Part shown: positions 1 to 34,973 of the stretch, piece by piece
How the letters are laid out: the number at the start of each line of letters is the position of its first letter
How positions within the stretch are numbered: the first letter of the stretch is position 1
Origin: a virus
Direction: 5' to 3' (one strand)
Virus record (IMG/VR): IMGVR_UViG_3300042939_000090
Span: 1-34,973 of that record
Length of the DNA stretch: 34,973 bases
Notes under the pieces: generated by a model
What the model saw: the letters and a program-made list of their open reading frames with translations, nothing else
The model's database searches: none
What the model was told of the DNA's origin: nothing
Position numbers and translations under genes: made by a program

Positions 1-127
1 AATGGACACCCTTAAATACGCTTTAGTATTTGAAGGTAAAACAGCAGGCTTATTAGCCTCACAAGTAGGCATAAAGTCTGCTGAAAAATTAAACAAAATA
101 GCAACAGAGGGCTTTTGGCAAACTCAA
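1..127. repeat. Terminal direct repeat, left copy (circular overlap)
   Basis: Bases 1-127 match 34847-34973 base for base. The repeat lies inside the capsid reading frame and joining the ends keeps that frame open. This is what a circular or circularly permuted molecule gives when assembled with a k-mer of 127. It is more likely an assembly overlap than a biological terminal repeat. Confidence 0.95.
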
Positions 128-883
128 GCGTGTGGTTTTACCGCATCGGGTGATACCGTATTTACCCAACGTACACTAACAGTTGGTAAAATTGGTGTTT
201 ACATTGAGTGGTGTCCTAAAGACCTTGAGGCTAAATGGACACAAAAAGGTTTGAAGCCAGGCTCACCAATGGGCTTAGATGATTTTGAGAAGTTCATCGT
301 TGATGACACTATGCAGAACTTTGCTAAACGTAAAGAGATTGCTTTATGGCAAGGTGATACAAGTTTAAACGCAGCTAACTACCCTTACCTTTCAAGGTTT
401 GATGGTTTGCTTAAACTTATTGATGCTGACACATCAGTAGTATCTGCAACCCCATCAACTATCAACACTACTAACATTCGTACAATCTTACAAAACATCA
501 TTACGCTTATACCCCTTGATGTAAAAGGTCGTGAGAACGTTAAGTTTATGTGTGGTTACGATACTTTTGAAATATACCAAAACAAACTGGCAGCTGACAA
601 CCTTTACCATTACTTCGGTGATGCAGTAGGTTACGAGATGAAAGTTGAAAACTCTATGTACACCTTAGTAGGCGTACCTGGCTTAAACGGAACAAATCGT
701 ATTATAGCAGGTGAGTTTGGTGAAAACGGTAACTTTGTTATCGGCACTGACTTACTTAACGAAGAAGAGCAATTTGAATTGTTCTATGCTCGTGAGGCTC
801 GCCAAGTACGTTTCGTAGCTGAAACCAAAATTGGTGTTCAGTACTACTTTGGTAATCGTATTGTTGAATATACAAACTCTTAA
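1..883 (+). CDS. Major capsid protein, 3' part of a gene split by the linear cut
   Basis: Main subunit of the icosahedral head. Base 1 is the last base of codon 15; the ATG at base 2 is internal codon 16. The true start is at 34804 on the other side of the circular junction, giving a protein of 308 residues in all. The length, the position directly after protease and scaffold genes, and the resemblance to capsid proteins of Bacteroidota siphoviruses support the call (family recognised from memory, not searched). The N-terminal half holds a TVFTQRTLTVGKIGVY-type strand and the C-terminus ends in beta-rich sequence typical of capsid axial domains. No protease cleavage site can be named. The tail tube gene follows after 3 bases. 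Confidence 0.85.
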   Translation, partial: MDTLKYALVFEGKTAGLLASQVGIKSAEKLNKIATEGFWQTQACGFTASGDTVFTQRTLTVGKIGVYIEWCPKDLEAKWTQKGLKPGSPMGLDDFEKFIVDDTMQNFAKRKEIALWQGDTSLNAANYPYLSRFDGLLKLIDADTSVVSATPSTINTTNIRTILQNIITLIPLDVKGRENVKFMCGYDTFEIYQNKLAADNLYHYFGDAVGYEMKVENSMYTLVGVPGLNGTNRIIAGEFGENGNFVIGTDLLNEEEQFELFYAREARQVRFVAETKIGVQYYFGNRIVEYTNS

Positions 884-886
884 CCT

Positions 887-1390
887 ATGCCTTGCGCTAT
901 AACCCAGGGCTTTGCATTAGATTGTCGTGATAGTGTAGGGGGTATACAAACCCTCTACATTAACACTACCGCTAATGTTACAGCCTATACAGAAGCAAGT
1001 GGAACAGTATCGGCTATTACTAAGTCGGGCGTGTTCTACAAATATGAACTTGAGGAGGAAAACTCAATGGCTCAAAGTGTGCTAACAGGCAGCCGCCCTA
1101 ACGGAACTGTTTTCTTTGCACAACAAGTGTCGGCTATCTTCCAAAAGTTAACCTACCAAACCCGCGACAAGATTGTTGCCTTAGCTAAAAACAGGTTAGT
1201 TATTATCGTAAAAGATAACAACGGTAAACTATGGATTTGCGGCAAACAAAAAGGTCTAATGGTTACAACCTCAACAGCAGTTACAGGAACAGCGATGGGA
1301 GACCTTAACGGTTACACCGTAGTGTTTGACGGTAACGAGCCTAACGATTGGTTTGAGTATACCGGTTCAGAAAGCAGTTTGATTTCATAA
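887..1390 (+). CDS. Major tail tube protein (probable)
   Basis: A 167-residue protein expected to polymerise into the tail tube. It resembles a family common in Bacteroidota phages: an N-terminal Cys-containing segment (SVGGIQTLYI), a central helix with LTGSRPNGTVFFAQQ followed by KLTYQTRDKIVALAKN, then VIIVKDNNGKLWICG and a C-terminal strand (YTVVFDGNEPNDWFEY). That pattern of beta strands around one helix fits the tail tube fold. It lies directly after the capsid gene with a 3-base gap and is followed by a rho-independent terminator, which suits a highly expressed structural gene. The family link is from memory. A different head or tail structural role is possible. Confidence 0.65.
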   Translation: MPCAITQGFALDCRDSVGGIQTLYINTTANVTAYTEASGTVSAITKSGVFYKYELEEENSMAQSVLTGSRPNGTVFFAQQVSAIFQKLTYQTRDKIVALAKNRLVIIVKDNNGKLWICGKQKGLMVTTSTAVTGTAMGDLNGYTVVFDGNEPNDWFEYTGSESSLIS

Positions 1391-1411
1391 GTGTTTGTAG
1401 CGGTTAAAAAG

Positions 1412-1440
1412 AGCCTCGCCAATGTGCGGGGCTTTTTTTT
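1412..1440 (+). terminator. Rho-independent terminator after capsid and tail tube genes
   Basis: AGCCTCGC (1412-1419) pairs with GCGGGGCT (1426-1433), an 8-bp stem with one G-T pair and a 6-base loop, followed by an unbroken T run to 1440. It sits 21 bases after the tail tube stop and would end or attenuate the strongly expressed scaffold-capsid-tube transcript before the portal region. Confidence 0.85.
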
Positions 1441-1472
1441 GGCACAAAATTGAATTTTATGGTATTATAAGT

Positions 1473-1865
1473 ATGGTAGTTATAAATAAAGGGCAAAGCA
1501 ACATAGTTACGGTAACTCTAAAGGAGAAGACAACTATTGCCAACGCTTACTACTTATGGGAATGGATAAGCAAAGCAAGCGGAGAAAAGAAGTATTGCAT
1601 ACAGCCTGTAGACCTAAGCCAATACTTAGATAGGTTTAATCAGTTTACTATAACAGAAACAGCAACACCTAACCCGATAGCCGGGCAAGTAACATTGGCA
1701 ACAACAGGCGAGTGGACTTACAATGTATACGAACAAGCAAGTGCTACCAACCTAAGCCCAACAGGAAAGACAATAGTTGAAAGCGGAATGGTAAAAGTAA
1801 TAGGAACGGCAACCACCGACACACAATACACAAGAACAGTAACAACTGCGGTTTATGGAGGATAA
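1473..1865 (+). CDS. Conserved structural protein of Bacteroidota phages, function unknown
   Basis: A 130-residue protein starting MVVINKGQSNIVTVTLKEK. I place the start at 1473 because a longer reading frame from 1422 would begin inside the terminator hairpin. The sequence alternates strands (NAYYLWEWISKASGEKKYCI, FNQFTITETATPNPIAGQVTL, GEWTYNVYEQAS, VESGMVKVIG), like a compact beta sandwich. I recognise closely similar small proteins next to portal or capsid genes in other Bacteroidota phages and prophages, but know of no assigned role. A head decoration or minor virion protein is a guess. Its last 11 bases overlap the portal gene start. Confidence 0.6.
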   Translation: MVVINKGQSNIVTVTLKEKTTIANAYYLWEWISKASGEKKYCIQPVDLSQYLDRFNQFTITETATPNPIAGQVTLATTGEWTYNVYEQASATNLSPTGKTIVESGMVKVIGTATTDTQYTRTVTTAVYGG

Positions 1866-3666
1866 TAATTTGATAGTAGTAAAGCTGATAAATAGTGCGC
1901 CTCCTGTATTTAAGGAGGTAAAAAACCATGATAGCACAAAGCCCTGGGTATTATTTGGGGAGGGTAACACATATCCCGATTACCTTGTTGCCTTGCTTAA
2001 TGGTTCGGCAAAGCATAACGCTATTATAACAGGCAAAGTACAATACATAACAGGCAAAGGTATAGATGCTAAAAAAGATAGTGTTAACGCTGATAGTGTT
2101 AATGCCTATTTAGATTTAGTTAACCCATACGAAACGGCAGAAGATGTGCAGTATAAGTCGGTAATGGACTTGGAGGTATTTGGTGGGTTTTATTGGAAGT
2201 TTATCTTTGACCGTGTAGGTAGATTAAAATACATTACGCACATACCATTTGCAAAGGTAAGGACTAATAATGATTGTTCGGAATATTACATATCGGATAA
2301 GTGGGAGAAGTCAACCCGATTAGCTGCAAGGGATGTTGAAACAGTACAGGCTTACAATGGTATAAACAAAGGCGTTAAGATGTACGCTTATAAGTTGTAC
2401 CGCCCTAAGATGGGCAACGAGCCTGATGTATATCCATTGCCTGATTATGTTGGTGCAGTACCGTATATCAATATGGATATGGAGGTTGCTAACTTTCACC
2501 TCAACAACCTAAAGAATGGTTTTGTAGGTAGTACCTTAATTTCATTTCATAACGGAGAGCCAACAGAGGAGGCTAAAAATAATATTGAAGCACAATTTAA
2601 TAATAAGTTTGCCGGTACTAACAATACTGGCAGAACACTAATTTCTTTTAGCCCACCTAACGTGCAACCCCCAACGGTTGTAACCCTAACACCATCCGAC
2701 CTTGATAAACAGTTTTTAGAGTTAAACAAACAAATACAACAGGAGATCTATTCGGGGCATAAGATACCAAGCCCTGAGTTATTTGGCATACCAACAGAGG
2801 GGGCATTAGGAGATAGGAACGCTACCGACCTTAAATATGAGTTGTTTAAAAAGACTTATGTACAGACAAGGCAAAAAGCAATGGAGGATAATTGGAACTT
2901 TGCATTGCAGTTAACTGGGATAGGTGGAGAGGTAGATATAAAAGAATTTGCACCGCTTGAGGTTGTTTATTCGGAACAAATATTAACGCAAATATTAACC
3001 CGTGATGAGTTAAGGGAAAGAATAGGTTTAGAGCCTATTGCTATTCCTGTACAGATGTCGGCTGATGATGCTACAAGCAAGGTAATAAGCCTATTTGCTA
3101 ATTGCGGTAAACCCGCAGCCGATTACAACATAGTATCAACAAGGGTTAGAAAGTTCCATAACGATAGCGAAGCAGAGCAAGGAGAGAATGAGTTTATTAG
3201 GGCAGCATTTGCTGACCTTACAGAGAAAGAAAAGCAAGTAGTTGATATACTACGAACAAACCCAGAGATACCTCTACCTGACTTAGCTAAGGCGGTTAAG
3301 ATTAAGATTGATGCGTTGGTAAAAATGATTGATACTCTTGCGGCTAACTCTATTATTGAGATTGACGGTGGGCGTATTAACGTACTAAAACCCGAAACAC
3401 CTAAAGCCGAAATTGTAGTTAGGTATCAATACGCTAAAGCACCAAGAGTGCAAGGCAATGTTATACTGCCAACAAGCCGAGATTTTTGCCGCCAACTAAT
3501 TGAGTTGGATAGGCTATACACAAGGGCTGAAATTAACCTCATCAGCGCACAAGTAGGGCGTGATGTATGGACTGAACGTGGAGGTTGGTACACTAAGAAA
3601 GGAACAGATACAGCAACGCCTTATTGTAGGCACATTTGGCAACAAGTAATAGCTATAAAACGATGA
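1855..3666 (+). CDS. Portal protein with extra C-terminal winged-helix-like region
   Basis: The dodecameric DNA channel at one head vertex. Residues 1-400 look like a phage portal: a stem and wing region with FGGFYWKFIFDRVGRLKYI near 109-127, a long linker, then LNKQIQQEIYSGHKIPSPELFG (290-311) and a C-terminal SEQILTQILTRDELRERIGL clip-like helix. At 603 residues it is longer than usual. Residues 453-513 (LTEKEKQVVDILRTNP to GGRINV) look like a winged helix-turn-helix, and 540-596 hold C545, C591 and H593 in a small domain resembling the C-terminus of Mu F-like head morphogenesis proteins. Start at 1855, overlapping the upstream gene by 11 bases; the stop overlaps the next start as ATGA. Confidence 0.75.
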   Translation: MEDNNLIVVKLINSAPPVFKEVKNHDSTKPWVLFGEGNTYPDYLVALLNGSAKHNAIITGKVQYITGKGIDAKKDSVNADSVNAYLDLVNPYETAEDVQYKSVMDLEVFGGFYWKFIFDRVGRLKYITHIPFAKVRTNNDCSEYYISDKWEKSTRLAARDVETVQAYNGINKGVKMYAYKLYRPKMGNEPDVYPLPDYVGAVPYINMDMEVANFHLNNLKNGFVGSTLISFHNGEPTEEAKNNIEAQFNNKFAGTNNTGRTLISFSPPNVQPPTVVTLTPSDLDKQFLELNKQIQQEIYSGHKIPSPELFGIPTEGALGDRNATDLKYELFKKTYVQTRQKAMEDNWNFALQLTGIGGEVDIKEFAPLEVVYSEQILTQILTRDELRERIGLEPIAIPVQMSADDATSKVISLFANCGKPAADYNIVSTRVRKFHNDSEAEQGENEFIRAAFADLTEKEKQVVDILRTNPEIPLPDLAKAVKIKIDALVKMIDTLAANSIIEIDGGRINVLKPETPKAEIVVRYQYAKAPRVQGNVILPTSRDFCRQLIELDRLYTRAEINLISAQVGRDVWTERGGWYTKKGTDTATPYCRHIWQQVIAIKR

Positions 3667-4265
3667 GCTTAGTAATATTTATTGATGAACAGACTTTAAA
3701 AGACTACACTATCATATCAGATAACGTAGACTTTAAGCAGTTGCGCCCAGAGATAATCTCTATCCAAGACTTGTATATACAAGACTTGATTGGTAGCGGT
3801 TTGTATAATGAGTTAAAAACCCAAGTAACAGCCAACACGGTAACAGGATTAAACCAAACGTTACTGAATGACTATATACAGCCTTGTTTAATATGGCGTA
3901 TTATGTCGGAAAGCCCGTTAGCCCTATCCTTTAAATACACAAATAAAGGAATTGTAAATAAAACAGGCGAAGCATCGGTTATGCCAAGTATGGGCGATAT
4001 GGCTAACATTATCGGCAAGTATCAGGAACGCTCGGAAAGCTATGCGGAAAAGTTGGTTAACTACCTTATTCAAAATAGTACACTATACCCGTTATACTTT
4101 AATCCGGGCAGTGGAGTTGATACCGTATACCCAAGACGTAGGGTGTTTACTACAGGCTTTGCAATGGGTACAACAACAAGGCTAACATTAGACTTGGCAA
4201 CAAGGTACCAAGGCAATTATGATTTATTGTGTGATGACTGTTATTCTACCTATGGAAAATTCTAA
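3663..4265 (+). CDS. Head-tail connector/adaptor-like protein (DUF6712-like)
   Basis: A 200-residue protein. I place the start at the ATG at 3663, which overlaps the portal stop as ATGA; a frame open from 3636 would begin inside the portal gene. The sequence (FIDEQTLKDYTIISDNVD, EIISIQDLYIQDLIGSGLY, DYIQPCLIWRIM, then FKYTNKGIVNKTG) matches my memory of the DUF6712 family found after portal genes in Bacteroidota phages. Mostly helical, it fits the adaptor ring that binds below the portal. The C-terminus (CDDCYSTYGKF) has a Cys pair. The role is inferred from position and helical layout. Confidence 0.55.
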   Translation: MSLVIFIDEQTLKDYTIISDNVDFKQLRPEIISIQDLYIQDLIGSGLYNELKTQVTANTVTGLNQTLLNDYIQPCLIWRIMSESPLALSFKYTNKGIVNKTGEASVMPSMGDMANIIGKYQERSESYAEKLVNYLIQNSTLYPLYFNPGSGVDTVYPRRRVFTTGFAMGTTTRLTLDLATRYQGNYDLLCDDCYSTYGKF

Positions 4266-4383
4266 TCGAGGCAAAAAAAATAAGGAGAAGTTTGCAGCAT
4301 TTTGTAAAGAACAAGACAAAAAGAACGGCAAGCCATTACCTAAAATAACTGATGAACTATGGCGTTTACGCTTAACCAAATAA
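4252..4383 (+). CDS. Small basic protein, 43 residues, unknown
   Basis: An ATG at 4252 opens 43 codons in a different frame from both neighbours. It overlaps the end of the connector gene by 14 bases and the start of the next gene by 25. The product is rich in Lys, Asn and Arg (NSNRGKKNKEKF, then KEQDKKNGKPLPKI). It fills what would otherwise be a 93-base gap in a tightly packed operon, which is the main argument that it is real. Function unknown. Confidence 0.45.
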   Translation: MENSNRGKKNKEKFAAFCKEQDKKNGKPLPKITDELWRLRLTK

Positions 4384-4817
4384 TTGCACTAACAGATAGT
4401 TATGTAGCAGCCCATAAGCAGCTTAACACTTTTCAGTTTGGAGATCCCTGGGAGTTTGCCGAAAGTGAGGAGGTGATTTACCCTGCATTGTATATGGTTA
4501 ACGGCAACGTAGCTATTGATGGCAATACACTATACCATACGTTTAACCTATTAATTTGTGATAGGATAGACTACAATATGGATAACCCTGCTGATAAGAA
4601 CGCACAAGAGAACGAGGTGTTAAGTGATATGCGTGAGGTTGCTTTAGATATATTGGCGTTATTTAATAACCCTGCAAACAGGGAGAATTTTTACTTAGAA
4701 CAAACTGCAACATTAGAACCGTTTACGGAACGATTTAAAGATTGGACTGCCGGGTGGAATGTAACTATCCGATTAAAACAACCAATGTCTTACAACCGTT
4801 GCCAAGTACCTTTATAG
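4359..4817 (+). CDS. Tail completion/terminator-like protein
   Basis: A 152-residue protein beginning MAFTLNQIIALTDSYVAAH, with KQLNTFQFGDPWEFAESEE, a strand-rich centre (YHTFNLLICDRIDY) and the conserved-looking NAQENEVLSDMREVALDIL helix. I recognise this layout from Bacteroidota phages, where it sits after the portal/connector genes. Its size and alternation of strands and helices resemble tail terminator or neck proteins that cap the tail tube and join it to the head. The gene overlaps the 43-residue gene and is followed after 1 base by the fibre gene. The function is inferred from position and fold pattern. Confidence 0.5.
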   Translation: MAFTLNQIIALTDSYVAAHKQLNTFQFGDPWEFAESEEVIYPALYMVNGNVAIDGNTLYHTFNLLICDRIDYNMDNPADKNAQENEVLSDMREVALDILALFNNPANRENFYLEQTATLEPFTERFKDWTAGWNVTIRLKQPMSYNRCQVPL

Positions 4818-4818
4818 T

Positions 4819-6306
4819 ATGGATAAGTATCAGGTAAGAAGTTGTATTAGTGGTAGTGGTAGTATTACCTATGACCCATTAACGGGCGTTATAGGTGGTG
4901 GTGGTGGCGGTGGTGCAACGTGGGGAAGTATAACTGGAACGCTATCTTCACAAACAGACTTACAAAACGCTTTAGATTTAAAGCAAAATGAAAGCATTGT
5001 TATTAACAGCAACACAACGGCTGTTTTAGATGGTGTTTATACCGTTGTTGCATCGGCTACTTTTACTGACCCTACACCCGCAGAGGGTAAAGGGTTTATG
5101 GTGTTTGTAAGGAACGGCACGGCAACAGTAGGGGGGACGGGATATTCAACCGCTGGTACTGTAATTAACAGAATATACCATTCGGGGGCATGGGCTAATT
5201 ATACTTTAGCACCTACGTCATTAGCAATCGGCACAACACCGATAACAGGCGGAACGGTTGGTAGGGTATTGTTTGAAGGTTCGGGTAATGTTTTGCAAGA
5301 AAACTCAATATTAAATTTAGATACAACCAACGGTTTAATTATAGGGGGTGCAACTGCAAGGGGTACACGATTAACCTTAGTTAATGCAGCCGATACCTTA
5401 GCGAGTAAGACCTTAGTAATAAGGAACGCAGCCGATAGTTCGGAAACGTTTTCTATTACTGGCAATGGTATTGTAAATATTGGTGTGGCTAATGCTAACA
5501 GCGATGTTATTACATTGGCAGGCTCAAGTTGGTTTAGGGCAACAAGCACCCCTGCATCAAATCAATTCCAATCGCTTGGTTTTGCTAACACTATTACTAA
5601 CGTCAATATATATTCAAATGTATTAGGGCATAGCAACACCCTTACAGGCGCAGGTAGCGAGTTTAATAATGTGTTTGGGTTTGCCAACGTAATGAGGGGT
5701 ACGGTAAGCAACAGTAACATATTTGGCTCTTACTTTGATATTCAGTCAAGTTCAGTTAGGGTTAATGCTATTGGTAGGCGGATAAATGGTAGTGTGGCTC
5801 GTGGCTTACAGGGTACAGATTTAACCTTTATAGGCTACTCGTTAGAGATTAATACAATAAACCTTAGCACCAATATCATTACTTATTTCAACAACCAAAA
5901 TATGAGCCACGCTATCCGCAAGGGTGGTAACATTGCTTTGCTTGGGGAGAAGTATCAAATTCTTGCCGATAGCACGGGAACGGTAGCTAATAGGCTAAGT
6001 ACCTATATGGAGTTGGCGGCTACTAATACCATTACCATTCATAACGGAACAGCCCCAACGGGTAATATAACCGATGCTATACAGGCTTATGCAGCCGATA
6101 TAACGGCAGGGAATACAGCTATGCACATCCGTAATGAGAACGGTGATATAGTTAAGTTATACTCAATAGGCGGTTGGGGTACACCAACAGGCACGCTAAC
6201 AAGAACAACCTTTGATACAACTACTGTTACCCTTTCTCAATTAGCTGAAAGAGTAGCAGCATTAATAAGTGATTTAAAAACAGGGCAACAACTACTAAAA
6301 GCATAA
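4819..6306 (+). CDS. Tail fibre / receptor-binding-like protein
   Basis: A 495-residue low-complexity, Gly/Thr/Asn-rich protein. Residues 11-33 hold Ser-Gly repeats and a run of seven Gly, then GATWGSITGTLSSQTDLQNAL, a motif typical of phage tail fibre attachment regions. The middle is built of short beta-strand repeats; residues about 250-310 (NIYSNVLGHSNTLTG, FNNVFGFANVMRG, SNSNIFGSYF) look like beta-helix turns. The end (TLSQLAERVAALISDLK) is a short amphipathic helix that could trimerise. A virion fibre or adhesion protein contacting the host surface fits well. No enzymatic motif is visible. It is separated by the whole tail module from the tail-tip protein at 28758. Confidence 0.6.
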   Translation: MDKYQVRSCISGSGSITYDPLTGVIGGGGGGGATWGSITGTLSSQTDLQNALDLKQNESIVINSNTTAVLDGVYTVVASATFTDPTPAEGKGFMVFVRNGTATVGGTGYSTAGTVINRIYHSGAWANYTLAPTSLAIGTTPITGGTVGRVLFEGSGNVLQENSILNLDTTNGLIIGGATARGTRLTLVNAADTLASKTLVIRNAADSSETFSITGNGIVNIGVANANSDVITLAGSSWFRATSTPASNQFQSLGFANTITNVNIYSNVLGHSNTLTGAGSEFNNVFGFANVMRGTVSNSNIFGSYFDIQSSSVRVNAIGRRINGSVARGLQGTDLTFIGYSLEINTINLSTNIITYFNNQNMSHAIRKGGNIALLGEKYQILADSTGTVANRLSTYMELAATNTITIHNGTAPTGNITDAIQAYAADITAGNTAMHIRNENGDIVKLYSIGGWGTPTGTLTRTTFDTTTVTLSQLAERVAALISDLKTGQQLLKA

Positions 6307-6674
6307 TGCAAACAATAGACTTACTAACACCTCATCCATCGCTACCGGGTACAACTCGCAAAGCGGTAATTGAACAAACCTTTAGCGACCATAAGGCTAA
6401 GTTTAGCACGTTGGTAGTGCGCATTGATAATTACCTAAACGGTGATGTTATAAGCAATCAGGCGGTCAACAGTTACACAGTTAATCTTAGGGCTGATAAC
6501 AGCGTTTTTGTTAACCCTGCAACTGGCGATTATGTGCCAAGCGATACGCCGGGGGCTATGGGTGAGTATGACTATATTGATTTTTTAGAAACCCAAAACT
6601 TGCCTTTTAGCAATCAGCAGTTTAAAGAAACGGTTGTATTAAGGGCAGAACAACAAGGTAGGTTTGATGTATAA
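6306..6674 (+). CDS. Hypothetical protein, 122 residues
   Basis: The start codon overlaps the fibre stop by one base. The product begins MQTIDLLTPHPSLPGTTRK and has strands around FSTLVVRIDNYLNGD and YTVNLRADNSVFVNPATGDY, and ends QFKETVVLRAEQQGRFDV. It looks like a small soluble beta-rich protein. Being coupled to the fibre gene, it could be a virion or fibre-associated protein, but no family is recognised. Confidence 0.55.
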   Translation: MQTIDLLTPHPSLPGTTRKAVIEQTFSDHKAKFSTLVVRIDNYLNGDVISNQAVNSYTVNLRADNSVFVNPATGDYVPSDTPGAMGEYDYIDFLETQNLPFSNQQFKETVVLRAEQQGRFDV

Positions 6675-6676
6675 TT

Positions 6677-7051
6677 ATGGTCGCTACGATAACTGATAAC
6701 CCAAAGGTAGAATTGTTGCCAAAATCAACAAGAGGTAGGTTTAAGACCTTAGAACACTTAGACCACCAATTGATTAATGGCAGGCAATTGTATGTACCTA
6801 AAGGCACTGTAAGCAACGGGGCAAGCGTTCCAAGACTATTATGGTGGATATATCCGCCTTATGGCACTTATACTTACCCGGCTGTTATCCACGACTTTTT
6901 ATATGAGAATAACCTCTACACAAGGGAGTTTGCAGACAGGCAATTTTTGATTGATATGGGGAGGTGTAATACAAATAAATTTACAAAGTGGCTTTTTTAT
7001 TACATTGTGCGTATATTTGGCTCACTAAATTGGAATAAATTTAAGAAATAA
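6677..7051 (+). CDS. DUF1353 family phage protein
   Basis: A 124-residue protein with the core of the DUF1353 family: VPKGTVSNGASVPRLLWWIY near residues 38-57, followed by AVIHDFLYENNLYTREFADR (71-90). The conserved Asn-Gly-Ala-Ser-Val-Pro, His-Asp and Ala-Asp positions are present. DUF1353 proteins are common in tailed phages next to lysis or tail genes; their activity is unknown to me. It follows the previous gene after two bases and leads by a one-base overlap into the next small gene. Confidence 0.7.
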   Translation: MVATITDNPKVELLPKSTRGRFKTLEHLDHQLINGRQLYVPKGTVSNGASVPRLLWWIYPPYGTYTYPAVIHDFLYENNLYTREFADRQFLIDMGRCNTNKFTKWLFYYIVRIFGSLNWNKFKK

Positions 7052-7185
7052 TGGTAGAACTTACTTTAGAACAAGCAACTCAAATAGCTAACAAGTTGGG
7101 CGAAATGCCTGCTAATAGTTGCTATAATGAACTTACTATACTATTACAGGCTATAAACAAAGCGCAACTACCAAAAGCGGAATAA
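7051..7185 (+). CDS. Small protein, 44 residues, unknown
   Basis: ATG at 7051 overlaps the DUF1353 stop by one base, and its stop (7183-7185) overlaps the next ATG by one base. The product, starting MVELTLEQATQIANKLGEM, is predicted to be two short helices joined by NSCYNELT. The perfect fit between neighbours supports a real gene. No family recognised. Confidence 0.55.
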   Translation: MVELTLEQATQIANKLGEMPANSCYNELTILLQAINKAQLPKAE

Positions 7186-7529
7186 TGGAGGGGTGGGTAG
7201 AAACAATTGTAACAGCTATTGGAGGCGCAGGGGGCGGTGGTTTTTTTGGTTGGTTTTTTACCCGTAAGAAAAGCAATGCTGATGCTAAAGGTAGCGAGTT
7301 GGAGAATGTAGAACACGCCATTAAGATATGGCGGGAAACAGCCGAGAAACTAAGCGCACGGGTTGATGAGTTAAGCAAGGAGATAGATGAGATGAGGTTG
7401 GACTTGCTAACCGTACATAGAGAGAATAAAGCTCTAAAAGATTATTTATATAAACGTGGTATTGATTTTAAAATAATACAAAACGAGGGCGCAATAATTT
7501 TTGATGAAGCAGCTAATAAAAGGAAGTGA
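7185..7529 (+). CDS. Membrane-anchored coiled-coil protein, lysis-region
   Basis: A 114-residue protein with an N-terminal Gly-rich hydrophobic segment (residues 5-26, IVTAIGGAGGGGFFGWFF) ending in TRKKS, which predicts one membrane span. Residues 37-90 (ELENVEHAIKIWRETAEKL and following) form a coiled coil. This layout resembles small membrane proteins encoded beside holins in Bacteroidota phages and could be a holin partner or an inner-membrane spanin-like factor. The function is inferred only from topology and from lying next to the holin candidate, which it overlaps by 26 bases. Confidence 0.55.
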   Translation: MEGWVETIVTAIGGAGGGGFFGWFFTRKKSNADAKGSELENVEHAIKIWRETAEKLSARVDELSKEIDEMRLDLLTVHRENKALKDYLYKRGIDFKIIQNEGAIIFDEAANKRK

Positions 7530-7725
7530 TGGTAAGTATTCGTTAAGGCGTGTGTTGGCTGTTTTTTTTTCAGCCGGGATATGCTTTCACGTTACCTATT
7601 GCACCTTTAAAAACCAACCTATGAACGATGGGGCTATCGCAAGTATGGCAGCATTGGTAGCGGCTTTATTATCTTTAACAACTTGGCAAAACACTAAAAC
7701 AGATGCAACTAACAAAGAACTTTAG
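7504..7725 (+). CDS. Holin candidate
   Basis: A 73-residue protein from the ATG at 7504 (a TTG codon lies just before it). There are two predicted membrane segments: VLAVFFSAGICFHVTY (about 18-33) and AIASMAALVAALLSLTTW (about 45-62), with a charged N-terminus (GSDGKYSLRR) and a polar tail. Size, two spans and position immediately before the endolysin gene (23-base overlap) fit a class II holin that forms lesions in the inner membrane. A run of nine T at 7562-7570 within the first span is a possible sequencing or slippage hotspot. The holin call rests on topology and context. Confidence 0.6.
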   Translation: MKQLIKGSDGKYSLRRVLAVFFSAGICFHVTYCTFKNQPMNDGAIASMAALVAALLSLTTWQNTKTDATNKEL

Positions 7726-8161
7726 CCTTAACGAGTTTTTAAAATCTAACACGGCAACCCGTTTAAACATTACGGAACAATTCAGCCCGCCACAATTCGT
7801 ACTGGATAACATAGATAACTTAGCCCAACAGCTACAAATAGCCCGTGATTACTTTGGCGAGCCTATGGTTTTTACAAGTGGGTACCGATGCCTAAAACTT
7901 AACAAGGCAGTTGGCGGGGTAGCTAATTCAGCCCACACAACAGGAAGTGCAGTTGACATAGAATTTCATTCCGAAGCCCACGCAAAGAAGTTAATTGAAG
8001 GCCTAATTAAAGCAGGGTTTAAACGCATAGGCTTAGGGTGGAGTTTTATCCACGTTGATATTGACTTAACCAAACCACACCCCGCTTGTTGGTTGTACGG
8101 TAGCAAAACACCACAATGGTTAGCGGCTATGGAAAAATCTATTGAAGCCCGAATAAAATGA
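7703..8161 (+). CDS. Endolysin, peptidase M15 (D,D-carboxypeptidase/endopeptidase type)
   Basis: A 152-residue zinc peptidase expected to cut peptidoglycan cross-links at lysis. The M15A signature is clear: SAHTTGSAVDI (residues 76-86) supplies zinc ligands H78 and D85, and FIHVDI (115-120) supplies the third ligand region with H117 and D119. A preceding FTSGYRC (57-63) holds the conserved substrate-binding Ser-Gly-Tyr-Arg. There is no signal peptide, so the enzyme needs the holin encoded just upstream for release. Its stop overlaps the start of a 23-codon membrane peptide. A virion-associated role is less likely, given the location. Confidence 0.85.
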   Translation: MQLTKNFSLNEFLKSNTATRLNITEQFSPPQFVLDNIDNLAQQLQIARDYFGEPMVFTSGYRCLKLNKAVGGVANSAHTTGSAVDIEFHSEAHAKKLIEGLIKAGFKRIGLGWSFIHVDIDLTKPHPACWLYGSKTPQWLAAMEKSIEARIK

Positions 8162-8229
8162 TACTCGCCCTCTTAATAGTAATTATATTAGGAGGTATAT
8201 ATTCTAACCTAACAAACCGAAACGAATGA
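8158..8229 (+). CDS. Tiny membrane peptide, 23 residues
   Basis: ATG at 8158 overlaps the endolysin stop (ATGA), and the stop at 8227-8229 overlaps the next ATG (again ATGA). The product is a single hydrophobic span (MILALLIVIILGGIYS) followed by a short polar tail ending RNE. The double stop-start coupling and clear membrane segment argue for translation. It may be an antiholin or small lysis regulator, but this is inference. Confidence 0.5.
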   Translation: MILALLIVIILGGIYSNLTNRNE

Positions 8230-9395
8230 GCCAACCCAACCAAAAAGTTTGGCACTTACGAGTAGCTGAAAATCCACGCAATAAAGGGGAAAGCCCCTTT
8301 GAGTATTACAGGCGTATGGCTGTTAAGTACGGTTGCTCTTTTGAAAATGCCCGCAACAAGATAAACAAGCACCTCAAACAGATACGTTTAGATGAGGTAA
8401 ACGAAAAGGGCTACATACCAGTAATAGACAAAGAGGGTATTGATTATGGCGAGGTTTCACACGGGTGGCTCAAAACAACTAAGGCAGACGGCAACGGTCA
8501 TAAGCACTCGCTGTTTTTTAAGGTAGGACACGAAACCGATTTTATTGGCAATGTTATTGAGGGGCTAAAGGGGTACGAATTTCAGCCCGTAAAGATAACA
8601 AAAACAGTTAAGGCAGATAAGATAGGGCTTATTAATATTTACGATAGCCACATCAATAAATTATCTGTATATGAAACTACTAAGCATAACTCATCAATAG
8701 AGGATAATGTAAGGGTATTTAGGGAGGCTTTTGCCTCTCTTTTTGATAGGTGCTTTGCCGAAAATGTAGAGAGAATATTGTTTCCAATAGGTAACGACTT
8801 TTACAATGACGATAATCATGGCTTTACAACATCGGGAACACCACAAGACGTTTACCCTGATTGGAGTAATTCATTTACGCTTGGCTTAAATGCTATACGA
8901 TGGTGTGTTGATTATAGCGTATCTAAGGGTGTTAAGATAGACCTTGTTACCATTTACAGCAACCACGATAAAGCAAAGCTATGGTATCTATCTAAATGCT
9001 TAGAAATAGCTTATGAAAACAATGAGTATGTTACATTAGACTTTCAGCGTATTCAGTTTAAATATTACGAGTACGGCAAATGTATGTTAGCTTTTTCGCA
9101 TGGAGATACGACTAAGGTAAATGATTATCATAATATAATGGCATCAGATATGCCCGAAATGTGGGGGCGAACTAAACACCGTAGTATGTGGCTTGGGCAT
9201 ATTCATACAAGCAAACAATACAAGTATCTGAACCATGAAGATAGGAGGGGTGTAGAAATAAACCACATGAGAGCAATGAGTAATCCCGATACTTGGCATT
9301 ATAGTAAAGGTTATTTAGGAATACCCAAAAGCTGCACAGCACATATTATTGATAAAGAGAAAGGGATTATTTGTAACTGGATAGAAACATTTTAG
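8226..9395 (+). CDS. Calcineurin-like metallophosphoesterase
   Basis: A 389-residue protein with the full metallophosphoesterase motif set in its C-terminal two thirds: D140 and H142 (IYDSHINK), G-N-D at 189-191, N-H-D at 246-248, H-G-D at 292-294 and GHIH at 324-327. These bind two metal ions and hydrolyse phosphomono- or diesters. Residues 1-130 form a separate N-terminal region of unknown function, with a basic patch (NARNKINKHLKQIR). Similar proteins occur in many Bacteroidota phages; the substrate is unknown. The gene is coupled by ATGA to the tiny membrane gene and sits inside the lysis block, which may be accidental. Confidence 0.8.
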   Translation: MSQPNQKVWHLRVAENPRNKGESPFEYYRRMAVKYGCSFENARNKINKHLKQIRLDEVNEKGYIPVIDKEGIDYGEVSHGWLKTTKADGNGHKHSLFFKVGHETDFIGNVIEGLKGYEFQPVKITKTVKADKIGLINIYDSHINKLSVYETTKHNSSIEDNVRVFREAFASLFDRCFAENVERILFPIGNDFYNDDNHGFTTSGTPQDVYPDWSNSFTLGLNAIRWCVDYSVSKGVKIDLVTIYSNHDKAKLWYLSKCLEIAYENNEYVTLDFQRIQFKYYEYGKCMLAFSHGDTTKVNDYHNIMASDMPEMWGRTKHRSMWLGHIHTSKQYKYLNHEDRRGVEINHMRAMSNPDTWHYSKGYLGIPKSCTAHIIDKEKGIICNWIETF

Positions 9396-9407
9396 TACAT
9401 TTATACT

Positions 9408-9629
9408 ATGGCAATAGACCGCTTTATATCCTACACCGAAGAGGAGGGTTGTTACAACCTTGCTTTTACCGATGACTTTTCAGCCGATGACTTGGCCGAT
9501 GTTATTCTTAATATATTTGACGGGCATCCTGAACTAAGGTCGGGAATAATCAAAGCGGCTACTGAAATACTGAAACCGCAATACCCGGCTAACAGACCAC
9601 AAGACATAAAAAGACCTGATAAAGTATGA
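9408..9629 (+). CDS. Hypothetical acidic protein, 73 residues
   Basis: Starts MAIDRFISYTEEEGCYNL and is acidic in its centre (FTDDFSADDLADVILNIFDG), with a basic Pro-rich tail (PANRPQDIKRPDKV). It is probably a small helical protein. It overlaps the next gene by 4 bases (ATGA), so both are likely cotranslated. No family recognised. Confidence 0.5.
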   Translation: MAIDRFISYTEEEGCYNLAFTDDFSADDLADVILNIFDGHPELRSGIIKAATEILKPQYPANRPQDIKRPDKV

Positions 9630-10285
9630 AAAACATAAGACTGATGCAACGCCTGCTAATTATAATGGGCTTGGTGATAATTATTTTGGGCTTAGGCACT
9701 TGCTATGGAGTAATGAAAGAACGTGCAGCACGAAGCGAGATAAGCGACTTGCAGGGCGAGTTGATAGATACTAAGCAAAGGTTTGTAGAGCGCATCAAAA
9801 ATGACAGCACAAAGGAGTATTCTCAAAAGCAACTAATTGCCGACAAGAATATTGCTATAAAACTATTGGGCGAGGAGGCTAAGAGATACCGAAACATTAA
9901 AAGCGTAACCAAAACGGTAGTTGTTTATGATACCGATACCATATTTGCAGAGTATACCGATACTGTTTACAAGCCGATAGGGCGTGAGTTTTGCGCCAAT
10001 GATAAGTACGATACCATTTGCGGTAGGGTAGATAGCTTAGGGGTGGTTATATATCCGCATACAACGTACCTGGGCGATGTTACAACTACAATTGCTAATG
10101 AGAAGTATGGTTTCCTAAAGCTAAAGTCTAAACCGGTGGTTAACGTATCTTTCAGCAACCCGAATGTAAGGGTGGTAAATATGCAGAACGTAGTTGTTAA
10201 GCAACCCAAACCTAAACGACTTGCTTGGCTGATTAGCGGAATAGCTGTTGGAATAACGGGGGGCATATTGCTTATGGCAAATTAA
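9626..10285 (+). CDS. Spanin-like membrane protein with two terminal spans
   Basis: A 219-residue protein with an N-terminal membrane span (LLIIMGLVIIILGLGTCYGV, about 10-29), a coiled-coil stalk (EISDLQGELIDTKQRFVERI and on to about 90), a beta-rich middle rich in Tyr-Asp-Thr (VVVYDTDTIFAEYTDTVYK) and a C-terminal hydrophobic segment (LAWLISGIAVGITGGILLM). This resembles envelope-spanning proteins at the end of lysis modules in Bacteroidota phages and could link inner membrane and cell wall or outer membrane in the last lysis step. The two terminal spans are atypical of classical Rz. It is the last gene before a terminator. Confidence 0.5.
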   Translation: MKNIRLMQRLLIIMGLVIIILGLGTCYGVMKERAARSEISDLQGELIDTKQRFVERIKNDSTKEYSQKQLIADKNIAIKLLGEEAKRYRNIKSVTKTVVVYDTDTIFAEYTDTVYKPIGREFCANDKYDTICGRVDSLGVVIYPHTTYLGDVTTTIANEKYGFLKLKSKPVVNVSFSNPNVRVVNMQNVVVKQPKPKRLAWLISGIAVGITGGILLMAN

Positions 10286-10308
10286 CCCTAACTACATATA
10301 TTTATATC

Positions 10309-10343
10309 AGCCCTTAGCAGAAATGTTAGGGGCTTTTTATTTT
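10309..10343 (+). terminator. Rho-independent terminator ending the lysis transcript
   Basis: AGCCCTTAG (10309-10317) pairs with TTAGGGGCT (10326-10334) through nine pairs including two G-T, with an 8-base loop, then TTTTATTTT. It lies 23 bases after the spanin-like gene and separates the lysis block from the early block. Confidence 0.8.
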
Positions 10344-10390
10344 ATTCCGTTTGATTTTCAAACAGTTACAAAATTTGCTACAATTATTTT

Positions 10391-10430
10391 TACATTTGCG
10401 TAAAAGGTATTAACAAACCTTGTACATTTG
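10391..10430 (+). promoter_or_regulatory. Two Bacteroidota-type -7 elements upstream of the early block
   Basis: TACATTTG occurs at 10391-10398 and again at 10423-10430, both matching the Bacteroidota -7 consensus TAnnTTTG. A well-spaced TTTG -33 box is not clear for either: the first element has TTTG 13 bases upstream, and the second has one 24 bases upstream inside the first element. They lie between a terminator and the first early gene (10451) in the largest gene-free stretch of the genome, so a promoter here is expected. Confidence 0.65.
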
Positions 10431-10450
10431 TAAAACAAAACAAGCAAAAA

Positions 10451-10642
10451 ATGATAGCAAAAGTAAACACAAAAAGCAACTACTCTGGCCTTAATGGTAA
10501 ATGGTTAAACGTAGTAGAAATTGTAAATACAAGGGTTACTTGTAAAGTTTATAACCACGAAGTAGGCAAAGATATAACCGTTGATTTCAGCCTTTCAGAA
10601 GTGGTTGCAATGGATAGCACTAAAACAGTTAACCAACTATAA
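10451..10642 (+). CDS. Hypothetical small protein, 63 residues, first early gene
   Basis: Starts MIAKVNTKSNYSGLNGKWL and continues with strands (VVEIVNTRVTCKVYNHEVG, ITVDFSLSEVVAM), suggesting a small SH3-like beta barrel. It is the first gene after the -7 elements and so is probably expressed immediately on infection. No family is recognised; early host-takeover roles are common for such genes but not shown here. Confidence 0.55.
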   Translation: MIAKVNTKSNYSGLNGKWLNVVEIVNTRVTCKVYNHEVGKDITVDFSLSEVVAMDSTKTVNQL

Positions 10643-10644
10643 CA

Positions 10645-10872
10645 ATGAAACACACACCACAACAACTCCGAGTAATATACAAAGCCCTGAAAGGGGCTAA
10701 TTTACTCGGCACGCTGCAAGCCGAAACAGACTTTGCACGCCAATCAGTATGGAACACTTTTAACGCACCGGCTACGCAATATGTAGAAGACATTGCAACC
10801 GCAGGAGTAAAGCTGCTAAAGGACAACTGCATACTTGATGACATTCAAACATTAACTGAAATACTCAATTAA
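10645..10872 (+). CDS. Small helix-turn-helix-like protein
   Basis: A 75-residue all-helical protein. Residues 25-48 (LQAETDFARQSVWNTFNAP and following) have the pattern of a helix-turn-helix, with ARQSVWNTF as the recognition helix, resembling small DNA-binding proteins of the SRQTVYN type. It could be an early transcription regulator. No dimerisation domain is seen. The call rests on pattern only. Confidence 0.4.
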   Translation: MKHTPQQLRVIYKALKGANLLGTLQAETDFARQSVWNTFNAPATQYVEDIATAGVKLLKDNCILDDIQTLTEILN

Positions 10873-10874
10873 CT

Positions 10875-11213
10875 ATGGAACTTGAATACCAATTAGCCGA
10901 GTTAATCGGCACAGCCCAAACAGATGAGCAATGGAAACACGCTATGGGTGCTTATGAGATTACCTCTTTTCGCCTTGATGATGATGAGAAAGAACGCATA
11001 CGCAAGCTACTATCTGAAAGGAACGAGGCTATCACTAAGCAAGCCTACAAGCACCTTGATTTAGCCTTTGCAATTCGTAAGGAGTTCGGCATACAGAACA
11101 ACATCATTAAGCCGATAGAGAGCGATGGCACTCCAGTAGTTGAGGACTTTACTGATGAGGAATTAACAGCCGAGAACATCGCCAAAGTAGCAAGCACCTT
11201 AATACTTAAATAA
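10875..11213 (+). CDS. Hypothetical protein, 112 residues
   Basis: Helical and strongly charged (SFRLDDDEKERIRKLLSERN, then KQAYKHLDLAFAIRKEFG), with an acidic C-terminal part (VEDFTDEELTAENIAKVAS). Its stop overlaps the DnaA-like gene start by one base, linking it to the replication genes. No family recognised. Confidence 0.5.
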   Translation: MELEYQLAELIGTAQTDEQWKHAMGAYEITSFRLDDDEKERIRKLLSERNEAITKQAYKHLDLAFAIRKEFGIQNNIIKPIESDGTPVVEDFTDEELTAENIAKVASTLILK

Positions 11214-11614
11214 TGAGCAGCGCAGCATATATATTTCCCAACCTAAGCGAGAGAGGCAAGGCTATGTTCTTTGGTAGAAACGCTATGAAAATTGAACAAC
11301 TACAAGACTTTGACATTTGGATAGACTTTGTTTGTCAGGAACTAAATATTACTATTGTGGACTTTAAAAGCAAAAACCGCAAAAGGCATTTAGTTGAGGC
11401 AAGGCAGTTAGCTTGCTGGATGTATAACGAGTATTGCCTACTAAACAGGGTGGTAAGATTAAGCCTTGAAAAGATGGGTGAACGAATAGGAGGCAAAGAC
11501 CACGCAACGGTACTGCATTGCATAAGAACAATAGCCACCGAGATTGCCAACTATAAAGACAAAAAAGACCAATATCAAATTATGTACAACAAACTAATAT
11601 TTGAATACTTATGA
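11213..11614 (+). CDS. Free-standing DnaA domain IV (origin-binding) protein
   Basis: A 133-residue protein that matches the C-terminal DNA-binding domain of DnaA without the AAA+ ATPase. Residues 50-66 (DFKSKNRKRHLVEARQL) correspond to the basic loop and first helices, 82-92 (RLSLEKMGERI) to the helix before the signature, and GGKDHATVLHCI (93-104) to the DnaA signature that contacts the DnaA box. The phage probably uses it to mark its own origin or to compete with host DnaA. It sits among early genes just upstream of recombination genes. The domain call is firm; the role is inferred. Confidence 0.85.
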   Translation: MSSAAYIFPNLSERGKAMFFGRNAMKIEQLQDFDIWIDFVCQELNITIVDFKSKNRKRHLVEARQLACWMYNEYCLLNRVVRLSLEKMGERIGGKDHATVLHCIRTIATEIANYKDKKDQYQIMYNKLIFEYL

Positions 11615-11802
11615 TTAAGACCGTAACAATTGAATTAGAGGTATCGGTAGATTTTGCCGCAAACGAGATACCCGCAGACCGCAGCGACATAGATATTCAC
11701 CGGGTGCTATTAGGCGGAAAGGACATAACCCAGGCACTAACACAAAGCAACTTTGACTTTGATATTATAGCCGATGATTTAGTAGAACAAATAAACAATT
11801 AA
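11611..11802 (+). CDS. Hypothetical acidic protein, 63 residues
   Basis: ATG overlaps the DnaA-like stop (ATGA). The product begins MIKTVTIELEVSVDF and is acidic (PADRSDIDIHRVLLGG, FDFDIIADDLVEQINN). A small alpha/beta fold is likely. No family recognised. Confidence 0.5.
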   Translation: MIKTVTIELEVSVDFAANEIPADRSDIDIHRVLLGGKDITQALTQSNFDFDIIADDLVEQINN

Positions 11803-11806
11803 AACC

Positions 11807-12007
11807 ATGCAAACACTTAGAATTGACAAAGAAACAAGCCCGTTAGGTACTTCTAAATACTACCTAATGCACCAAGCAAACGAAGAGGCTTTATTTAACC
11901 CGATTGCTTTTAGCCCTGATGAGGCAACTATCTTAGCCGAGTTTGAGAAAGCAAAGCAAAATTTAAGCATCGCCGGTACAACAGTAATCAAACAAGAAAC
12001 ATTTTAA
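11807..12007 (+). CDS. Hypothetical protein, 66 residues
   Basis: Starts MQTLRIDKETSPLGTSKYYL, followed by HQANEEALFNPIAFSPDEAT and a helix (ILAEFEKAKQNL). It lies 4 bases after the previous gene and 3 before the ERF gene, in the same operon. Possibly an accessory of the recombination module. No family recognised. Confidence 0.5.
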   Translation: MQTLRIDKETSPLGTSKYYLMHQANEEALFNPIAFSPDEATILAEFEKAKQNLSIAGTTVIKQETF

Positions 12008-12010
12008 ACT

Positions 12011-12589
12011 ATGGAACTTCAGAAATCAGACAGCATCGTTAACCTTACCAAAGCCTTAATGCTATTCAGTATTAAAATCGGTAAAATTAAAAAAGAAAAC
12101 ACCAACCCGTTCTTTCATTCGCTTTACGCAGACTTACCCGCTATACAAGATGCAATATCCGACCCGCTACAAGAAAGTGGCTTAGTGGTTACGCAGTTGC
12201 CTTGTGGCGATGGTTTAATAACTATGCTTGCCCACGCAGAAAGTGGAGAGTATATTATGGCCAACAGCATAATGAAGCCAGTTAAGAACGACCCGCAATC
12301 TATGGGTAGTGCCATAACCTACCAACGTAGATATTCATTAGCCGCTTTGCTTAACCTTAACATTGATAAGGATGATGATGGTAACGCAGCAAGTGTAGCA
12401 CCTCAACCCGTACAACTAAATGAAAAGCCCTGGTTAAATAAGTATTCAGACCAAAAGAAAACTATCCTATCTAAAGAATGGAACGGGGCTATTGTAAAGC
12501 TGCAAGATGGAACAACAACCATCGCTAAGATTAAAGACTATTACCGGGTATCAAAAGAAAACGAACAAGAACTTTTAAACATACGATAA
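12011..12589 (+). CDS. ERF family single-strand annealing protein
   Basis: A 192-residue recombinase that should bind single-stranded DNA and anneal complementary strands during phage recombination. The ERF core is recognisable: NPFFHSLYADLPAIQDAI (32-49), LQESGLVVTQLP (53-64), ITMLAHAESGEYI (70-82), and the diagnostic QSMGSAITYQRRYSLAALL (96-114) followed by DKDDDGN (119-125). The C-terminal 60 residues are a variable region with a WLNKYSDQKKTIL helix. It is followed at once by a YqaJ nuclease and a RusA resolvase, a standard exonuclease-annealase-resolvase set. Confidence 0.9.
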   Translation: MELQKSDSIVNLTKALMLFSIKIGKIKKENTNPFFHSLYADLPAIQDAISDPLQESGLVVTQLPCGDGLITMLAHAESGEYIMANSIMKPVKNDPQSMGSAITYQRRYSLAALLNLNIDKDDDGNAASVAPQPVQLNEKPWLNKYSDQKKTILSKEWNGAIVKLQDGTTTIAKIKDYYRVSKENEQELLNIR

Positions 12590-13254
12590 TGGAAACATCA
12601 GCATTAGTAGAACATTTTAACCAAGCCGATATTAGTTTTGATGTATGGGCAGAGCAGCGAAGAGGTAAAGTAACTGCAAGCCTTGTGCATAAATTAATGA
12701 AAGGCTTTAACAACGAAACCGCTAAGACCTATATTAAGACCTTAGCGGGGGAGAGCATAGGTATTTACGATGAGGATAACTACCAAAGCCCGGCAATGAT
12801 AGCGGGTAGCGTTAATGAGTTTGCAGCGATGCAAGAATATATTAGCTACCCAACCACCGGTGCCGTTATCTATGGCTCTAAAGTATTTGTACCGCTTGGG
12901 GAGAATGCAGGGGTAAGCCCTGATGGGGTAGAACTGATAGACTTTCAAAAAATATACCTTGAAGTTAAATGCCCTTTTACCCCTAACAAGTATGTTGAAT
13001 TGATATTGTGTAACACGGTAGAAAAGCTAAAGAAAGAACGACCTGATGTTTACTGGCAATGTGTAATGAATATGTTAGTATTGGATTGCCAAGCGGCTAA
13101 GGTATTGGTTTACCATCCTAAAAAGGGGCTACGGACTATTGACGTGCCACGAATAGAAGAGGACATAATAGAGTGCCAAGAAGCTATTAATAAGGCAGTA
13201 GAGTTGAAATTAGAGTTAACAGCAAAACTAATTGATGTACTCACTACCAATTAA
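12589..13254 (+). CDS. YqaJ-like viral recombinase exonuclease
   Basis: A 221-residue PD-(D/E)XK nuclease, the partner of the annealase. Key positions are visible: W20 with QRRGKVTAS (23-31), G73 to E84 (GSVNEFAAMQEY), GVSPDGVE (108-115) with catalytic D112, and YLEVKCP (123-129) with E125 and K127, then VYWQCVMNM further on. This order is that of YqaJ/lambda exonuclease-type enzymes that resect 5' ends. The start overlaps the ERF stop by one base and the end overlaps the RusA gene by 20 bases. Confidence 0.88.
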   Translation: METSALVEHFNQADISFDVWAEQRRGKVTASLVHKLMKGFNNETAKTYIKTLAGESIGIYDEDNYQSPAMIAGSVNEFAAMQEYISYPTTGAVIYGSKVFVPLGENAGVSPDGVELIDFQKIYLEVKCPFTPNKYVELILCNTVEKLKKERPDVYWQCVMNMLVLDCQAAKVLVYHPKKGLRTIDVPRIEEDIIECQEAINKAVELKLELTAKLIDVLTTN

Positions 13255-13567
13255 GCCACTAAGCGTCAATAAAGCGTGGCAAGGAAAACGTTATAAGTCT
13301 AAAGACTATTTGAGTTATGAACGGGCGGTAATGTTGATGTTGCCAAAGTTGAAGTTACCAGAGCCGCCTTTCATTCTCACTTTAGAATTTGGTTTTAGCA
13401 GTCCCCTGGCAGACCTAAGCAACCCGATTAAACTCTTTGAGGATATACTGCAAAAGAAGTACGGGTTTAACGATAAGGAGATTTACAAAATAGTAGCAAC
13501 CAAGCACCACACTAAAAAAGGTAAAGAGTTTATTAATTTTAAAATTGAACATTATATAACCAATTAA
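13235..13567 (+). CDS. RusA-like Holliday junction resolvase
   Basis: A 110-residue protein from the ATG at 13235 (a TTG precedes it). The RusA pattern is present: VNKAWQGKRYKSKDY near the N-terminus (11-25), then D60, N63, K66 and D70 in LADLSNPIKLFEDILQ, and GFND (77-80) before the last strand. These acidic residues bind metal and cut four-way junctions symmetrically. It completes the recombination set with the ERF and YqaJ proteins and may resolve branched replication intermediates before packaging. Confidence 0.85.
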   Translation: MYSLPIKPLSVNKAWQGKRYKSKDYLSYERAVMLMLPKLKLPEPPFILTLEFGFSSPLADLSNPIKLFEDILQKKYGFNDKEIYKIVATKHHTKKGKEFINFKIEHYITN

Positions 13568-13572
13568 AACAA

Positions 13573-14961
13573 ATGGAACAACAAACACTTTTTGAAGAAA
13601 ACGTAGAACTTATTTATGTTGAGTCGGTAATAGGTTCGGGCTATGAAACACAAGTAGCTGAATTAGCATTAATTGATAAAATTGCATATCGTGCCGCACG
13701 AAAGAATATGCAAAAACATTCAGCCATTATACTAAAAATAGATGGTGAGTTTGCCGGGTTTATGACATTTGAGGTAAACCATAAGGTAGGGGAGTTTTGC
13801 CTTTTACAGTCGGCTATGTATCCCGAAAAAAAAGACAAGCGTATTTATAGTATGATGGTGCAAAAAATTATAGACCAAAATACTTATGGCTACCATATGA
13901 TTATGACTGTATCTAAAAAACACGATTTAGAAAACCCTAAAGTATTTGCAGCGTTGGGCTTTAAAGTAAATTTAGAAAAAAGCGAATTTGTTTATATGTA
14001 CTATGGTACTGAACAACAAGTAAGGGTTAAAAGGTTATGCCATATGGCTATGACTAATCTATGGCTATCTACATCGGGCGAATGGCTGAAGGTTAAAAGG
14101 GAGTGGAACGAAAAATTAGAAGCCGCAGGGTTAAAGTATAACATACCTAATCCTAAATTTGCAAGCCGTGAGGGCTGTTGGCAGGGTAAGGCAGGTATGT
14201 CTAACATAGTGCTGTCTAAACAAAAGGTAGAAGATGGCGAAATAATTACCGACTCCTCAAAAGACCTAAACGGAAACGCATCTGTATTAGACCCTACCGC
14301 TTGTGAAATAATCGTTAGAATGTTTATGCCTACCAATGGTTGCAGGGTTTACAATCCTTTTGGTGGTGGTGTTCAAATGGGTTTTGTAGCCGGTGGCTGT
14401 GGGTATGAATATCTATCAAGCGAAATAAGGCAAAACCAATGTGATGCAAATAATGCACTATGTCAAGACTATTACAATGTAAAGTGGATACAGTCCGATA
14501 CATCTAAATTTGTACCCAAACAAAAGTACGACCTTATATTTTCTTGCCCCCCCTATTACAAGGTAGAAACATATTTAGACTATGATGGTAAAGCACCTGA
14601 GGGCGAACTAAATTCATTACCTACATACGAAAGTTTTAGGGATATGCTTTTTAAAGGCTATAAAAATGCTATTTCAGTTATGAATGATAACACTTTCTTT
14701 GTTGTAATGACTGGTGATAGCAGGGATAAAGACGGTGGGTATTATGGTAGCGATGCTGAACATGAATTGTTTTTTAAAGAGCAAGGGTTACACATATACA
14801 ATAAAATCATTTATTTAGAAAGTGAGTTTACTCGTAGGGCAACAGCTAAGAAAACATTAAACAGTCGAAAATACCCAAAATGTGAGCAGCGTATTTATGT
14901 GTTCTACAAAGGTGATACGTCTAAAATAAAAGATTTATACCCAAATATAGGTAGGTTATAA
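13573..14961 (+). CDS. Fusion of GNAT-like domain and amino-DNA methyltransferase
   Basis: A 462-residue two-domain protein. Residues 30-145 look like a GNAT acyltransferase fold: IILKIDGEFAGFMTFEV (52-68), GEFCLLQSAMYPEKKDKRI (73-91), a long helix, then NPKVFAALGFK (121-131), the usual last GNAT helix and strand. This part is reminiscent of Mu Mom-type DNA-modifying GNATs. Residues 235-455 are a Rossmann methyltransferase: VYNPFGGGVQMGF (259-271) as motif I and SCPPYY (324-329) as the catalytic motif IV of N6-adenine or N4-cytosine enzymes. It overlaps the radical-SAM-like gene by one base. DNA modification is likely; the chemistry of the GNAT part is unknown. Confidence 0.75.
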   Translation: MEQQTLFEENVELIYVESVIGSGYETQVAELALIDKIAYRAARKNMQKHSAIILKIDGEFAGFMTFEVNHKVGEFCLLQSAMYPEKKDKRIYSMMVQKIIDQNTYGYHMIMTVSKKHDLENPKVFAALGFKVNLEKSEFVYMYYGTEQQVRVKRLCHMAMTNLWLSTSGEWLKVKREWNEKLEAAGLKYNIPNPKFASREGCWQGKAGMSNIVLSKQKVEDGEIITDSSKDLNGNASVLDPTACEIIVRMFMPTNGCRVYNPFGGGVQMGFVAGGCGYEYLSSEIRQNQCDANNALCQDYYNVKWIQSDTSKFVPKQKYDLIFSCPPYYKVETYLDYDGKAPEGELNSLPTYESFRDMLFKGYKNAISVMNDNTFFVVMTGDSRDKDGGYYGSDAEHELFFKEQGLHIYNKIIYLESEFTRRATAKKTLNSRKYPKCEQRIYVFYKGDTSKIKDLYPNIGRL

Positions 14962-15779
14962 TGAGGGAATATTCTAATAAAATATCTCTAACTAAAAACT
15001 CAAGAGGTATATATAGTTTAGATACTATTATTGGTTGTAATAGCGGCATGGCAAATGAGATAGGAGGGTGTTATAATGATTGCTATGCTGCTAAATCAGC
15101 TAAACTATATGGGTACGACTTTAGTAAAAATGTTAATCGGTATTTTGAAAGCGAAAAGCAAAGGTTAAGTATAGTTAAGGCTATTAATAAAATACCTTTG
15201 CCATTTGTTAGAATAGGCACAAGTGGCGACCCGTCCGAAGACTGGCAGCATACTATTAACATATTAGAGGGCATTAAAACCTGTAACAAAGAAATAGTTA
15301 TAATTACCCGGCATTGGCAAAATTTAACTGATATACAATTAGAAAAAATACAAAGTCTTAATGTTTGCATAAATACAAGTATATCAGCCTTAGATAATGA
15401 GAATGTATTAAACAATTGTCTTGCTCAATATAACAGGATAAAGCCATTTTGTAAATCAATTTTAAGGATAGTTAGCTGTAATTTTAATTTAGAGAATAGC
15501 ACAGGACATAAACTATTTAAAATACAAAAAGAACTATTTGAAAATGAGTCTGTAATTGATACTGTATTAAGGGTAAACAATAAAAATAGGTTTGTTAAAG
15601 AGGGAATTATAAAAGTTGAAAAAACTAAATTCTTAGGTAAGAATGCACTGGTAAGTAAGTACAATAAAAGCACCTATTTTGATAAGTGTTCAACTTGTTT
15701 TGAAATGTGCGGTGTTAATGTAAAATCTGACAATGAAAAAAAGCGTTCAAACGTTCAACTTAAAATGTTTAAAAAATAG
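14961..15779 (+). CDS. Radical-SAM-like protein with two cysteine clusters
   Basis: A 272-residue protein, coupled to the methyltransferase fusion by a one-base overlap. C26, C37 and C41 (GGCYNDCYAAK) form a Cys-x10-Cys-x3-Cys cluster, and the CYxxCYA pattern recalls the DUF5131/phage Gp37-Gp68 branch of radical SAM proteins, though the spacing is not the canonical CX3CX2C. Barrel strands follow: FVRIGTSGDPSEDW (82-95), EIVIITRHWQNLT (111-123), LNVCINTSISALD (133-145). A second cluster, C243, C246 and C250 (KCSTCFEMC), near the C-terminus may hold another iron-sulphur site. Codon use seems more AT-rich than neighbours. Possible DNA-base hypermodification with its partner, an inference. Confidence 0.6.
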   Translation: MREYSNKISLTKNSRGIYSLDTIIGCNSGMANEIGGCYNDCYAAKSAKLYGYDFSKNVNRYFESEKQRLSIVKAINKIPLPFVRIGTSGDPSEDWQHTINILEGIKTCNKEIVIITRHWQNLTDIQLEKIQSLNVCINTSISALDNENVLNNCLAQYNRIKPFCKSILRIVSCNFNLENSTGHKLFKIQKELFENESVIDTVLRVNNKNRFVKEGIIKVEKTKFLGKNALVSKYNKSTYFDKCSTCFEMCGVNVKSDNEKKRSNVQLKMFKK

Positions 15780-15810
15780 TTTGTAAACAGTATATTAATT
15801 AGTATATTTG
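15780..15810 (+). promoter_or_regulatory. Strong Bacteroidota-type promoter
   Basis: TTTG at 15780-15783, a 19-base spacer, then TATATTTG at 15803-15810. Both boxes match the Bacteroidota -33/-7 consensus exactly and the spacing is right. Transcription should begin near 15816-15818, giving a leader of about 120 bases before the gene at 15938. It follows the end of the modification genes and would drive the second half of the early block. Confidence 0.8.
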
Positions 15811-15821
15811 AAAAGCAAAAA

Positions 15822-15921
15822 GGTCGACATGGAATTTAACATTTACAAAATTAGCAGCCCCGGTTGCATTAGTAGGCTTACAGGTATTCGACCACCTTTG
15901 CGGCTGAACGTGCAATCGGGG
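15822..15921 (+). ncRNA. Structured leader or small RNA with possible pseudoknot
   Basis: GGTCGA (15822-15827) is complementary to TCGACC (15888-15893), and CCCCGGTTGCA (15858-15868) to TGCAATCGGGG (15911-15921) with one G-T pair. The two stems interleave, so together they would form an H-type pseudoknot. CAGCC (15855-15859) can also pair with GGCTG (15902-15906) as an alternative. The second stem is followed by TTTTATATTT, a weak terminator-like tail. The promoter ends 11 bases upstream. A regulatory leader, attenuator or small RNA is possible; a short reading frame also runs through it. Confidence 0.5.
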
Positions 15922-15933
15922 TTTTATATTTAA
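15829..15933 (+). CDS. Possible leader peptide, 34 residues
   Basis: ATG at 15829 opens 34 codons (MEFNIYKISSPGCISRLTG, ending VQSGFYI) within the structured leader and stops 4 bases before the next gene. Translation would unfold the stems, so it could be a leader peptide, or the frame may be fortuitous in a non-coding RNA. No independent evidence favours translation. Confidence 0.25.
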   Translation: MEFNIYKISSPGCISRLTGIRPPLRLNVQSGFYI

Positions 15934-15937
15934 CGAT

Positions 15938-16255
15938 ATGGCTAACACATTCCACAATACAACAAACGAGTCGGGTGTCCAGTTAGAAGCGTTTACTAAG
16001 AAAGCGCAAACCCAAGATGAGGTTGTTCTAACCTTTTTTAAAAACCACCTTAACCACGATTTTAGCCCAAGTAAACTATACGAATATTTAATAAAGTATA
16101 GCCTTATAGATAACGCTACACCGCTTACATCTATTCGCCGGGCATTAACTAACCTAACAGTTGCAGGAAAACTTACTAAGACTAACAGAACGGTTATAAG
16201 CCGATACGGTAGGAGTGAGTATGTATGGCAGCTAAAAAAAGAAACCAATGGCTAA
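15938..16255 (+). CDS. Winged-helix DNA-binding protein
   Basis: A 105-residue protein. Residues 24-100 fit a winged helix-turn-helix: QTQDEVVLTFFKNHLNHDF, SPSKLYEYLIKYSLI, then LTSIRRALTNLTVAGKLTK as recognition and wing-leading helices, and the wing RYGRSEYVWQLK. Similar small wHTH proteins open replication operons in Bacteroidota phages. It is the first complete gene after the promoter at 15780 and overlaps the next gene by 8 bases, so a regulator or origin-associated factor is plausible. Confidence 0.65.
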   Translation: MANTFHNTTNESGVQLEAFTKKAQTQDEVVLTFFKNHLNHDFSPSKLYEYLIKYSLIDNATPLTSIRRALTNLTVAGKLTKTNRTVISRYGRSEYVWQLKKETNG

Positions 16256-16913
16256 AGACCCTGCATTTTTATTTTACCCCGGGGATTACCTCCGAGATAC
16301 CCAATGCTTATCAGAGGCTTGCCAGGTTGCATATGACCGTATCATGTGTGAACATATGAGAAACATATGTATTACACAAGAGCAACTAAACTTCTTCACA
16401 AAGCGGTTAACAGCCGAAGAAAAAGCTGAGTTGATATTCATTCTTAAAAAAATGCCCGGTGGGTTTCAGATTGAGTGGGTAGCTGAAAGCATTGTTAAAC
16501 GTAAGGAATATAGCAATAGTCGTTCTAAAAATAGAACATCTAAACCTAAAAAAGATATGTTAACATATGTTCCACATATGGAAAATGAAAATGAAATTGT
16601 AAATGAAAGTATAGTTGTAGTTAATAATGTAAACGCAAAATTTAAAAAAATGCTTTTAGAAAGTGAAAGCGTTATTGGCTCTGTTTGCTTTGCTTTAAAA
16701 ATATCAAATGCTGATGCTGAACATTTGCGTGATATATTTACAATGCAAGCCGAAGCAACCAATGAACATCACAACAACTATTCCGATTACTCAAAGCACT
16801 TTATTAACTGGGCTAAACTTAACAAGGGTTTACTAACAGAAAAGAAAAGCAAAACAGCAACCACAATAACAGTAGCAGAACGCATACGCAAAAACTTAGA
16901 AAATGAACAATAG
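16248..16913 (+). CDS. Replication-organiser-like protein (DUF1376-like N-terminus)
   Basis: A 221-residue protein. The N-terminus (DPAFLFYPGDYLRDTQCLSE, residues 4-23) matches the start of the DUF1376/phage replication initiator group, in which a winged-helix region follows. The centre (NSRSKNRTSKPKKD, then the Asn/Glu-rich MENENEIVNESIVVV) is a flexible linker, and the C-terminus (HHNNYSDYSKHFINWAKLNK) resembles the DnaD-like domain end of such proteins. They usually bring host helicase or primosome to the origin. It overlaps both neighbours, in line with a replication operon. No ATPase motif is present. Confidence 0.6.
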   Translation: MAKDPAFLFYPGDYLRDTQCLSEACQVAYDRIMCEHMRNICITQEQLNFFTKRLTAEEKAELIFILKKMPGGFQIEWVAESIVKRKEYSNSRSKNRTSKPKKDMLTYVPHMENENEIVNESIVVVNNVNAKFKKMLLESESVIGSVCFALKISNADAEHLRDIFTMQAEATNEHHNNYSDYSKHFINWAKLNKGLLTEKKSKTATTITVAERIRKNLENEQ

Positions 16914-17688
16914 TCAATTAAGCGTTATAACGCAAGACCGTTACAAGCTAATGCAAACCCCGGCAGAGCAAAAGATGTTATTGCTGATGGATAGTGCCAA
17001 AGCAATACACACCGACTTAACAGCCTATGGTGATTTGGTTTCTATTCTTCATCACTACACCTACGGTAAAGTAACAGAAGAACAAGAACAAGATTTAACC
17101 GTTCAAGCCCGTGATTTAAAAGAGGAAATTAAAAAGCATTTCCCGTCAATCAGTTTTGAAGAGGTTAAAATTGCGCTTAATAACACTATAAGGAAAGTTT
17201 ACGGGGACTTTTACGGGCTAAACATAGTTACATACCACAATGGCATTAAAAGCTATTTAAACGCAGCCGAAACGCTAAACACTAAAAAAGCGGTACAGGC
17301 AAGGTTAAGTCAACAATATATTGTTGAGCCAACCCCCGAAGAAAAAGAAGCTATAAGCCAAGCGGGTTTTGAAAGAATAAAAGCCAAAGTGTTAGCCGGG
17401 GAAAGCATAGTTGATGATATGGGTGCAATAGGCTGTTACAACTGGCTAAAGAAAAAAGGAACGCTTAACGGAGTAATGAGTGAACAGGAACGTGATGCAA
17501 CTAAAGAACGTGCTACTGATTTATTACACGCTGAATATACAGCTAAGGCAAACACGCTAAACAAAGACGTAAGGCGTGAGGCATTAAAAAAAGCCCAGGA
17601 CTTAACATCGGGTTTATTAGAAAACGATTTAACATCACTTTGCAAAAAACTTGCATTGGAGTGTTTAATAAAACAAGGTAAGATATGA
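16903..17688 (+). CDS. Conserved phage protein, probable replication accessory
   Basis: A 261-residue, mostly helical protein starting MNNSQLSVITQDRYKLMQT. There is an early region (LVSILHHYTYGKVTEEQEQD, then ARDLKEEIKKHFPSISFEEV), a middle IRKVYGDFYGLNIVTYHNGI segment, and a long charged helical C-terminus (KANTLNKDVRREALKKAQDL). The YGLNIVTYHNGIKSYLNA block recalls a family present after DUF1376-like genes in Bacteroidota phages. No Walker motif or nuclease motif is visible. Position between the organiser-like gene and the cytosine methyltransferase suggests a replication role, unproven. Confidence 0.5.
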   Translation: MNNSQLSVITQDRYKLMQTPAEQKMLLLMDSAKAIHTDLTAYGDLVSILHHYTYGKVTEEQEQDLTVQARDLKEEIKKHFPSISFEEVKIALNNTIRKVYGDFYGLNIVTYHNGIKSYLNAAETLNTKKAVQARLSQQYIVEPTPEEKEAISQAGFERIKAKVLAGESIVDDMGAIGCYNWLKKKGTLNGVMSEQERDATKERATDLLHAEYTAKANTLNKDVRREALKKAQDLTSGLLENDLTSLCKKLALECLIKQGKI

Positions 17689-19100
17689 GAGTATTAAGTT
17701 TGTTTGATGGAATGTCGTGTGGAAGATTAGCCTTAGCAGATGCGGGTATTAATGTAACAGAATACCACGCAAGCGAGATAGACCAACACGCTATAAAAGT
17801 AACAAAAGCTAACTGGCCCGACACCGTACAACTGGGCAGCGTAGTAAATGTAACCGTAAGCCAACACTACGACTTATTAATTGGTGGAAGCCCTTGTCAG
17901 TCGTTTAGTTTTGCAGGCAAGCGGAAAGGTATGGCTACTAAAGATGAGCAAGAAATATTAACACTATCTCATTACTTACAACTAAAAGCCGATGGATATG
18001 AGTTTGAGGGGCAAAGTTACTTGTTTTGGGAATATGTGCGCATACTGCAAGAGTGTAGAGAAATCAACCCAAACATAAAATTTCTTTTAGAAAATGTGCT
18101 GATGTCTGAAAAATGGGAAAGGGTTATAACGCAAACAATGGGAGTTAAGCCGATACAGATAAACAGCGCATTGGTTTCCGCACAAAACAGAAATAGGTTA
18201 TACTGGACAAACATAGGCCTGCAACCACAGGGCTTATTTGGTTTTGAAGAAAGCATTATTAATCAACCAAAAGATTGTGGAATACTGCTGAAAGATATAT
18301 TAGAAACCAACGTAGCCGAAAAGTATTATTTGAGTGATAAGATGCTTAATTGGCTTAATAAACATGCAGATAAGAGGCAGGTTGATGTAAAAGAGTTAGA
18401 CGGAAATCAAAAATCAGCTTGTTTAACATCGTCTGCATTAGTAAAACAAAATTTATCAACTGATTATATACGAACTGTAATACAATTAAATTCAAATACC
18501 GAAAGCGGGGGGCAACAGCCCTATCAGCAAAACAGAGTATATAGCCCCGATGGTATAAGCCCCGCCCTTATGGCACAAATGAGTTGCGGCAGCCATGCTA
18601 TTATAGAAGATACCCAATGTGTTGCTATGAGAGGGCCTGCTGCTATACTTACACCAAAACGTACAGAGTATGGCAAACAAGTGCGTAAGGCATACGAGGC
18701 TGGCGAGTTAAAAACAGAGCGTAAAAATATACAGCAGTTAGAACCCCGCAACGACGGCAAAACCAATACCTTAACAAGCGTACAAAAAGATAATTTGGTA
18801 ATGCTCAATGAAAATCAAAAAAACAAATTTAAACCCAATGTAAATACTGATAAAGCCAATACACTAACATTGGCACAAGGCCGTATGGGCAGCTCAAGCG
18901 AGTATATGGATAGTGTAAGTAAAATATATGCTTTAACAAGCCGCATACGCCGCCTAACCCCTACCGAGTGCGAGCGATTGCAAACAGTACCCGATGGCTA
19001 CACAGCCCACGTTAGCGATACTCAACGATATAAAATGCTTGGTAATGGGTGGACTATAAAAGTAATATCACATATCTTTAGTTACATTTTAACCCCCTAA
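17685..19100 (+). CDS. C5-cytosine DNA methyltransferase
   Basis: A 471-residue enzyme transferring a methyl group to C5 of cytosine. All main motifs are present: LSLFDGMSCGR (4-14, motif I), GGSPCQSFSF (67-76, motif IV with catalytic C71), LLENV (134-138, motif VI), QNRNRLYW (167-174, motif VIII), RRLTPTECERLQ before the end (motif IX) and LGNGWTIKVI (motif X). Between VIII and IX lies a long target-recognition region. No restriction partner gene is nearby, so it most likely protects phage DNA from host restriction. The start overlaps the previous stop as ATGA. Confidence 0.93.
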   Translation: MRVLSLFDGMSCGRLALADAGINVTEYHASEIDQHAIKVTKANWPDTVQLGSVVNVTVSQHYDLLIGGSPCQSFSFAGKRKGMATKDEQEILTLSHYLQLKADGYEFEGQSYLFWEYVRILQECREINPNIKFLLENVLMSEKWERVITQTMGVKPIQINSALVSAQNRNRLYWTNIGLQPQGLFGFEESIINQPKDCGILLKDILETNVAEKYYLSDKMLNWLNKHADKRQVDVKELDGNQKSACLTSSALVKQNLSTDYIRTVIQLNSNTESGGQQPYQQNRVYSPDGISPALMAQMSCGSHAIIEDTQCVAMRGPAAILTPKRTEYGKQVRKAYEAGELKTERKNIQQLEPRNDGKTNTLTSVQKDNLVMLNENQKNKFKPNVNTDKANTLTLAQGRMGSSSEYMDSVSKIYALTSRIRRLTPTECERLQTVPDGYTAHVSDTQRYKMLGNGWTIKVISHIFSYILTP

Positions 19101-19170
19101 CCCCCAAGCGATTAAGCAAAAAGCGTAAATAATGCTTTGAGGCAGTGGTAAAAGGTGGTAATATTGTAAA

Positions 19171-19296
19171 ATGAAAGAAAGCGTAAAAGTATCAAAGGAC
19201 TTGTTAACCCAAATAAAGGAACGCAAGAAAGCAACCGGCATAACCATAACCGCCTTTGTAGAGCAAGCTATACAGGATAAACTTAAAACCAAGTAA
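19171..19296 (+). CDS. Ribbon-helix-helix regulator, 41 residues
   Basis: ATG at 19171 opens 41 codons. The product (SVKVSKDLLTQIKERKKATG, then ITITAFVEQAIQDKLK) is a typical Arc/CopG ribbon-helix-helix: a strand, helix A, a Gly turn and helix B. It would dimerise and bind an operator, perhaps repressing early genes. No operator is identified. The 70-base stretch before it holds no obvious promoter. Confidence 0.6.
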   Translation: MKESVKVSKDLLTQIKERKKATGITITAFVEQAIQDKLKTK

Positions 19297-19314
19297 CCCT
19301 TTAAAACAAACACC

Positions 19315-19629
19315 ATGACACTAAGCAACAAAGATTTAAATTTAATAGCCCAAATAGATGCAAGGCTAAAGCACTACAACCTTATTCAGCCTATTGATAC
19401 AACAGAGGGTGAGCCAATTGAAACAGAGCAGAGGTGGCAACCAAGCTACGGAGTTAAGTATTGGTATATAGGTAGTAACGATGGGCAATTCTTTGTAGCT
19501 GATTTTCATTGGGGAAATGACGATGTTGATTTTGTAAACCACGATACAGGCAACTGCTTTAAAAGTAGAGAAGCCGCCCAAAAAGCAGCCGAAGCCATCA
19601 AGCAATACCTAAGTACAAACAAGTTTTAA
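19315..19629 (+). CDS. Hypothetical protein, 104 residues
   Basis: A soluble protein with VKYWYIGSNDGQFFVADFHW (46-65) and the ending NHDTGNCFKSREAAQKAAEA. The pattern of an aromatic strand region followed by GNCFKSREAA is familiar from many small phage proteins of unknown role. No catalytic motif is visible. It lies 3 bases before the HNH gene. Confidence 0.5.
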   Translation: MTLSNKDLNLIAQIDARLKHYNLIQPIDTTEGEPIETEQRWQPSYGVKYWYIGSNDGQFFVADFHWGNDDVDFVNHDTGNCFKSREAAQKAAEAIKQYLSTNKF

Positions 19630-19632
19630 AAA

Positions 19633-19893
19633 ATGCAACCGCACATAGTAAACTACCATAATTCATTAGGCTATTTTTTTGGAGATTATATTGGTTGCGA
19701 ATGTTGTGCAAGCAAAGCGGTTGACATACACCACATAATACCCCGTTCAAAGTTTGGCAGCAAAAGAAAGGCAGAACAAGACCACGCCAACAACCTGGTT
19801 GCACTTTGCCGGGTATGTCATAACTTAGCGCACGATAATGTAATAACCAAAGAACAACTGCAAATTATTGTAAGTAAACGTATATCTTTGTAA
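19633..19893 (+). CDS. HNH endonuclease
   Basis: An 86-residue protein with all parts of an HNH nuclease: zinc-binding C22 and C25 (GCECCASKAV), HHIIPRSKFG (33-42) with the catalytic His, a short loop, N53-N54, then LCRVCHNLAH (58-67) with the second Cys pair and last His. Such small HNH proteins occur near terminase genes in phages and can cut DNA during packaging, or act as homing nucleases. The terminase genes lie about 3.6 kb downstream. Standalone function is uncertain. Confidence 0.85.
   Translation: MQPHIVNYHNSLGYFFGDYIGCECCASKAVDIHHIIPRSKFGSKRKAEQDHANNLVALCRVCHNLAHDNVITKEQLQIIVSKRISL
19883..19890 (+). promoter_or_regulatory. Possible -7 element before the sigma-like gene
   Basis: TATCTTTG matches TAnnTTTG and ends 5 bases before the ATG at 19896, overlapping the end of the HNH gene. 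No TTTG at the right distance upstream is seen. If used, the message would start at or next to the start codon. Confidence 0.3.
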
Positions 19894-19895
19894 TA

Positions 19896-20360
19896 ATGAA
19901 CCGCCAAACGTTATTAGAACACATTGCTAAAGACAAAGACGTTAAAGCAGCGTGCTATAATATTTGCAAGGGGATTGATGCAAAGGAGTTTTACCAACAT
20001 ATCATTTATAAGATTTGCGAGATACCAGAGGTTAGGCTATTGGAGATTTACTCTAACAATCATTTAAGATGGTATATTATTAAAATTATAATGAATGAGG
20101 GCAGCGAATGGCTGACGGTTAAAAAACGAGTTGAGTATTTATCGGAGTGCCACGATACAATTGATGAGACGTACAACTACGAGTTAGACATAGAAGTTAG
20201 CAAGGTAGAGGAGAACATTAACAACCTACCAAGTTTTGAAAAGAGAATGTTATTAGAGTATATTAAGTCGGGCAGTTACCGCAAACTATCCGATGAGAGT
20301 GGAATACCATACCGAACCATTGGCAACCACGTTAAACGCATTAAGGACAAGCTAAAATGA
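19896..20360 (+). CDS. Sigma-70-like transcription factor
   Basis: A 154-residue protein with a C-terminal sigma region 4-type helix-turn-helix: residues 108-154, INNLPSFEKRMLLEYIKSG then YRKLSDESGIPYRTIGNHVKR, the arrangement that contacts the -35 region. The N-terminal half (YNICKGIDAKEFYQHIIYK, NHLRWYIIKIIMNEGS) is compatible with a shortened sigma region 2. It resembles ECF-like factors seen before terminase genes in Bacteroidota phages and could switch on late genes. Its stop is coupled to the next gene by ATGA. Confidence 0.65.
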   Translation: MNRQTLLEHIAKDKDVKAACYNICKGIDAKEFYQHIIYKICEIPEVRLLEIYSNNHLRWYIIKIIMNEGSEWLTVKKRVEYLSECHDTIDETYNYELDIEVSKVEENINNLPSFEKRMLLEYIKSGSYRKLSDESGIPYRTIGNHVKRIKDKLK

Positions 20361-20473
20361 AAGAAATTTTAATCTATACATACATAGTTGCAACGGTTTT
20401 AATATATGCTGCGGCTATAGTATTGTTTTACAAGTGGTATTTGTTTGATAAAAGAAACAACCCGTTTAAATGA
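20357..20473 (+). CDS. Small membrane protein, 38 residues
   Basis: ATG at 20357 overlaps the sigma-like stop (ATGA), and its own stop overlaps the GT4 start (ATGA). It has one membrane span (YTYIVATVLIYAAAIVLFYK) followed by a short basic tail (DKRNNPFK). The double coupling supports translation. It could anchor or modulate the sigma-like protein or the glycosyltransferases; this is a guess. Confidence 0.5.
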   Translation: MKEILIYTYIVATVLIYAAAIVLFYKWYLFDKRNNPFK

Positions 20474-21528
20474 AAATCTTAGGAGTTGAACAGAACAAAT
20501 CAGGTAGCAACTATTATCGGTTGGAGATGCCATTTCAGCATTTAACGCAAACAACGGATATAGAGTATGCCCGGTGCAACACTATTAACGGAATGCCTAA
20601 TGAGGTTTTGCAGCAATTTAATGCAGTAATTTTTAGCAGGGAGTTTGAACACCACAATGATGTTAAAAACATAAAACTAATAGCAGACCAATTAAGAACA
20701 TTAGGAGTAAAGATAATAGTTGACATTGATGACTATTGGAACTTATCAGCGTTCCACGTTTTAAAAGAACAGTACCGAATATTTAAGGCACCTGAAAAGA
20801 TAATAGAGAGCATCAAGTATGCCGACCTTGTTACGACAACCAATGTTCAGTTAGCCGAAAAGATAAGCAAACTGAACCACAATGTAGAGGTTTTGCCAAA
20901 TGCTATTTATCCCGAAATCTACCCACAATTCCAACCTAACTATGTGCCAGGGGATAAGTACCGAATAGGTTATATGGGTGGCGTATGCCATTGGGAAGAC
21001 GTTGTACTTATGCAAGATGGGTTTAAACAACTACACGCTGATAGGGAATTACAAGGTAGGTTTACCGTTAAGCTATTTGGGTATAACGATGAAAGCCCAG
21101 AGTACGGAAGATTTGAGCAAGTGTTTACCGATAGGGGTAGGGGCAAAGATTATGAGAGGGTTTACGCTACTGATGTTTACAACTATGCTTTAGGGTATAA
21201 CCATTTAGAAGCCTGTATTGTTCCGCTAAACGATAACACTTTTAACAACTGCAAGAGTGAGTTAAAAATGATTGAAGCGGGGTTTATGGGTAAGGCTTGT
21301 ATAGTATCTGATATTAAACCGTATACCGATGTAATTAAAAATGGTGTAAATTGCATTGCTATTGATAAGAACCGCAATCACAAAGATTGGTACAAGGCAA
21401 TGCGTAAGCTGATTAACGAACCTGACTACGGAAAGTATTTAGCCGATAACCTAAGCAAAGAAGTAAAAGAGAAATACCATATATCAAAAGTTAATATTAA
21501 CCGCTATAAACTATTAAAATCATTATGA
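20470..21528 (+). CDS. Glycosyltransferase, GT4-like (GT-B fold)
   Basis: A 352-residue protein. The N-terminal part starts MKILGVEQNKSGSNYYRLEM, with VKIIVDIDDYW (79-ish to 90) and a short region ADLVTTTNVQLAEKI; then EVLPNAIYPEIY, a mark of GT4 enzymes, leads into the second domain, YRIGYMGGVCHWEDVV, and ends with the sugar-nucleotide site CKSELKMIEAGFMGKACIVS, with the E-x7-E-like pattern. The enzyme should transfer a sugar from a nucleotide donor. It starts a cassette with GT2 and FkbM enzymes. The acceptor (virion protein, DNA base or host surface) is unknown. Confidence 0.8.
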   Translation: MKILGVEQNKSGSNYYRLEMPFQHLTQTTDIEYARCNTINGMPNEVLQQFNAVIFSREFEHHNDVKNIKLIADQLRTLGVKIIVDIDDYWNLSAFHVLKEQYRIFKAPEKIIESIKYADLVTTTNVQLAEKISKLNHNVEVLPNAIYPEIYPQFQPNYVPGDKYRIGYMGGVCHWEDVVLMQDGFKQLHADRELQGRFTVKLFGYNDESPEYGRFEQVFTDRGRGKDYERVYATDVYNYALGYNHLEACIVPLNDNTFNNCKSELKMIEAGFMGKACIVSDIKPYTDVIKNGVNCIAIDKNRNHKDWYKAMRKLINEPDYGKYLADNLSKEVKEKYHISKVNINRYKLLKSL

Positions 21529-21782
21529 AATTTGAAATTGAAAAACTAAAAGACAACACCTTTACGGTGCGCATTAAGGTTAACGGCAAAGTTACCTTTA
21601 GTAACAACGGAATTAATACTAAACAAGCAGCTTACAAAAAATTAGCAGGGCTATATAACGGTCTTTTAACAAGCCTTGATATGCAGCTAAAGCACGTTAC
21701 TAAAACTCGTGGATTTAACTCACTGGATATAGTAACTGAAGAAGGACAAAATGTAATATATGTTAAAGAAATAAACTGCTAA
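21525..21782 (+). CDS. Hypothetical protein, paralogue candidate of the minus-strand gene
   Basis: An 85-residue protein: strands FEIEKLKDNTFTVRIKVNG, a helix KQAAYKKLAGLYNGLLTSL, and strands LDIVTEEGQNVIYVKEI. The pattern resembles the protein encoded on the minus strand at 26149-25826 (shared AY-K/R-x-hydrophobic-AG helix, then a basic strand and a final V-K/T-strand), and faintly resembles the DUF1508 fold. It is coupled by ATGA to the GT4 gene and lies inside the sugar cassette. Function unknown. Confidence 0.5.
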   Translation: MKFEIEKLKDNTFTVRIKVNGKVTFSNNGINTKQAAYKKLAGLYNGLLTSLDMQLKHVTKTRGFNSLDIVTEEGQNVIYVKEINC

Positions 21783-21784
21783 CT

Positions 21785-22507
21785 ATGAACCCAAAAGTAT
21801 TAGTATGCGTACTGCATTGCGATAGGAAGTATCATAACCGTATGATACCATTAGAAAGTATTACCTTGTTAGACTACCCTAACTATGAGGTTTACTATAA
21901 CATAGAAACTAAAGACAAAGACAATTGGAAAGACCTGATAACTGCAAGCTATCCACGTTTACCAAAGTTGTATTATGACTTTTGGAACTATGAGAGCAAC
22001 TGGTGGAAAAAACCAGAGTTTGACCAAGACCAAGCCCGGTTAGTTCCTATTGTTAGAGGTCGCAACGATGCAATAGAGTGTGCCTTAGATGTAGGTGCTG
22101 AGTATATCCTGTTTGTGGATACCGATATGGTTATTCCTCAAAACACCATTAAAAAGCTAATGAGCCACAATAAGCCAATGGTAGGTGGATTTGTTAAAGG
22201 TAGGAACGACCACAAAGAAGCAAGCTACATATTTGGAAACGAGAGGGGAACGGTTGATTTGCCAAACGACTTAGTAGAGTGCGACCACGGGAATATAGGT
22301 TTTGTATTAATAAAAAAAGAAGTGTTTGAGGTGCTAAAGTTTCGCCGGGGGCGTTCTCAAAAGAAAGGACATCTACAATCCGATGACCCAAACTATTGCG
22401 AAGATGCTGAAATACTTGGTTACGGTAGGCACGTTGTAGACAAGTCAGTAAAAGTAGAGCATATAGACGAAACAGTTTTACCATTTAATAACGGAGCGCA
22501 ATACTAA
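21785..22507 (+). CDS. Glycosyltransferase, GT2-like (GT-A fold)
   Basis: A 240-residue protein. It begins PKVLVCVLHCDRKYHNRM and has the nucleotide-sugar metal site FVDTDMVIP (110-118, with D112-T-D114), preceded by VRGRNDAIECALD (90-102). A later HGNIGFVLIKKEVFE and the C-terminal VEHIDETVL follow the usual GT2 order, the His being a possible metal ligand. It should use a nucleoside-diphosphate sugar. It lies between the GT4 and FkbM genes and overlaps FkbM by one base. Confidence 0.75.
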   Translation: MNPKVLVCVLHCDRKYHNRMIPLESITLLDYPNYEVYYNIETKDKDNWKDLITASYPRLPKLYYDFWNYESNWWKKPEFDQDQARLVPIVRGRNDAIECALDVGAEYILFVDTDMVIPQNTIKKLMSHNKPMVGGFVKGRNDHKEASYIFGNERGTVDLPNDLVECDHGNIGFVLIKKEVFEVLKFRRGRSQKKGHLQSDDPNYCEDAEILGYGRHVVDKSVKVEHIDETVLPFNNGAQY

Positions 22508-23070
22508 TGCAGTTTAACTCACAATGCAAAGAAGATGAATGGCTATACCACGAGGGTATATTGCCTGACAATGGGTTTTATATTGACTTAGGAAGTGCCG
22601 ATGGAACTATAAACTCAAACACCAAAGTTTTAGACAGTATGGGTTGGAGTGGTATTTGTGTAGAACCTAACCCTCTTTACTTGGATAGCTACAAAGACCG
22701 AACTTGCAAACTAATACAAAAAGCAGTAAATAAAATTGATGGTTCGGTTTACTTTGACTACAACGGAGAAGCTGGTAAGATAACAACCAAAGACCACGAA
22801 AAGGTTAAAGTAGTTCCAGGTATATCATTGGCAACACTTGTAAAAGAAAACAACGTTACTCAAATAGACTTGTTAAGTATTGACTTAGAGGGTAGTGAGT
22901 ACGATGTATTAAAGACATACTTTAAAACCGACCTGCCAAAGCCTAAGATTATTATTGCAGAATACTGTACCTTTGGTAAACAAGACCACCGACTTGTAAC
23001 AATGCTAATCAAAAAAGGATATTGGTTACAATTAACAACAGCATACAACTATGTACTTACTACTATTTAA
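22507..23070 (+). CDS. FkbM-like methyltransferase
   Basis: A 187-residue SAM-dependent methyltransferase. GFYIDLGSADGTINSNT (23-39) is motif I, CVEPNPLYLD (51-60) is the FkbM-typical second strand, and LLSIDLEGSEYDVLK (122-136) is the conserved region near the active site, followed by IIIAEYC. The FkbM family methylates sugar hydroxyls on natural products and surface glycans. Here it would cap a sugar added by the neighbouring glycosyltransferases. The final 20 bases overlap the next gene. Confidence 0.8.
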   Translation: MQFNSQCKEDEWLYHEGILPDNGFYIDLGSADGTINSNTKVLDSMGWSGICVEPNPLYLDSYKDRTCKLIQKAVNKIDGSVYFDYNGEAGKITTKDHEKVKVVPGISLATLVKENNVTQIDLLSIDLEGSEYDVLKTYFKTDLPKPKIIIAEYCTFGKQDHRLVTMLIKKGYWLQLTTAYNYVLTTI

Positions 23071-23308
23071 CATAATCGGCTTTGCTTGTTTAGGCATAGT
23101 TGTTTCAATGCAAATGGCTCACGCTAACCAATGGCTACATAATAACTTACCCTTTGGATATATAATACCATACCCACTAAAGTGTAACAAGTGCCTAACC
23201 TTTTGGACTTGCCTTGCGTACCAACTAACAACCGTTAACCCAATACAAGCATTACTAACAGCAGCAACCGCAGCAACATTATCAATCATAATTTACCACC
23301 GGCTATGA
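23051..23308 (+). CDS. Membrane protein with CxxC motif, 85 residues
   Basis: There are two predicted spans: LLFNIIGFACLGIVVSMQM near the start and AAATAATLSIIIY-like sequence at the end (ALLTAATAATLSIIIYH), with a cytoplasmic or periplasmic loop holding YPLKCNKCLTFWTC (a CxxC plus FWxC). Such CxxC-FW loops recur in small phage membrane proteins (DUF1360-like) and may bind metal or form a disulphide. It could act in superinfection exclusion or in the membrane step of the sugar cassette; there is no direct evidence. Confidence 0.5.
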   Translation: MYLLLFNIIGFACLGIVVSMQMAHANQWLHNNLPFGYIIPYPLKCNKCLTFWTCLAYQLTTVNPIQALLTAATAATLSIIIYHRL

Positions 23309-23574
23309 CACAAGAACAATTTAATCAACTCGCAACCTTTAAACCAATATGGGAGTTTTACTTTAAAAACTTCTATGTAACATCAAACCACGACCTAAAC
23401 GGGTTAGCGGCACACTTAAAAGAAACAATAGGCTATTCAACCGATATGAATTGTAGTGCCTGTAAGGAACAAGTAATAAGATTAGGCAGAAACCTATACG
23501 AAGAAAATCAAAAGAACTATGAACAAGAAACTCAACCCCAGCCGCAAGTCGGTAGAAAGCGGAAAGGAAACTAA
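23305..23574 (+). CDS. Hypothetical protein with CxxC, 89 residues
   Basis: Starts MTQEQFNQLATFKPIWEFY, with NCSACKEQVIRLGRNLYEE as a Cys-containing helix and a polar tail rich in Gln, Pro and Lys (QEQ-like, then QPQVGRKRKGN). Probably a small helical DNA- or protein-binding protein. Its last 56 bases overlap the terminase small subunit start. No family recognised. Confidence 0.5.
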   Translation: MTQEQFNQLATFKPIWEFYFKNFYVTSNHDLNGLAAHLKETIGYSTDMNCSACKEQVIRLGRNLYEENQKNYEQETQPQPQVGRKRKGN

Positions 23575-23971
23575 GCTGCAAGTTGGCAGACCACGTTCCT
23601 ATATGCCTGATGAGTTAGAAGAAGCTATACAAGCATACTTCCAACATTGCTTAGACTATACAGAGCAACAAGCTACCGCCAAAGGTGATGTTGTTGATGT
23701 ATCAAAGCCACGCATACCAACAATGGGAGGGCTAATGAACTTCTTAGATATGGATAGGACTATTTGGCACGACTACGGTCAGCTAAAGGAATATACCAAC
23801 ATTATAAAAAAGACGGATAACAAAATCCGTGAAGCTAAAGAGGAAGCACTGGTAAACGGGCAAGGCTCAACAACCGGGCTAATCTTTTATTTAAAAGCAA
23901 AAGAGGGTTGGGTTGACAAACAAACCGTTCAACACGAGGGGGAGATAACCGTAACTTTAAACTTAGACTAA
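23519..23971 (+). CDS. terS: Terminase small subunit
   Basis: A 150-residue protein that recognises phage DNA for packaging. The N-terminus is basic (NKKLNPSRKSVESGKE, VGRPRSY); then DELEEAIQAYFQHCLDY, PRIPTMGGLMNFLDMDRTI and IWHDYGQLKEYTNII form a helical DNA-binding and oligomerisation core, and LVNGQGSTTGLIFYLKAKEGW is the helix-strand region typical of small terminase subunits of Bacteroidota phages. It precedes the large subunit, separated by an SH3-like gene and a lipoprotein. The packaging site is not identified. Confidence 0.75.
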   Translation: MNKKLNPSRKSVESGKETKLQVGRPRSYMPDELEEAIQAYFQHCLDYTEQQATAKGDVVDVSKPRIPTMGGLMNFLDMDRTIWHDYGQLKEYTNIIKKTDNKIREAKEEALVNGQGSTTGLIFYLKAKEGWVDKQTVQHEGEITVTLNLD

Positions 23972-24207
23972 TGAGGTTTTACAAGGGAGATATAGTAGAA
24001 ATATTGCAAGGGGATAACATAGGCAATAGGTACAGGATAATGGGTGTTGTTACGAATTGGCACGGCATTCTGTATAACCTACCTATTGTCGGACTACATA
24101 CCAAAGAAAACATAATGCTATACCACCGACCTTTTGCTAATCATTTAAAAGATTTGCGTGTAAGATTTATATCTTTATTTGCAAAAACGCAACTAAAAAG
24201 GCGGTAA
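23971..24207 (+). CDS. Hypothetical small SH3-like protein, 78 residues
   Basis: Begins MRFYKGDIVEILQGDNIGNR and runs through YRIMGVVTNWHGILYNL, PIVGLHTKENIMLY and a basic tail (FISLFAKTQLKRR). The alternating strands with Gly and Asn turns resemble a KOW/SH3-type barrel. The start overlaps the small terminase stop by one base. Function unknown; the coding region also contains the candidate promoter at 24153. Confidence 0.45.
   Translation: MRFYKGDIVEILQGDNIGNRYRIMGVVTNWHGILYNLPIVGLHTKENIMLYHRPFANHLKDLRVRFISLFAKTQLKRR
24153..24181 (+). promoter_or_regulatory. Candidate promoter before the lipoprotein and large terminase
   Basis: TTTG at 24153-24156, a 17-base spacer, then TTTATTTG at 24174-24181, one mismatch from TAnnTTTG. 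It lies in the 3' end of the upstream gene and about 64 bases before the lipoprotein start at 24245. It could provide separate expression of the lipoprotein during infection. Confidence 0.45.
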
Positions 24208-24244
24208 AACAGTAAACAACCTTTTAAAACACGATGTAAGAAAT

Positions 24245-24640
24245 ATGAGAAATTTGCTAATTTTAATAATCATAGCCCTGTTTGGCTGCAAAGAAGATAA
24301 GACCCTCCCGAAAGGGCAAGTGGTTTACAAGGTTATAACCAACGTTCAAACGGGTGTTAAACCTATGGGAAGTATTGATGACGTTATAACCTCAACGCAA
24401 TGGGATAGCACCTTTGTATTCAATGGAGAAACAACAGGCAGCCCCGACCTATCCATTCAAGCATACCGCAAATATTTTATTGACTGCGATAGCATAGGGG
24501 ATAACAATCAACCCGGCTACATAACAACGCAAATATGGTACGAGGGCAACCTGCTTGCAAGCAACACCATAACAACCCCGACCTATGACATAGGGCAGTT
24601 TGAATACTTGGTAAGTGAATGTAGCTACGATATAGAGTGA
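24245..24640 (+). CDS. Small lipoprotein, possible superinfection exclusion factor
   Basis: A 131-residue protein with a short signal peptide MRNLLILIIIALFGC; C15 in LFGC is the lipobox cysteine that would be acylated. The mature part is soluble, starting KEDKTLPKGQ with strands, and has three further Cys (YFIDCDSIG, LVSECSYDIE). It sits between the terminase subunits, an odd place for a virion or packaging gene. Phage lipoproteins often block entry of related phages at the cell surface, so this role is plausible, but there is no sequence proof. Confidence 0.6.
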   Translation: MRNLLILIIIALFGCKEDKTLPKGQVVYKVITNVQTGVKPMGSIDDVITSTQWDSTFVFNGETTGSPDLSIQAYRKYFIDCDSIGDNNQPGYITTQIWYEGNLLASNTITTPTYDIGQFEYLVSECSYDIE

Positions 24641-25824
24641 AGATAGCCTATAAACGCCCAAAGATAACAGACTACCAACGGGCTATACTGGATAGCAAGG
24701 CAAGGTTTACTATTTGCGAAGCATCAACCAAGTCAGGCAAAACAGCAAGCCATATTATTTGGTTGTTTGAACAAGCCCTGCAATGCACCACTAACCAATC
24801 GGTTTGGTGGGTAGCACCTACATACTCTCAAGCCGAGATAGCCTTTAGGCGTATGATTAAGCAAGTAACAGTGCGTGGTTTTTTTACCATCAACGAAAGC
24901 AAGCTAAGGCTAACACTACCAACGGGGGCAATCATTCAATTCAAGTCAGCCGAGAAACCCGATAACCTTTATGGTGATGATGTTTATGCGTGTGTGTTTG
25001 ATGAGTTTACCCGGGCAAGAGAGGAGGCGTGGTTTGCTTTGCGTTCAACACTAACAGCAACCAACGGTAAGTGCAAGCTGATAGGTAACGCTAAAGGTAA
25101 AAAGAATTGGGGGTATAGGTTGGGTTTAAAAGCCCGTGCCGGTGAACAGGATTACGAATACCATAAAATAACTGCGTGGGATGCAGTAGAGGCGGGGATA
25201 TTAAAACAAGAGGAGATAGAGCAAGCCCAAAGAGATTTACCCGACCACGTTTTTAGAGAACTATATTTAGCCGAACCAAGTGATGACGGTAGCAACCCAT
25301 TCGGGCTAAACTATATTAAACTTTGTTTAGCACCTATCCAAACAGACCAAGCGGTTTGTTATGGAATTGACCTTGCTAAGTCAGTTGACTACACGGTAAT
25401 AATAGGGCTAAACGCTATGGGGCTTATATGCCATTTTGAAAGGTTTAGAATGGATTGGGGGAACACCACTAAAAGGATAAAGGAGGTAATAGGTAAAACC
25501 CAAGCCCAGATAGATAGCACGGGGGTAGGCGACCCGATAGTGGAGGACTTGCAGAATAGCGGATGCAATGTGATAGGCTTTAAATACAACGCCAACAGCA
25601 AACAAGAGTTAATGTTAGGGCTTGCCAACGCATTACAGAACGGTAGAACATCAGTCTTACAAGGTATTCATCAGGAGGAGTTAGAAGCCTTTGAGTATGT
25701 TTACAGTTTAAACGGGGTAAAGTATTCAGCACCCCAGGGGATGCACGATGATACGGTTAACGCCCACGCATTAGGTTGGCAATTATTCTTGAGGCGAGGT
25801 ACGGGAAGTTATAATATTTTGTAA
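24637..25824 (+). CDS. terL: Terminase large subunit (GTG start)
   Basis: A 395-residue packaging motor with ATPase and nuclease domains. Walker A is EASTKSGKTAS (28-38), Walker B and catalytic Glu are ACVFDEF (118-124, D122-E123), and the adenine/coupling segment includes LIGNAKGK. The nuclease domain has GIDLAKSVDYTV (243-254, D245), DSTGVGDP (293-300) and GMHDDTVNA (369-377, D371-D372), the acidic metal-binding set. No ATG lies nearby in frame, so the start is the GTG at 24637, whose GTGA overlaps the lipoprotein stop. The gene abuts a convergent minus-strand gene one base after its stop. Confidence 0.93.
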   Translation: MKIAYKRPKITDYQRAILDSKARFTICEASTKSGKTASHIIWLFEQALQCTTNQSVWWVAPTYSQAEIAFRRMIKQVTVRGFFTINESKLRLTLPTGAIIQFKSAEKPDNLYGDDVYACVFDEFTRAREEAWFALRSTLTATNGKCKLIGNAKGKKNWGYRLGLKARAGEQDYEYHKITAWDAVEAGILKQEEIEQAQRDLPDHVFRELYLAEPSDDGSNPFGLNYIKLCLAPIQTDQAVCYGIDLAKSVDYTVIIGLNAMGLICHFERFRMDWGNTTKRIKEVIGKTQAQIDSTGVGDPIVEDLQNSGCNVIGFKYNANSKQELMLGLANALQNGRTSVLQGIHQEELEAFEYVYSLNGVKYSAPQGMHDDTVNAHALGWQLFLRRGTGSYNIL

Positions 25825-25825
25825 A

Positions 25826-26149
25826 TTAGCCCTGCATAGTGTTTGATTGGTTAGACTTTGCCCTGCTTACTGCGGGGCTTTGTCTTTCTACACACTTATC
25901 AGTTACTTGTATCAGGTGCTTAGTTCCGTTAAGTTCAAACCGTATCACATTGGTTTGCTTATGCCTTTTACACTTCTTAACCTCCAAACCCCCTAAAGAA
26001 TAGATTGAAAGTATAAACCCTGCAATAGCACGGTACGCCAATGACTTACTGCTATACAGTTTATTGGTTTGCATATCCATACCACTACCTGATTTGTAGG
26101 TTATTTGGTATTTGTCTCCTTGCTTGGTTATTATTATTCGTGCAGCCAT
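25826..26149 (-). CDS. Lone minus-strand gene, unknown function
   Basis: 107 residues from ATG at 26149, the only convincing gene on the minus strand. It starts MAARIIITKQGDKYQITYKS, followed by a helix SKSLAYRAIAGFILSIYSLG, a basic strand region KKCKRHKQTNVIRFELNG and KHLIQVTDKC. It resembles the gene product at 21525 in the helix (AY-R/K-x-I/L-AG) and following strands. The -7 element is TATATTTG on the minus strand (26161-26154), 4 bases before ATG. The longer reading frame to 26206 would start upstream of the promoter. Moron-like autonomous expression is likely. Confidence 0.6.
   Translation of the reverse strand: MAARIIITKQGDKYQITYKSGSGMDMQTNKLYSSKSLAYRAIAGFILSIYSLGGLEVKKCKRHKQTNVIRFELNGTKHLIQVTDKCVERQSPAVSRAKSNQSNTMQG
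25860..25882 (+). terminator. Terminator-like hairpin after the large terminase
   Basis: GCCCTGC (25860-25866) pairs with GCGGGGC (25872-25878), seven pairs including one T-G, loop of 5, followed by TTTGTCTTT. It is 35 bases past the large terminase stop and within the 3' end of the convergent gene. It would stop + strand transcription; the minus strand has only a weak U-tract. Confidence 0.65.
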
Positions 26150-26153
26150 AACG

Positions 26154-26161
26154 CAAATATA
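26154..26161 (-). promoter_or_regulatory. -7 element of the minus-strand gene
   Basis: Read on the minus strand this is TATATTTG, an exact TAnnTTTG match ending 4 bases before the start codon at 26149. A TTTG box lies only 12 bases upstream, so the -33 element is imperfect. Transcription would start about 7 bases downstream, i.e. in or beside the start codon, giving a leaderless message. Confidence 0.5.
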
Positions 26162-26194
26162 TGGCACGAAAACCAAAAAAGCGGTATTAAATGT

Positions 26195-26890
26195 ATGAAA
26201 CTGCAAATACCGACCAAATTAGAAGATGTTACCATTGGCACTTTTATTAAGATAGCCAAGTTAGAACATACCGATGACCCAGAGGGAATACTTGACCGCA
26301 ACATTAAAGTGCTATCATTACTTACGGGAGAGAGTGAGGATGTGTTCTTAGAACTAACAGCAAGCCAACTGGCTACGTTGGTAGGTAAGATTGCGTTCTT
26401 AAACGAACTACCCGAAGCTAAGGCAGTCAATCAAATAAAGATAAACGGTAAGCTATATCAGGCTAACTTACTAATCAACGAACTAACAGCCGGGCAATAC
26501 ATTGACCTATCCGAGTTTATTAAAAACCCTATCAACAATCTGCATAAGATAATGGCGACCCTATACCTACCGGCTAAGAAAACGTGGTACGGTAAGTTGG
26601 TAGTTTCAAAATACAACGGTAAAGCCCACAAGGAACGAGCCGATGAGTTTTATAGGTATATGCCTATCTCGGTTGCATATCCTGCGGCACTTTTTTTTTA
26701 TCAAGTTACGAAAGATTTAACAACCAATATAGAAACCTACTTTATAAACAAGGCGGTGGAGGAGATGAAAGTGGCAGCAAAATTATTGCGGGAGCAGTCG
26801 GTCAGTTCAACGAAAGGTGGGGCTGGCATAATGCGTTGGATAGCCTCTCCAATAACTGCCCTGAAAAATGGGATTTTTTCACGCAACTAA
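26195..26890 (+). CDS. Tail assembly chaperone, short form (gpG-like)
   Basis: 231 residues from the ATG at 26195; an earlier in-frame start at 26105 would extend back past the minus-strand gene start. The product (KLQIPTKLEDVTIGTFIKIA, then NRN-like spacers, LLSLLTGESEDVFLELTAS, and INELTAGQYIDLSEFI) resembles tail assembly chaperones of Bacteroidota phages, which bind the tape measure protein before tube polymerisation. It sits in the usual G position after packaging genes. Codons 167-169 hold the T run that causes the -1 frameshift, so the standard product stops at 26888-26890. Confidence 0.7.
   Translation: MKLQIPTKLEDVTIGTFIKIAKLEHTDDPEGILDRNIKVLSLLTGESEDVFLELTASQLATLVGKIAFLNELPEAKAVNQIKINGKLYQANLLINELTAGQYIDLSEFIKNPINNLHKIMATLYLPAKKTWYGKLVVSKYNGKAHKERADEFYRYMPISVAYPAALFFYQVTKDLTTNIETYFINKAVEEMKVAAKLLREQSVSSTKGGAGIMRWIASPITALKNGIFSRN
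26692..26698 (+). promoter_or_regulatory. -1 ribosomal frameshift slippery site
   Basis: Within a run of nine T (26691-26699) the heptamer T_TTT_TTT is correctly phased against the frame from 26195 (codons CTT TTT TTT TAT). Slipping back one base leads to TTA TCA AGT and an open frame to 26985. The position, direction and gene match the known G/GT frameshift of lambdoid and other siphophages. Confidence 0.75.
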
Positions 26891-26985
26891 ACGTGGTGGA
26901 GTTTTTAAATATGTTGGCATACTATAAGGACAAGGAAAGAATACGCAACCTAATGATGAAAAATGCAAAGCTTAGGAACGGGTAA
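26698..26985 (+). CDS. -1 frame extension of the tail assembly chaperone (gpGT T-domain)
   Basis: After the slip the -1 frame is open for 95 codons to TAA at 26983-26985, giving a fusion of about 263 residues. The extension has a Gly-rich linker (YKQGGGGDESGSKI) and then FNERWGWHNALDSLSNNC, KWDFFTQLNVVEFLNML and YYKDKERIRN, a conserved-looking WGW and EFLN arrangement I associate with the T-domain of Bacteroidota phage chaperones. It has no usable start at its beginning and is bounded upstream by a stop at 26653-26655, so it can only be expressed by frameshift. Confidence 0.7.
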   Translation, partial: LSSYERFNNQYRNLLYKQGGGGDESGSKIIAGAVGQFNERWGWHNALDSLSNNCPEKWDFFTQLNVVEFLNMLAYYKDKERIRNLMMKNAKLRNG

Positions 26986-27529
26986 AAAGGTAAACGTAGA
27001 ACAGGCAATGATTGACTTGCTTGGTAACTTTTGCGAGTTGCTTGTTCAAGATATGCAAAAAAACTTAGCAGAAAAAAACAGGAACGCAAATGGTTTACTA
27101 AGTCAAAGCATATTATTAAAAGTTGGGGAGAACGAGGTTAGCATTTCAATGCAGGACTATTGGAAGTATGTGGACAAGGGTGTGCAAGGTAACGGGAAAG
27201 GTAAGAAGCGGTTGAAAGGCATAGGCAGCCCATACAAGTTTACAAACAAGATGCCTCCAGTATCAGCCCTAAAAAAGTACATAATGGACAAGGGTATCAG
27301 CATACAAGGGTATTCCGATAAAAAAAGAAGTCTAAGGGCGGGGATAAGAAAAACACCTAACAACCCTTTAGATACAGCAGCGTTTTTAATGGCACGTTCT
27401 ATCCAACAACACGGTATAGAGGCAAGCAACTTTTATACTGATGTAGTAAACCCAAAGGCATTTACCCAGTTAGTAAGGAGAGCAGAGAAAGTTTTAGGGC
27501 AACAAGTAATTTTTGAAATAAGAGACTAA
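26963..27529 (+). CDS. HK97 gp10-like head-tail joining/tail protein
   Basis: A 188-residue protein. MQDYWKYVDKGVQGNGKGKK (52-ish to 71), then SPYKFTNKMPPVSALKKYI, then TAAFLMARSIQQHGIEASNF match the HK97 gp10/neck family pattern of a Tyr-Val-Asp-x-Gly strand, a proline turn and a final helix. The start lies inside the frameshifted T frame (23-base overlap with the end of the extension). It may be a tail-terminator or head-tail joining protein, though its place after the chaperone is not standard. Confidence 0.6.
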   Translation: MQSLGTGKKVNVEQAMIDLLGNFCELLVQDMQKNLAEKNRNANGLLSQSILLKVGENEVSISMQDYWKYVDKGVQGNGKGKKRLKGIGSPYKFTNKMPPVSALKKYIMDKGISIQGYSDKKRSLRAGIRKTPNNPLDTAAFLMARSIQQHGIEASNFYTDVVNPKAFTQLVRRAEKVLGQQVIFEIRD

Positions 27530-28758
27530 TGGCAATAACGATATTACAAGAACCGCAAAAGTTTACCCCCGCTTACAATGAGAATTGGTTTGTGGCAAGC
27601 ACTACCAATCAGTCGCAAGCTAACTTTAAGTTTGTGGTTGACATTGTGTTTTTAGGTGATGTAACCTACACCCGTAGGATAAAGCGAAACATCTATCCGG
27701 GCAGCACTAACAAGTTAGTTATTGACGTGCATAGGATAATTGAAAACTATCTAACCGATGACATTGATTTAGCTACTGATGAGGTAACACCCAACGCTAA
27801 CAGTTGGAAAGGTTACATTATAAGGATAGGAGAGGAGTACGGTGCAACACCTACCGTTTACGCTAACTTAGCCCAAAGTAATATTATACTTGCTTGGAAC
27901 GCAGCTATAAACTTTGAGCAGTTTGTAACTTACTCAAGTGGTACTTGTCTGTTAGGCTCAAGCGGTAGCACGTTTCTAACCAATAGCCCATCGGAACAGA
28001 ACGTAAGCATTGATGAGAAAGGGTGGTTGTATATGATACAGAACCCCAACGGGCAAACGTTTAACCAAGCAGAGGTTAAGACCTATAATGGCAGTACGTT
28101 AGTGCAAACTGTTTTAGTTGCTAACCCTTACAGCGCACCCGCAAGTAGTGGAGATTGTTTTTTACGGATGCCAGCAGCACCCGCAAGCCTTAACCTTATA
28201 CCCGGCGGAAGTCTGAATAGCGGTAGCCAACCGATAATAGATAGCAACATAACACGCTATACAATACGCACTTTAGATACAGCTATACCCAATGGTGCAA
28301 GTTCGGTAACTAAAACCTATAACATAGTATCTAACTGTACAGACCACACAAAGTACAGGCTACACTTTCTTAATAGGTTAGGTGGTTTTGATAGCTTTAG
28401 CTTTATCAAAGGCTCACAGATGACCGACACAATTAGCAAGTATAATTACAAGAAGCCGAAAGGAGAGTTAACAGGCTCATCATTTGGTTACACCATATCT
28501 GATAGGCTAACAACCCAGTACCAAACAGAAGTTAAAACGGCCTACCAAATAAACAGCGATTGGATTGATGACTATGAGAGCGAATGGTTAAGGGAATTAT
28601 TAAGCAGCCCTATTATCTTTTGGGAGAAAGACGGCAACCTTATAGCCATTAACATAACCGATGTAAGCTACATAGCTAAGAAAGCGTTAACGGATATGAC
28701 CTTCAACCTAACGGTTACTTTTGAAACAAGCTACACCAACCAAATGCAACGCTACTAA
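27529..28758 (+). CDS. Tail structural protein, baseplate-like
   Basis: A 409-residue beta-rich protein with no signal peptide. It begins MAITILQEPQKFTPAYNENW, then FKFVVDIVFLGDVTYTRRIK, and has many strand repeats, the C-terminus having WEKDGNLIAINITDVSYIAK and NLTVTFETSYTNQM, typical of beta-sandwich distal tail or baseplate proteins of Bacteroidota phages. Gene coupling on both sides by one-base overlaps places it with the large tail-tip gene. Exact identity (distal tail protein or minor tail protein) is not resolvable from sequence alone. Confidence 0.55.
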   Translation: MAITILQEPQKFTPAYNENWFVASTTNQSQANFKFVVDIVFLGDVTYTRRIKRNIYPGSTNKLVIDVHRIIENYLTDDIDLATDEVTPNANSWKGYIIRIGEEYGATPTVYANLAQSNIILAWNAAINFEQFVTYSSGTCLLGSSGSTFLTNSPSEQNVSIDEKGWLYMIQNPNGQTFNQAEVKTYNGSTLVQTVLVANPYSAPASSGDCFLRMPAAPASLNLIPGGSLNSGSQPIIDSNITRYTIRTLDTAIPNGASSVTKTYNIVSNCTDHTKYRLHFLNRLGGFDSFSFIKGSQMTDTISKYNYKKPKGELTGSSFGYTISDRLTTQYQTEVKTAYQINSDWIDDYESEWLRELLSSPIIFWEKDGNLIAINITDVSYIAKKALTDMTFNLTVTFETSYTNQMQRY

Positions 28759-31652
28759 TGGTTACTAAGATATTTATAAAGCCAAACCACCTAAGCGAGT
28801 GGGCGCAGTTAGACTTATTAGATGACGTTCCTGTATCGTTAAACTATTCAATATCGGATATACGCAAGCCCGAAACAAGGGAGGGCAACTATTCTAAGAC
28901 AATACGCATCCCAGGTACTAAGTTAAACAACGAACTGTTTACCGATATATTTGAGATTGATATTGACGGAACGTTTAACCCGGCACTTAAAAGTGATGTT
29001 GAACTACTGATAGATGACGTTTCTGTTTTTAGGGGAGATTTGCAGTTGCTAAGGGTATACTTAAAAGATACTAACTTTATAGATTACGATGTACAGATAA
29101 TAGGTAACACGCCAACGCTAATACAAGAGTTAGGGGATAAGACCGTATCAGCTTTAGACTTTAGCGACTTAGACCACGCATATACTTATGCTAATGTTTC
29201 GGCAAGTTGGACACCCACAATAGGTACGGGCTATGTTTACCCTTTGATTAACTACGACCAGACGGCAACTAACCTTTATACGCTTACCGATTTTGTACCC
29301 GCTATTTTTGCTAAGGAGTATTGGGATAGAATAATGGAGTTGGCGGGTTATACCTATACCTCCGACTTTATAACCGATACTTACTTCAAATCTTTAATCA
29401 TACCATATAGCGGTAACGGGTTAAGGCTAACCAATGCCGATGTAGAGGATAGGACATTTAGGGCAAGCCTTAGCGGGTATTATGAAAGCAGCGATATATT
29501 TGGGGGCATACAGTACCGCACAATAGTATTTGATGATGATACAACATCACCTAACTTTGACCCGAATGGTAATTACAACACTGCATCGGGTAGGTTTACC
29601 GCTATTTATGCAGGGTACTATGATTTAAACGTAAACATAGGGCTGTTACTGCATTACTTTAGCGGTGGAATTGATATAGGCAATACACCTACTTATAATG
29701 CTAATCTATCAACCAACAATACTTTCTTAGATGTTGGCGACTATGTAACAGTTCGGGTTAAACTGCAATGGACTGGCAACGTAGCAAGCTGCCAACTACA
29801 ACTATTAAAGAACGGAACAACCGTTTTAAATTCGGGCTTTGTTGGCATATTTAGTACAGTTGTTGTATTTGATGAGGCACGATTAAGGGCAACCGCTAAT
29901 TCAACATTCTATAACGGTGTTGATACCGACACTATCAGCGAGGGAATGACAATGCTAATGAACAATGCATTACCCCCCGCCGATACCAAGCTAAGGGATA
30001 TACTTGTTTCGTTTATCAGGATGTTTAACCTCTACATAGAAGTAGACCCCGACAACCCTAAGAACATATTAGTAGAGCCACGCTATCAATACTACCAATC
30101 GGGTGCTAACAAAACATTAGACTGGACTGATAAGTTAGATGAAAGCCAAGATATGGTTATTACCCCTATGGGTGAACTGGATAGCAAGTCGTTTTTGTTT
30201 ACCTACAAAGAGGACAAAGACTACTATAATGAGAAGTACCAAAAAAACAACGATGAGGTTTACGGCAAGTTTGAGAAGTTTATAGATAACGACTTTAGCA
30301 AAAACCAATCTAAGATTGACGTTATATTTAGCCCTACACCATTAGTAGGCAACACGCAATCTAACCGTATCATTCCGCATATCTATCAGTTTGATGAGCA
30401 GAACAACACGATACAACGTAAGGCTACTAACATACGCATACTGTATTGGGGTGGATTGCTAACAAGCACACCAAGCTACATAGTTACTTCAAACGTTCCT
30501 ACAAGTGTTGCCAACATATTAAACAAATACCCTTATGCGGGGCATTTAGATAACCCATACAGCCCTGACGTAGAGTTAAATTGGGGCAACCCTAACGAGT
30601 TATTCTACGGATATAACGCATACATAGCACCTCCTAACTTAGAGTATACAAGCAACAGCCTATACAATAAGTTTTACAAGGATATGATAGAAGAGTTATC
30701 CGATAGCAACAGTAAGTTAGTTACTTGCTATTTAAGGCTAACACCCGAAGACGTGGAGTTTCTATCATTCCGCAAAATATATGTTATTAAGGGGTACTAC
30801 CTACGTCTGCAAAAGATAGAAGACTACAACCCACTAAGCAACCAACTTACCAAGTGCGAGTTTTTAAAGATTAAAGACGGGCAAAGTTTCCAAGTAACCA
30901 AAGAAACAATTATTGGTGGCATAGGTAGCAGCATTGGTGGAATGGTTAAGCCGGGCTTTGTTGTGGATGGGAAGCCATTAACAGGCGAGGTGTTGCCGGG
31001 TAAGATTATACGGTTTGGGCAGGGCGGTTTCTTAGATGCAAGCTCCGTTCAGTTAGTGGTAAACGGTGATGGCAATAGCGTACACGCCAACTGTCTGCGT
31101 ATAATGATAGAGGGGGAGAATAACACGGTGTATGCTAACAGTAGCGGTGTTGTTGTATTTGGAGATAGCAATGTACTGGAGGGTAATAATGAAAACGTAA
31201 CACTATTAAACTCATCAGGCGTAACCGTTCAGTTTGGAGTGAGTGATGTTACGGCATTAAACCTATACAACCAAACAATAACACAATCGGGGCTATTCCT
31301 TAAAAACCCAAGCGTTATAGATTTAAGGGGAGATGTAACATTAGACTTAGACGATGCAAGTATTTTTAGTTCTAACACATTAACCATACCCGCAGAGTAT
31401 ACCCTGCAAAGTAGGTTCTTATTAGCGGGGGCAAGTACAAGCTACGACATACAAGAAATATTATCACCACCAGAGGTAGACTTTAGATTTAAAAAGAGTG
31501 GTAGTATAACCGATTTGAGATTTAGTGCAGGGGTAAATATTAACACCCCAAGCCCGTCAACATTTGCGCTGTTAGATGGCACACAAGAAGATTACATAAT
31601 ATTTAGAAAGGCAGGTTCTGCTGTTAACCAATTAGAAGTAAACGTATACTAA
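28758..31652 (+). CDS. Large tail-tip protein with beta-helix C-terminal region
   Basis: 964 residues, the largest product. The N-terminus (DVPVSLNYSISDIRKPETRE, then NYSKTIRIPGTKLNNELF) resembles tail hub or baseplate proteins of Bacteroidota phages. The middle is beta-rich with an extra aromatic region. From about residue 770 there are short repeats (VQLVVNGDGNSVHANCLRIM, NNTVYANSSGVVVFGDSN, NENVTLLNSSGVTV) typical of a right-handed beta-helix, as in receptor-binding or glycan-degrading tips. No catalytic residue pattern is clear. It may combine hub and host-contact functions. Confidence 0.65.
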   Translation: MVTKIFIKPNHLSEWAQLDLLDDVPVSLNYSISDIRKPETREGNYSKTIRIPGTKLNNELFTDIFEIDIDGTFNPALKSDVELLIDDVSVFRGDLQLLRVYLKDTNFIDYDVQIIGNTPTLIQELGDKTVSALDFSDLDHAYTYANVSASWTPTIGTGYVYPLINYDQTATNLYTLTDFVPAIFAKEYWDRIMELAGYTYTSDFITDTYFKSLIIPYSGNGLRLTNADVEDRTFRASLSGYYESSDIFGGIQYRTIVFDDDTTSPNFDPNGNYNTASGRFTAIYAGYYDLNVNIGLLLHYFSGGIDIGNTPTYNANLSTNNTFLDVGDYVTVRVKLQWTGNVASCQLQLLKNGTTVLNSGFVGIFSTVVVFDEARLRATANSTFYNGVDTDTISEGMTMLMNNALPPADTKLRDILVSFIRMFNLYIEVDPDNPKNILVEPRYQYYQSGANKTLDWTDKLDESQDMVITPMGELDSKSFLFTYKEDKDYYNEKYQKNNDEVYGKFEKFIDNDFSKNQSKIDVIFSPTPLVGNTQSNRIIPHIYQFDEQNNTIQRKATNIRILYWGGLLTSTPSYIVTSNVPTSVANILNKYPYAGHLDNPYSPDVELNWGNPNELFYGYNAYIAPPNLEYTSNSLYNKFYKDMIEELSDSNSKLVTCYLRLTPEDVEFLSFRKIYVIKGYYLRLQKIEDYNPLSNQLTKCEFLKIKDGQSFQVTKETIIGGIGSSIGGMVKPGFVVDGKPLTGEVLPGKIIRFGQGGFLDASSVQLVVNGDGNSVHANCLRIMIEGENNTVYANSSGVVVFGDSNVLEGNNENVTLLNSSGVTVQFGVSDVTALNLYNQTITQSGLFLKNPSVIDLRGDVTLDLDDASIFSSNTLTIPAEYTLQSRFLLAGASTSYDIQEILSPPEVDFRFKKSGSITDLRFSAGVNINTPSPSTFALLDGTQEDYIIFRKAGSAVNQLEVNVY

Positions 31653-33553
31653 TGGAAGAGGTAGTTTTAAAAGTAAAGGTTGAGGGTTCTGGCGATAGCG
31701 AGGCTAAAGTTAAAAGCATAAAACAGCAACTAAGGGAAGCCAAAGAAGCAGCCCTGCAAGCTAAGGAGGGAACGGAGGAGTATTTCCAAGCCCTAAACAA
31801 AGCTGCGGGATTAGCCGATAAGTTAGGAGATGTAAACAAGGCGGTTAATGCATTAGACCCTGGTGCAAAGGCTCAAGCGTTTGGCACTTTAATTAGTGCG
31901 GTGGCGGGTGGTTTTCAAACTATTACGGGTTTATATGGTTTGTTAGGCTCTAAGTCGGAAGAAGTAGAAAAGCTATTGCTAAAGGTACAGTCAGCAAGTG
32001 CTATTGCTATGGGTGTACAATCTTTAGTAGAGGCTCAAAAGCAATGGACTGTTCTTAGTGCCGCAATAAAAACAACTACATTATACCAAGCCTTAAATAC
32101 GTTAGCAACTAAGGCGGCAGTTGGCGCACAGATACTTTTAAGGACTGCATTAGGCGTAACATCAATAGCACTTAATACATTAAGGGGGGCTATTTTGGCA
32201 ACTGGTATTGGTGCGTTAGTTGTTGGTGTGGGTATCTTAATTTATAAAATATCAGAATGGACATCAGAAACAGATGACCATACCAAAAGCGAAGCGGCTT
32301 TGAAAATGCAGCTTGAAGCTAATATAAAGGTTTATGAAGATACCGTAAAACAAATTAAGTTAGTTAATGAACAAAAGGACTTAGCTAACAAACGAAACAT
32401 AGATTTAGCTAAGTCATCAGGGGCAACCGCAAAAACTATTGCTGACTTACAAAATAAATCATATGAAGACCAGATAAAAGGACTAAAGGATTTAAGGGAA
32501 GCAACAGCGGTATCGTATCAACAGCTATCTAAGTTTCCCACCCGATATGTTACCGATTTACTTGCAAGCAATAAAAAAATTATTGATGCACAAAAAAACG
32601 TACCATTTGTAATTAGCAAAGACAAAGTTGAGCAAGCTCAAAAACTTTTATTAGATGCAATTGATATTAATAACAAGATAGCCGATTTGCAAACCCAATC
32701 AACAGTTGATAAAAACAATTTAGACAAAAAGGCTAAGGAAGATGCTGAAAAACGTGCTAAAGAGTTATTAGATAAATTAACAAAAAATGAGGAGGATATA
32801 ACTCAATTATCAAAGGATGAGTTATTAAAACGACAAGAGGCTGCAAAAAAAGAATACGATGAGTTTGTAGGTTTACTAAGGGTTAAGCGTGATGAGGCTT
32901 GGGCTATTGAAGATGCAACAACACTAAAGATAAAAGAGGAGTTACAGAAAAGGCGTGATGCCGAAAGGGCAGCCGATGATGAAAGGTCAGCAGCAGAACA
33001 ACAAGCATTTGAAGAAAAGAGAAAAAATATAGAGGCTGGCTTTCAATTAGCACAAGCAGCAGCTAACTCACTAAACACCTTAAACAATATTATAACAGAG
33101 AACGAAAAGAGAGGGCTAAAAGAGGGTGAAGTTTTATCAGTAGAAACGCAAAAGAAAGCATTTAAAAGGGCGCAAGCATTAGCCTTAATACAAACAACAA
33201 TAAATGGGGCGCAAGCTATTGCTACTATTATAGGTCAAATGCCAAAATTTGATGGTGGCTTTGCAACAGCAGCAGCATTAATTTCAGCATCAGCAGCAAT
33301 AGCAACTCAATATGCAGTAATAGCATCACAAAAATTTAGCCCTGATACTGGCGGAGGTGGAGGTGCGCCAAATTCGCCTATGAGTTGGAAAGGTAATGAT
33401 GGGTTTAATGCACCAAGCATACAACCCCCATCCAACACAAGCGGTTTAATACAAGAGGGCGAAAACTTTAAGGTGTACGTTGTAGAAAGCGATATTACCA
33501 ACAGCCAAATGGGCGTTCAGCAAAACAAAAAGAAAGCCCTTATAACAATCTAA
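31652..33553 (+). CDS. Tape measure protein
   Basis: 633 residues, with an N-terminal coiled coil (GSGDSEAKVKSIKQQLREAK, EEYFQALNKAAGLADKLGD), a hydrophobic region about 170-205 (GAILATGIGALVVGVGILIY) that can insert in the host membrane, then long charged coiled coil (AEKRAKELLDKLTKNEED, KRRDAERAADDERSAAEQQ) and a hydrophobic Ala-rich C-terminal part (FATAAALISASAAIATQYA). By the usual rule of about 0.15 nm per residue this suggests a tail near 95 nm; that is inference. It comes after the tail-tip genes, not right after the chaperone. Confidence 0.8.
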   Translation: MEEVVLKVKVEGSGDSEAKVKSIKQQLREAKEAALQAKEGTEEYFQALNKAAGLADKLGDVNKAVNALDPGAKAQAFGTLISAVAGGFQTITGLYGLLGSKSEEVEKLLLKVQSASAIAMGVQSLVEAQKQWTVLSAAIKTTTLYQALNTLATKAAVGAQILLRTALGVTSIALNTLRGAILATGIGALVVGVGILIYKISEWTSETDDHTKSEAALKMQLEANIKVYEDTVKQIKLVNEQKDLANKRNIDLAKSSGATAKTIADLQNKSYEDQIKGLKDLREATAVSYQQLSKFPTRYVTDLLASNKKIIDAQKNVPFVISKDKVEQAQKLLLDAIDINNKIADLQTQSTVDKNNLDKKAKEDAEKRAKELLDKLTKNEEDITQLSKDELLKRQEAAKKEYDEFVGLLRVKRDEAWAIEDATTLKIKEELQKRRDAERAADDERSAAEQQAFEEKRKNIEAGFQLAQAAANSLNTLNNIITENEKRGLKEGEVLSVETQKKAFKRAQALALIQTTINGAQAIATIIGQMPKFDGGFATAAALISASAAIATQYAVIASQKFSPDTGGGGGAPNSPMSWKGNDGFNAPSIQPPSNTSGLIQEGENFKVYVVESDITNSQMGVQQNKKKALITI

Positions 33554-33586
33554 TGGCACTATAAACAAAAAAACAGTTTTAATATT

Positions 33587-34177
33587 ATGGAATTACCACT
33601 ATACAAAATATGCATTGATGACTTTAACGATGAAACTGGAGTTGAAGCAATTGCAATAGTTGACCACCCGGCAATAGAAAAAACGTTTATGGCTTTTACA
33701 GAACAAAAGCCTTTTAAGTTTAAATTTTCAGAGAACGGGGATAGGCGAATAGTAACAGGGGCTTTGATGGTTGCCGATATGCCTATCTACCGAAACATAG
33801 GAGGGCGTGAGTTCTACGTTCAGTTTGATGCGCAAACCATAGAAGCTATAGTTCAAAGGTTTTTTGCTAATGGTTATCAGGCTAATGTCAACCTACAACA
33901 CAATGGGGAGTTAGTTGATGGAGTTGTTATGTATGAAAGCCTTATAGTAGATAAAGAAAGAGGAATGTCGTTTGATGACTTACCAGAGGGTAGTTGGGTA
34001 GGCTCTTTCAAAGTGAACAATAATGACGTATGGGAGAAAATTAAGTCGGGAGAAATGAAAGGTTTTTCGGTAGAAGGCATATTCAACCATATAAAAATAG
34101 AAGATGTAGAAGTTGAACAATTAGAGGAATTGAGGAAAGAACTAATAGACTTGGAGTACCTAATGGCACACATTTAA
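33587..34177 (+). CDS. Prohead protease, XkdF-like
   Basis: A 196-residue serine protease candidate. The core follows XkdF-type prohead proteases: RRIVTGALMVADMPIYRN (53-70), EFYVQFDAQTIEAIVQRFF, VNLQHNGELVDGVVMYESL with H105 (101-119), DLPEGSWVGSFKVNNNDVW (131-149) and EMKGFSVEGIF (156-166) with S161. H105 and S161 would be the catalytic pair. It lies before the scaffold and capsid genes, where it would process the prohead. The C-terminal 25 residues are an acidic helix. Confidence 0.8.
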   Translation: MELPLYKICIDDFNDETGVEAIAIVDHPAIEKTFMAFTEQKPFKFKFSENGDRRIVTGALMVADMPIYRNIGGREFYVQFDAQTIEAIVQRFFANGYQANVNLQHNGELVDGVVMYESLIVDKERGMSFDDLPEGSWVGSFKVNNNDVWEKIKSGEMKGFSVEGIFNHIKIEDVEVEQLEELRKELIDLEYLMAHI

Positions 34178-34205
34178 TTTTAATGGTTTTAATAATAAAA
34201 AAGCA

Positions 34206-34775
34206 ATGAGTTTAACACAAGACATCAAAAGCGTTATTGAACGCATTAAATTAAAGCTAAACGCTGAACATAAGTTTATGGAGGCAAAGCTAAAAGACGG
34301 TACTATCGTGCAATACGAGGGCGAACTTAACGTTGGCACTAAGCTAAATGTTATTGATGCAGGCGGACAAATAGAAGCCGCACAAGATGCAACCCACGAA
34401 CTTGAAGACGGCACATTAGTAACTACCGAGGGTGGTTTTGTTACCGACATTAAAGTACCAGAAAGCGAGCCTGTAGTTGAGGTTGAAGTTGAAGCAAGCC
34501 AACCCGTTAAAATGGAAGACGTAGAAGCTGCCATTCAAACAGCCTTAGCTAACATTAACAAAAATGAGGTTAAAGACCTTAAAACAGAGTTAGCAGCACA
34601 ATCAGCACTTATCAAAGATATGTTTGCTGTTATTGAAAAGTTAGCTGAAGACCCATCGGCACCGGCTGACAAACCAACCAAAACATCATTCAGCAAACAA
34701 ATACAGAGCGAGAAAGCAACTGCCATAGAGCGTATGGCGGCAGCAGCACAAAAGTTTGCAGCAAACAAAAAGTAA
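34206..34775 (+). CDS. Head scaffolding protein
   Basis: A 189-residue protein between protease and capsid. The N-terminus (SLTQDIKSVIERIKLKLNAE) is helical, the centre is acidic (VPESEPVVEVEVEASQPVK) and the C-terminus is helical and coiled-coil-prone (EVKDLKTELAAQSALIKDMF, then TAIERMAAAAQKFAANKK). This is the usual form of scaffolds that are destroyed by the prohead protease: no Cys, charged, low complexity. The short hydrophilic strands (DGTLVTTEGGFVTDIKV) may form a head-like assembly module. The basic tail may bind the capsid shell. The capsid start follows after 28 bases. Confidence 0.75.
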   Translation: MSLTQDIKSVIERIKLKLNAEHKFMEAKLKDGTIVQYEGELNVGTKLNVIDAGGQIEAAQDATHELEDGTLVTTEGGFVTDIKVPESEPVVEVEVEASQPVKMEDVEAAIQTALANINKNEVKDLKTELAAQSALIKDMFAVIEKLAEDPSAPADKPTKTSFSKQIQSEKATAIERMAAAAQKFAANKK

Positions 34776-34803
34776 CTTATAAAAAACTAAAAATAAAAGA
34801 CAA

Positions 34804-34973
34804 TGGCATTTGACGTATCAGCCCTCGGTAATTATACCAAAGAGGAAATGGACACCCTTAAATACGCTTTAGTATTTGAAGGTAAAACAGCAGGCTTATT
34901 AGCCTCACAAGTAGGCATAAAGTCTGCTGAAAAATTAAACAAAATAGCAACAGAGGGCTTTTGGCAAACTCAA
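34804..34973 (+). CDS. Major capsid protein, 5' part (runs across the junction to 883)
   Basis: ATG at 34804 opens MAFDVSALGNYTKEE, then codon 16 (ATG, 34849) matches base 2 of the window. This segment codes for the first 56 residues plus two bases and is the true start of the capsid gene. After circular joining at the 127-base overlap the full protein is 308 residues. The 28-base leader between the scaffold stop and this ATG is AT-rich, without a clear Shine-Dalgarno sequence. Confidence 0.85.
34847..34973. repeat. Terminal direct repeat, right copy (circular overlap)
   Basis: Identical to 1-127. Joining the two copies gives a circle of 34,846 bp and one open capsid gene. Confidence 0.95.

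Follow-up and report, generated by a model that had tools for sequence, protein, structure and literature searches.

A conserved unit of two genes occurs in many uncultured phages and probably makes a DNA base modification beyond methylation, by a chemistry that we infer. The unit was studied in a virus record from IMG/VR, 34,973 bases long, all of which was analysed and is referred to here as the window. On balance, we favor the reading that the two genes specify a phage-encoded, self-contained enzyme for post-replicative DNA base hypermodification, composed of three modules: a GNAT-fold domain, an amino-methyltransferase domain and a radical-SAM protein. This reading is supported by the pairing of the genes in 79 of 80 viral loci, single-chain fusions, replacement of one partner, the folds, and the replication and recombination setting, as well as by the fact that the methyltransferase family is otherwise a phage ParB-methyltransferase family. 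Phage DNA hypermodification is already known as a means of counter-restriction, and what appears to be new is the occurrence of radical SAM, GNAT and amino-methyltransferase as one unit. No description of this combination was found in the open papers searched, a scope outside which most subscription journals lie.

The window contains terminase, portal, Erf-type annealing protein, YqaJ-type exonuclease and RusA-like genes, and no isolate phage similar to its first 25 kb was found at the megablast level. The features of the gene pair are as follows.

13573..14961, + strand: gene 1, a GNAT-fold domain fused to an amino-methyltransferase domain, 462 aa (phrog_498 and phrog_12517 over the C-terminal part).
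14961..15779, + strand: gene 2, a radical-SAM-fold protein of 272 aa and the partner of gene 1 (adjacency to or fusion with gene 1; fold).
13597..14016, + strand: GNAT-fold domain, residues about 9-148 (AlphaFold model, PDB matches).
14185..14949, + strand: amino-methyltransferase domain, residues about 205-459 (phrog_498 match to residues 205-459; PF01555).
14353..14370, + strand: motif I NPFGGG, residues 261-266, expected to bind SAM (invariant in 75 relatives).
14542..14559, + strand: motif IV SCPPYY, residues 324-329 (CPPY invariant in 75 relatives and in ParB-methyltransferases of 30% identity).
15036..15083, + strand: C26-x10-C37-x3-C41, proposed ligands of a [4Fe-4S]/SAM cluster (invariant in 71/71 relatives; position in the model).
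15687..15710, + strand: C243-x2-C246-x3-C250, a possible second metal site (invariant in 71/71 relatives).

The two open reading frames, both on the + strand, have one base in common (gttataatgagg). This one-base overlap and the positions of the four motifs (NPFGGG 261-266, SCPPYY 324-329, C26/C37/C41 and C243/C246/C250) are as an earlier note on this DNA had given them.

To assign the N-terminal domain of gene 1, residues 1-168 were folded with 40 relatives using AlphaFold. The model (pLDDT 84.1, pTM 0.79) has its elements in GNAT order. Foldseek returned 320 PDB matches at E <= 0.001, of which the top match was an aminoglycoside 6'-acetyltransferase (E 1.7e-6) and the second GCN5, and the PDB matches obtained with VIA had Z scores of 13.8-15.5 across about 130 residues. 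Results from this modelling confirmed that the predicted structure of the gene 1 N-terminus has the fold of the GNAT superfamily, which the earlier note had described as GNAT-like. An uncharacterised 464-aa viral protein in BFVD is 66% identical over this domain. The acetyl-CoA loop motif [QR]xxGx[GA] (strand 4/helix 3) was found in 0 of 75 sequences, so that use of acetyl-CoA by the domain is not supported and the domain may be inactive; other residues are invariant in the family (YRAARxNMQ, NH, CLLQSAM). Mu Mom (PF25680) is a GNAT-fold DNA modification enzyme, and the earlier note had invoked it as a precedent. The gene 1 domain resembles Mom in having a GNAT fold but has no sequence relation to it: no match to PF25680 was found, and profile comparison gave a probability of 0.1 percent. 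Homology to Mom was therefore rejected. A search of 50,697 isolate phage records did not detect the GNAT domain, and a search of two phyla of bacterial genomes yielded nothing beyond loci already known.

The C-terminal part of gene 1 matched the phage DNA methyltransferase families phrog_498 (E 1.2e-38) and phrog_12517 (E 3.6e-39). The window protein matched PF01555 at E 0.0092, which is under the Pfam cut-off, and 13 of 15 relatives matched this profile, with a best E of 4.3e-6. NPFGGG and CPPYY are invariant among 75 relatives. With motif I, an [X]PPY motif IV and a family profile, gene 1 has the features that define the N6/N4 amino-methyltransferases, and its C-terminal domain is assigned to this type from sequence, as the earlier note had proposed. 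The nearest relatives of the domain in isolate phages are mostly ParB-methyltransferases of about 30% identity, with CPPY in common. We considered CPPY as a possible mark of altered chemistry and rejected it, because the motif is present in all aligned ParB-methyltransferase relatives. Credible relatives of solved structure were not found by sequence for gene 1, gene 2 or their profiles; pentatricopeptide and APH matches were short or weak and were discarded as chance. In the isolate phages P2559S and ZRG1, an AdoMet decarboxylase gene follows a methyltransferase of this family, and in AlanGrant, Pam4 and ZS04 a PLP enzyme is fused to, or follows, one. Our comparisons suggest that the methyltransferase family is an apparent chassis with swappable chemistry partners.

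The search of Pfam with gene 2 matched no family, and PF04055 did not exceed the cut-off for gene 2 or its family. The family has two three-Cys clusters that are invariant across 71 relatives; the first, CYNDCYA, has the spacing C-x10-C-x3-C in the window protein, versus the canonical CxxxCxxC. The fold of gene 2 was taken from the homologous domain of a fused protein, L077, with the window protein included in the alignment. In this model (pLDDT mostly 90-98, residues 1-190), the domain forms the radical-SAM barrel, and the first Cys cluster lies past its first strand. The GNAT part of the fused model was of low confidence, and the domain arrangement was not read from it; alignment A4, which mixed fused with single proteins, was misaligned and was excluded. 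The best Foldseek matches of the L077 domain were the radical-SAM enzymes AprD4, EpeE and HydE, and all 50 of the matches listed by VIA were radical-SAM enzymes, ranked spore photoproduct lyase (Z 11.9), viperin (11.1) and PFL-activase (10.9). The first two are tied within 1 Z as the closest fold. Spore photoproduct lyase works on DNA, and it and viperin represent fold groups that act on nucleic acid or nucleotides. The DUF5131 profile (PF07505) gave a weak match to 1 of 33 gene 2 family members (E 0.001). Thus, the modelled fold confirmed that gene 2 is radical-SAM-like, albeit with a variant Cys spacing and outside the reach of the PF04055 profile. Structure prediction had been set beforehand as a possible refutation of the earlier note, and it found both the GNAT and the radical-SAM folds. 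Gene 2 was not detected in the 50,697 isolate phage records.

The association of the two genes was examined in 80 viral loci collected with gene 1 alone as the query. A radical-SAM gene was adjacent or fused to gene 1 in 79 of these, which bore out the co-occurrence that the earlier note had expected in other phages. Gene 2 lies directly downstream in 70 loci (68 of them with a 1- or 4-base overlap) and upstream in 2, and 3 loci (L076-L078) encode a single radical SAM-GNAT-methyltransferase chain. In the other four (L062, L070, L072 and L080), a different radical-SAM protein, type B, takes the place of gene 2; it carries CxxxCxxC, and the L080 protein matches PF04055 with an E of 2.6e-11. The lone exception, L075, is truncated at a possible site of the partner, the contig starting 3 bases ahead of gene 1. 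Reciprocally, gene 1 adjoined in all 80 viral loci kept from a search with the gene 2 profile. Five bacterial assembly contigs were also found, of which three (L101-L103; Desulfobacula, Desulfobacterales and Smithella) have the fusion and one is cut inside gene 2. In the fifth, at L100:7569-7835, all that follows the GNAT-methyltransferase is a C-terminal remnant of a type B radical-SAM gene; L100 is a decayed copy and the sole locus seen without an intact partner. Because a bona fide radical-SAM protein substitutes in the position of gene 2 in four loci, the function required there is that of a radical-SAM enzyme. The gene 2 and type B profiles aligned weakly, with the Cys region included (E 0.0024, probability 12%). 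The partner is the only near-universal neighbor of gene 1. The next commonest neighbors have roles in replication and recombination, as judged by eye from sequence, and the remainder of the window has little in common with the loci of its relatives.

Obligate pairing would equally suit an enzyme and its activator. We considered that the radical-SAM protein might be a maturase that installs a crosslink, an epimerisation or a glycyl radical in the GNAT-methyltransferase polypeptide, the DNA product being plain methylation. Peptide and protein modifiers are indeed among the fold neighbors (EpeE, SuiB, PFL-activase and anSME). We nevertheless regard this as unlikely, since the same GNAT-methyltransferase is served by two dissimilar radical-SAM types, type B is also found apart from gene 1 (one such locus was examined and has a different methyltransferase and a ParB gene nearby), and nucleic acid or nucleotides are the substrates of the two fold groups that score highest. 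A second explanation is that gene 1 carries out plain m6A or m4C methylation and that gene 2 is merely a co-transcribed DNA repair enzyme resembling spore photoproduct lyase, which is its top-scoring fold match; the match of the type B partner to phrog_9252, DNA repair photolyase, points the same way. However, co-transcription poorly explains the repeated fusion, the short overlap in nearly all tandem pairs and the replacement of the partner, and it leaves the GNAT domain without an explanation, so that we consider it improbable.

In the preferred reading, DNA base hypermodification, the methyltransferase domain would use SAM and bind phage DNA, from which it would flip out a base that carries an exocyclic amine, either adenine or cytosine. 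The radical-SAM partner would generate a 5'-deoxyadenosyl radical for the activation of a C-H bond, located in the base itself, in the methyl group newly added to it or in a small acid, and the GNAT domain would supply or shape the added group or act as a docking scaffold. The expected product is a base bulkier than m6A or m4C, which could block host restriction. The post-replicative model is the most economical one, given that genes for nucleotide synthesis were not seen in consistent linkage to the pair. The substrate could also be a protein or a small molecule, since viperin, PFL-activase and peptide maturases lie within about 1-3 Z among the modelled fold matches. As the unit has no other consistently linked gene, a single co-expression experiment with the pair might uncover a novel DNA base, and with it a radical-based way of making that base.

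The proposed outline of action resembles that of Elp3, in which a GNAT and a radical SAM cooperate on a base with acetate passing through a tunnel (PMC13315578), giving 5-carboxymethyluridine in tRNA (PMC7663514, PMC13315578); here a DNA methyltransferase would be added, and we do not claim membership in the Elp3 family. Like Elp3, the fused forms (L076-L078 and L101-L103) have a radical-SAM and then a GNAT domain in one chain, which in the window are encoded by separate genes. Unlike Elp3, the module includes a DNA-type methyltransferase, the Cys spacing C-x10-C-x3-C and a GNAT lacking the acetyl-CoA loop motif. Sequence searches gave no match to solved Elp3, and Elp3 was not among the fold matches listed for the L077 domain, which does not in itself exclude kinship. 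A more specific version of the preferred reading, that the unit is a DNA counterpart of Elp3 building a carbon side chain (e.g. carboxymethyl or acyl-derived) on a DNA base after replication from SAM and a common small metabolite, is possible but doubtful. Radical SAM plus GNAT being the architecture with which Elp3 makes cm5U in tRNA (PMC7663514, PMC13315578), the module might instead modify RNA, e.g. the tRNA of the infected cell, in an Elp3-like role with a different methyltransferase. We find this quite improbable, as the methyltransferase is of the N6/N4 DNA methylase type with ParB fusions as its phage relatives, and the genomic setting is one of DNA replication and recombination.

Other known systems share parts of the DNA hypermodification module that we propose. 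The phage fusions of ParB to an N6/N4 methyltransferase (phrog_498; Listeria phage B054 gp77 and Enterococcus phiFL3A gp36) have the same methyltransferase domain, with F(S/T)CPPY and 27-31% identity, but mostly have a ParB-type N-terminus where gene 1 has GNAT, and the gene that follows them carries no radical-SAM annotation in the records examined. In the phage CmoA/CmoX pathway, a methyltransferase homologue makes carboxymethylcytosine and has thus become a hypermodification enzyme aided by a partner in SAM chemistry (PMC12783734). CmoX differs in being a C5-cytosine enzyme that uses carboxy-SAM; radical SAM or GNAT is not mentioned, and the authors reported no candidate N6/N4 carboxymethyltransferases associated with CmoA (PMC12783734). 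Finally, the Thermus phages phiMa and Cumys carry a radical-SAM and DUF483 module, proposed to modify DNA, which is likewise a phage radical-SAM module fused to methyltransferase or radical-SAM domains; its partner is DUF483, GNAT is not mentioned, and its function is likewise only proposed (PMC11437467).

The earlier note had suggested that the module was acquired as a unit and had described its codon use as seemingly more AT-rich. The compositional claim applies to gene 2, the GC of which (29.3%, z -3.4) is the lowest among the 49 genes of the window, and not to gene 1 (36.1%, z -1.0). The acquisition claim was rejected for the window lineage because the two gene trees disagree and the pattern of identity changes where the genes meet. 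The window clusters with L001-L004 in the tree of gene 1 (support 0.93) but with L081, L082, L087 and others in that of gene 2 (support 0.96), and the two sets of tree distances from the window are not correlated (Spearman 0.05). At the junction, DNA identity drops from about 80% to about 67% for L002, and for L081 it increases just past this point. Conflicting trees, the identity switch and the extreme AT-richness of gene 2 indicate that the window lineage most likely exchanged its gene 2 by recombination, the breakpoint lying close to the junction (window 14950-15779); most likely the partner was exchanged and the function retained. Both genes are under purifying selection (e.g. versus L081, dN 0.258 and dS 2.3 for gene 1, dN 0.226 and dS 1.7 for gene 2). 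A module in which only the methyltransferase is active, the GNAT and radical-SAM proteins having degenerated into non-catalytic parts for DNA recognition, would fit the missing acetyl-CoA loop motif, but is very improbable given the low dN/dS, the invariance of six Cys and dozens of other residues across both proteins, and two Cys clusters that would be superfluous for mere recognition. Altogether, the earlier interpretation was partly supported, and DNA hypermodification stays the best candidate explanation of the pair.

Several further loci were noted. The window also encodes a C5-cytosine methyltransferase (17685-19100; PF00145, E 5.5e-36) and a group 1 glycosyltransferase (20470-21528; phrog_7162, E 8.5e-45), which may represent a separate cytosine modification or be unrelated; in relatives (6 loci each) they are unlinked to the gene pair. 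In Croceibacter phage P2559S (L179:5491-7132) and Pseudomonas phage ZRG1 (L183:3347-5192), the CPPY-type methyltransferase gene overlaps that for AdoMet decarboxylase, and aminopropyl transfer to DNA based on decarboxylated SAM is possible. The PLP enzyme (PF00291) is fused to or follows the same methyltransferase family at L187:1012-3501, L188:1093-3531 and L182:1-2275, loci that belong to Pseudanabaena phage Pam4, Erythrobacter phage ZS04 and Mycobacterium phage AlanGrant. At L159:4001-6789, a type B radical-SAM gene resembling spore photoproduct lyase lies by a C5-type methyltransferase, a ParB-like gene and a queuine-transglycosylase-like gene (phrog_887). Finally, true Mom genes are located elsewhere in two related phages, adjoining a ParB-like gene at L072:7958-9191 and L080:9854-11087 (PF25680, E 1.2e-46 for L072, on which the profile was tested), and both of these phages also encode the GNAT-methyltransferase and its type B radical-SAM partner.
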